Notes under the pieces: model-generated
Databases searched by the model: none
Seen by the model: the letters and a program-made list of their open reading frames with translations, nothing else
What the model was told of the DNA's origin: nothing
DNA from: Deltaproteobacteria bacterium
GTDB lineage: Bacteria; Myxococcota; Myxococcia; Myxococcales; 40CM-4-68-19
Direction: 5' to 3'
DNA length: 46,321 nt
Assembly (NCBI GenBank): GCA_005879805.1
Contig: VBKL01000104.1
Span: 1-46,321, forward strand
Position numbers and translations under genes: made by a program
In this document: one piece after another, positions 1 to 46,321 of the stretch
Numbering within the stretch: position 1 is the first letter of the stretch
How the letters are laid out: every line of letters begins with the position of its first letter

Positions 1-122
1 GCTCGCGACAGCTCGCCCAGGTCGTGGCCGTGGGTGGTGTCCCGAGGCGAGTAGATCTCCTCGTACTCGGGAGCGCGCTGGTCGTAGTAGCGGAGCAGCA
101 CCGCGTCGTCGTGGGACGTCAC
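1..122 (-). CDS. SAM-dependent methyltransferase, N-terminal fragment (cut by window edge)
   Basis: Only the first 40 codons are inside the window. The reading frame opens with a GTG whose bases overlap the TGA stop of the aminopeptidase upstream of it (GTGA overlap), so the two are translationally coupled. The visible N-terminus contains YYDQRAPEYEEIY, a pattern typical of the opening helix of small class I SAM-dependent methyltransferases. The SAM-binding glycine loop would lie beyond the edge, so substrate and even the class remain inference. Confidence 0.6.
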   Translation of the reverse strand, partial: MTSHDDAVLLRYYDQRAPEYEEIYSPRDTTHGHDLGELSR

Positions 123-1492
123 TTTGCGGTCCGCGCCGACCGCCGCCGCAACCACTCGACGAGCAGGCGCACTCCCGCCCCTGTCCCTCCGCGCGGGTTG
201 TAGCCGCGCTCCTTGTCCAGCGCGCTCGGCCCGGCGATGTCGAGATGAACCCAGGGCGTCTTGCCCACGAAGTGCTGCAGGAAGAGCCCGGCGTTGATCG
301 AGCCGCCATTGCGCCCGCCGGTATTCTTGAGATCCGCGATCGGGCTCTTGATGAGCTCTTCCATGTCGCGGGGAAGCGGCATGCGCCAGATGGGCTCGCC
401 GGCCGCGTCGGCGGCGGAGAGGATCTCGCCCGCCAGCGCGTCGTCGTTGCTGAAGAGGCCCATCATCCAGGGTCCGAGCGCGACCAGGATGGCGCCGGTG
501 AGCGTGGCCAGATCGATCACGGCGGCGGGCTCGCGCTCGCACGCCCAGGCGAGCACGTCGCCGAGGACGAGCCTTCCTTCCGCATCGGTGTTGAGGACCT
601 CCACCGAGGTGCCGTTGCGGCCGACGAGCACGTCGCCCGGCTTGTATGCGGTGCCGCTCGGCAGGTTCTCGCAGGCGCCGAAGTACCCGTCGACGGGAAA
701 GGGCGGCTTCGTCTCTGCCACGACCGACATGGCCGCGATGATGGCGGCAGCGCCCGCCATGTCGGTCTTCATGTTCTCCATCCCCTGCGCCGTCTTGATG
801 GAGAGCCCGCCCGAGTCGAAGGTGATGGCCTTGCCGACCAGCGCGACGCCCTTCGCGCGCGCCGCCGCCTTCCCCGCCGGGACGTAGGAGAGGCGCACGA
901 GCTGCGGCTCCTCGGCGCTGCCCTGGGCGACACCCAGGAACAGATCCATCTTCAGGCGCTCGATCTGCGGCCGGCCGAGGACCTCGATCTTGAGCTTGTG
1001 ATCGCGAGCCACCTTGCGGGCGACCCCGGCGAGCTCCTTGGGAGTGATGCGGCCCGCAGGTTCGTTCACCAGGTCGCGGGCGAGGTTGGTCGCGTCGGCG
1101 ATCTGGCAGCCGAGCTCCGCGGCCTGGGCGAGCGGGGCGCGTGCTCGCGATCCGCCGCCCCGGCGGCCGGTGCGTTCCTCGCGGGCGAGGAGGTGGACGG
1201 AGGCGAGCTTGAGCGGCTTCTTCTCCTGCTTGTAACGGTCGAAGACGTAGGCGCCGAGGGTCGCGCCCTTCTTCTCGTGGGTATGGAGCGATAGCGACTG
1301 CCCCTCCTTGCCGGAAAACTCCTCCTCGGCGGCTACCCGTTTGAGCAGCCCGGAAAGAGCGCGGTCGAGGTCGCCGAAATGGGCGTCGGAGATCTTCTCG
1401 TCGCCGAGGGCCCCTTGGGGGACCAGCACGGCGAGGAGATCGCAATCATGAGCGGGAGGCTTTGCGAAGACGACCTTCGTGTCGAGCGCCAA
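119..1492 (-). CDS. pepA: Leucyl aminopeptidase, peptidase family M17
   Basis: Cytosolic two-metal exopeptidase that removes N-terminal residues from peptides. The M17 catalytic domain is complete: [11 protein letters not shown], the metal/lysine segment [14 protein letters not shown], the DMAGAAA stretch, and the family signature NTDAEGRL followed by VLGDVLAWA. An N-terminal regulatory-type domain of about 150 residues precedes it. The chosen start is TTG (1490-1492) because a GGAGGG Shine-Dalgarno lies six bases upstream. Longer in-frame extensions run antisense into prfA and show no homology. The product is 457 residues, slightly short of the usual 480-500. Its stop overlaps the GTG start of the downstream methyltransferase. 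It is divergent from prfA with about 94 bp between start codons. Confidence 0.93.
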
Positions 1493-1586
1493 TTCATACC
1501 CTCCGGGAGCGGCGCGTCGTTGTAACACCGTCTCTCGGTCCGCACATTGCGTTCGGCCGCAGGGGCGGCTAGGGTCCGGCGCCCGC

Positions 1587-2677
<1,091 letters not shown>

Positions 2678-2681
<4 letters not shown>

Positions 2682-3598
2682 GCCAGAGCGAAACGGCCAC
2701 CGACGCGCCTGAACGCACGGGCGCGCATGCCCCCTCCCATCTTCCCTCCGTCGGCGAGCTGCTCGAGGCCACCACCGAGCGGATGCGCGCTCCGGAGCTC
2801 CTCAGCGAGGATCCGCGCACGGAGGCGCGCGAACTGGTGGCGTTCGCCCTCGGCGTACTTCCGGCGCAGCTCGAGGCCCGCAAGAACCAGCATCTGAGCG
2901 TTCGCGAGCACGGAGAGTTCTTGCGCGTGCTGCATCGCAGGCTCGCTCTCGAGCCCACGGGCTACATCGTCGGGGCAGTGGAGATCCTCGGATTGCGCTT
3001 CCTGGTGGATCGGCGCGGCTTCATCCCGCGTCTCGATCTTCCGGTCCTCATCGGCGCCGGTCTCGACCGGGTACCGGAAGACGCGCGCGGTTTCGCCCTC
3101 GATCTCGCCTGCGGAATCGGCGCCGCCGGCATCTGCGTTGCGCATGCCAGGCCCGGCTTGCACGTGGATCTCGCCGACGTCTCGGTAGAGGCGATCGACC
3201 TCGCCCGCGAGAATGCCGCGCGGCTCGTCCCGGGCCGCGCCGTCTGCTTCGCGGGCGATCTCTTCGCGCCGCTCCCCCGCGACCGGCGGGGGAGCTATTG
3301 CGTGATCACGGCCAACCCGCCCTGGGTGCCGGACGGAACCGAGCTTCCCGAGGAAGTCATCAACCACGAGCCGGTCGTCTCCTTCTTCGGAGGGCCCGAC
3401 GGGCTCGACGTCGTCCGGCGGCTGGTCACGGAGCTACCCGCCTGGCTCGCTCCGGGCGGCGTCTACGCGCAGGAGTGCGATCCGTCGCAGGTCGCCAAGG
3501 TCATCTCGCTCCTCGAGGCGCAGGGGCTCGGCGAGTGCCGGGCCCACCGCGACCGCGAGGGAATCGAACGCGTCGTCTCCGCGAGGCGCCCGGGCTGA
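2678..3598 (+). CDS. PrmC/HemK-family protein methyltransferase paralogue
   Basis: A 306-residue class I SAM-dependent methyltransferase of the PrmC (HemK) family, overlapping prfA by four bases (ATGA). Visible parts are an N-terminal helical domain, the linker [11 protein letters not shown] at the position of the canonical PRPDTE segment, the SAM-binding loop [12 protein letters not shown], and the catalytic motif NPPW in place of the usual NPPY. Tryptophan for tyrosine and the loss of the PRPDTE glutamate are departures from release-factor methyltransferases, so it may have a different target or be a divergent enzyme. A second, canonical but broken prmC follows five bases later. Family assignment is firm; substrate is inference. 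Confidence 0.85.
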
Positions 3599-3603
3599 CT
3601 CCG

Positions 3604-4240
3604 ATGGGCGAGGCGCAGACTCCATGGACCGTGCGGTCGCTCCTCACCTGGGGCCGCGACTGGCTCGCGCGGCGCGGCGTCGACAATCCGCGGCTCGATG
3701 CGGAGCTGATCGTCGCGCACGCGCTCGGTTGCGATCGCGTCCGGCTCTATACCGAATTCGACAAGCCGATAGCCGCCGAGGAGCTTTCCCGGGCGCGGCC
3801 GCTGTTCGAGCGCCGGGGACAGCGCGAGCCGGTCGCGTACATCCTCGGCGTGAAGGAGTTTTACGGGCGGCCGTTCAAGGTGGGTCCCGGCGTCTTCATC
3901 CCGCGTCCCGATGCCCTCGCATCGCCGGTACGATGCCGTCCTCGCCAACCCGCCGTACGTTGGAACGCACGAGCACGGAAGGCTTGCGCCGGACATCGTG
4001 CAGCACGAGCCGCACGAGGCGCTCTTTGCGGGCGAGCAGGGCCTGGGCGTCGTCCGACGCGTGGTGGAAGACGCGCCGCGCTGGCTGGTTCCCGGGGGTC
4101 TTTTCGCCACTGAGATCGACCCCGGACAGGCGGCGGCAGTCCTCGCCCTCTGCGCCGGTGCAGGGCTTCGCGGAGCCGGAGTAGTTCGCGATCTGGCAGG
4201 CCTTGAAAGGCATGTCGTCGCGCGGGCTTGTCGGGATTAG
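3604..4240 (+). pseudogene. prmC: prmC (RF glutamine methyltransferase) with internal deletion and frameshift
   Basis: The N-terminal part (ATG 3604 to about 3912) reads as canonical PrmC: helical domain, EPVAYILGVKEFYG and PGVFIPRPD. The C-terminal part is in another frame from about 3915 to the TAG at 4238-4240 and contains YDAVLANPPYVG, the catalytic NPPY motif, then the usual QHEPHEALFAGEQGL. The roughly 75-80 residues between them, which should contain the SAM-binding GxGxG strand, are missing. The encoded protein could not bind SAM. It sits between the PrmC paralogue and murA, the normal place for prmC in this gene order. Real deletion or assembly loss cannot be told apart here; several other genes in the window have the same kind of lesion. 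Confidence 0.85.
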
Positions 4241-4249
4241 GATCCGGCG

Positions 4250-5527
4250 ATGGACGCAATCGAGATCCAAGGAGGCCGGCCGCTAAAGGGAGAGGTGACG
4301 GTCAGCGGCTCGAAGAACGCCACCCTTCCGCAGATCGCGGCGGCGTTGCTCGCGCCGGGTCCGAGCATCTTCCACAACACACCGGATCTGGCGGACGTGC
4401 GCACGATGGGCCGCCTCATCGCCCACCTCGGGGCGAAAGTGAGCCGGGGAGCGGAAGTCGGCCCGCATACGCTGCGGGTCGATGCCAGCGAGCTGCCCCG
4501 GCCGGAAGCGCCCTACGACCTGGTCAGGACCATGCGCGCGGCGGTGCTGGTTCTCGGGCCGCTCGTCGCGCGAATGGGGCGGGCGCGCGTATCGCTGCCG
4601 GGCGGCTGCGCCATCGGCGCGCGGCCGATCGATCAGCACTTGAAGGGCCTTTCGGCGCTCGGGGCGCAGATCGAGCTGAGCCACGGCTATGTCGAGGCCA
4701 AGGCGAAGAGGCTACGGGGCGCCAAGGTGCTCTTCGACTTGCCTACGGTCACCGGGACCGAGAATCTGATGATGGCCGCGGCGCTCGCCGACGGCCGGAC
4801 GGTGCTGGAGAACAGCGCTCGCGAACCCGAGGTCTGTGCGCTCGCCAAGGTCCTCGTGCGCATGGGAGCGCGCGTCGAAGGCGCGGGGACTTCGGTCGTC
4901 ACCATCGAAGGCGTGCGGGAGCTGAAGCCGGTCGAAGTCGACGTCATTCCCGACCGCATCGAAGCTGGGACCTTGCTTTGCGCCGCGCTGGTGACGGGAG
5001 GCGATGTCCTGGTCAAAGGCGCTCTCGAGGACGATCTCGATGCCGCCTTGGGGAAGTTGCGCGAGGCCGGAGCCACCATCACGTCGGAACCCGGCGGCCT
5101 GCGCCTGAAGGCGCCCGCCCGCCCCGAGGCGGTGGACTTCATCACCGCGCCGTTTCCGGGGTTTCCCACCGACCTGCAGGCACAGCTGATGGCCTGCCTG
5201 TCCGTCGCCCGGGGCGCCTCGCGGGTGGTGGAGACGGTCTTCGAGAACCGCTTCATGCACGTCCAGGAGCTGCGGCGCATGGGAGCCGAGATCATCGTTG
5301 ACGGCGGCCATACCGCGGTGGTGAGGGGCGTCGAGCGGCTTTCTGGCGCCGGCGTGATGGCGACCGATTTGCGCGCCAGCGCTTCCCTGGTTCTCGCGGG
5401 GTTGCGCGCGGAAGGGACCACGGTGGTTCACCGCGTCTACCACCTCGATCGCGGTTATGAAGCGCTGGAGAACAAGCTTCTGGGGCTCGGGGCGCGCATC
5501 CGGCGCATCCGGGCGCCCGGACCGTGA
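4250..5527 (+). CDS. murA: UDP-N-acetylglucosamine 1-carboxyvinyltransferase
   Basis: Cytosolic enzyme that transfers enolpyruvate from PEP to UDP-GlcNAc, the first committed step of peptidoglycan synthesis and the target of fosfomycin. The 425-residue product is full length. It starts [16 protein letters not shown] followed by SGSKNATLP, the substrate-binding Lys-Asn pair. The catalytic loop [15 protein letters not shown] carries the PEP-binding cysteine at residue 120, so a fosfomycin-sensitive type is expected. FPTDLQAQ and [10 protein letters not shown] are also intact. Start ATG 4250 has AGGA about eight bases upstream and lies ten bases after the broken prmC, probably in the same transcript. 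Confidence 0.97.
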
Positions 5528-5599
5528 TACCTGAACGTTTGCCGCCATTCTGTGCCCTGAGCTAAGGTCTTATCCGAACCCCCCTGGAGCCCAATTTCC

Positions 5600-6001
5600 A
5601 TGGATTGCCCGCGCGATGATGTCGAGATGACCGAGCTCACCGAGGGAGAGGAGCGCTTCCTCTTCCACTGCAAGGAGTGCGGTGGCTTGTGGCTCGACGC
5701 TGCGGATCTCAACCGCATCCTGCTCCATGCCGGGCTGCAGACGCTCGAAGGCATGGGAGGGCGGGCCAATCCGGACACCGACGCGGGCGAATGCCCGGTC
5801 GACAACGTCGGCTTGCTCGCCGTCGAGAGCCAGCACAAGCGGGATCCCCTCGTGTACGAGACGTGCGAGAGCTGCGGCGGGATCTGGCTCGAATCGGCGG
5901 ATTTCGCCGACGAGGGAACCTCCGCGCGGACGCTCAAGGCCGGGATCGTCGACTTCTTCCGCGAGTTCTCCTCCCACCGGGCGAGCGCGGGCAGCCGGTA
6001 G
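5600..6001 (+). CDS. Double zinc-ribbon protein (zf-TFIIB type)
   Basis: A 133-residue protein made of two copies of the zf-TFIIB zinc ribbon. Each has an N-terminal Cys pair element (CPRDDVEM; CPVDNVGL) followed by CKECGGLWLD or CESCGGIWLE, which supplies the remaining ligands and the diagnostic GG-W-L/E tail. Proteins of this type are common and small, usually without known function; zinc binding is predicted from the cysteines. A GGAG lies about ten bases before the ATG. The downstream lipoprotein starts five bases after its stop, so the two are probably co-transcribed. Confidence 0.8.
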   Translation: MDCPRDDVEMTELTEGEERFLFHCKECGGLWLDAADLNRILLHAGLQTLEGMGGRANPDTDAGECPVDNVGLLAVESQHKRDPLVYETCESCGGIWLESADFADEGTSARTLKAGIVDFFREFSSHRASAGSR

Positions 6002-6005
6002 GCCT

Positions 6006-8018
6006 TTGGCCGTTCTACGTCGCTCTGCGGCGGTGGCGCTCGCGGTCGTGGCGTTGGCCGCGTGCAAGAAGGCGCCCGAGCCGCCACCGGAGGCTCCTCT
6101 TCCGCCCCCGGTGCCCGCTTCCGAGCGGCCGCCGCAGAAAATCGTCGAGATCGAGCCCAACGATTTCCAGCGCGCCCAGGCGGTGCCCGAGCGATGCGTC
6201 ATCGAAGGGACCTTCGAGCCCGAGCGAAGGCGGGTGCCGGACGACGACTGGTATCGGGTGGCGCCGGGGCCCGGGCGGACGCTTTCATTGCGGATCGAGA
6301 TGAACGTTGCCCCACCCGATGCCGGATCGGCGGAGGCGGCGCTCGAGGTGCTCGACCGCGATCGGAACCGATTGCTGCGCACGCGCGTCGTCGCCGGTCA
6401 GCCCGCGCTGATACCGGCGGTGGTTTGCGCGGAAGCATGCTTCGTGCGGGCCTCCAGCGCCGACCGGGCCTCTTATACACTCAGTATCCTCGGGTCTGCG
6501 CCCCGGCCGGATCATGAAATCGAGCCGAACGATCGGCTCATCGACGCGACGCCGCTGCAGCCCGGAGCGCGGATGCAGGGGACCTACGGGTCGCCCGAGG
6601 ACGAGGACTGGTACCGGATCGAGGTGAAGGACCCGAAGCCAGGGCAATTCTTGCGGGTGGAGTTGAGCGGGGTGGCGGGAGTGCGAGCCGAGATGGAGGT
6701 CCGTGGGCTCGATGGGGTCCTGCTCGAGACCGTGCGCGGCGGAACGGTGGGGGGGGGGATCTCGATTCGCGACCTCGCGCTCGTACGGGAGACGGAGGAG
6801 GCGGATGCGGGCGTGACGGCCGTCGACGGTGGAGTTGCGCAGGCGGACGGTGGAGTCGATGGCGGAGTGGCCGCCGCGGGCGCCGTAGACGCGGGAGTGG
6901 GCGCGCTCGACGCCGGAGCGGGCGGGCCCGATGTGGATGGCGGCGGGGCCATCGGCTCGCCTCCCGCTCCGGATGCCAGCGCGTTCGCGGCGCCGGGCCT
7001 TCCGGACGCAGGTGCGATCGCGACGCTCGCTCCGGACGCGGGCTCGCCGGATGCAGGCTCGTCGGATGCGGGCTCGCCGGATGGTGGGGTCGTCGGTGCC
7101 GCTCCTGCTCCACACGGATTCGTCTTCGTGGTGCGTTCCGGTCTGTACCCCGGACCACGGAGCCGGATGCGCGGCGCCGATCCCCGGCTTCCCTACACGC
7201 TATTCGCGGCCCTCGAATCGGGCCCCGATGATCTGGAGATCGAGCCCAACGACGACGCGGCGCACGCGACTCCGATGGGAAGCGGGACCCGCAGTGGCTA
7301 CCTCGCGCCCGCCGGCGACGCGGATTTCTATCGCATCCGCACGGACCAGCCGATGATCTTGCGGGCCGAGGTCTCCGGTCTCGAGCGCGCCGACGTCGAG
7401 ATGCAGGTGCTCGCCGCCAGCCGGGCCGGCGGAAAGCCCACGCTGCTCGCCCGCGCCAACGAGGGCGGCGTCCGCGAGGGCGAGGTGATCCCGGCGCTGT
7501 GGATCCCGGCCGGCGACACGTACATCGCCATCCTCGGGGCGGCGCGGCAGTTGGAAGGAAAGTCGGTCCGCGACGCCGAGGATCGCGATCACCTCTACAA
7601 GCTCACCGCATCGCTCTTTCCCGACGATGGCACCTGGGAGCGCGAACCGAACGACGATCCCGTCCGCACGACCGAAGTGACTCTGCCCGCTGCCATCAAG
7701 GGTTACATCTGGCCGCGCCGCGACCGCGATTGTTTCCGCTTCCACGTTCCGGCGGGATCAGGGACCCTCACCACGCGCGTCTTCCCCGCGCGCGGAATGG
7801 ACCTCCAGCTTCGTCTCTGGGAAATCCACGGCAAGCGCGCCGACGTGATCGGCACCGCCGACGCCGTGCGCGGCGAGGGCGAGGAGGCGATGGTCGCGGT
7901 CCCGGTCCGCGAGGGCGACTACGCCGTGGAAGTGTCGAGCCCGCGCAACAAGGACGCGAGCCCTTCCGAGCAGTACGAGGTCCAGATCCGCCTTGACGGC
8001 CCGGGACTCCCCCAGTAG
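6006..8018 (+). CDS. Lipoprotein with four PPC-type (EPND) domains and a PDAG linker
   Basis: A 670-residue surface lipoprotein. The TTG at 6006, just after the zinc-ribbon stop, gives a lipoprotein signal ending LAVVALAAC, then a Pro-rich tether. Four bacterial pre-peptidase C-terminal (PPC) type beta domains follow, each opening with EIEPND or EREPND and containing a D-D/E-D-W/F-Y/F-R core (about 6150, 6520, 7230 and 7640). Between domains 2 and 3 lies a low-complexity linker rich in DAG and PDAG units (about 6800-7110), characteristic of Myxococcota surface proteins. No peptidase domain is attached, so a binding or structural role is inferred. The alternative of a longer N-terminus is rejected because it would bury the signal peptide. 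Confidence 0.8.
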   Translation: MAVLRRSAAVALAVVALAACKKAPEPPPEAPLPPPVPASERPPQKIVEIEPNDFQRAQAVPERCVIEGTFEPERRRVPDDDWYRVAPGPGRTLSLRIEMNVAPPDAGSAEAALEVLDRDRNRLLRTRVVAGQPALIPAVVCAEACFVRASSADRASYTLSILGSAPRPDHEIEPNDRLIDATPLQPGARMQGTYGSPEDEDWYRIEVKDPKPGQFLRVELSGVAGVRAEMEVRGLDGVLLETVRGGTVGGGISIRDLALVRETEEADAGVTAVDGGVAQADGGVDGGVAAAGAVDAGVGALDAGAGGPDVDGGGAIGSPPAPDASAFAAPGLPDAGAIATLAPDAGSPDAGSSDAGSPDGGVVGAAPAPHGFVFVVRSGLYPGPRSRMRGADPRLPYTLFAALESGPDDLEIEPNDDAAHATPMGSGTRSGYLAPAGDADFYRIRTDQPMILRAEVSGLERADVEMQVLAASRAGGKPTLLARANEGGVREGEVIPALWIPAGDTYIAILGAARQLEGKSVRDAEDRDHLYKLTASLFPDDGTWEREPNDDPVRTTEVTLPAAIKGYIWPRRDRDCFRFHVPAGSGTLTTRVFPARGMDLQLRLWEIHGKRADVIGTADAVRGEGEEAMVAVPVREGDYAVEVSSPRNKDASPSEQYEVQIRLDGPGLPQ

Positions 8019-8044
8019 CGTCCCTCTCGCTCGCAGGTCCGTGA

Positions 8045-8120
8045 GCGGGAATAGCTCAGTTGGTAGAGCATCAGCTTCCCAAGCTGAGGGTCGCCGGTTC
8101 GAATCCGGTTTCCCGCTCCA
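8045..8120 (+). tRNA. tRNA-Gly (anticodon CCC)
   Basis: A complete 76-base tRNA with encoded CCA. The acceptor stem GCGGGAA pairs with TTCCCGC. The D arm is GCTC/GAGC, the anticodon stem TCAGC/GCTGA closes the loop TTCCCAA, and the T arm is GCCGG-TTCGAAT-CCGGT. The anticodon CCC reads GGG. Its 3' half (from the anticodon loop on) is the target of the two integrative elements that follow, and the intact gene is preserved at the left end of the island. Confidence 0.97.
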
Positions 8121-8122
8121 GT
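8076..8122 (+). repeat. Attachment core, copy 1 (inside tRNA-Gly)
   Basis: First of three identical 47-bp copies, running from TTCCCAAGCTGAGG in the anticodon arm to CCGCTCCAGT just past the CCA end. The other copies are at 13021-13067 and 14514-14560, same orientation. Identity over this length is the expected product of site-specific integration into the tRNA 3' end. Confidence 0.93.
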
Positions 8123-8190
8123 TCAAGCTGCTGATTCCCGAGAGATCGACTGTGGAGTCTTGCACGCCGGCACGCGTCGACGCGGAGTCT

Positions 8191-8211
8191 TGCAGCAAGG
8201 ATGCAGCAAAC
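8191..8211 (+). repeat. Arm-type repeat, left end of element A
   Basis: Contains two AGCAA half-sites 11 bp apart (8194 and 8205). It matches 12885-12905 at the far end of the element at 18 of 21 positions. The second half-site begins 83 bp after the core; the matching distance in element B is 84 bp. Presumed binding site for the integrase arm-binding domain or excisionase. Confidence 0.65.
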
Positions 8212-8886
8212 CGCGATGGCGGGAGCTTGTTGATGGCCTCGCGCAGGTCCTCGACGACCAGGTGTCCGTAAGTGCCCGTCGTGGTCTTCACGTCGCGATG
8301 ACGCAGGACACGTTGCACACGATGCGCGTCGACGCGCTCGCGCAAGAGAAGCGTCGCGGTCGTGTGCCGGAGATCGTGGAACCGCATCGGCCGGACCCTG
8401 GCCATCGGCCAGAGCTTCATGCTGCACTTCGGGTACTTGCGCAGCTCGCCATCGCCGTGTCGCTCGATGTGAGATGCACCGCGCTTCTTGCAGCGGCGGC
8501 AGGAGTGCACCCAGTAATCGACCAGGCTGGCGCGCGCGAGTGCGGTCCGCAGCACCTTCTGCGGGTCCGCTTCCTGCGAGCGCATCCGTCCATCCGCAGC
8601 GGGAAACACCAGTTCGCTCTTCGAGGAGCGGAGGGACTCCTCGAGAAACGGCACGAGCGATTCCGCGATCGGGATCGCGTCCGCGTGCCCACCCTTCGTC
8701 GTCTCGCGGTCGTTCTCGACATCATCGAGCGGATTCGGCCCACTCGCGCGGCGTTGACGGCGGCGAGCGGCAATTCCGCCAACGACGTGTCGAGGATGGA
8801 ATCGGTGGGCAGGGGTTCGAGACCAAGCCGCTGCCGCTCGGCACGTCGCTCGAGCTCGCTATGACGAGGCGCGTCCTCCGGTAATT

Positions 8887-8920
8887 GCAAGCGCTTGCGA
8901 AGGGATCGCAAGCGTTGCGA
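8887..8920 (+). repeat. Short direct repeat beside the tRNA-Pro fragment
   Basis: GCAAGCGCTTGCGA at 8887-8900 and GCAAGCGTTGCGA at 8908-8920, 21 bp apart, just left of the tRNA-Pro core. They could be arm-type integrase sites of a tRNA-Pro element, but they also overlap integrase-like coding sequence on the other strand, so the repeat may be incidental. Confidence 0.35.
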
Positions 8921-8933
8921 TGGTCGTTTCGCC

Positions 8934-8979
8934 GCTTGGGGTGCAAGTGCTCGCTGGTTCAAATCCAGTCGCCCCGACC
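8934..8979 (+). other. 3' fragment of a tRNA-Pro(GGG), probable displaced attachment site
   Basis: The stretch reads as the anticodon loop TTGGGGT with a GCAAG 3' stem, a T arm GCTGG-TTCAAAT-CCAGT, and an acceptor strand CGCCCCG-ACC, the pattern of a bacterial tRNA-Pro with anticodon GGG. No matching 5' half (CGGGGCG and D arm) is found upstream, and the terminal A of CCA is missing. It is therefore not a functional tRNA. Such 3' halves are left where an element that targets tRNA-Pro recombines. It marks a second, different integration specificity inside element A. Confidence 0.65.
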
Positions 8980-9053
8980 CGAAGTCGCTCGATTCTTCCC
9001 AGCCTGCGGGCTATCTCCTTTCGGGTTTCCGCGGACACACCCGGCAACTCGCC

Positions 9054-10388
9054 ATGATGCTCCCCCACCTCATTGCTGCAGCGACTGCCGCCCTCGCAGC
9101 CACGTCTGCTCGCGCAGGCCCCAGCTTCGATTGCGCCAACGGTGCCACGCCCACCGAGCGGCTCATCTGCCGAGATGCCGGCTTGTCCGCCCTCGACGTC
9201 GAAGTCGCGGCGGCCTTCCAGGTCGCTCTCGGACGCATTCCGGCAGAGCGCGGAGCGCTGGTCGCGTCCCAGCGGGCATGGTTGTCCGGGCGCGACAATA
9301 CTTGTCGCACAGGGGTCGACTGTCTCGCGGGCGCGTACCGTGACCGGATCGCTGCGCTCGAGGCCGATCCTACGAACGCCGCCGCACCGCTGTGCCGCGC
9401 GATCGCGGAGCGCTACGAAGCGTGGAGCAAGCGAGTCGGGACACAGGGCGGCGCCCGTGGGGCGCGAGGTCCGCTTGGTCTGAAGGACGTCACCGATTCG
9501 GGGGTCAAGGTGTCCGAGCCCGTCGCTGTGCTGACGGACGGCTCGAAGCTCGTGGAGTGGGCGCGCGAACACCATCCACCTTTCGCATTGTCGCAGGAGC
9601 TGGTCGCGAGTTTCTCTCGGCTGTCCCGCGTCGAGGTCGAGAAGCTGCCGGGTGCGGAATACTACGCCGCGAGCACGATCGAGGGCACTGCGCACTGCTT
9701 CAATTCCGTATACTTCATGGTCGGAAGCGGCCAGGCGCGCACGGTCCGGGGGCCTACAAACTGGAGCGACAGCGACGGGAAGGGCTGCGGGGTCGGCAGA
9801 GCGTTCGGCACGGTCGACGGCGTTCCGGTCGCGTTCGAAGAAGCGGACGGAAGCACCATGTTGGAGGGGTCACTCACGGTCTCTTCTTGGGGGAGCGGCC
9901 GCTTCGGTCCAGCGTGCTCGCTCATCGTCAGGCATGCGCCGCTGTTCTCTCTGACCGAAATGACCAACCGCTGGGAGCAGGCGTGCGATGGCTCCCACTG
10001 CAGGGCTCTTCGAAGTGCGGCGCTTGCCCTCGTCGCCGAGGTGCAAGCGGATCCGCGCGACGCCTTGAGGCGAGCGCTGAGCAAGATCTCGCCCGAGCAG
10101 CGATCCGTATTCGAGAATGGGAACGGGCAGCAGCCGAACTCGATGGGCAAGAGAGCGGGGTCTGATGTTGTCCTCGCGCCGGACCAGTTGACGGACGAGA
10201 AGCCCCTGGTGCTTCCGATGCTCGTGGAGAGCACGCTATATCGGGTAACGATTGGTCACGTCACGATCGGGTGGCGATACTTTCCGGATTGGAGAGTGAC
10301 GTTCGAGAGTGTCTCGAGCGGAGCTGCCCCGGCTTCCCTGGCCATCGGCATGAGCCGGGGCGAGTTGCTGGGCGTGACGGTCCATTAA
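9054..10388 (+). CDS. Secreted protein with LprI-like (DUF1311) N-terminal domain
   Basis: A 444-residue exported protein. The ATG at 9054 opens a signal peptide ending SARAG. It is followed by a domain with the hallmark FDCANGATPTERLICRDAGL, LDVEVAAAFQ and a conserved Cys pair further on (CRTGVDCLAGAYRDRI). This is the LprI/DUF1311 family, some of whose members inhibit lysozyme. The remaining 330 residues are Cys-containing and unassigned. It is cargo of element A, with no close operon partner; the next gene begins 152 bp later. The in-frame stretch upstream of 9054 reads through the tRNA-Pro fragment and is not part of the gene. Confidence 0.7.
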   Translation: MMLPHLIAAATAALAATSARAGPSFDCANGATPTERLICRDAGLSALDVEVAAAFQVALGRIPAERGALVASQRAWLSGRDNTCRTGVDCLAGAYRDRIAALEADPTNAAAPLCRAIAERYEAWSKRVGTQGGARGARGPLGLKDVTDSGVKVSEPVAVLTDGSKLVEWAREHHPPFALSQELVASFSRLSRVEVEKLPGAEYYAASTIEGTAHCFNSVYFMVGSGQARTVRGPTNWSDSDGKGCGVGRAFGTVDGVPVAFEEADGSTMLEGSLTVSSWGSGRFGPACSLIVRHAPLFSLTEMTNRWEQACDGSHCRALRSAALALVAEVQADPRDALRRALSKISPEQRSVFENGNGQQPNSMGKRAGSDVVLAPDQLTDEKPLVLPMLVESTLYRVTIGHVTIGWRYFPDWRVTFESVSSGAAPASLAIGMSRGELLGVTVH

Positions 10389-10410
10389 AACACTGGCCGC
10401 GTGCGCGGCG

Positions 10411-10428
10411 GGCGTAGCACCCTACGCC
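10411..10428 (+). terminator. Hairpin after the LprI-like gene
   Basis: GGCGTAG and CTACGCC form a perfect 7-bp stem around CACC, 22 bp after the stop codon. No T-tract follows, so it is at best a weak or factor-assisted terminator. Confidence 0.35.
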
Positions 10429-10540
10429 GCGTGCCGGTAGCGTCCTCTCGGTGTGACCAGGACGGGCGACGTAAGACGGAGCGCGACTTATCCGTCCGTT
10501 CGCCGTCAACAAGAATCGACGGCGGGTACGGCTCGTCGAT

Positions 10541-11836
10541 ATGGTGCCCGGCGACATGCGACTTGGCAGCCTCAGCCTCTCGCTCACGATCGCAGTCGGC
10601 TGTGCGTCGGCATCCCAAAGAGCCCAGAAGCCTGAAGCGGTGAACGCAGCACGATTCCACGCAGGCCGACCCGCGATGTTTTACGGCAGCGATCCCGATC
10701 GGCAGTGCCCCCACACTCCTGTGCTCGAGGCGATGCGCAGAAAGCTGTTGGAGAACCCGCCCCGGAAGGATGAGGCCGCCGCCGACGTGGATCCACGGCT
10801 ATGCGCCGTCGCGGAGGCTCTCCTTTCGTGGAACAAGGCCGACTGGCCGCCGCGGGCGTCCGTTCTCCATTTCCTGGCCTGGCATTTCGGCATGTCGACG
10901 CCGTTTCTCCACGCGTCTTGGCTCCACGTCGAAAGCGACGATCCGGGCGCGATCGCTGGGGCCCTCATTCGAGCTGGAACTGGCCACACGAACGTGCCGG
11001 GATATCGTTTCGGGTTCGCGCTCGATCGGTCGAAGAACCAACCAGGGGTCGAAATCCTGCGCGTCGTGCGCTCGATGCCATTCGAAGTCGACCCCTTCCC
11101 CCGGCAACTGGCGCTGAATGGGGAAGCCACGCTGAGCGGCGAGCTAGCATGGAGACGGTCGAGCGAGGAGACACGGATCATCAGCGATGTGACCATGGAA
11201 GTCTGCAACTCTGATGGCCGCTTCGATTCGTTTTCGTTCCCGGACGGGACGAGCTTTCGGCAACGGATTCGCTGCAGCTCGCATCCTGGGACGATGCAAA
11301 TTGCCCTCTACGGTGAAGTACAAGGGCGGTCGTGGCTCTCGTCATTTCCCGTCGCCTGTGGAAGGGAACTTCCGACTTCCGTCGAGTTGCCCGATCGCGA
11401 TGTGACAGCCCCGGGTCTCCCAGAGCAGGAGCGCCACCTGTTCAAGCTGGTCAACGCGGACCGTGTATCGGCTGGATTCGCGCCGCTATCGTGGGACGAA
11501 GAGCTTGCAAAGACCGCGAGAGAATTGTCGGCTCGCTTGTCGACGCATCCTTTTTTCCTGTTGGGCACGCACACTTCGAACGACGAATGGCGCGAGGAGC
11601 GCGACTGGGAAGACGCTCGGGACGCTCGGTTGAAGGCGCAACATGTTCTGGCGCAGGTTGGTGGCAACGCCTGGAGCGTGGAGGACGCCCATGAATCCGT
11701 CCTCGCGGATCCCGAGAGGCGCTGCAGGCTTCTCGGCGCTGCCCCCACACGCGCCGGCGTCGGCGTGGTCGTGGGTCCTGAGCGCGGACAGCCAAACGTC
11801 TTCTTCACCGAGCTTCTGCGCGCCAACGACAAGTGA
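10541..11836 (+). CDS. CAP-domain (SCP/PR1-like) lipoprotein
   Basis: A 431-residue lipoprotein. Starting at ATG 10541 (an ATG at 10556 is equally possible), the signal sequence MRLGSLSLSLTIAVGC ends in a lipobox Cys. The C-terminal third contains a CAP domain: HLFKLVNADRVSAGFAPLSWDEELAKTARELS, then H-T-S-N and a late GVGVVVG strand. CAP proteins bind lipids or act outside the cell; the function here is unknown. The middle region has no recognised domain. It lies in element A as a single gene, 138 bp before the toxin gene. Confidence 0.75.
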   Translation: MVPGDMRLGSLSLSLTIAVGCASASQRAQKPEAVNAARFHAGRPAMFYGSDPDRQCPHTPVLEAMRRKLLENPPRKDEAAADVDPRLCAVAEALLSWNKADWPPRASVLHFLAWHFGMSTPFLHASWLHVESDDPGAIAGALIRAGTGHTNVPGYRFGFALDRSKNQPGVEILRVVRSMPFEVDPFPRQLALNGEATLSGELAWRRSSEETRIISDVTMEVCNSDGRFDSFSFPDGTSFRQRIRCSSHPGTMQIALYGEVQGRSWLSSFPVACGRELPTSVELPDRDVTAPGLPEQERHLFKLVNADRVSAGFAPLSWDEELAKTARELSARLSTHPFFLLGTHTSNDEWREERDWEDARDARLKAQHVLAQVGGNAWSVEDAHESVLADPERRCRLLGAAPTRAGVGVVVGPERGQPNVFFTELLRANDK

Positions 11837-11940
11837 CGGTCGTCGCCGCGGACCGCTTCTACCGGCTCCATGTCCACCAAGCCAATCGGCCTGATCGGTG
11901 TGGCCGAAGACGAGGGGCAAGTGGTCTCTCGATGATGCAG

Positions 11941-11968
11941 TTGACAAAACATCAAGTCCGGCTATGCT
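11941..11968 (+). promoter_or_regulatory. Sigma-70-type promoter of the DUF4258/MqsA module
   Basis: A perfect -35 TTGACA (11941-11946), a 16-bp spacer and -10 TATGCT (11963-11968). Transcription would begin about six or seven bases later, at or next to the GTG start at 11975. The mRNA would then be leaderless, which fits the absence of a Shine-Dalgarno. Confidence 0.65.
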
Positions 11969-11974
11969 GCGTCG

Positions 11975-12253
11975 GTGAATCCCTCGCGAGCTCGCCGGCG
12001 CATCCGGGAGCTGGCTCGCGCAGGTCGGGTCCGCTTTACTGAGTACAGCGCGCTGCGGATGCTGCAGCGGCAGGTCTCTGCCGCCGAGGTGTTTCGCGTG
12101 CTCACGACTGTGCACAGGTGCTACTCGCAGCCGAACGGACGTTGGCGGGTGGGCGGCGAGGAGCTGACCGTGGTGGTCGAGCTCACCGATGACGCGATCG
12201 TGGTGACACTGTTCCGTGGTGACGAAGATGGCGACGAAGACGAAGCGGACTAG
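11975..12253 (+). CDS. DUF4258-family toxin of a type II toxin-antitoxin pair
   Basis: A 92-residue protein with a DUF4258 fold pattern: an N-terminal helix RARRRIRELARAGRVRFTEYSALRM, the QVSAAEVFRVL helix, then GRWRVGGEELTVVVEL and a final strand IVVTLF. DUF4258 proteins belong to the RelE/MqsR-like RNase toxin superfamily and are usually paired with a zinc-finger/HTH antitoxin, as here. The C-terminus is acidic (DEDGDEDEAD). The GTG start has no Shine-Dalgarno and lies next to the predicted transcription start. The stop overlaps the antitoxin gene by 26 bases. Toxicity is inferred from pairing, not shown. Confidence 0.7.
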   Translation: MNPSRARRRIRELARAGRVRFTEYSALRMLQRQVSAAEVFRVLTTVHRCYSQPNGRWRVGGEELTVVVELTDDAIVVTLFRGDEDGDEDEAD

Positions 12254-12710
12254 GCGGTGCTGGAAGTGCCGGAGTGCGACATTGACCGGGGCGACGTTCC
12301 ACGCCGAGCGGAAGATCGGCGGCCAAGTCTTCGTAGCGGAGCTGCCCGCGCGCAGATGCGCCTCGTGCGGCGAGAGAACCGTTTCTGGGCCTGACTTGTT
12401 GGCGTTCGACGCGGCCGTCGCCGGCGAGCTGGCGCGCAGCGGCGCATCGTCGCCGGACGCGCTGAAGTTCCTGCGCAAGACCATGGCGCTCACCGCGGCC
12501 GAACTCGGCGAACTGCTAGAGCTGCGGCCGGAGACGATCTCGCGTATCGAGAACGGCAAGATGCCGGTCGACCGGCGCACGGCCGCGCTGGTTTCTGCGC
12601 TCGCCCTCGACCATCTGGCGGGCCGGAGTGAAACGGCGGACCGCCTGCGCGCGCTCGCGCATCCTCCCAAGGGAAGGAAGCGGGTAGACGTCAAGGCGCG
12701 CGTTGCTTGA
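12228..12710 (+). CDS. MqsA-like antitoxin (zinc finger plus XRE-type HTH)
   Basis: The N-terminal part carries CWKC and CASC pairs about 38 residues apart, the YgiT/MqsA zinc-binding module. The C-terminal part holds an HTH reading FLRKTMALTAAELGELLELRPETISRIENGKMPVD, the MqsA/XRE DNA-binding fold. Such antitoxins neutralise the toxin and repress their own promoter. The ATG at 12228 is preferred (GGTG upstream); a GTG at 12216 is an alternative. Toxin-first order matches the mqsRA arrangement. Its 3' end runs tail-to-tail into the excisionase-like frame on the opposite strand. Confidence 0.8.
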   Translation: MATKTKRTRRCWKCRSATLTGATFHAERKIGGQVFVAELPARRCASCGERTVSGPDLLAFDAAVAGELARSGASSPDALKFLRKTMALTAAELGELLELRPETISRIENGKMPVDRRTAALVSALALDHLAGRSETADRLRALAHPPKGRKRVDVKARVA

Positions 12711-12730
12711 GGACGTGGCCGCTCGGAGTC

Positions 12731-12892
12731 CGGCGGCGCGACGAGCGCGCCCAGGTCGTCGGGGGCGACGCGGATTGCTCCGAGGATGCGCACGTACGCG
12801 AGCTCGCCGCGCGCGCAAAGCTTGTAGACGGTGGCTGTGGAGACCGAAAGCCTCGCAGCCACTTCGCGAACAGTCAGAAAACCTTGCAGCAC
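12731..12892 (-). pseudogene. Excisionase-like HTH (HTH_17 type) of element A
   Basis: About 54 residues starting at a possible GTG (12892) read FLTVREVAARLSVSTATVYKLC and RGELAYVRILGAIRVAPDDL, the winged HTH of AlpA/Xis-type DNA-binding proteins. It closely parallels the HTH of element B (VREVAARLRVCTATVYRLC). The arm repeat overlaps its start. The frame has no stop codon and continues antisense through the antitoxin gene, so the proper C-terminal end is lost; hence pseudogene. Role as excisionase (directionality factor) is inferred from family and position. Confidence 0.6.
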
Positions 12893-12905
12893 CGGTGCAG
12901 CAAAC
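12885..12905 (+). repeat. Arm-type repeat, right end of element A
   Basis: Partner of 8191-8211 (18 of 21 identical), with AGCA half-sites at 12888 and 12899. The second half-site begins 122 bp before the core at 13021, exactly as in element B (14392 to 14514). Confidence 0.65.
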
Positions 12906-13020
12906 GGGCTGCAAAGCCGTGTGTCAGAAGCTACTGAATGGAAATCAGCAGGCGCGGAATCGCCAAGGGTTGCCACGGCTTGTGAATACTTGCACGACCC
13001 TGCAAACGATCCGGGTCGTT

Positions 13021-13067
13021 TTCCCAAGCTGAGGGTCGCCGGTTCGAATCCGGTTTCCCGCTCCAGT
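13021..13067 (+). repeat. Attachment core, copy 2 (junction of elements A and B)
   Basis: Identical to the 47-bp 3' half of tRNA-Gly, without any 5' half, so not a tRNA gene. It is the shared boundary of the two tandem elements. Confidence 0.93.
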
Positions 13068-13303
13068 CGAAGCTCCCGAGAGTCTTGGTCGTTTCGGTCC
13101 GGCGCTCGCGTCGGACCTCCGTCGGTTTCTGCTCGCGGTAGCAAGTGGGAAGCAAAACCGACGAGTTTCAGGCGGCCGATCTGCGTCTGCAGGTAGCCGG
13201 GAACGAGGTGCGCGTAGCGCTCCGTCGTCACTTGGGCGTCAGTGTGGCGGAGCATCTTTTGCACGGCCCAGAGGTCGGCGCCGGCGGCGAGGAGCAGCGT
13301 CAG
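13068..13303 (-). pseudogene. Tyrosine recombinase remnant of element B
   Basis: Only the last part of the catalytic domain survives: LLLAAGADLWAVQKMLRHTDA, QVTTERYAHLVPGYL (the late His and the Tyr nucleophile), then QTQIGRLKLVGFASHLLP. The helix with the box II HxxR is already lost upstream of about 13303. The frame reads without a stop through the attachment core at 13021-13067 and on, in frame, into the HTH of element A. It belongs to the same integrase family as the remnant in element A. Confidence 0.75.
13137..13158 (+). repeat. Arm-type repeat, left end of element B
   Basis: GGTAGCAAGTGGGAAGCAAA with half-sites at 13140 and 13151, 11 bp apart. It matches 14379-14399 apart from one inserted base. 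The second half-site starts 84 bp after the core (83 in element A). Confidence 0.65.
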
Positions 13304-13468
13304 CCGAGGCAACCGAGCTGTGCCGGCGTCATCATCGACCCGAACCCCGACGTGCCAGCTCGGCGTTTGCAATTCTACGATCCGCGGATGCGAATCGAGA
13401 TGTTCGATCCAAGGCACCTGAACGGCGGCCGGCGATTTCAGCCCTAGACTCGTGAGTGGACACGCGAC

Positions 13469-13507
13469 TTGCGTTTTGGCAGGTCCCGTCACTACAATGT
13501 ACGTACA
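13469..13507 (+). promoter_or_regulatory. Promoter and palindromic operator of the RHH/PIN module
   Basis: A -35 TTGCGT (13469-13474), an 18-bp spacer and -10 TACAAT (13493-13498). The perfect 10-bp palindrome TGTACGTACA (13498-13507) begins at the last base of the -10 and covers the likely transcription start, 12 bp before the antitoxin ATG. Ribbon-helix-helix antitoxins normally bind such palindromes to repress their own operon. Confidence 0.6.
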
Positions 13508-13518
13508 AGAGGCAGAGC

Positions 13519-13797
13519 ATGGCGCGTGAGCTGACCATTCAGATCCGGCTGACCAAGGAAGAGCACGATACCATCGCGGCGCAGGCGGGCCGGGAAGGCT
13601 TGGGCGTCGGGACATATCTGCGGGCTCTAGCTCTTCGGAATGCTTTCGAATCGTCCGGCACTCCACGCGGACGGGCTTTTTCGGCCTTGCGGCGGGCGCA
13701 GGAGCGCGCGAAGGCGCGCGGCTTGGACCGGCTCTCCGCGAAGGAGATCGACGCTGAGATCAAGGCTGCGCGCGCTACACGCGGGCGTCGGGGGTGA
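13519..13797 (+). CDS. Ribbon-helix-helix antitoxin
   Basis: A 92-residue protein. The N-terminal MARELTIQIRLTKEEHDTIAAQ and the following helix with GLGVGTYLRALAL form a ribbon-helix-helix DNA-binding fold. The basic C-terminal tail (RAQERAKARGLDRLSAKEID) is the kind of segment that wraps around a PIN toxin. The ATG at 13519 is chosen over longer options because it starts the domain and follows AGAGG-like sequence and the operator. Its TGA overlaps the GTG of the PIN gene by four bases. Confidence 0.78.
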   Translation: MARELTIQIRLTKEEHDTIAAQAGREGLGVGTYLRALALRNAFESSGTPRGRAFSALRRAQERAKARGLDRLSAKEIDAEIKAARATRGRRG

Positions 13798-14213
13798 GTT
13801 CGAAGATCAAGCGGATCGTTCTCGACACGAATGTCCTGGTCTCAGCCTTCCTGAATCCCAGCGGAGCGCCCTCGCAGGTGCTCACGTTGGTACTCGCTGG
13901 CGAACTGAAATTGCTCTTCGATCAGCGGATCCTTGACGAATATGCCGAGGTTCTGGCCCGTCCGCGGTTTGAGCTCGAGTCGGCGGACGTAGCTGAGGTG
14001 CTACGACAGGTCGAAGCAGACGGCGAGCGCGTCGCTGCAACGCCGAGTGAAACGCAGATGCCGGATGCCGACGACTTGCCGTTCCTCGAGGTCGCCCTCA
14101 CCGGCAAGGCCGACGCGCTCGTTACGGGCAACGTGCGGCATTTCCCGGGACGGCTCGGAGTCGACGTGTTGTCGCCGCGGGAGCTGCTCCAGCGTCTCGA
14201 AGCCGAGAAGTAG
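13794..14213 (+). CDS. PIN-domain RNase toxin (PilT N-terminus family)
   Basis: A 139-residue PIN domain of the putative toxin-antitoxin PIN family. The first acidic residue is in RIVLDTNVLVSAFLNP, a conserved E is in RILDEYAEVLARPRF, and the third and fourth acidic positions are in MPDADDLPFLEVAL, with the end strand ALVTGNVRHFP. These residues form the Mg-dependent nuclease site, and all are intact, so the module could be active. The GTG start overlaps the antitoxin stop. The gene ends two bases before the convergent excisionase-like HTH. Confidence 0.82.
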   Translation: MSSKIKRIVLDTNVLVSAFLNPSGAPSQVLTLVLAGELKLLFDQRILDEYAEVLARPRFELESADVAEVLRQVEADGERVAATPSETQMPDADDLPFLEVALTGKADALVTGNVRHFPGRLGVDVLSPRELLQRLEAEK

Positions 14214-14215
14214 CA

Positions 14216-14386
14216 TCACCTGGCTTGATACGCGGCGAGGTCCTCTTCTCGGATGCGGATCGCTGCGCCGACGCGAAAGTGCCGGAGCTCGCCGGTGGTG
14301 CAGAGGCGGTAGACGGTCGCGGTGCAGACGCGCAGGCGCGCTGCGACTTCGCGCACCGTCAGTGAAGTCGAGAAATCCGGTAGCAA
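14216..14386 (-). CDS. Excisionase-like HTH protein of element B
   Basis: A 56-residue protein reading SLTVREVAARLRVCTATVYRLC, TTGELRHFRVGAAIRIREEDLAAYQAR and then a TGA stop. This is a single HTH_17 (MerR/Xis-type) domain, the size of phage and ICE excisionases. The TTG at 14386 is a likely start but longer in-frame starts cannot be excluded. The arm repeat 14379-14399 overlaps the start, suggesting autoregulation by the protein or the integrase. It is the intact counterpart of the damaged HTH in element A. Confidence 0.7.
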   Translation of the reverse strand: MLPDFSTSLTVREVAARLRVCTATVYRLCTTGELRHFRVGAAIRIREEDLAAYQAR

Positions 14387-14399
14387 GGGGAAGCAAAAT
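14379..14399 (+). repeat. Arm-type repeat, right end of element B
   Basis: Partner of 13137-13158 with a single-base length difference. Half-sites at 14382 and 14392; the second begins 122 bp before the core at 14514. Confidence 0.65.
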
Positions 14400-14513
14400 C
14401 CTTCGAAAAGTCTGCTTCCGAAGATACTCGTTGGATTGACGCGGCTGGCTCCAGCCGAGCATTTGCAGCTACTTCCGAAGCGTTGGGAACGCCTGCGACC
14501 GGACCTGATACTT

Positions 14514-14560
14514 TTCCCAAGCTGAGGGTCGCCGGTTCGAATCCGGTTTCCCGCTCCAGT
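14514..14560 (+). repeat. Attachment core, copy 3 (right end of island)
   Basis: Third identical 47-bp copy of the tRNA-Gly 3' half. With copy 1 the match extends two more bases (TC). It marks the island's right edge; 14561-14809 beyond it is unassigned sequence with no convincing gene. Confidence 0.93.
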
Positions 14561-14809
14561 TCGATTGGCTGAGCTCCCTGCAAAATATTCGCTGACGATG
14601 CGGACCTGGTAATGACTAGGGCGCCCTCCGCAGGGGGATGTCGTCGAGCCTCCGGGCCGACGCGGGCCCCTGGAGCGGACGGAGGCGCTGTTACGCTTCC
14701 TGACGATGACGATCCACCACGACCAGAACGCGCTTTATAGGTCCTTGCACTTCGGAATTCGCTCCGGCCGCGGCGGTTGCTCGCCGCGATCTGCCATACA
14801 CTCGACCCC

Positions 14810-15901
14810 GTGAAGCTCGGGTGGGAAGAAGCCCGGGCGCTGCGGCTCGAGCGCCACCAACTGCATCGGCGCGCGCCGCGCGGCAGCGAGGTGCGCGTTG
14901 CCTCCCGCATCTGCGGGCTACATGCCCAGCTCCTTTCCAGCGCCGCTCTGTCGCTGTGGGCGCGGGTCGAGGGCGCGACCCTGGAGACCCTCCAGCGTGC
15001 CCTCTGGCGCGACCGCACGCTCGTCAAGACCTGGGCGATGCGCGGAACGCTGCATCTCTTGCCCGCGCGCGATCTTCCCATGTACCTCGGCGCGCTCGGC
15101 ACCTACACGCACTACCTCAAGCAGGGCTGGGTGAACTACTTCGGCATCGCGCCCCAGGAAATCGAGCTCGTGATCGAAACGGTGGGCAAGGTGCTGCGCG
15201 GGCGTACGCTCACCCGCGAGCAACTGGCCGACGCGGTCGTCGAGCGCGCCGGCTCGAAGAAGCTCGGCGAGATCCTCCGGCAGAGTTGGGGGGTCCTCCT
15301 CAAGCCCGCCGCGTACCGCGGAATGCTCTGCTTCGCCGAAGGCGAGGGGGCGCGCGTGCGTTTCACCCATCCCGGTCCGGTCAAGAAGCTCGAGCCGGCG
15401 GAAGCGCTCGCCGCGCTCGCCCGCCGCTACCTCGGAGCCTACGGACCGGCGAGGCGCGACGACTTCGCGCTGTGGTGGCTCGACCTATCGCGTGCGGAAG
15501 CGCAGCGGCTGATCGAATCACTCGGCGTCACGCCGGTGGATCTGGACGGTGCGCGCGCGTACCTCCTCTCCGGTACGCGGCGGCCCCGGGCGGCGGCTCG
15601 CTCGGTCCGGCTCCTGCCCGCATTCGATCCTTATGTGATCGGTGCGCCCCGCTCGGGCGGCCTGTTTCCGATAGCGCACAAAGCTCGCATCTTCCGTCCG
15701 CAGGGTTGGATCTCGCCTACGCTCCTTGTCGACGGACATATCGAGGGCGTCTGGCGGCACGAGCAGAGGAGCGGTCGCCTCGACGTGCGTATCGAGGCGT
15801 TCGAGCGCCAGCCACCCAGGGTACGCGCGGAGGCGAACGAGGAAGCAGAGCGGCTCGCGGCGTTTCTCGGAACGCGCCTCGGTAAGTTGAAGTGGTGCTA
15901 A
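14810..15901 (+). CDS. Winged-helix DNA-binding domain protein (HTH_42 family)
   Basis: A 363-residue protein of the winged-helix family that includes the DNA glycosylases AlkX/YcaQ-type (HTH_42). Diagnostic stretches are RICGLHAQLLSSAALSLWAR, the hallmark TWAMRGTLHLLPARDLP, and the C-terminal RLLPAFDPYVIGAPR and GWISPTLLVDGHIEGVW. A role in DNA-lesion or cross-link repair is known for some relatives; for this clade it is inference. The start is set at GTG 14810 (KLGWEEARALRLERHQL); a TTG at 14777 is possible. It is the first host-type gene beyond the island and has its own short upstream region. Confidence 0.78.
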   Translation: MKLGWEEARALRLERHQLHRRAPRGSEVRVASRICGLHAQLLSSAALSLWARVEGATLETLQRALWRDRTLVKTWAMRGTLHLLPARDLPMYLGALGTYTHYLKQGWVNYFGIAPQEIELVIETVGKVLRGRTLTREQLADAVVERAGSKKLGEILRQSWGVLLKPAAYRGMLCFAEGEGARVRFTHPGPVKKLEPAEALAALARRYLGAYGPARRDDFALWWLDLSRAEAQRLIESLGVTPVDLDGARAYLLSGTRRPRAAARSVRLLPAFDPYVIGAPRSGGLFPIAHKARIFRPQGWISPTLLVDGHIEGVWRHEQRSGRLDVRIEAFERQPPRVRAEANEEAERLAAFLGTRLGKLKWC

Positions 15902-16111
15902 CGAATCCCAAAAGTGGACGCAGTTCGTCGCACCGTCGTCCCACGAGCGGGATTATCTGCCGCGAAGTTCCCGTGAATCTTTCCGCGCGTGCTCCGTCTG
16001 CGCGTGCACGGTCGATGCGGAAGCACCGTCGATCGCGACCGTACCTCTCGGTGGGCGGGGCTCGCGCCGGGCGCGGCAGGGCTTCGGGGGGAACCCTCTC
16101 TCGGAGGAAGC

Positions 16112-18851
16112 ATGCGATTTGGCAACATGGTGAGCATGGTGACGGCCGGAGCAGCGAGCTTCTTGCTCGCGCTACCCGCCGCGGCCCAGACGACGGGAAC
16201 GTTGTCGGGTCAGGTGGTGGACGCAAATTCACAGCAGCCCGTCGTCGATGCGGTGGTCATCGCCCAGAGCCCTGCCATGCAGGGCGAACAGACTGCGGTG
16301 ACCGACGCAAGCGGCTCATTCGAAATCACCCTCCTGCCGGCAGGAACGTACGCGCTCAACGTGCAGCGCGAAGGCTTCCAGCCGTTCACGCAGCAGGGCC
16401 TCACCATCCGGCTCGACCGCACCATCAAGGTGAAGCTCGCGCTCGTGCCCGACACCTTGCAGGAGAAGGTGGTCGAGATCGTCGCGCAGCGGCCCACCAT
16501 CGCGGTCAACACGACGCAGCAGGGGGGCTCGATCTCGAAGGAACAGATGAACCTGGTTCCGTACGGGCGCAACGGCCGTACCTTTGACCAGGTCACGACC
16601 GCGATTCCCGGTGTGCAGCCCGACGCGAACGGCGGCATCGCCATGAACGGATCGGGAAGCCCCGAGCAGAACTACATCATCGATGGCGTCAACGTTTCCG
16701 ATCCGGCTTACGGCACGCTCGGCACGACCCTCATCCAGGATTTCGTCCAGGAGGTCGACGTCAAGACGGGCGGATACCAGGCCGAGTACGGCCGCGCCAC
16801 CGGCGGCATCGTGAACGTCGTCACCAAGTCGGGCGGTAACGAGTTCCACGGATCGGTCTTCGTGAACTGGTCTCCGTTCGAGGCGCCCCGCAAGCAGATC
16901 GGCGCCCTGGGCCAGGCGCTCTCCAGCGAGGTCAAGCAACGCTACAACCTCGACTTCGGGGCCGAGCTGGGCGGTCCCATCATGAAGGACAAGCTGTGGT
17001 TCTTCGCCGGCGTCGCGCCGCAGTTCATCTCCCGCAACGTCGACCGCATCATCGGCGCCCAGCAGTCCAATGCGGCGGGCCAGCCGGTGCTCGACTCCAG
17101 CGGCAACCCGGCGACGACGGAGGTCGGCCGGCAGACCTACACGTCGACGCAGACCACGTACAACCTGAGCGGCAAGCTCACCTACCTCATCAACGAGAAC
17201 CACAGCCTCGCGCTCGCCGGCTACGGCAACCCGACCAAGAACGACGGCGTTTATGTCGACAGGTATGGATTCATCACTTCGCCGGCGGGCGGCAGCGAAG
17301 GCTCCTTCCTCGCCAACCACGAGCTGGGCGCTTTCGATACCTCGCTGCGTTACTCGGGCAAGCTGTTCAACAAGACCATGCTCGTCGAGGCAACCGCTGC
17401 ATATCACCGTCGACGGCGGCTTCGGCTTCGCCGGAACGCGCACGCTGGACCGCTTCGGCGGCGTCCTCAAGTTGAGCAACTTCGTCGAGCTTCTCGGCCA
17501 CCACCAGTTCAAGTACGGAATCGACGCCTCGCGGGACAACTTCAGCCAATCGAAGACCTATACGGGCGGCGCGGCGATCTTCGCGACGCCTACCACGGCC
17601 ACCTACATTCGCGGGTTCGGCCATGCCGACCCGGCCAATCCCGGTCAACCGACGTTCGACCCGAACGACCCGAACCGTTTGCAGGGCTCGACGGTTTCCA
17701 ACGTGACGCACAACACCTCGGTCGCCGGCTTCGCCCAGGACTCCTGGAACATCTTCGATCGGGTCGTCCTCGACGCCGGAGTCCGCGTCGAGAAGCAGCT
17801 CATGTACGCCGACTCGAAGACGCTCGACGCCAGCGGCAACCCCGTCACGGCCGCCGGCATCAACTTGACGAACGTGATGCCCCGGGTGGGCCTCATCTAC
17901 GACTTCACGGGCCGCGGTTTGTCGAAGGTGTATGGCTCGTACGGGCGCTTCTACGAGTACATCCCGCTCGACCTGGCCGATCGCTCGCTGAGCGCGGAGA
18001 CGCAGGTTGCATTGGTCAAGGATCTCAGCCACTGCAGCAACCCGGCCGACGTGCGCACTTGCTCCACCATTCCCAATGCGTTCGGAGCCGGCCGCACCTA
18101 CACCTTCGTGGGTGGCGCGGCCTCGACGGCGGTGGATCCCAACCTGCAAGGCCAGTACACCGACGAGTACCTGGGCGGTGTGCAGTACCAGGTGTACCGC
18201 GACATCACGGTCGGCGTGGACTACGTGCACAAGCAGATCGGCCGGGTCGTCGAGGACATGTCGGTGAACGACGGCACCACGTATTTCCTCTCCAACCCGG
18301 GCGAGCAAGGCAAGCTGGGCTACTCGGGCACCACGGGCACCGGTCAGACCATCGTGGAGCCGAAGCCGCGCCGCGTGTACGACGGCGTCACGCTCTCGGT
18401 GGGCAAGACGTTCACCGAAAACTGGCTGATGACGGCGAGCTACACGTACTCGTCTTTCCGCGGCAACTATCCGGGCCTCATCAGCTTCCTCGGCGCGCAT
18501 CCGCTCTACGGCCCCGGTGAGGCGTACATCCTTCCCCGCGGCAGCGGCGGACGGACGCCGTGGACCTGGCAGCTCAACCTGCGCGGCGGGGCGAACTACA
18601 AGTTGTCGAAGGACTACGGGCTCGGCTTCACGCTCGACCTGTTCAACGTCACCGACAACCGGGAAGTCCTCACGGTGGACCAGAACTACACGTTCAACAG
18701 CGTCTCGCCGATCGTGAACGGGAAGGTGAGCGATCTGCCGAGCCTGAGGAACATCGCGGGCCAGAACGTCGCGGTGAACACGAACTTCCGTAACGCGACC
18801 GCGTACCAGCTGCCGTTCTCGGCGCGGATCGGCGCCAAGCTGTCGTTCTAG
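16112..18851 (+). pseudogene. Oar-like TonB-dependent receptor, frameshifted
   Basis: Outer-membrane receptor of the Oar type. ATG 16112 has GGAGGA upstream; a signal peptide ending LPAAAQ follows. Next comes a carboxypeptidase-regulatory-like beta domain (GTLSGQVVDANSQQPV) and a plug domain (YIIDGVNVSDPAYG; GRATGGIVNVVTKSGGNEFHG). The barrel begins normally, but at about 17397 the frame breaks after MLVEATAAYH and resumes in another frame at ITVDGGFGFAGTRTLDRFGG. It continues to an aromatic C-terminus (ARIGAKLSF) typical of outer-membrane barrels. Some barrel sequence is probably missing at the break. The 210 bp before the start hold no gene. The break could be an assembly error. Confidence 0.85.
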
Positions 18852-18886
18852 GAAGGCAAGCAGGGCAGTAGGGCAAGAAGGGCAGA

Positions 18887-18922
18887 GAAGGGGAGGCGGT
18901 ACCCGAGACCCGCCTCCCCTTC
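18887..18922 (+). terminator. Strong hairpin after the TonB receptor
   Basis: GAAGGGGAGGCGG (18887-18899) and CCGCCTCCCCTTC (18910-18922) form a perfect 13-bp stem with a 10-base loop, 36 bp after the stop codon. There is no T-tract; many high-GC bacteria use such hairpins. Confidence 0.65.
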
Positions 18923-18992
18923 GCTCGTCCGCGGTAGGGCCCATTTGACAGCCTCCGCTCCGGTTCCGAATAGTGCGCGGCGGAGGAGCGAT

Positions 18993-19640
18993 ATGAAAAA
19001 GGCACTGGCCTTCCTTGCGGCAAGCGGGTTGCTGATTTCCTTCCCTGCGGCGGCGGTGGATCCGACGCAGACAGCGAAGTCCCCGCGCTTCGCGCCGCTC
19101 ACCTTCGAGCAGCTCAACGTCTATCAAAAGCCGCTGGGCGAGCAGATCCTCAAGGTGTCGAGCGTCGGACTCGGCGGGCCGTACAATCCGCTCCTCCGCA
19201 GCCCGGTGCTCGGCCAGCGCATGTTCGATCTGCTCTACTATCTGCGCTGGAACTCGTCCTTGCCCCTGCGCCTCAACGAGATGGCCATCCTCATCACCGG
19301 GAGGATCTGGCGCTCGCAAGTCGAGTGGTATGCGCACGGACCGCTCGCCATCAAGGCGGGTCTGTCTCCGGAGATCGTCGCCGACCTCAAGGCGCGCAAG
19401 CGGCCTGCCAACATGAAGGACGACGAGGCCGCCGTCTACGACTTCGTCACGGAGCTCTTCAACAAGCACGAGGTCTCCGACCAGACCTTCGCGCGCGCCA
19501 AGCAGGTCCTCGGCGAGCAGCAGGTGGTCGACTTGACCGCGGTGAGCGGAACCTATGTGGCGGTGGCGATGATTCTCGCGATGGCCGAGGAGGGAGTGCC
19601 TGCGGGGAAGGAGCTCCCGTTCAAGCCGGGCGATCCCTGA
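18993..19640 (+). CDS. Exported carboxymuconolactone-decarboxylase-like protein
   Basis: A 215-residue protein with a signal peptide (MKKALAFLAASGLLISFPAAA). Its body matches the CMD family: LPLRLNEMAILITGRIWRSQVEWYAHGPLAIKAGLS, then DDEAAVYDFVTELF and a GTYVAVAMILAMA helix. There are no cysteines, so it is not a peroxidase of the AhpD type; a lactone- or aromatic-ring-related activity is possible but unproven. GGAGGAG lies just before the ATG. The export signal is unusual for this otherwise cytosolic family. It ends three bases before a convergent methyltransferase. Confidence 0.78.
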   Translation: MKKALAFLAASGLLISFPAAAVDPTQTAKSPRFAPLTFEQLNVYQKPLGEQILKVSSVGLGGPYNPLLRSPVLGQRMFDLLYYLRWNSSLPLRLNEMAILITGRIWRSQVEWYAHGPLAIKAGLSPEIVADLKARKRPANMKDDEAAVYDFVTELFNKHEVSDQTFARAKQVLGEQQVVDLTAVSGTYVAVAMILAMAEEGVPAGKELPFKPGDP

Positions 19641-19643
19641 GCG

Positions 19644-20420
19644 TCATCCGCGCCCCACGGCAATGAGGGCGTGCGCTCCCAGGCGCGCCGGCATTTCCGC
19701 GCGAAGCTCCGCCTCGAGCATCGGCCGCAATGAATCGCCCGCGGCGCCAGCCTCGCGCAGCGCCGCGGCAGCCGGACCAGCTTGCAGCAGCAGGCCCGCA
19801 TCGCCTTCGAAGGGAAGGTCGAGCGGGCGCACGGAGACGTTCGCGAAACCGGCGCCGGAGAGCAGCCGCGAGAATGCCGCGGGATCGCCCAGCGAGAACG
19901 GGCCGGGACCGACCGAGGGAGCGGGCAACGCCAGGTGCCGCCCGACGACGCGGATGGGAAGCTGGGCCCACTCGTTCTCGGCAGCGAGGCCCCAGACGAC
20001 TGCCGCGAACCGCCCGGCGGGCCTCATCGAGCGGCGCAGATTCGCAAACGCTGCGGCTGGATCTTCGAAAAACATGATGCCGAAGCGCGAAAAGACCAAG
20101 TCGAAGCGCTCTTCGAAAGCGTGCGTCTGCGCGTCGGCGCAGAGGTAGCTCACGCCCTTCGGCGCTTCCGCCTGTGCGATCGCCAGCATCGGCTGGCTGA
20201 CGTCGACGCCGATCGCCGCACCACATCGACGCGCGAGCTCGACGGTGGTCTCCCCGAAACCGCAGCCCACGTCGAGCGCGAGCTCGCCGGGCCGCGGCCC
20301 GAGCGCATCCATCGCAGCCCGCCCGAACGGCCTGAGCGCGCGCTCGAGCGGGCCTCGCATCGCGATCCAGCGCGGTGGATTCACTTCGTTCCAGACGCGG
20401 ACCTGCTCCGTATTCGCCAT
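19644..20420 (-). CDS. Class I SAM-dependent methyltransferase (UbiE-like)
   Basis: A 258-residue soluble methyltransferase. Motif I is LALDVGCGFGETTVELA, followed by IGVDVSQPMLAIAQ, the acidic ADAQTHAF and FDLVFSRFGIMFFEDP. This is the methyltransferase-11/25 pattern of UbiE-like small-molecule enzymes. The N-terminus WNEVNPPRWIAMRGPLERALRPFG is typical of a broad bacterial subgroup of unknown substrate. Its ATG shares a base with the TGA of the upstream NADP-binding gene (TGATG), so the two are translationally coupled. Confidence 0.8.
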   Translation of the reverse strand: MANTEQVRVWNEVNPPRWIAMRGPLERALRPFGRAAMDALGPRPGELALDVGCGFGETTVELARRCGAAIGVDVSQPMLAIAQAEAPKGVSYLCADAQTHAFEERFDLVFSRFGIMFFEDPAAAFANLRRSMRPAGRFAAVVWGLAAENEWAQLPIRVVGRHLALPAPSVGPGPFSLGDPAAFSRLLSGAGFANVSVRPLDLPFEGDAGLLLQAGPAAAALREAGAAGDSLRPMLEAELRAEMPARLGAHALIAVGRG

Positions 20421-21127
20421 CACAACCCGAGGCGAGCCTTGAGCTCGCGCGCTGTGAGGAGCTGCACGTAGACCGGCGATCCGACGTCGAACGACTTCGC
20501 CTTCGAAAGCGGACCGACCACGACCGGTTCGAAACCGGCATCCTTGACGAGACGGCTAGCGACGGCCAAGGCCTGCTTGTCATCGGCGGCGATGGGAATG
20601 CCCACCGCCTCTCCCGCGCGGTGCGCCTCGCTGCGCAGGCTCCGGTAGCTGATGGCGTTGAAAGCGCGCACGAGGCGGACGCCGGGAAGGAATTCGGCCG
20701 AGGCGACGCCGGTGCCCTTGCGGCGCGCCTCGACGGCCATCTCGCCATCGCGTTCCGGATACGGATTTCCCGTATCGAGCACGACCTTCCCTTTGAGCTC
20801 GTTCTGCAGGTCCTTGCCGACTTGCGGAAGGGCTCCGTACGGAACCGAGATCAGCACCACTTCGCCGAAGACCGCCGCCTCCTTGGGCGTTCCGACCCGG
20901 GCCTTGGGGCCGAGCGTTCTGGCGAGGCCTTGGAGCTCGTCCGGGTGGCGCGAGGAGATGAGGACCTCGTGCCCCGCCTTCACCCAAAGCTCGGCGAGCG
21001 TGCCGCCGATCTTGCCTGTGCCGATGATGCCGATCCTGGCGGGCGCATCGGCTGCGCGAGCGCTACCCGGCAAAGCGACGACTGCAGCGATGACGGCGCA
21101 GAGAACAGCCTTTGCGATCGACGACAT
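20420..21127 (-). CDS. Exported NADPH-dependent F420-reductase-like protein
   Basis: A 235-residue protein related to NADPH:F420 oxidoreductases (FNO) and the F420_oxidored Rossmann family. The dinucleotide loop is IGIIGTGKIGGTLAELW, followed by HEVLISSRHPDEL, VVLISVPYGALPQV and VVLDTGNPYPERDG. A hydrophobic N-terminus with cleavage-like SARAADA (about residues 1-26) looks like a signal peptide, which is odd for an enzyme needing NADP. It lies immediately downstream of the molybdopterin oxidoreductase with no gap and is probably co-transcribed with it and the MFS gene. Substrate unknown. Confidence 0.75.
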   Translation of the reverse strand: MSSIAKAVLCAVIAAVVALPGSARAADAPARIGIIGTGKIGGTLAELWVKAGHEVLISSRHPDELQGLARTLGPKARVGTPKEAAVFGEVVLISVPYGALPQVGKDLQNELKGKVVLDTGNPYPERDGEMAVEARRKGTGVASAEFLPGVRLVRAFNAISYRSLRSEAHRAGEAVGIPIAADDKQALAVASRLVKDAGFEPVVVGPLSKAKSFDVGSPVYVQLLTARELKARLGL

Positions 21128-23164
21128 TCATCCGCCTCCTTGGGTCGACAGCGATACATCGACGCTCGCCTCGAAGTCCGCCTGCCCGCCGGAGAACCCG
21201 AACAAGTCGACGGCCGCGTCCGGCAGCACCGGCTCGCCCGAGGTGAGCGTGTTGAGCCCGTCCCAACCGTCCCGGATCCAGACCGTGCCCGCCGGGATGC
21301 GGTCCGTGACGTGGGCGCGGCTTCGCATCTCGCCGCGCGCGTTGAAGATGCGGATCCCGTCGCCTTCGGCGATCCCGCGGCCCTTGGCATCCTGGAAGGA
21401 GATCCACAGGAGCGGATCGGGGTCGGCATGCGCGAGCGACGGGAGCGCGCGGCCTCGATCGTAGAAGGCATGGAAATGGGTCAGCGTGCGGCCGTTGCAG
21501 AGCCGCAGGGGATACGCATCCGGAGCCGCGCTTTGGAACACCGGAAGCGCGGGAAGCCCCAGGGTGGCGGCGCGCTGGGAGACGAATTCCACTTTCCCGG
21601 AGGGAGTGTCGAAGCGGAGATCCGGATACGCCACGTGCGAGATGCGCAGCGGGCGGATGCCGCCTTCCGCGGCGAGCGCGGCCGCGGTGGCATGACCGGT
21701 GGCGGGGTGATCAAGGAGCGCGTCGAGCGGCCCGGTATCGGTGCTCCAGGGGAAGTAGTCTTGCACGTCGAGCCGTTTCGCCAGCTCGCGCAAGATCCAG
21801 GCGGCCGGCCGCGTCTCGCCGGGAGCCTCGAGCACTTTCGGCATCAAGTAGAGGTGCGTGTTGGTGCTCTTGCATCCCGTGTCCTCGAGCCACGAAGTCG
21901 CGGGCAGGAAGAGATCGGCGTGCCTGCGCGCGGTGTCGTGGAAGAACAAGTCGTAGCTCACCACCAGATCGGTGCGCTCGAGCGCGGCGTCGACGCGTCC
22001 GGCGTCCGCGTACGACGAAAGCATGTCGGTGCCAAAGAGCAGCAGGACACGAACGCGCCCGTCTTCGAGCGCTTCGATTACCCGCGACATCTGATTCGGC
22101 ACATATTCGCCCGGTCGCCGGCAGTCGTCGGCACCGATGCTGGCGAGCTCCTGCCCGTGCGACCTCGCTCCGTGCCGCGGGCCCATGCCGCCGCCTGCGA
22201 TGCCGAGATTGCCCGTCAGCGCGGGCAGGCACCCGATGGCGCGCGCGCCCTGCCATCCGGCCTTGCCCTTGTGCATCGAGCTGCCGCCGAGGACGATCAT
22301 CGCGGGCCGCGTCGTTGCGTACTGCCGCGCGAGGGCGACGATGCGGTCCGGCTCGATGCCGCAGACGGAGGCGGCCCAGCCCGGGTCGTGCTTTGCGACG
22401 TGCGCGGAAAGCTCCTCGAAGCCCACCGTGTGGCTAGCGACGAAGGCAGCGTCGTGAAGCCGCTCGGCGACGATGACGTGCATCATGCCGAGGGCGAGCG
22501 CGGCGTCGGTTCCCGGCCGGATCAGGAGCGTCTCGTCGGATTGCGCCGCCGCCTCGGTGCGCCGGACGTCGATGGTGACGACGTGTGCTCCGCGCCGGCG
22601 GGCCGCGGCGAGATGCGGGCCGGTGTTCGGCTGGCTGGCGAGGTTTGCGCCCCACAAGACGATGAGCGCGGAATTCGCCCCCATGTCTTCCTTGGTGCTC
22701 GCCCGCAGGACGCCCGTCAGTCCCAGGCCGAAAGCACCCAGTCCCCAGCAGATCATGGTCGGGGTCCATGTCTGGCAGCCGTACAGATTCGCGAAGCGGC
22801 GGAGCAACTCCACCGAGAGGCGGGTCCCGTAGTTGTTGGCGAAGAATCCGTGTCCCGACCAGGCGCCGACGGCTTGTGGGCCCACCGCCCTGGCGCGTTC
22901 GGCGATGGTGTCGAGCGCGTCGTCCCAGGTGGTCCGCTGCCAGCCGGAACCGGCGCGGCGCAGCGGATGGAGCACCCTCTGCGGATTGTCCGGGATCTCG
23001 CGAGCAGCGTGCCCGCGCATGCAGAGGAATCCCCGGCTGTCGGGATTGTCGGGATCGCCCCGCACGCCTGCGAGGTGCCCGTCCTCGACCTCGACCAGCA
23101 TCCCGCAGAGCGTGGGATGGCAGTTCATCGGACACATCGTCCGGAAGGTGCGGAGCGAGCCCAT
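21128..23164 (-). CDS. Molybdopterin-dependent oxidoreductase
   Basis: A 678-residue member of the DMSO-reductase superfamily. The N-terminal Cys 11, 15, 20 and 48 (CPMNCHPTLCGM and FLCMRG) are ligands for a [4Fe-4S] cluster. GYNGKT-like cofactor-binding segments appear as VLWGANLASQPNTGPH, GGSSMHKGKAGWQGAR and the C-terminal molydopterin dinucleotide-binding domain (WISFQDAKGRGIAEGDGIRIFNARGEM). There is no Tat signal, so it is cytoplasmic. It resembles the formate-dehydrogenase/thiosulfate-reductase-like catalytic subunits found without partner subunits; the substrate is not clear. It begins five bases after the MFS gene stop. Confidence 0.88.
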   Translation of the reverse strand: MGSLRTFRTMCPMNCHPTLCGMLVEVEDGHLAGVRGDPDNPDSRGFLCMRGHAAREIPDNPQRVLHPLRRAGSGWQRTTWDDALDTIAERARAVGPQAVGAWSGHGFFANNYGTRLSVELLRRFANLYGCQTWTPTMICWGLGAFGLGLTGVLRASTKEDMGANSALIVLWGANLASQPNTGPHLAAARRRGAHVVTIDVRRTEAAAQSDETLLIRPGTDAALALGMMHVIVAERLHDAAFVASHTVGFEELSAHVAKHDPGWAASVCGIEPDRIVALARQYATTRPAMIVLGGSSMHKGKAGWQGARAIGCLPALTGNLGIAGGGMGPRHGARSHGQELASIGADDCRRPGEYVPNQMSRVIEALEDGRVRVLLLFGTDMLSSYADAGRVDAALERTDLVVSYDLFFHDTARRHADLFLPATSWLEDTGCKSTNTHLYLMPKVLEAPGETRPAAWILRELAKRLDVQDYFPWSTDTGPLDALLDHPATGHATAAALAAEGGIRPLRISHVAYPDLRFDTPSGKVEFVSQRAATLGLPALPVFQSAAPDAYPLRLCNGRTLTHFHAFYDRGRALPSLAHADPDPLLWISFQDAKGRGIAEGDGIRIFNARGEMRSRAHVTDRIPAGTVWIRDGWDGLNTLTSGEPVLPDAAVDLFGFSGGQADFEASVDVSLSTQGGG

Positions 23165-23169
23165 CGCGG

Positions 23170-24393
23170 TCAGCGGGCCAGCGCCGCGCTCTCGACCCGC
23201 GCCTGTCCGACGCGCAGGGCGAAGAGCACCGCCAGCACCTGGAAGAAGGCGACTCCGTAGAGCACGGCCGAGGACATCCCGTGATCCATCAGCCGTCCGA
23301 AGATGACCGGCGAAATCGACATCCCGACGTCGACGCCGGAGTAGACGAAGCCGTAGACCTTGCCGAACGAGCGCTGGCCGAAACGCTCCATCGCCGCCTT
23401 GCGCACGAGGAGATCGCGGGAGGGAGCAGCCGATCCGGTGCAGAAGCCGAAGACGGCCATGAGCGGGGCCACGGCCACCTGGGGCAGCGCTGCGGTGGCG
23501 AGCACGACCGCGAGCGAGGCCGCCGCGACCAGGAGCACCGCGACGACGCGTTCGTGCGCCTCGTAGCGAGCCGCCAAGAACCCGCCCACTGAGACTCCCA
23601 CCGCGCCGCCCAGCAGGAAGACGCTGAGAGCGGACGCCGCCGCGGTGAGCGGAAGGCCGTAGGCATTCTTCAGCACCGAGGGCGCGAAGTTCTGCAGCGC
23701 GCCGAATCCCAGCATGGAGGCGAGGAAGAAGAGGAAGCACATCCAGATCGCCGAGACGCGCAGGAAGGAGAATGGCGAGCCGGCGGCGCCCGAGGTCTTC
23801 GTCCGCGAGGGACCCGCGAAGCTCGTGCGGAAGAGCACCACCGAGGCGAGAGCGAGGACCGCGACCGCACCGGCGCAGAGCGCGGCGGTCCGCCATCCCG
23901 CGGCGGCCGCGACACCGGTCATGAACAGCGGCGCAACCGCCCAGCCGATGTTGCCCGCTACGCCATGTGCGGAGAAAGCGTGCCCGAGCCTCCCGGGCGA
24001 GACGCTGTGGTTCAACACCGTGAAGTCGGCCGGGTGGAACACGGCATTTCCTGCTCCGGCGATGATCGATGCCAGGACGAGCCCGGGGTAACCGTGCGCG
24101 GAGGCGAGCGCCAGCGCGGAGAGCGCAAGCAATGCGAGGCCGACGAAAAGCGTAGCCTGCGCTCCGTAGCGGTCGACGATGAATCCCGCCAGCGCCTGCC
24201 CCACTCCGGAGACGATGAAGAAGGCGGCTGCGAGCGATCCGGCCCGCGTGAAGTTGAGACCGAAATCCGCCATCAGCCAGGGAAAGAGCGAGGGGATGAC
24301 CAGGTGGAAGAAGTGCGAGGTGGCGTGCGCGAAGCCGACCAGCGACATGACGCGCGCGTCCCCTGCGCGCGAGAAACTGGCAGCCGCATCCAT
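23170..24393 (-). CDS. MFS transporter
   Basis: A 407-residue inner-membrane protein with about twelve hydrophobic segments. The early FAHATSHFFHLVIPSLFPWLM, the loop IVDRYGAQ after helix 2 and SGVGQALAGF are typical of the sugar-phosphate or FSR/NarK-like MFS groups. The second half (GKVYGFVYSGVDVGMSISPVIFGRLMDHG) is also MFS-like. It heads a leftward cluster of four closely packed genes with the molybdopterin oxidoreductase, which suggests transport of that enzyme's substrate or product. Substrate not identifiable from sequence. Confidence 0.85.
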   Translation of the reverse strand: MDAAASFSRAGDARVMSLVGFAHATSHFFHLVIPSLFPWLMADFGLNFTRAGSLAAAFFIVSGVGQALAGFIVDRYGAQATLFVGLALLALSALALASAHGYPGLVLASIIAGAGNAVFHPADFTVLNHSVSPGRLGHAFSAHGVAGNIGWAVAPLFMTGVAAAAGWRTAALCAGAVAVLALASVVLFRTSFAGPSRTKTSGAAGSPFSFLRVSAIWMCFLFFLASMLGFGALQNFAPSVLKNAYGLPLTAAASALSVFLLGGAVGVSVGGFLAARYEAHERVVAVLLVAAASLAVVLATAALPQVAVAPLMAVFGFCTGSAAPSRDLLVRKAAMERFGQRSFGKVYGFVYSGVDVGMSISPVIFGRLMDHGMSSAVLYGVAFFQVLAVLFALRVGQARVESAALAR

Positions 24394-24516
24394 GCGCGGC
24401 CATTCTAACGGAAACCCGGTGCCGCCTGCTCGGTCGCAGATCCGACGTGGGAGCGCGCCGCCGCGGGATGCCGGTTGCGACGGCAGTGACAATGTGGAAA
24501 CCCAGCGGGTCGGAAC

Positions 24517-25779
24517 ATGCCGGACTGGCTTCACTCGCCCGACTACATGCTCGCGCGCCTCGTCCTCCAGCGCGGGCTCGGGCTCGTCTACCTCATCGCG
24601 TTTCTCGTGGCGCTCGAGCAGTTCCGTCCGCTCCTTGGCGAACGCGGTCTGTTGCCGGTGCCCCGGTTCCTCGAGCACGCCAGCTTCCGCGAGTCCCCGA
24701 GCCTGTTCCACCTCGGCTACTCCGACCGGCTGCTCGCCGCGGTCTCGCTCACGGGCATCGTCCTCTCCCTGGTAGTCGTGATCGGCCTCCCCGACCGCTG
24801 GCCGGTGCCGCTCACGATTGCCGTCTGGCTCGTGCTGTGGGCGCTGTACCTCTCCATCGTCAACGTGGGGCAGATCTTCTACGGCTTCGGCTGGGAGACG
24901 CTCCTCCTCGAAGCGGGATTCCTCGCCGCCTTTCTCGGCCCGGCCCGGGCACCGGTGCCCACGCTCGTGGTGTGGCTCTTCCGCTGGCTGCTCTTCCGCC
25001 TCGAGTTCGGCGCCGGGCTCATCAAGTTGCGCGGCGATCCCTGCTGGCGCGATCTCACCTGCCTCTACTACCACCACGAGACGCAGCCGATGCCGAACCC
25101 GCTCTCGTGGTACTTCCACCATCTCCCCAAGCCGCTGCACCGCATCGAGGTACTGGGAAGCCACTTCGCGCAGCTGGCCGTGCCGATCCTGCTCTTCTTT
25201 CCGCAGCCGATCGCGGCGGTCGCCGGTCTCGTCATGGCCGTCACGCAGTTCTGGCTGGTGCTGAGCGGCAACTTCTCCTGGCTCAACTTTACCACCATCG
25301 TCCTCGCCGCGTCCGCCCTCGACGATCGTTTGCTCGGGCGGATCCTGCCCGTCGCGCACGCCGCCGGCGTTCCCGTAGTCTGGTTCGACGGGCTCGTCAT
25401 GGTCCTCGCGGCGCTGGTAATCGCACTCTCCTGGCGGCCCGCGCGCAACCTCGTTTCCCGGTCGCAAATGATGAACGCGAGCTTCGACTCGCTCAGGCTG
25501 GTGAATACCTACGGCGCCTTCGGCTCCATCACCCGCGAGCGATACGAGATCGTGGTGGAAGGCACGAGCGAGGAGCGCATCACTCCCAACACCGTCTGGC
25601 TCGAGTACGAATTCCGGGGCAAGCCTACCGACCTCCGGCGGCGACCGCCGCAATGGGCGCCGTACCATCTCCGGCTCGATTGGATGATGTGGTTCGCCGC
25701 CCTTTCTCCCTCGTACGCCTATTCGTGGTTCGATCCGTTGGTGAAGAAGCTGTTGCAAAATGATGCAGCGATCTTGCGG
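24517..25779 (+). pseudogene. Lipase maturation factor family protein, 3' end lost
   Basis: A multi-pass membrane protein of the LMF1 family: VLQRGLGLVYLIAFLVALEQFRPLLG, GWETLLLEAGFLAAFL, FRLEFGAGLIKLRGDPCWRDLTCLYYHHETQPMPNPLSWYFHHLP (the family's core), and the soluble EYEFRGKP region. Homology ends at about 25779 in LVKKLLQNDAAIL. Beyond this the frame continues antisense through the CrtI-like gene until 26355, which is not family sequence. The usual C-terminal segment after this point is missing, and the convergent CrtI-like gene is missing its stop at the same place. Start ATG 24517 is clear. Confidence 0.8.
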
Positions 25780-26938
25780 ACGGAGCGCGCTTCGCGCGGC
25801 GTGCAGGCCGCACATCCCGTGTACGCCGCCTCCCGGCGGGGTCGAAGAGGAGCACAGATAGAGCTCGCGGGCCGGCGTAGCGTACGGATCGAAGGCGAGG
25901 ACCGGCCGCGCGAAGAACTGGAGGCCGTCGTGCGCGCCGCCCGCGATGTCGCCTCCGGCGCAGTTCGCGTTGTGCGCCTCGACCTCGCGGGGACCCGCCA
26001 CCGCTCGCGCAAGGACGAGATCGCGAAAGCCAGGCGCGAAGCGCTCGATCTGCGCCTCGATGCGCGCGGTCATGTCCACCGTCGAGCCGTTCGGGACGTG
26101 GCAGTACGCCCAGAGGGTGTGCTTTCCCGCCGGGGCGCGGGTGTCGTCGAAAAGGCTTTGTTGCGCGACGAGCACGAAGGGCTGCTCGGGATGGCCGCCG
26201 CGGTTGACCTCGGCTTCGCCGGCGGCGATTTCCTCGAACGTGCCGCCGACGTGCACCGTGCCGGCGCGCCGGCACTCCGTGGCTCGCCAGGGCACGGGCC
26301 CCCCGAGGGCGTAGTCGATCTTGAAAACAGCGGGTCCGCGCCGGTACCGGCGTAGCGCGCGACGGTAGCGGGCCGGCAGTCGATCCTTGGCGATGCGATC
26401 CAGGGTCGCGGGCGAAGTGTCGAACAGGATCGCGCGCGCCGGGCCGAGTTGCTCGAGGGAGTCGACGCGATCCCCGGCCGCGATCTCGCCTCCGAGCGCG
26501 CGCAGCGTAGCCGCGAGCGCGTCCGCGATCCGTTGCGAGCCGCCGCGCGCGATCGGCCAGCCCGCCGCGTGGGCCGCAACGCCGAGCATGAGAGCGAACG
26601 AAGCCGTGAGCGGGGCCTCGAGGGGCAAGAAGGAGTGCGCCGCAAGGCCGGCGACGAGCGCCCGGGCACGCTCACCCCGGAAGGGCAGACGAGACGAGGG
26701 GAGCATCGCGCGCACTCCGAAGCGGCCGAGCAGCAACGGATGGCGGGGGAGCCGCAACATCGGTCCGAGCGCGTCGGCGAGCAGCTCCTGGAACCGAGCT
26801 GCCAGGGGCGCGACGACGAGTGCCGCCGCCGATGGTCGGCTCCGCTTCGTGGACGTGCACGCGCAGGCCGGCGCGTGCCAGCTCGATGGCAGCGGAGAGC
26901 CCGTTCGGACCGCTCCCCACGACTACGGCGTCGGGCAT
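25780..26938 (-). pseudogene. CrtI-like FAD-dependent oxidoreductase, internally deleted and without stop
   Basis: Phytoene-desaturase-like flavoprotein family. The start [17 protein letters not shown] contains the FAD loop and continues to [11 protein letters not shown] (about 26825). Then the frame changes to [30 protein letters not shown], and the rest of the protein follows, ending YLCSSSTPPGGGVHGMCGLHAA at about 25785. The 80-90 residues that normally follow the GGG(S/T)R motif are gone. No stop codon exists at the natural C-terminus; the frame runs antisense into the lipase maturation factor gene. Two separate lesions therefore flank this gene. Confidence 0.8.
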
Positions 26939-26981
26939 GCGCCGGAGCGTACTGCTCAATCAAACATCTGCAAGCCTGGCC

Positions 26982-27968
26982 TCACGGTGCTTGCTGGAAG
27001 AACTCCCAGATCTCGTTCGCGGCATGGAAGTCGCGGTTGGAATTACCGAGAAGGAGCGGCCCGTGCATTTCCGGATGGGGCACGGCATGACCGCCGCCTA
27101 GAATGCTGATCAGCGTCACGTTACGCTTACCGGCGGCAATCCAGCGCCGGCGTTCGGCGGTACTGCCGTCGGTCGGGTCGATATCGGGGAATTGCGTCGT
27201 TGCCGGAGGCCCGACGAGTCCGTCGAGCGCGAGAAAGTAATCGATGCTCGCCTGCGTCGAGAGAACCGCCCCGCGGTTCCCCCAGACGCCATGGAGCACG
27301 ACGTCGCCCCCGTTCCACGGGACGAAGGGATCGGCGGTGCCGTTCATCAGCAGCATCGACACGGGCTTTCGTTTCGGCGTGATCGCCATGTTTCCCGGGG
27401 CGGGGACGTTGGAGACGACGGCGGCATACGCACGGGCGAAATCTGGCGTCTGCAGCGCAAGGCGAAGCGTCATCGCGCCTCCATTCGACACGCCGGTCAC
27501 GTAGACGTGGTCGCGAGCGGCACCGTGGTCCTTGACGAGGCGATCGACGAGCGCGTGCAAGAAGCCCACGTCGTCGACGTTCTCGGCCTTCGCCGCGAAG
27601 GGTCCCTTCACGCGGCAATCGTTCCAGTGGCCCTCGTATCCCTGCGGATAGACCGCGATGAACCCATTGGCCTCTGCCAGCAGATCGAAATCGTACCCGT
27701 ACGCCTCCCGAGCGCGCGCGGGCGAGCCCATGGAGCCGTGCAGCGCGATCACGAGGGCGGGATGCGCCCGCAGCTTCGCGGGCAGATATGCGATCCACCT
27801 TCGGGTGCGACCGCCATGCGCCAGCGCGCCGCGCTCGATCTTGCCGGGCAATCGCGGCTCGCTCGGCATCCGGGAGTGGAGTGCCCAGAACGCCACGCCC
27901 GCGAACACGCCAAGCAGCACGACGATGGCCAGGCCCGCGATGCGAAGGCGTCTGCGCATGGAAAACAT
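26982..27968 (-). CDS. PHB-depolymerase-like esterase (LpqC family)
   Basis: A 328-residue alpha/beta hydrolase. An N-terminal transmembrane helix or uncleaved signal (IAGLAIVVLLGVFAGVAFWAL) precedes the catalytic domain: VIALHGSMGSPARAREAYGYD (oxyanion region), the nucleophile elbow GVSNGGAM with the active-site Ser, MNGTADPFVPWNGGD (Asp) and GGGHAVPH (His). This is the esterase/feruloyl-esterase/poly-hydroxybutyrate depolymerase family found in envelope or secreted forms. Substrate is undefined. It is intact, lying between two damaged genes, with its own upstream region shared with the divergent P450. Confidence 0.85.
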   Translation of the reverse strand: MFSMRRRLRIAGLAIVVLLGVFAGVAFWALHSRMPSEPRLPGKIERGALAHGGRTRRWIAYLPAKLRAHPALVIALHGSMGSPARAREAYGYDFDLLAEANGFIAVYPQGYEGHWNDCRVKGPFAAKAENVDDVGFLHALVDRLVKDHGAARDHVYVTGVSNGGAMTLRLALQTPDFARAYAAVVSNVPAPGNMAITPKRKPVSMLLMNGTADPFVPWNGGDVVLHGVWGNRGAVLSTQASIDYFLALDGLVGPPATTQFPDIDPTDGSTAERRRWIAAGKRNVTLISILGGGHAVPHPEMHGPLLLGNSNRDFHAANEIWEFFQQAP

Positions 27969-28027
27969 GGGAAGCGTCAGCGCGCCCGGCGGTGGACGGC
28001 CTTCGTTTCCATCTCGTAAATGGGCGC

Positions 28028-29153
28028 ATGAGCAGCGTCAATGCGACCCGCGCCGAATTCCTCGCGGCGAAGGAAGCGACCGGCGAGGACGTCTCCCTCT
28101 TGCGGGTCCTGCGCGGCGACTTCGAGGACCCGCTCGCCCGCTGGACGCGGATCCGCGAGAGGCACGGGGACGTGTCGCGCTACCGGTTCGGCTTCGACGA
28201 TTCCCACTTCGTCACCCATCCCGAGGGTGCCCGCCGCGTCTTGCAGGACAACGTCACCAACTACACCAAGGAGCATCCGTCTTACTCCCTCTTGCGCCGG
28301 CTCGTCGGCAACGGCCTGCTCACCAGCGAAGGGAGCTTCTGGCTGCGGCAGCGCCGCCTCGCTCAGCCTGCCTTCCACCGACAGCGCATCGCCGCCATGG
28401 CGGCGCGGATGACGCAGGCGGCGGTCGACCTCGCCCGCGAATGGGAGCCCCGCGTCCACTCGGGAGAGCCGTTTTCCATGCTCGAGGAGATGTCCGGCCT
28501 CACGCTCCGGATCGTCGCCGACGCGCTCTTCGGCACCGTGCTTCCCGCCAGGGCGTCGTCGGTGCGCGGAGCCTGGGACGTCCTGAGCAGGCAGATGGCG
28601 GAGCGGTTCAGCCGGCGCCGGCTCCTTCCGGCGATCCTGCCCACCGCGTACGACCGGGCGTTCCGGCGCGCGCGCCGCGAGCTGTTCGCCATCGTCGAGG
28701 AGATCGTCGCGGAGAAGCGCGCGCGCGGTAGCGACTCGTCGGACCTCCTCTCCTTGCTCATGGATGCGGCTGCATCCGCCGGTGTACATCCTCTTCCGCC
28801 GCGTGAAGGAGGACGACGTCATTTGCGGCCACCGCATTCATGGGGGCGGCGTCGTGGTGATGACGCCGATGGTCTTTCATCGCCACCCTGCGTTCTGGGA
28901 CCGCCCGGATGCGTTCCATCCCGAGAGATGGCTGGACGAGGACGCCGCGAACCGCCGGCCGCGTTTCGCGTTCATGCCGTTCAGCGGCGGTCCTCGCCAA
29001 TGCATCGGGAACAGCTTCGCCATGATGGAAGCGGTCCTGATCCTCGCCACGCTGGCGCAGCGGTTTGCTCCGCGGCTTGCGGAAGGCTACTTCCCGCAAC
29101 CGGAATACGGAGTGACGCTGCGCCCGTCGCGGGGCCTGCCGATGCAGCTGTAG
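28028..29153 (+). pseudogene. Cytochrome P450 with I-helix/K-helix region deleted
   Basis: The N-terminal part (28028 to about 28764) is a normal bacterial P450: RYRFGFDDSHFVTHPEGARRVL, NYTKEHPSYSLLRRLVGNGLLTSEG and the C-helix FWLRQRRLAQPAFHR. It stops at SSDLLSLLMDAA. In another frame the protein resumes at MRLHPPVYILFRR, directly after the ExxR position, and continues to the haem-ligand loop FMPFSGGPRQCIGNSFAMME with the Cys thiolate. The oxygen-activating AGxxT I-helix and the start of ExxR, about 75-80 residues, are missing. The product cannot be an active P450. The join falls at GATGCGGCTGCAT, which fits either side and suggests a short-homology junction. Confidence 0.88.
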
Positions 29154-29166
29154 CGCTCGGCCAGCC

Positions 29167-29760
29167 TCAGTAGACGAGGTGCAGGTGCGGAGCGAACGCC
29201 ATGTTCGTTCCGACCTTCCCCAGCGAGCGCGCCAGGTCCAGGAAGATCACCGCGTGATGACGCTGCTCGAGGAGCTTCACCTTCGCGTTGAGCCGGATCA
29301 CCTCGCACTGCAGGTCGACATCGAAGCTCTCCTTCGGCATGACCGCCGTGGCCGAATCGAGCGCGACAGCGACCTCTACCTCCTCGACGCCGGCAGGCGC
29401 CTTGAAGGTCGTCAACAAGAACGCGTTGTTTGCCACGGTCAGGTCCATTTGCGAGGTCATCAAGGCGTTGGCGAGCACCATCCCGTTGGCGCGCACCTCG
29501 ACACCCTTCACTCGCAAGAACAGCGACTCGAGGCCACCCGCGTCCATGCCTTGCAGCCGGAGCTCAAGGCTCCTCTCCGCGGCGCTGCCCGGATTGGAGC
29601 TCGTATCGCCGCCGGAACCGCCACCCGAGCCGGAGCCGGTATCGCCGCCGCCCTGCACGGCGCTCCCTTTCAGGCCCTGCGCTTCAGGCCCGTTCCCACC
29701 GCCGCAGCCGACCGCGCAAACACAGGCGGCAACGAGCGCCTTCATCATCCACCGGTTCAT
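29167..29760 (-). CDS. Small lipoprotein, possible DUF4382-like domain
   Basis: A 197-residue lipoprotein. The signal MKALVAACVCAVGC ends in a lipobox and is followed by a flexible Gly/Ser tether. The rest (SLELRLQGMDAGGLESLFLRVKGVEV, MTSQMDLTVANN, VEVAVALDSATAVMP) resembles the beta-rich DUF4382 domain of bacterial lipoproteins, though the match is by eye only. The ATG overlaps the stop of the upstream Asp/His-rich secreted protein (ATGA), so the two form a coupled pair. Function unknown. Confidence 0.65.
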   Translation of the reverse strand: MNRWMMKALVAACVCAVGCGGGNGPEAQGLKGSAVQGGGDTGSGSGGGSGGDTSSNPGSAAERSLELRLQGMDAGGLESLFLRVKGVEVRANGMVLANALMTSQMDLTVANNAFLLTTFKAPAGVEEVEVAVALDSATAVMPKESFDVDLQCEVIRLNAKVKLLEQRHHAVIFLDLARSLGKVGTNMAFAPHLHLVY

Positions 29761-30401
29761 CGGTCGCCCCCGTACCCGTCTCCGTGGTCTTTGTCGTGGT
29801 CCTTGTCGTGATGATCCTTGTCGTGATCTTCGTCGTGATCTTTGTCGTGATCCCCGTCTCCGTGGTGATCCCGATCGTGGTCGTCGTCCTGCTCGCATCG
29901 GCCGTAGAGGCAATGGTTGTGTGCAGGACAATCCGAATCGTACTTGCAGACCCCGCCGCCGTTGTCGTTCCCCGCCTCGGGCTTGCAGATGACGCGCGCG
30001 GCGCACTGCGCCGAACCGCCGTCGAAATCGACCTCGAAGCGATCCTCGAAGCTGGCCGCACAGGCCTGTGCCTTGGCTAGTTGCAGGCACTGCGCCTCGT
30101 CCTTGACGGTGACGTCGAAGTCGAACTCGGTGGATTGCCCGACGCCAAGCGTGAAGGGGGCCGCGGGCGTGAACGTAATACCCAGGGCCTTCATCAAGTC
30201 GTCGTTCACCGAGAGCGCCGTCGAGGCGTCCGTCGGGTGCGTGTTTGTGACTACGACTTTGAAATGTAACCTCGCCGGATAATGCGTCACTTCACGTACA
30301 AGGTTGCCGTCGACCGTCTTCTCGCAGACGAGCTCGTGTGCCCGGGCAGAACTCGACAAGACGATCGCAGCGGCAGCCGCCGCATACGATAGTTTCTTCA
30401 T
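29757..30401 (-). CDS. Secreted protein with an Asp/His/Lys-repeat tail
   Basis: A 214-residue exported protein. The signal peptide MKKLSYAAAAAAIVLSSSARA is followed by a beta-rich domain with paired cysteines (LVCEKTVDG; DEAQCLQLAKAQACAASF; AQCAARVICKP). A short Cys knot-like motif CKYDSDCPAHNHCLYGRCEQ resembles the disulfide modules of myxobacterial surface proteins. The last 40 residues are built from DHDKDHDEDH-type units, encoded by near-tandem GAYCAYGACAAR repeats. A metal-binding role (Zn, Cu, Ni or Ca) is a reasonable inference. GGGGGAT lies ahead of the ATG. The 214 bp upstream (30402-30615) hold no gene. Confidence 0.7.
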   Translation of the reverse strand: MKKLSYAAAAAAIVLSSSARAHELVCEKTVDGNLVREVTHYPARLHFKVVVTNTHPTDASTALSVNDDLMKALGITFTPAAPFTLGVGQSTEFDFDVTVKDEAQCLQLAKAQACAASFEDRFEVDFDGGSAQCAARVICKPEAGNDNGGGVCKYDSDCPAHNHCLYGRCEQDDDHDRDHHGDGDHDKDHDEDHDKDHHDKDHDKDHGDGYGGDR

Positions 30402-30603
30402 TGTTTTTGATCCCCCTACCCGTTTGACTTCAACTCCCCCGACTACCCCGAGCGCGATCTATCCACGCAATCTCAAAGGGGGAAGATGAAGTGTGACGAA
30501 TGAAAGCGCGAATCTCGACGGTTCGCGGGAATGATTACCGCATACGGGTTTGCGCTTACGTCAAAACCAGTTACTGATTGCTACTGGCGAGGCGGGACCG
30601 TGT

Positions 30604-30626
30604 CGTCCAAAAAGCCTAGGGCCTTC
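30604..30626 (-). terminator. Possible terminator overlapping the end of the sensor kinase gene
   Basis: Read leftward, AAGGCC-CTA-GGCTTT forms a six-pair hairpin (one G-T) and is followed by T residues and GG. The kinase stop codon TAG lies in the loop region. The stem is short, so this is tentative. Confidence 0.35.
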
Positions 30627-32382
30627 GAGCGCCTTCGAAGGGCAGCCGCAAGGTGACACTCGTTCCGGCTCCGCGCGAGGAGCGGATCTCGACGGTTCCA
30701 CCGAGCCCGTGGGCGCGCTGTCGCAAGCTCTCGAGGCCGCGACCGGGCACGATGCTCGCCTGGTCGAAGCCGACGCCGTCGTCGGCAACTCCGATTTGTA
30801 GCCAGCTCCCGTCGAGCCGGGTGGTGACCGTCACCAGGCGGGCACCGGCGTGACGGAGCGAGTTGGTCAGCGCCTCGAGCACGATCCTCTGGATGGCGAG
30901 GACCGACCTGGGCGTGAGCGAGGAAAACTGCGGCAGCTCTCCGACCTGCCAGCGAAAGTCGACGCCGGAGCTCTCGATCGCGGCGCGCATGCGATGGCGC
31001 ACGTTGCCCAGGATGACGTTCAGATCGCCGTCCGTCGTCTCCAGCGAATCCACCGCCAGCCGCAATTCCTGCAGGGCGTCGTGCAGCCGCCGCTCGACTT
31101 CGGGGAATGAGGCTCGCCCCGACTGCACCGCCCCGAGAAGCCCGAGAAGGCTCGACCCGAGCCCGTCGTGCATGTCTGCCATGATGCGCTTTCGCTCGCG
31201 CGCGAGGCCCTCCGTCGCCCGCTCCACCGCGGCGACTGCCTGGAAGTGCCGGTCGATGATGTTCGCGCCGATGGCGACCAGCACCAGCGGAACGTGGAAG
31301 TGCGCCAGCTGGAAGCTCTGGTAATCGATCCATCCCATCCACCAGGCGAGATCGTGGGCGCTGAGCATGACCGCGACGACCAGCGCCGCGGCGAGCGGCC
31401 AGAACGCCCATCGGCGCTGGCGCTCTTGCGAGCGGATCAGCACGACGAGCAGGGCAAAGAGCGCTCCGAGGTACGTCACGCTCCAGATCGTGATGAGAGC
31501 GCCTTCGCTGTCTTCGCCGAGAAAGCCTGCCAGGACGAGACCCACGGCTGTGAATGCCCAGACCGCTCCCTCTCCCAGCGGCCAACGTTTGCCCGCGGCG
31601 CGCAGGCAGAGCACCAGCATGGGAGCGAGGGAAGCGAAGCGGACGGTGAACGCGAGCGACCCGTGGAAGAACGGCCGCGGGGTGAAAGCGGCGTGCAGCG
31701 CCGGGAAGGCGGTCGCCGCCCAGGCGAATGCGGTTATCGCAAACCAGAACAACACCGCGTCGTTGCGCTCGCGCAGCCAGAATCCGGCGGCGAGCAACGC
31801 GCAAAGCAGCGCCGCGGCGCCGAACATGTGCAGGGAGAGCACCTGGATCGCGTAGCGATGCTCGTAGGGGATGCGCCCGGAGCTTCCTGCGATGACCATC
31901 ACCCGCGTGAGGCCCTGGCGCAGCCCGGGTACGGCGACGACGCGGATGTGAAGGACGTTGCGGCCCGGCTCGAGCAGCTTACCCGGGACCGCGAGAGCGA
32001 GCGGCGGCGCCCAGTTGCGAGCGCCCGGGTCGCCGTAGCCGAGGTTGCCACCCTCGAGTGTGCCGTTGAAAAAGAATAGCATCCGCTTCGCGCCGTTTCG
32101 CGGCAGGTAGAGCGTGTGGGTCGACCCGGCGCTTTCCGGAGCGAGATCGAAGGGCAGCCGGTACCACCCTGCTCGAGCGGGGCCGGGATGCGAGAGAAAC
32201 CAGTTGTCGGGCAGCGTGACGGGTCGCCACGGGGCATCGTCGGAGGGAGGCGATCGTGTGTCGCTGACCACGAATTCGCCCTGCGTGAGGACGTGCATCT
32301 CCGGATCGTGCGCATCCGCGCCGCGACACTGCGCTTGCAGGATGGCCGCGAGCACGAATCCCGCGATCGCCGCAAATCTCAT
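30616..32382 (-). CDS. Membrane sensor histidine kinase (NarL-system type)
   Basis: A 588-residue inner-membrane kinase. A signal peptide precedes a beta-rich sensor domain (WRPVTLPDNWFLSHPGPARAGWYR) like the 7TMR-DISM extracellular region. Then come about seven hydrophobic helices (roughly residues 185-385). The HisKA_3 dimerisation helix RIMADMHDGLGSSLLGLL carries the phospho-accepting His. The HATPase_c domain has EALTNSLRHAG (N box) and IGVADDGVGF/GRGLESLRQRA (G boxes). Its ATG overlaps the stop of the response regulator gene by four bases, so the pair is one operon with the regulator first. Confidence 0.9.
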   Translation of the reverse strand: MRFAAIAGFVLAAILQAQCRGADAHDPEMHVLTQGEFVVSDTRSPPSDDAPWRPVTLPDNWFLSHPGPARAGWYRLPFDLAPESAGSTHTLYLPRNGAKRMLFFFNGTLEGGNLGYGDPGARNWAPPLALAVPGKLLEPGRNVLHIRVVAVPGLRQGLTRVMVIAGSSGRIPYEHRYAIQVLSLHMFGAAALLCALLAAGFWLRERNDAVLFWFAITAFAWAATAFPALHAAFTPRPFFHGSLAFTVRFASLAPMLVLCLRAAGKRWPLGEGAVWAFTAVGLVLAGFLGEDSEGALITIWSVTYLGALFALLVVLIRSQERQRRWAFWPLAAALVVAVMLSAHDLAWWMGWIDYQSFQLAHFHVPLVLVAIGANIIDRHFQAVAAVERATEGLARERKRIMADMHDGLGSSLLGLLGAVQSGRASFPEVERRLHDALQELRLAVDSLETTDGDLNVILGNVRHRMRAAIESSGVDFRWQVGELPQFSSLTPRSVLAIQRIVLEALTNSLRHAGARLVTVTTRLDGSWLQIGVADDGVGFDQASIVPGRGLESLRQRAHGLGGTVEIRSSRGAGTSVTLRLPFEGARRP

Positions 32383-33056
32383 CCGATGAGCCCGAGTCGA
32401 TTCGCCTCGAATACCGCTTCGGTCTTCGAGTGCACGGCCAGCTTGCGGTAGATGCGCTTGAGAAAGGTGTGCACCGTCCCGATCGAAATGCCGAGCATCG
32501 AAGCCGTCTCGCCGTAGGAGAACCCGCGCGAAATGGCATTGAGGATTTCGGTTTCGCGCGGGGTCAGCCTGGTTTCCTCTTCGGATTTCGCGGCCGCCTG
32601 TCCGCGGCGGGGCGCCTGCAGCCGCTTCAAGAGCTGCCGCGCGACGATGGGCGAGAGCGGGGAACCGCCGTTGCGGATCTCCCGGATGTCGAGGACGATG
32701 TCGCGCTGCAACGAGCCCTTGAGGAGGTAGCCGCGCGCGCCCGCCTCGAGGGCCGCGAGCACGTTCGCCTCGTCGCCGAAGATGCTGACGATGAGGATGT
32801 CGCAGCCGGGATACCGGTTGGCCGCGAAACGAACGACTTCGAGGCCGGCGATGTCCGGCAACCCGAGATCCACGAGGAGGACGTCCGGTGCGGCTGATTC
32901 GAGCCCTGCGAGGGCTTCTCCTCCGGTCGCGTATTCGGCCACGAGCCGAAGGGAGCTTTGCGCGCGGATCGAGGCCGCGAGTCGAGCGCGCATCTCACGG
33001 TCGTCCTCGACGAGCGCCACACGGGTGATCGGCGCGGTTTCCGATGCCACTTCCAT
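32379..33056 (-). CDS. NarL/FixJ-type response regulator
   Basis: A 225-residue response regulator. The receiver has the acidic pair EDD at residues 17-19, the phospho-acceptor Asp 63 in VLLVDLGLPD and the conserved Lys in GARGYLLKGS. The output domain is a LuxR-type HTH: LTPRETEILNAISRGFSYGETASMLGISIGTVHTFLKRIYRKL. It is cognate to the overlapping histidine kinase. The ATG at 33056 opens the receiver. The divergent promoter region to its right contains two GTACCCA repeats that may be its binding sites. Confidence 0.92.
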   Translation of the reverse strand: MEVASETAPITRVALVEDDREMRARLAASIRAQSSLRLVAEYATGGEALAGLESAAPDVLLVDLGLPDIAGLEVVRFAANRYPGCDILIVSIFGDEANVLAALEAGARGYLLKGSLQRDIVLDIREIRNGGSPLSPIVARQLLKRLQAPRRGQAAAKSEEETRLTPRETEILNAISRGFSYGETASMLGISIGTVHTFLKRIYRKLAVHSKTEAVFEANRLGLIG

Positions 33057-33122
33057 GGGTTCCCCGTTGCCGGACCAGCGCACACCATAGCGCCGCTCGA
33101 CGCGTTCTGGCGAACCCGCGCA

Positions 33123-33166
33123 GTACCCAATTCGGGGGACAATGTCTGGGGCGTACCCAGTATGGG
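33123..33166 (+). promoter_or_regulatory. Two GTACCCA repeats, candidate response-regulator operators
   Basis: GTACCCAATTCGGGG starts at 33123 and GTACCCAGTATGGG at 33153, exactly 30 bp apart. The second contains a perfect dyad CCCA-GTA-TGGG, the first a looser one. They lie between the regulator start and the divergent lipoprotein, the second ending three bases before a -35 element, a place suited to an activator. Confidence 0.5.
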
Positions 33167-33169
33167 CGA

Positions 33170-33197
33170 TTGACCTCGCACATCGAATCGATAGGAT
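33170..33197 (+). promoter_or_regulatory. Predicted sigma-70 promoter for the divergent lipoprotein
   Basis: -35 TTGACC (33170-33175), 16-bp spacer, -10 TAGGAT (33192-33197), about 55 bases before the lipoprotein ATG. It directly abuts the second GTACCCA repeat. Confidence 0.55.
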
Positions 33198-33256
33198 TAC
33201 CGGCCGCGAACCGTTTTCTATTCTGGCCCGCTCGACGACTCGAGAGAGGGGGAAAA

Positions 33257-33997
33257 ATGAGCGCAATCCGTGGGATTTGCGGTTCCGCGTCCGCATTGCT
33301 CGTGTGCTTCGCCGCCGCGTGCGGCGGCGGAGGAAGCAGCGGACAAGGAGGCGATTTCGGCACGGGGCTTTCCATCGACACGACGACGGTCTCGTTCTCG
33401 GGCGCGACGAGCGAACCCGCCAGGCCGGCCTCGCAGTCCTTGCACGCGACGATCTCTGCGAGCGACGCCGCAAGCATCGAGGTCGGCTACGCGAACGGGG
33501 CCGAGCAGGTCTCCTGGCTTCAGGTGACGATTCCGGCGGGCCAGAATCCCGCGAGCACCGCCATCAACTTCACCGTGACGCCCCAGCCCACTCCGGGCAC
33601 GTACACGGCGCACCCTTCGGTCGCCATCTTCAAGGCGGACAGGACGCCGATCGCCCTGCGGGCGCTGACGGTGACCTACCAGGTGACCCCAGCGCCGCCG
33701 AGCGTCTCTCCGCCGGCGATCACGACCCAGATGGCGGCCGCCAATGTCGGCGGCCCCTTTGGCGATATATTGGTGAAGGGTACCGGAACCTGGACGGCCA
33801 CCGTCGATTACCTCTCAGGGACGAACTGGCTGAGAGTCGGACCGTCGAGCTCGTTCCCGCAATCCGGGCCCTCTCCGGGCATCCTCACGCTGTTCGCGGA
33901 GGGCCCGCTATCCGCCGGCACCTACTCCGCCACTCTCCACATCGCCGTCGCTGGCCAGACGTTCGATGTCCCGATCTCGCTCCAGGTGACGCCCTGA
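33257..33997 (+). CDS. Lipoprotein with BACON-like beta domains
   Basis: A 246-residue lipoprotein. GAGGGGG precedes the ATG; the signal sequence ends LLVCFAAAC and a Gly/Ser-rich tether follows. Two repeated beta-sandwich units carry the BACON-like pattern: WLQVTIPAGQNPASTAINFTVTPQPTPGTYTA and the later NWLRVGPSSSFPQSGPSPGILTLFAEGPLSAGTYSATLHIAV. BACON domains are usually linked to carbohydrate or surface binding. It is divergent from the two-component pair and probably controlled by it; both points are inference. Confidence 0.7.
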   Translation: MSAIRGICGSASALLVCFAAACGGGGSSGQGGDFGTGLSIDTTTVSFSGATSEPARPASQSLHATISASDAASIEVGYANGAEQVSWLQVTIPAGQNPASTAINFTVTPQPTPGTYTAHPSVAIFKADRTPIALRALTVTYQVTPAPPSVSPPAITTQMAAANVGGPFGDILVKGTGTWTATVDYLSGTNWLRVGPSSSFPQSGPSPGILTLFAEGPLSAGTYSATLHIAVAGQTFDVPISLQVTP

Positions 33998-34022
33998 CGC
34001 TGGCCTCGCCGGGCTCTCGCAA

Positions 34023-34719
<697 letters not shown>

Positions 34720-34733
<14 letters not shown>

Positions 34734-35469
34734 TCGAGGCCTCCGCGCCGCCGAGGTAGGCGGTCACTACGCAGGGATTGACGACGATCTCGCTCGGCGA
34801 CCCGTCGGCGATGATCTCCCCGAAGTCCATGGCGATGACCCGCCGGACGAGCCGCATGAACTCGCGGAGCTTGTGCTCGATCATCAGGACGGTCAGGCCG
34901 TCCCGACGGTGCAACTCGGCGATGAGCGCCGCGAGCGGCTCGATCTCGGAGGTCCCCAGCCCGGCGAACGGCTCGTCGAGCAAAAGGAGGCGCGGTCCGG
35001 TGGCAAGCGCACGCGCCAGCTCGAGGCGGCGCAAGGCCCCGTAGGGGAGAGACTCGACGGGCGTCCGCCCTTTCCCTTCGAGTCCGACGAGGCGCAGGAC
35101 GCGCTCCACACGATCGCGAAGGCTGCGGCCGGGTTGCTGCCGCCCGCGCGGTGAAAGGCAGGCGACGGCGACGTTCTCCTCGACGGTCATCAGCCGGAAG
35201 GGACGCGGCTGCTGGAAGGTCCGCGCCATCCCGCAGGAGACGATTCGATGCCGGGCGAGGCCGGTGATGTCGGCGCCCGCGAAACGGACCTCGCCCGCGT
35301 CGGGGGCGACGAATCCGGTGAGCAGGTTGAAGAGCGTCGTCTTTCCCGCCCCGTTGGGACCGAGCACGCCGGTCAGCTCGCCGCCGGCGATGGCGAAGCT
35401 GACGTTCTTCACCGCCGTGAGCCCGCCGAACCTGCGCGTCAATCCGCGCACCTCCAGAAGTGCGCTCAC
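34720..35469 (-). CDS. livG: Branched-chain amino-acid-type ABC transporter ATPase LivG
   Basis: A 249-residue ABC ATPase. Walker A is GPNGAGKTTLFNLLTGF, followed by the LivG hallmark GMARTFQQPRPFRLMTVEENV. The signature region reads LPYGALRRLELARALA and Walker B LLLLDEPFAGL, with LMIEHKL. The GTG at 35469 overlaps the LivM stop by four bases. It pairs with LivF as the second motor subunit of the importer. Confidence 0.92.
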
Positions 35470-36386
35470 GCGGTCTCCGCCCGCCGGCGCAGCCGTTGCC
35501 AGAGAGGCGCGAAGAGGCCGCGGGGCAGGAAGAAGACGATGAAGATGAGGAACACGCTGTTGAAGAGGAGCCGGTACTCGCCGAATCGGCGCAGGCCTTC
35601 GCCGAGCCCGGTGAGGAGGAACGCGCCGCCGATGGCGCCGTAGACGGTTCCGATGCCGCCCACGTAGCTCATGATGATGACCGAGAGCGAGGTGTTGACG
35701 CCGAGGAGGTACGGACCCGCCTGGAGCTGGAAGAAGGCGTACATCGCGCCGCCGACGCCGGCGACGAAGGCGCTCACCACCAGCGCGCCGATCTTGTGCC
35801 GCGTGGTGCTGATCCCCGCGGCGTCGCAGGCGACCTCGTCGCCGCGGATACCGCGCAGGAGGATCCCCCACGGAGAAGCGGCCAGCGTCACCAGCGCGCC
35901 CGTCGCGAGGACGAGGAACGCGAGCGACGCGTAGTAGAAGCCGACGGGCGACGAGACGAGGCTGGACAGTCCCGACAATCCCTCCTCGCCGCCCATCTGC
36001 TCCCAGAAGATGATCGTGAAGCGTTGCAAGATGGCGGCGGCAGCGAGCGTGGCGAGGGCGAAATAGGGCCCTTTCAAGCGCAGGGTCGGAAGTCCGATGA
36101 CGACGGCGACGGCCGCGGCGGCGACCCCGGCGATGGGCAGGCACGCTGCGGGTGAGACGACGGTATGGAGGTTGAGCAGCGCCGCCGTGTACGCGCCCGT
36201 CCCGATGAACATGCCGTGGCCGAAGTTCTCGCGGCCCGTCTGCCCGGACATGAAGTCCCAGCTGATTGCGAACACCGCCCAGAGGTTGCACAGGACGAGG
36301 ACAGAGAGCGCGTACCCGCTGCCGATCCAGAGCGGCGCGGAGGCGAGGAGCGCGAGGAGCAGGACGAGGAGCGCGATGCGCGCCAC
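35466..36386 (-). CDS. livM: Branched-chain amino-acid-type ABC permease LivM
   Basis: A 306-residue inner-membrane permease with about nine hydrophobic segments. Characteristic are FISWDFMSGQTGRENFGHG-like AISWDFMSGQTG, LPTLRLKGPYFALATLA, the EAA-like loop RGIRGDEVACDAAGISTTRHK and the late GGIGTVYGAIGGAFLL. It starts at GTG 36386, three bases after livH, and overlaps livG. It appears complete. Confidence 0.92.
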   Translation of the reverse strand: MARIALLVLLLALLASAPLWIGSGYALSVLVLCNLWAVFAISWDFMSGQTGRENFGHGMFIGTGAYTAALLNLHTVVSPAACLPIAGVAAAAVAVVIGLPTLRLKGPYFALATLAAAAILQRFTIIFWEQMGGEEGLSGLSSLVSSPVGFYYASLAFLVLATGALVTLAASPWGILLRGIRGDEVACDAAGISTTRHKIGALVVSAFVAGVGGAMYAFFQLQAGPYLLGVNTSLSVIIMSYVGGIGTVYGAIGGAFLLTGLGEGLRRFGEYRLLFNSVFLIFIVFFLPRGLFAPLWQRLRRRAETA

Positions 36387-36389
36387 GGG

Positions 36390-36998
36390 CTACATCGCCG
36401 CCCGCGCGCCGAGGAACCCTGACGGCCGCAAGACGAGGGTGAGGAGGATGGCGACCAGCGAGACGAGCTCGGTGTAGGAGCCCGAGGTGAGGTACGCGAC
36501 TGCGGTCTCGCTGTACCCGAGCGCCAAGGCGGCGAGGAGCGTTCCGGGGATCGAACGCAGGCCGCCGAGGATGACGATCGAGAACGCCGTGATCTGGCCG
36601 CCGAGATCGACGTGCGCGATGGATACGTTCGCGGCCACGAAGGCCGGAACGTTGCGGACCTCGGAACCGAAGACGAGGAAGAGGCCCTGCTCGACGAGGA
36701 GGGCGACGGCGAGCGTGATGAGCAGGACCGCCAGCGGCGAGCGTCGCAGCGGGCGGACGAAGACCCGCTCGACCACCACGCCGAACCCCGCCACGGCGAT
36801 CACCGCGCAGGGTCCGGCCGCGAAGAGCGGCAGTCCGAGCCGCGTACCGAAGGCGAAGGTGAGATACGCGCCGAGCGCATAGAAGCTGCCGTGGGCGAGG
36901 TTCAAGACCCGGGCGACGCCGAAGACGAGCGTGAAGCCGATGGCGAGGAGCGCGTAGACCGCGCTCGTCACGGCGCCGTAGAGGAGGATCTCGAGCAT
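36390..36998 (-). CDS. livH: LivH permease lacking its central helices (in-frame deletion)
   Basis: Only 202 residues, against about 290 usual for LivH. The first part is normal (ALLAIGFTLVFGVARVLNLAHGSFYALGAY, LRRSPLAVLLITLAVALL) up to HVDLGG (residue 134). The sequence then jumps in frame to QITAFSIVILGGLRSIPGTLLAAL. The missing stretch normally holds the LFLRRTRLG loop, the RAxAQD segment that docks on the ATPases and two helices, about 85 residues. The frame stays open, so a gene caller will see a valid ORF, but a working permease is unlikely. Junction at about 36597. Confidence 0.8.
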   Translation of the reverse strand: MLEILLYGAVTSAVYALLAIGFTLVFGVARVLNLAHGSFYALGAYLTFAFGTRLGLPLFAAGPCAVIAVAGFGVVVERVFVRPLRRSPLAVLLITLAVALLVEQGLFLVFGSEVRNVPAFVAANVSIAHVDLGGQITAFSIVILGGLRSIPGTLLAALALGYSETAVAYLTSGSYTELVSLVAILLTLVLRPSGFLGARAAM

Positions 36999-37006
36999 GC
37001 CGCCCG

Positions 37007-38233
37007 CTACTTCTTGGCCATCGCCGGCAAGACGAACTTGCCGTCGGCTCGCTCCTTCGGCCAGACGATGGCGCGCTTTCCGCCCTCCTGCCATTGCACG
37101 AACATGACCTGGGCGTAGCCGGGCCCGTAGCGCAGATCGTGGGTGTCGTCGAAGGCGATGCGCCCGGCCGTGCCCACCATGTCGGTCTTTTCCAGTTCCT
37201 TGATGACCGGTCCGGCCTCGATCGTCTTCGCGCGCGCCGCCGCCTCGGCATAGAGATGGATGGCATCGTAGGCGCCGCCTGCCGTGTAGACCGGATTGCG
37301 CTGGAACCGTTTCACGAACGCGTCCCAGAAGGGGATGGTTTTCGGCGTCACCGCCGCGCGCAGGAAGCCGACCAGCACCGTCTCGCCGATGGCCTTCCCG
37401 CCCACGCGCCCGAAGAAGTCGGGATCCTGCGACTTGACGTCGATGCCGCCGATGGGAATCGGGACGCGCGCGTCGTACCACTGCTTGACGAGCACGTCCG
37501 AGGAAGCGTGGGAGACGATGACGACGAGGAACTCCGCTCCGCTCGCGCGGACCTTGGAGAAGAGGGGGGAGAAGTCGGAAGTCTGCACGTCGAAGAACTC
37601 GGCCAGCGGCACCTGCGACCCGCCGTCGACGATGCCCTTCTTGAGCGCGGGAACGAGGTCCTGCACCCATTTCGCGCTCTCGCCGACGATGGCGATCTTC
37701 TTCAGGCCCTTCTCCGCTCCGACGAAGTTGACGACGAAGTCGACCAGCGAAGCGGCGAGCCATTTCGAATTGAGCGGGTTGACGCGGAAGATGTACTTGT
37801 AGTTTTCGTTATCGGTCTTCACTTTGGCGGTGATGGCGGGCGAGGCAGCGCCGATGCCCAGGTAGATGGTCTTCGCCGTCGAGATGTGGGGCAGTTGCGC
37901 CAGGGTGACGCCGCTCGAATAGCCGCCGACGAGGACGTCGACCTTCTCGTCGGAGGTGAGCTTCTTGACGGCCGTGATCCCGGTCTCCGGGTTCTCCGTT
38001 TCGTCGGCCACCACCATCTCCAAACGCCGGCCGAGGACACCTCCCTTGGCGTTGATCTCGTCGATGGCGAGCTGCGCGCCGTCCTGCGAGTCGCGTCCGA
38101 CGGCGAGCTGCATGGGGGTGGTGATGCCGATGCGGATGGGGGCTCCCGCTGCGGCGGGAGCCGCTTGCCCGGGGGCCGACATTCCGATGACCGCCGCGAG
38201 CAGGAACTGCAAGCCTATGACTGTCGTCCTCAT
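37007..38233 (-). CDS. Periplasmic substrate-binding protein of the liv-type transporter
   Basis: A 408-residue ligand-binding protein of the Leu/Ile/Val-binding (Peripla_BP_6) family. A signal peptide ends GQAAPAAAG; the mature part begins IRIGITTPMQLAVGRDSQDGAQLAIDEINAKGGVLGRRLEMVVADETENPETG. It is full length. The ligand could be a branched-chain amino acid, an amide or an aromatic/organic acid; the family does not say. GGGAGG lies upstream of the ATG. First gene of the liv operon, divergent from the TPP-enzyme gene. Confidence 0.88.
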   Translation of the reverse strand: MRTTVIGLQFLLAAVIGMSAPGQAAPAAAGAPIRIGITTPMQLAVGRDSQDGAQLAIDEINAKGGVLGRRLEMVVADETENPETGITAVKKLTSDEKVDVLVGGYSSGVTLAQLPHISTAKTIYLGIGAASPAITAKVKTDNENYKYIFRVNPLNSKWLAASLVDFVVNFVGAEKGLKKIAIVGESAKWVQDLVPALKKGIVDGGSQVPLAEFFDVQTSDFSPLFSKVRASGAEFLVVIVSHASSDVLVKQWYDARVPIPIGGIDVKSQDPDFFGRVGGKAIGETVLVGFLRAAVTPKTIPFWDAFVKRFQRNPVYTAGGAYDAIHLYAEAAARAKTIEAGPVIKELEKTDMVGTAGRIAFDDTHDLRYGPGYAQVMFVQWQEGGKRAIVWPKERADGKFVLPAMAKK

Positions 38234-38321
38234 GGATGCCTCCCGTGCCCTGCATCATCCAGGAATCGATTCGTCTAAGCTATCCCCGGTGCAGACAGAT
38301 GCGCGAGGTCCAGGTCGGTCG

Positions 38322-39656
38322 ATGACGGGTGCGGAGGCGCTGCTCCGGACGGCAGCGGCAGCTGGCCTCGAGGTCTGCTTCGCCAACCCCGGCACGACGG
38401 AAATGGGATTGGTGAAGGCGCTCGACGCTGTTCCGTCGATCCGCGCCGTGCTCGGGCTCTTCGAAGGGGTTTGCAGCGGGGCCGCCGACGGCTATGCCCG
38501 CATGAGCGGACGGCCGGCGCTGGCGCTCTTCCATCTCGGTCCCGGCTTCGCGAATGCCATCGCCAATCTCCACAACGCGCGGCGTGCGAGGTCGCCCGTC
38601 GTCAACCTCATCGGCGATCAGGCGACCTGGCATCGCGAAGCGGACGCACCGCTGACCTCCGACATCGCCTCGCTCGCGCGCCCGGTGTCGAAGTGGGTAC
38701 GCGAGACGAGGACGGCCGCGCAGGCCGCACAGGACGTGGCGGAGGCGATCGCCGCTGCGCAAGAAGCTCCCGGCGGAGTCGCGAGCTTGATCCTTCCGGC
38801 CGACTGCCAGAGCGGCGATTCGAGAGGTCCCGCGCAGCGCATCGCGCCGCAGTCAGCCCGGCTCGTGCCAGCCGATCGCATCGAAACCGTCGCCGCTGCC
38901 CTGCGTGGCCGGTCGAATGCGGCGATCTACCTGGGAGGGCGCGCGCTGGGGGAGCGCGGGCAGATCGCGGCCGGGCGTGTCGCCAGGGCGACGGGCTGCC
39001 GCCTTGTTTCCGAGTGCTTCCCGGCTCGCTTCGAACGCGGCGCTGGTCTGCCCAAGGTGGACCGCAATCCCTATTTCCCCGAGCGGGTGGTCGCGTTCCT
39101 CGCCGGATTGCAGACGCTGGTGCTGGCCGGCGCCGGCGAGCCCGTGGCGTTCTTCGGGTATCCGGGAATGCCGAGCCGCCTCACGCCCGAGGGCTGCGCG
39201 CTCTCGACGCTGGCCGCGCCGGAGGACGACGTCGAGGCGGCGATCGAGGCGCTGGCGGACGCGCTCGACGCTCCTCGCGCCGGTCTTGCGCCCTCGGTGG
39301 AACGCCCGCAGATGCCCCAGGGCGCACTCACCCCTGAAGCGGTCGGGACGGTGCTCGCGCTGCTCCAGCCCGAGGGCGCGATCGTCGTCGACGAATCGGC
39401 AACCACCGGTCTCGCGTACTTCCCGGTGGCATCGTCGGCCCCGCGGTTCAGCTTGCTCACGCTCACCGGCGGCTCGATCGGCATGGGTCCTCCCTGCGCG
39501 ACCGGTGCCGCCATCGCCTGTCCCGACCGGACGGTGCACCTCGCCCAGGGAATGGGAGTGCCTGCGAGGCGGGTTGATTCAGCGGATTCGCTGCAGGATG
39601 CACTGGGGCGCGCGCTCGCGGAGCGAGGTCCGAGCCTGATCGAGATGGCACTGTAG
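38322..39656 (+). CDS. Acetolactate synthase-like TPP enzyme with the TPP-binding core missing
   Basis: A 444-residue protein of the IlvB/benzoylformate-decarboxylase-like family; relatives are about 515 residues. The N-terminal domain has the cofactor-activating Glu in LGLFEGVCSGAADGYARM, and the middle domain is present. The C-terminal domain opens with LTLTGGSIGMGPPCATGAAIACPDR, then jumps in frame to TVHLAQGMGVPARRVDSADSLQDALGRALAERGP. The GDGS...N motif that binds Mg-TPP and about 70 residues are gone, so catalysis should be impossible. It is divergent from the liv operon, suggesting a shared pathway for the imported acid. Confidence 0.8.
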   Translation: MTGAEALLRTAAAAGLEVCFANPGTTEMGLVKALDAVPSIRAVLGLFEGVCSGAADGYARMSGRPALALFHLGPGFANAIANLHNARRARSPVVNLIGDQATWHREADAPLTSDIASLARPVSKWVRETRTAAQAAQDVAEAIAAAQEAPGGVASLILPADCQSGDSRGPAQRIAPQSARLVPADRIETVAAALRGRSNAAIYLGGRALGERGQIAAGRVARATGCRLVSECFPARFERGAGLPKVDRNPYFPERVVAFLAGLQTLVLAGAGEPVAFFGYPGMPSRLTPEGCALSTLAAPEDDVEAAIEALADALDAPRAGLAPSVERPQMPQGALTPEAVGTVLALLQPEGAIVVDESATTGLAYFPVASSAPRFSLLTLTGGSIGMGPPCATGAAIACPDRTVHLAQGMGVPARRVDSADSLQDALGRALAERGPSLIEMAL

Positions 39657-39683
39657 ACGTCTTCGGTCCGCTTCGAAGAACGT
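39657..39683. terminator. Hairpin between convergent genes
   Basis: ACGTCTTCG (39657-39665) pairs with CGAAG-A-ACGT (39674-39683), a nine-pair stem with one bulge. It lies between the TPP-enzyme stop and the convergent operon's last stop and may serve both strands. There is no T-tract. Confidence 0.4.
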
Positions 39684-39694
39684 AGAACCTCCCG

Positions 39695-40228
39695 TCAGCG
39701 TCCGTGGAGGCGGAGCTCAAGGATCGCTGTGCGATCGGCGGAATACCGGACGCGCGCGGCGCGAAACGGGGAGCCGTCGGAGAGCGGCAACGGCGGACCG
39801 GATTCGACGGTGGATGGCACGGCGGTCTGCGGTTCGGAGATGGGCGCGTGGATCCGGGACAGCGTCACGCGGACCCGCGCATTCCCCTGCACCCCGAAGA
39901 ACGAATGCGGCGCCGGGAGCGCATATTGGCGATGGCCCGCGAGCGTCCCCTGGTAGAGCTGTTCCCACGATCCGTCGGCCGCCTGCGCCTCGACCCGCGC
40001 GCGCGCGTCGGTCTCCGGCGTGAGCGTGAGCTGGAAGCGATCGATCGGCTCTGCCTGGCCGCGCAGGAGATCGACGCCCTCCCACGATCCGTCGGGGCGC
40101 TCGCGCTCGCCCATCGCCGCCAGCGAGAAACGGACGTGCGCTGCGGGGGCCGGCCGCACGGCAACGAGCGCGACGGCGGCGGAAGCGGCAACGGACTGCG
40201 CCGCGCGCAGAAGCGGATGGCGAATCAT
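39695..40228 (-). CDS. Exported protein of unknown function, VIT/VWA operon gene 4
   Basis: A 177-residue protein with an N-terminal signal (LLRAAQSVAASAAVALVAVRPAPAAH). The body (VDLLRGQAEPIDRFQLTLTPETDARARVEAQAADGSWEQLYQG) faintly resembles DUF4384-type domains, which follow a LxxGDxFxLxLxxxxxxY pattern, but I do not claim the family. It overlaps the previous gene by four bases (ATGA) and ends the operon. Confidence 0.6.
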   Translation of the reverse strand: MIRHPLLRAAQSVAASAAVALVAVRPAPAAHVRFSLAAMGERERPDGSWEGVDLLRGQAEPIDRFQLTLTPETDARARVEAQAADGSWEQLYQGTLAGHRQYALPAPHSFFGVQGNARVRVTLSRIHAPISEPQTAVPSTVESGPPLPLSDGSPFRAARVRYSADRTAILELRLHGR

Positions 40229-40797
40229 GATTGCAGCTCCCTCGAGAGCGCCGACGTCCGGTCTTCGAGAGCGCGCAGCCCCAGGGCTGGATCGATCGCC
40301 GCGGGCAGCGGCTGCGTGGAAGCGATGAGCCGCGCGCGCAACTCGCGCAGCGAGAGCGTGAGGCCGGCGATCTCGTGCCACGACTTCGTGCGCTGTGCCT
40401 CGAGGAGGATTCGACCTTCCCCGGGCGGTGCCTCCGCGAGCGCGGCATCGGTTCGCAGAAGGACCCGCTGGGCCTCGAGCGCGCGGGCGGCGGCATTGAT
40501 CAGATCGCGGCGTGCGCTGGGAAAGAAGTCGCGGAAGTGGCCGATGTCCCTGTCGAGGGTCCGCAGCGCCGCGTCGGCAGCCGCCAGCGCCTCCCACGGC
40601 GCGTCGCGGGTGGCGACTCGCAACCCGAGGCGGTCGAGCCGCGGGCACCGGACCGCAAGCCGCACCTCTCCACTGCAAAAGAGCGCGATCGCGCCTGCGC
40701 CCGCCGCGGTCCAGAGCAGGACCCGCGGCGCGCCACCGGCCCAGGCGCCGGCGACGAAGAGAACGATCTCGATCGAAACCCGGTAGGCGAGCCTCAT
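40225..40797 (-). CDS. Membrane protein of unknown function, VIT/VWA operon gene 3
   Basis: A 190-residue protein. The N-terminus has two hydrophobic helices (IEIVLFVAGAWAG and VLLWTAAGAGAIALF), followed by an Arg/Ala/Leu-rich, largely helical cytoplasmic region with heptad-like spacing (RRDLINAAARALEAQRVLLRTDAALAE). Its start codon overlaps the stop of the preceding gene. No family recognised. Confidence 0.6.
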   Translation of the reverse strand: MRLAYRVSIEIVLFVAGAWAGGAPRVLLWTAAGAGAIALFCSGEVRLAVRCPRLDRLGLRVATRDAPWEALAAADAALRTLDRDIGHFRDFFPSARRDLINAAARALEAQRVLLRTDAALAEAPPGEGRILLEAQRTKSWHEIAGLTLSLRELRARLIASTQPLPAAIDPALGLRALEDRTSALSRELQS

Positions 40798-41503
40798 CGC
40801 ATCACCAGGGCTTCGGAGACATCCACTCGAACGGCCGCGTTGCGCGTACCGACCCAGAGTCCGCCGCGAGACGATGCGGCGAGGGCCGTGACCGGGGCCA
40901 ATTCGCGGACGAGCTTCGACCGCCCGTCGCGAAGGACGACGAGCCCGCTCGGCGTCCCGACGAACACCGTGCCGCCATGGACGAGCAGCGCGTGCGGCGA
41001 ATGCCCTGCCCGGGTCCGAGCGTTTGGAAGTCCGCGCCTTCGACGATCGAGATCCCATGGCGCGATGCAAAGGCGGCGCGTCCGTTCCAGATCGTCACAG
41101 CGGTGAAGGCGCCGGAAGACAGCCTGTGCCCTTCCGCAAAGGCGCCTCCGTTGGTCGCGGCATAGACGGTGCCGTCGTCGGCCACGGCGAGATCGTTCAC
41201 GCGCGCATCGATCGCGAGCGCCACGAGCTTGCCGTTCTCGATGCGAAACGCGCCTCGATCGAAGGTGCCCGCATACAGCGCATCACCATGCGAGGCGAGC
41301 GCCACGACGTCGCCCGGAAGCTCGATCCGCTCCAGCACCTGCGCCGTCATCGGCTCGGCGGGATCCGTGGGACGATGCGTCTCCTGCGCGCGCAGGACTG
41401 GCAGCGGAAAGCGCTGCGCCCGCTCCAGCCACTGCGAGGGCGTCCCGTGGGTCTGCAGCCAGGCGAACGCACATCCGATGCACACCGCGGCGAGCTTCTT
41501 CAC
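40794..41503 (-). pseudogene. Periplasmic beta-propeller-like protein, single frameshift; VIT/VWA operon gene 2
   Basis: The GTG at 41503 overlaps the VIT/VWA stop and starts a signal-anchor (KKLAAVCIGCAFAWLQ). The body repeats a propeller-blade pattern: VVALASHGDALYAGTFDRGAFRI, VNDLAVADDGTVYAATNGGAF, FTAVTIWNGRAAFASRHGISI. At about 40993, after TLGPGQGI, the blade pattern moves to another frame (HALLVHGGTVFVGTPSGLVVL, ALAASSRGGLWVGTRNAAV) that ends at a TGA overlapping the next gene's ATG. That overlap matches the rest of the operon, so a one-base indel or sequencing error is more likely than an old pseudogene. Confidence 0.7.
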
Positions 41504-43791
41504 GGCACGACCTCGACCGCGATCTCGCGGTGCGAGCTGTTCCCCGCGAAGTCCTGGGCCACGAGCTCGATCGGATAGCGGCCCGGAACGAGCGTCTTGC
41601 CCGTTTCGATCAGCGCCGAGAAACCGTGGCCGTCGAGCGGCACGTCGATCTCCCGCCCGTCCCACAGCCGCGCCGTCACCCGGCGCACGTCGAAGAGCGA
41701 CTTGAGCGCCTCGGCGCGATCGTCGCGAGTGGTCAGCGCGCGCCACAGGTCGCCCGGCGTGAGCGTGGCGATGGCGTGCAGACGCAGCATCTCTCCCGCG
41801 CGCACCGGGTCTGCCCAGACGACCATCTCGGGCGCGTGCGTGTCGATGGAAATGGTGAGCGGCGTTTCCGAGACGCGCCCATCGCGAGCAGTGATCTCCA
41901 CGCGAATGGGATAGCTGCCGTCGGGCGTCTCCGCCGGCACGAGGAAGCGCGCGCTGAACGCCTGCTGCTCGTCGTCCCAGCGAGCTTCTAGGGGCTCGCC
42001 GCCGAACGGGAGCTTCACGCGGACCCTCCGCGAATCGCGCGCCGCGCGGACCATCACGATCGGATCGCCCGGCCGCACGCGCGCGGGAAACACCTGCGCG
42101 AGCCGCGGGTCCCTGGGCTTCACCGCGACGAGAGAAGTGTACGGCGTCACGATCTGGTAACGCATCGAGAGGGCGACGATCTCGTCCTTCGCCTCGCTCC
42201 GCTCGCCCTGCAGCCGGTTCTGCGCCAGGAGGTAATCGATACGCTTCTGCGCCCACAGCCGGGCGACGAACGGGCTCTCCTCGTCCTTCGCCGGGAACTG
42301 CGCCATGAATGGGATGCGGATCTTCCGCCCGTTGAGCGTGCCCACCAGCGCGGCCTGGGCCCTGCCCGCGCCGCGATAGCGGCCGACCAGCACGAGCTGG
42401 GATCCCTTGTACAGATCGGGCAGCACGTCGGGGTACTGCATCGCCACGGTGATCGAATCGCCGAAGTCGAGCGAGAGATCGCTGAGCACCGGCTTCGCGA
42501 TCTTCGCGTAGAACCCGCCGACGACGGTGTCGATGTTCCCCCCTTCGGGGACGAATCCGGACCCGCCGCGGTTCTCGCTGCCCAGCTTCTCGAGGAAGGT
42601 GCGGTTCACGTCGCTGCCCACGCCGAAGGCGAAGAGGCGCGCGTGCCCCTGGTTGAGATCGCGAAAGCGCCGCGCGATCTGCACCGGATCGCGCACGCCG
42701 GTCGAGGGAATCCCGTCGGTCATGAAGACGATCACGCGCGGGCGATCGCCTTCCGCCGTCATCGCCAGCGCGTACTGCAGCGCGGTGTCGATGTCGGTGC
42801 CGCCCCCCGCGCGGAGCGCATCCGCGAAGCGCATCGCCTCCCGCACGTTCTGCGCGCTCGCGGGCCGGAACTGGTTGGAGAAGGGATCGAGCGAGTCGCT
42901 GAAGGCGATCACCGCGAAGCGATCCTCGGGGTTCAGATTCGAGAGGCAGCGCTTGAGCGCATCGCGCGCCTGGTCGATCTTGCGCGCGTCCCCCATCGAG
43001 CCGCTGGTGTCGAAGACGAAGAGGACGTCCTTGTGGACGATGTCCTGCGCGCCCGTCAGCTCCTGGGGCGAGGCGAGCAAGAGGAAGTAGCCGCTCTCTT
43101 CGCCCTCCGGCTTGAAGGGCACGAAGGAGAGACCGAGCCGCGATGACTCCGTCCGGTAGGTGAGCAACAGTTCCTCGTCGGGCTGCGCATTCTTCGCTTC
43201 GAAGGTGAGGACGAACCCCGTGGCGGTCTGCTCGATCTTCGCCTGCTGCCTGGATGCGAGCTTCACCTCGGCGATGCGCTTCTGGTCCTCGCACTCGACG
43301 CGGATCCGCATCACGCCGATCGCGTCAGCGGTCCTCTGCAGCGGAACGCGCAGCGTGACGAGGCCGCCATCGTACGGAAGGATCTGCGCCCACGAAGCTT
43401 CGACCCGCTTCGTGCCACCCGCTGGAATTCCGTCGACCCGCATCCGGAACTGGCGTGCATCGCTCTGTTGCAGCATCGCCGGCTGCTGGTGACGCTGCTT
43501 CGCTTTGTCGTAGGTCTCTTCGGCCTTCTTCTTCTCCTCGATGCGCGAGGCCACACGCTGTCCATCGACCCACGTCGCGAAGTCCGAGACCGCCGCGCCG
43601 TCGGGCAACTGCAGCACGTAGTTGGCTTCCAGCGGGCGGGCGGTGGTGTTTTCGAAGACCTCGTCGAGCGTGGAGCGAGCGACCTGATCCTTGATGCGGA
43701 TCTGCAGGTCCTGCTGGCGGATGAGGAGCGGCTTCTGGCCGCTCTCGAGGGGGACGAGAATGCCGGCGATCAGAGCGAGGGGCGCAAACAT
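41500..43791 (-). CDS. VIT and von Willebrand A domain protein
   Basis: A 763-residue envelope protein like the heavy chain of inter-alpha-trypsin inhibitors. After a hydrophobic N-terminus, the VIT domain (DQVARSTLDEVFENTTARPLEANYVLQLPDGAAVSDF, about residues 25-150) is followed by a VWA domain with an intact MIDAS: FVFDTSGSM, then GGGTDIDTAL and FMTDGIP. A second beta region and a C-terminal Ig-like domain (HAPEMVVWADPVRAGEMLRL) complete it. VIT/VWA proteins bind ligands through a divalent metal. It starts a four-gene operon in which each gene overlaps the next by a few bases. Translation may be controlled by the hairpin at 43796-43820. Confidence 0.88.
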   Translation of the reverse strand: MFAPLALIAGILVPLESGQKPLLIRQQDLQIRIKDQVARSTLDEVFENTTARPLEANYVLQLPDGAAVSDFATWVDGQRVASRIEEKKKAEETYDKAKQRHQQPAMLQQSDARQFRMRVDGIPAGGTKRVEASWAQILPYDGGLVTLRVPLQRTADAIGVMRIRVECEDQKRIAEVKLASRQQAKIEQTATGFVLTFEAKNAQPDEELLLTYRTESSRLGLSFVPFKPEGEESGYFLLLASPQELTGAQDIVHKDVLFVFDTSGSMGDARKIDQARDALKRCLSNLNPEDRFAVIAFSDSLDPFSNQFRPASAQNVREAMRFADALRAGGGTDIDTALQYALAMTAEGDRPRVIVFMTDGIPSTGVRDPVQIARRFRDLNQGHARLFAFGVGSDVNRTFLEKLGSENRGGSGFVPEGGNIDTVVGGFYAKIAKPVLSDLSLDFGDSITVAMQYPDVLPDLYKGSQLVLVGRYRGAGRAQAALVGTLNGRKIRIPFMAQFPAKDEESPFVARLWAQKRIDYLLAQNRLQGERSEAKDEIVALSMRYQIVTPYTSLVAVKPRDPRLAQVFPARVRPGDPIVMVRAARDSRRVRVKLPFGGEPLEARWDDEQQAFSARFLVPAETPDGSYPIRVEITARDGRVSETPLTISIDTHAPEMVVWADPVRAGEMLRLHAIATLTPGDLWRALTTRDDRAEALKSLFDVRRVTARLWDGREIDVPLDGHGFSALIETGKTLVPGRYPIELVAQDFAGNSSHREIAVEVVP

Positions 43792-43795
43792 GTGG

Positions 43796-43820
43796 GGCCT
43801 CCGGAAGATTGCCGGAGGCC
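43796..43820 (-). promoter_or_regulatory. RBS-sequestering hairpin in the VIT/VWA leader
   Basis: On the mRNA the 5' arm GGCCTCCGG pairs perfectly with CCGGAGGCC around the seven-base loop CAATCTT. The 3' arm contains the GGAGG Shine-Dalgarno, six bases before the ATG at 43791. Folded, it would hide the ribosome-binding site. Confidence 0.65.
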
Positions 43821-43874
43821 AGTGCAAGCCACGCGCCTTGATGCGTTCGTCTGGGGCCGCAGGGGCGGCGCTTC

Positions 43875-43890
43875 GCGATCTATAGATCGC
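43875..43890. promoter_or_regulatory. 16-bp perfect palindrome in the divergent VIT/kinase region
   Basis: GCGATCTATAGATCGC reads the same on both strands. It lies midway between the VIT/VWA start and the divergent histidine kinase start (84 and 65 bp away), a natural place for an operator of a dimeric regulator. Confidence 0.5.
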
Positions 43891-43954
43891 AGAACCCCCC
43901 CGTGGTTTATTGCCCGAGCAGCGCGGGAACCACACCTCGATCGGGAGCGGCAGC

Positions 43955-45055
43955 ATGGGTGACCACCTCAGCGCGACCGAGTACCGCCTCCTCGTCGAGC
44001 ATTCACCGGTCATGATCTGGCGGGCGGCGCTCAACGCGGAGTGCGACTACTTCAACGACACCTGGCTCCAGTTCACCGGCCGCCCGCTCGCCAAGGAGAT
44101 GGGCAACGGTTGGGCCGAGGGCGTGCACCCCGAAGATCTCGATCGCTGCGTGAAGCACTACCTCGATCATTTCGCGCGGCGCGAGGCGTTCGAGATGGAG
44201 TATCGGCTCCGCCGCCACGACGGCGTATACCGCTGGATCTTCGATCGCGGCACGCCCTTCTACGACGACGCCGGCAACTTCGCGGGCTTCATCGGCAGCT
44301 GCGTCGACGTCGACAATCGCCGCCGCGCGCAGTCAGACCGCGAACGCAAGGGCGAGCAGCAGCTCGCCTCGGCTCGCGATTTCGAAAAATGGATCGTCGC
44401 CATCGTCAGCCACGACATCCGGAACCCCTTGAACGCGATCGCTGGTTCCGCGTCCACGCTGCTCGAGATGACGGACGTCCCAGCCGTGAAACGCGCCGGG
44501 GAGCGCGTCCTTCGCGGGGCCGAGCGGATCCAGGAAATCGTCGCCGACCTGCTCGACCTTTCGCGCGAGCGGCAGGGCAGCGGCGTTCCGGTTGCGCGGG
44601 CACGCACCGATCTACGGAGCATCTGCCGCCAGGTCCTCGACGAATTCGACGCGGCGGCCAAGGACCGCGCGCTGGAGCTGCGCTGCGAGGGGGAAGCGGT
44701 CGGCGATTGGGACCCGCACCGTCTCGCGCAAGCGATCTCGAATCTGGTCGGCAATGCCATCGAGCACAGTCCGCCTGGCTCTCCGATCCAGGTGAAGATC
44801 GACGCCCGCGAAAACACCGTCGTCGCCGAGGTGCATAACGAAGGGCACATTCCGCCGGAAGTGCTGCCGGAGATCTTCCAACCCTTCAAGTCCGGCGGAG
44901 AACGGATCGGACGCAGCCAGGGTCTGGGGCTCGGGCTCTTCATCGCGCAGGCGATCGCGAAGGCGCACAGGGGACACATCGAGGTCGCTTCGACCGCCGA
45001 GACCGGCACGAGCTTCCGGCTCGAGCTGCCGAGAAACAGCGCCGGGCCGACGTGA
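43955..45055 (+). CDS. PAS-domain histidine kinase (soluble)
   Basis: A 366-residue cytosolic sensor kinase without membrane segments. A PAS/PAC domain (EHSPVMIWRAALNAECDYFNDTWLQFTGR to FAGFIGSCVDVDNRRRA, about residues 10-130) is followed by a HisKA domain with His 153 in VSHDIRNPLNAI. The HATPase_c domain has NLVGNAIEHSPPG (N box) and GLGLGLFIAQAIAKAH (G2 box). The ATG at 43955 has GGGAG upstream and starts the PAS; an in-frame ATG-less extension exists but adds nothing. No response regulator is adjacent, so it is an orphan in this window. Confidence 0.88.
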   Translation: MGDHLSATEYRLLVEHSPVMIWRAALNAECDYFNDTWLQFTGRPLAKEMGNGWAEGVHPEDLDRCVKHYLDHFARREAFEMEYRLRRHDGVYRWIFDRGTPFYDDAGNFAGFIGSCVDVDNRRRAQSDRERKGEQQLASARDFEKWIVAIVSHDIRNPLNAIAGSASTLLEMTDVPAVKRAGERVLRGAERIQEIVADLLDLSRERQGSGVPVARARTDLRSICRQVLDEFDAAAKDRALELRCEGEAVGDWDPHRLAQAISNLVGNAIEHSPPGSPIQVKIDARENTVVAEVHNEGHIPPEVLPEIFQPFKSGGERIGRSQGLGLGLFIAQAIAKAHRGHIEVASTAETGTSFRLELPRNSAGPT

Positions 45056-45107
45056 CGGCCACGCCTGGCCGAGCGGGAAGACTTTTCGCGCAATCCGAGG
45101 GTCCGCG

Positions 45108-46321
45108 ATGCTGACGCGACGCAATCTGGTGCAGGGCGCGGGTGTGGTCCTCGCAGGTTCGGTGCTGCCGGCGAGTGGGGCGCGCGACACACCGGCGGTG
45201 GTGCCGGCGAAGCCGGCGTCCGGCGCAATGAACGATCTCACCGGAGAGTTGGCGCTCTACATGGTGGCGGCCCGTGAGCAGAACCTCCCACCCATGGCGA
45301 TGCGCGACGGGAAGCACCGCATCCTGGATACGCTGGGAGCGATCGTGTCGGGCACACGGCTCCGACCCGGGGAAGCGGCCATCCGCTTCATCCGTGCGCA
45401 GGGCGGCGTGCAGGAGGCCTCCGTGCTCGGCACGAACATCAAGACGACCGCGATCAACGCAGCGCTGGCGAACGGGATGTTCGCGCACGCCGACGAGACG
45501 GACGATGTCGATCCGCTGACCAAGGCGCATCCGGGCGCAGGGGTCGTGCCGGCTGCCCTGGCGATGGCGGAAAAGGAGCAGCGGTCCGGGCTGGAGCTGC
45601 TCCGGGCGGTCGTGCTCGGCTACGACGTCGGATGTCGCTTCGTCATCGCCCTCGGCCACGATGCCGTTCGCAAGAGCCACCGAGCCATCGAAGGTCCCGT
45701 CTCGACCATGGGCGGCATGGCCGCGGCGGCGTCCCTGGCGAGGCTCGGTGAGGAGGGGATGCGCTACGCAATCTCCTACGGCGCCCAACAGATCTCCGGC
45801 CTCTGGAGCTGGGTAGAGGACCACGAGCACATCGAGAAGGCATTCGACATTGGCGGGATGGGTGCTCGCAACGGCGTCACGGCCGCCGTCATGGTGCAGA
45901 GCGGCTGCACTGCCGTCCGCGACGTGCTGACGTGCCGGCACAACGCGCTGCAGGCGCTCTCCGCCAACCCGCGCCCCGAGGAAATGATGGCCGGGATGGG
46001 CACCCGGTTCTTTGTCTCGGAGACGGGCATCAAGACCTTCCCGGTGGGCTACCCCAACCAGGCTCCGCTCGATGCGTTGCTGACGCTTCGTCGCCAGCAT
46101 GACCTGCGTCCCGACAACGTCGAGCGCATCGTCGTCCGGCTGCCCGAAGACGCCCCGGGCATCGTCGGCAACAGCGGCATGCCCGACGTCAACTGCCAGC
46201 ACCTGATCGCCACGGCGCTGGTGGACGGCGGAGTCTCGTTCGAGAAGAGCCACTCGCGCGAGCACATGAGCGATCCGCAGATCAGCGCGATCATGAAGCG
46301 GGTGCAGGTGGTCGGAGACCC
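45108..46321 (+). CDS. MmgE/PrpD family protein with twin-arginine leader (3' end beyond window)
   Basis: Open to the window edge, 404 codons visible. The N-terminus LTRRNLVQGAGVVLAGSVLP is a twin-arginine (Tat) signal. The body is the MmgE/PrpD fold found in 2-methylcitrate dehydratase and iminodisuccinate epimerase relatives: RILDTLGAIVSGTRL, ANGMFAHADETDDVDPLTKAHPGAGVVPAALA, GGMGARNGVTAAVMVQSG and the late PVGYPNQAPLDALLTL. The HADE(T)DD stretch is the conserved active-site region. Family members normally act on organic acids in the cytosol, so an export leader is unusual. It begins 52 bp after the histidine kinase. Confidence 0.85.
   Translation, partial: MLTRRNLVQGAGVVLAGSVLPASGARDTPAVVPAKPASGAMNDLTGELALYMVAAREQNLPPMAMRDGKHRILDTLGAIVSGTRLRPGEAAIRFIRAQGGVQEASVLGTNIKTTAINAALANGMFAHADETDDVDPLTKAHPGAGVVPAALAMAEKEQRSGLELLRAVVLGYDVGCRFVIALGHDAVRKSHRAIEGPVSTMGGMAAAASLARLGEEGMRYAISYGAQQISGLWSWVEDHEHIEKAFDIGGMGARNGVTAAVMVQSGCTAVRDVLTCRHNALQALSANPRPEEMMAGMGTRFFVSETGIKTFPVGYPNQAPLDALLTLRRQHDLRPDNVERIVVRLPEDAPGIVGNSGMPDVNCQHLIATALVDGGVSFEKSHSREHMSDPQISAIMKRVQVVGD

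Follow-up and report, generated by a model that had tools for sequence, protein, structure and literature searches.

A paired ribosome-binding site ahead of a VIT/VWA operon in a member of the Myxococcales, and a candidate sigma-54-type start that may leave it open

When the ribosome-binding site of a gene lies inside a stable hairpin, the question arises of whether translation is locked, and on which transcripts. A site of this kind precedes a gene for a VIT/VWA domain protein in the window analysed here, a stretch of 46,321 nt from a Deltaproteobacteria bacterium of the order Myxococcales (contig VBKL01000104.1). On the minus strand, positions 43820-43796 read GGCCUCCGG-N7-CCGGAGGCC, which gives nine uninterrupted base pairs around a loop of 7 nt. 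Within this inverted repeat, the 5' arm GGCCTCCGG occupies positions 43812-43820, the loop CAATCTT positions 43805-43811, and the 3' arm positions 43796-43804; this last arm contains the Shine-Dalgarno (SD) sequence GGAGG (43802-43798), and a spacer of 6 nt separates it from a candidate ATG start codon at 43791-43789. The isolated hairpin has a folding energy of -18.8 kcal/mol, and the folding places the SD in a stable local stem, as is characteristic of hairpins that lock translation at the ribosome-binding site. A sequence-only reading of this region had described a GGAGG six bases from the ATG, paired in a perfect 9-bp stem with a seven-base loop, and both the sequence and the folding bear this out.

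The gene behind the hairpin (41500-43791, minus strand) encodes a protein with Pfam VIT and VWA domains over the cut-off; its score against the nearest NCBIfam equivalog, TIGR03788, is 291 bits, below the cut-off of 552. Three further minus-strand genes follow it closely: gene 2 (40802-41503), gene 3 (40225-40821) and gene 4 (39695-40228). Gene 2 is frameshifted near 41.0 kb, where the match to the G032 orthologue passes from frame -3 to frame -2, and the frameshift may reflect either an assembly error or decay. Relatives of gene 3 are present at three of the five orthologue loci examined for neighbours, and relatives of gene 4 at four of the five, some of these loci being short. The four coupled genes postulated from the sequence do form a real operon, with relatives of genes 3 and 4 standing beside orthologues as well, except that gene 2 is frameshifted. 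A divergent gene encoding a PAS histidine kinase lies upstream of the VIT/VWA gene, and no relative of this kinase was found at any of the four orthologue loci examined for it.

The frequency of such a structure was evaluated at several levels. The window contains five perfect stems that are 9 bp or longer and enclose a loop of 3-10 nt, against 4.3 expected (the mean of 20 first-order Markov copies of the window), so that the stem by itself is unremarkable in DNA of 68% GC. The longest of the five listed lies at 18887-18922 and has 13 perfect pairs and a loop of 10 nt. A codon-score caller of our own, which is not a standard one, called 386 genes in 446 kb of this genome, and these yielded 55 candidate starts preceded by GGAGG at 4-9 nt; the cost of opening the SD at the present site, 15.1 kcal/mol, ranks first among the 55 (median 5.1, next 14.0), and the top values grade continuously (15.1, 14.0, 12.9, 12.8). 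Random leaders were generated with the GGAGG and the ATG kept in place; of 6000 such leaders, 0.1% attain the same cost of 15.1 kcal/mol, and in 0.05% the GGAGG is covered by a stem of 9 bp or more. These values, 0.0005-0.001 per site, are uncorrected probabilities, because the site was picked post hoc as an extreme from the whole window. When up to two mismatches are allowed, the core of the hairpin is matched 109 times per strand in the genome and its reversed control 67 times, while the exact core is found only here; a repeat family or a REP element is ruled out by this single exact copy. No Rfam family came near its gathering score at the hairpin.

Conservation was examined in orthologues of the VIT/VWA gene, of which five were found at 1e-130 or better among 195 genomes of the phylum, with 45-60% identity; three loci from a contig scan match, by contig coordinates or match position, orthologue genomes that were also found in the genome search. 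The distribution of the gene is patchy, since the same search detected no orthologue in the 11 further genomes of the family to which the window belongs, and this suggests loss, transfer or a mis-binned contig. The hairpin is absent from the leaders of all five orthologues. One of them (L070) was excluded from the folding and from the leader alignment on account of its unclear start; in the other four (L004, L005, L068 and L069) opening the SD costs 1.5 to 6.7 kcal/mol from the predicted starts. In the alignment of the window with these four, 70% of the cells at the nine pairs of the window are paired, a value matched by 133 of 500 shuffles, and a double change is present at one of the nine; no covariation above the shuffles was detected with these five sequences, a number that gives low power. 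Conserved upstream dyads with arms of at least 7 were also not found in the four orthologues. Compensatory changes in the leaders of relatives had been proposed as one check on this hairpin; that check returned no signal over the shuffles, and the expected conservation of pairing does not hold, either in the five leaders or in the pair count made on four of them. The hairpin is real and rare for a ribosome-binding site, and it is not conserved.

These results bear on two explanations in which the RNA hairpin has no function. According to the first, the repeat is incidental, with no role at the RNA or DNA level wherever transcription starts. Stems of this size at chance frequency, the continuum of opening costs and the lack of conservation agree with it, whereas the low probability per GGAGG site does not, and we consider this explanation improbable. 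The second, that the 25-bp inverted repeat is a DNA operator bound by a protein, draws on the presence of a perfect 9-bp dyad near a candidate transcription start; it is opposed by the single exact occurrence of the core with its spacing in the genome, by the distance of 16 bp between the half-site centres and by the failure to see the dyad in the orthologue leaders, and its probability is very low.

The leaders of the relatives do carry another element. In the four orthologues the sequence TGGCAC-N6-TGC(T/A), a sigma-54-type promoter, is present 64-74 nt upstream of the start and agrees with the consensus at 10 of 12 positions, a level reached by none of 26 distant relatives; L070 has a 10/12 match as well, too close to the start to be interpreted. 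These sites suggest that the VIT/VWA operon may be expressed in an activator-dependent manner. For Myxococcus xanthus, the list of sigma-54 sites in PMC9765219 gives the consensus TGGCACG-N4-TTGC(T/A) together with degenerate sites, among them the putative site GGGCGCG-N4-TTGCA at MXAN2511. Judged by this same -24/-12 consensus, the window has two candidates, weak and predicted only, in each of which GG and GC are placed ten bases apart with consensus bases around them. The proximal candidate, AGGCGCGTGGCTTGCA (43823-43838, minus strand), matches 10 of 12 positions and has a predicted RNA start near 43812; the distal candidate, TGGTTCCCGCGCTGCT (43917-43932, minus strand), matches 8 of 12, with a predicted start near 43906.

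A match of 10/12 is expected 0.003 times per random 110 nt, and six of the 365 upstream regions sampled from the genome, the window's own counted in, reach at least 10 within 110 nt. A weight matrix built from 12 published sites and the four orthologue sites gives the proximal candidate a moderate score of 8.1, which 5.8% of random 180-mers and 22 of 364 other upstream regions also attain, and gives the distal one a similar score, 7.8 (0.074 per random 180-mer, against 0.058 for the proximal candidate); the matrix of the four orthologues alone favours the distal candidate, 9.6 versus 2.9. Of the 53 exact-consensus sites collected in 60 relatives, 52 end in TTGCT and not in TTGCA, and the pattern RGGCGCG-N4-TTGCA is not enriched in the genome (two matches versus five for the reversed pattern). 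RpoN is encoded in the genome. A consensus scan of positions 43600-44100 found neither a sigma-70 promoter nor an intrinsic terminator. The divergent intergenic region also contains a 16-bp perfect palindrome, GCGATCTATAGATCGC (43875-43890), at -78 to -63 of the proximal candidate start; the window has four perfect palindromes of this length.

The two candidates give opposite answers as to whether both arms of the hairpin are included in the mRNA. Opening the SD costs 3.5 kcal/mol when the RNA starts at 43812, about 7 when it starts at 43813-43816, and 13.4 when it starts at 43820; the fate of the lock idea consequently hangs on a few bases of the RNA 5' end. The reading that we favour, tentatively and at less than an even chance, is that the operon is read from the proximal sigma-54-type promoter into an mRNA that begins around 43812 and has an open ribosome-binding site. 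A promoter with its -12 element at 43825-43824 would drive the VIT/VWA operon, and the operon's own mRNA would begin near the last base of the 5' arm of the hairpin, with a 21-nt leader and an accessible GGAGG ahead of the ATG at 43791. The inverted repeat would then be no lock on the operon's own message, and would close the ribosome-binding site only when transcription enters from further upstream; this closing could be a passive start-site gate or an accident. We counted in favour of the proximal start the promoters of the four orthologues, the 10/12 match, RpoN, the MXAN2511 site, the opening cost of 3.5 kcal/mol and the GGAGG-ATG pair; against it, the matrix scores, the preference for TTGCT, the lack of enrichment and the short N-terminus that results from the ATG. 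While the repeat and the promoters of the four orthologues can be read directly in the sequence, for the window we infer the promoter, the RNA start site and the gate.

The position of the start codon offers a different explanation. Of 199 called ATG starts, 21 have a GGAGG 4-9 nt ahead of them, compared with 10 of 1594 internal ATG codons, and this enrichment favours the ATG at 43791 as the start. Translation could, in an unlikely alternative, begin 12 codons (36 nt) upstream at an in-frame TTG (43825-43827, minus strand), which would yield a 21-residue signal peptide; the hairpin would then fall early within the coding region, where the initiating ribosome would unfold it, and the GGAGG would be incidental. 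In the four orthologues, 20-21 residues precede the mature G(I/V)(L/I) motif, and the TTG gives exactly 21, whereas the ATG product keeps only nine residues before GILVP. The TTG N-terminus has an RR pair ahead of the hydrophobic stretch and the ATG N-terminus is without positive charge; in addition, an AAGG is found 8 nt upstream of the TTG. On the other side, the 12 codons between the TTG and the ATG score -3.0 in the codon model, against +2.8 for the first 12 from the ATG, and chance alone would place a GGAGG ahead of 0.6% of internal ATG codons. The TTG start and the proximal promoter are mutually exclusive, given that the promoter's -12 element contains the TTG and the GG of its -24 element overlaps the AAGG upstream of that codon.

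The explanation originally proposed was a lock on the ribosome-binding site: the mRNA would come from upstream, the ATG at 43791 would be the start, and the hairpin would close the site until it is opened. The claim that the folded site is closed holds if the mRNA has both arms, since opening the SD then costs 13-16 kcal/mol, and it fails for the candidate start that lies inside the stem. The rarity of such a cover over an SD (0.05-0.1% of random leaders) also speaks for the lock, and the distal promoter candidate, with its start near 43906, would transcribe both arms and keep the hairpin. Against it stand the orthologues that lack the hairpin, a covariation that did not exceed the shuffles in a comparison of low power, and the absence of any opener or known RNA family (Rfam) in our searches. 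A perfect GC-rich 9-bp stem is not expected to melt in the physiological range, unlike RNA thermometers. The ROSE-type thermometers likewise have their ribosome-binding site paired in a leader hairpin (PMC3669281). In the coat gene of MS2 the SD is also placed in a local hairpin, whose stability sets translation; that hairpin, at -7.9 kcal/mol, melts readily, in contrast to the -18.8 kcal/mol obtained here by folding, and in the tabulated MS2 series a hairpin of -12.85 kcal/mol already brings expression down to 0.001 (PMC9894550). Judged by this series, a stem as stable as the present one would nearly abolish initiation. If both arms are transcribed, the stem would be beyond the range in which MS2 still expresses, which makes passive regulators unlikely and would call for an active opener or another start codon. 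Among the agents invoked in the sequence-only reading (an RNA-binding protein, a small RNA, an upstream ribosome or temperature), temperature and a passive small RNA fit poorly with such stability, and the opener would most plausibly be a ribosome or helicase arriving from upstream. A regulatory lock finds no support in the comparison with relatives; its interpretation is weak, and we hold it doubtful. Ranked by probabilities that are our own judgements and not computed values, the proximal start with an open ribosome-binding site comes first, followed by the TTG start, the lock, the accident and the DNA operator.

Returning to the proximal start, the closing of read-through transcripts has precedents in phage T4. 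For the genes e, soc, 49 and I-TevI, a hairpin sequesters the ribosome-binding site only on the longer transcripts, as is proposed here, and for gene e and I-TevI the cited accounts describe that the RNA from the proximal promoter lacks the 5' part of the hairpin and is translated (PMC3014915, PMC2988022). The T4 cases involve phage late promoters and, for several of them, mapped 5' ends, whereas here the locus belongs to a bacterial chromosome, the sigma-54 start is predicted and the upstream transcripts are hypothetical. In a chromosomal start-site gate of this type, the inverted repeat would straddle the sigma-54 start, only activator-driven transcripts would have an open ribosome-binding site, and read-through would be locked; we give this a small probability. 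When real upstream sequence is added, the SD of the window closes, at a cost of 12.8-16.2 kcal/mol (0/150 null sequences at each length). With 30-100 nt of upstream sequence, the orthologues L068 (0-2/150 null) and L069 (2-7/150) close as well, and the other two, L004 and L005, remain open. Strong sigma-54 sites from 34 loci of relatives were examined in the same respect, and nine were retained once repeated sites and those lacking a start codon and SD within range had been dropped; the closing effect was seen at one of the nine and was absent at eight, so that gating was not observed as a common trait of sigma-54 promoters. A gate may exist at this locus without being general. A limited literature search gave no match for a bacterial sigma-54 gate, which does not establish its absence from print.

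If the gate does not exist, the lesson of this locus is that a hairpin over a ribosome-binding site means little until both the 5' end of the transcript and the start codon have been established. If it does, translation of the VIT/VWA operon would depend on which promoter made the mRNA, and a mechanism described in phage T4 would be extended to activator-dependent transcription in bacteria, where it would provide a second guard against leaky expression of sigma-54 operons.
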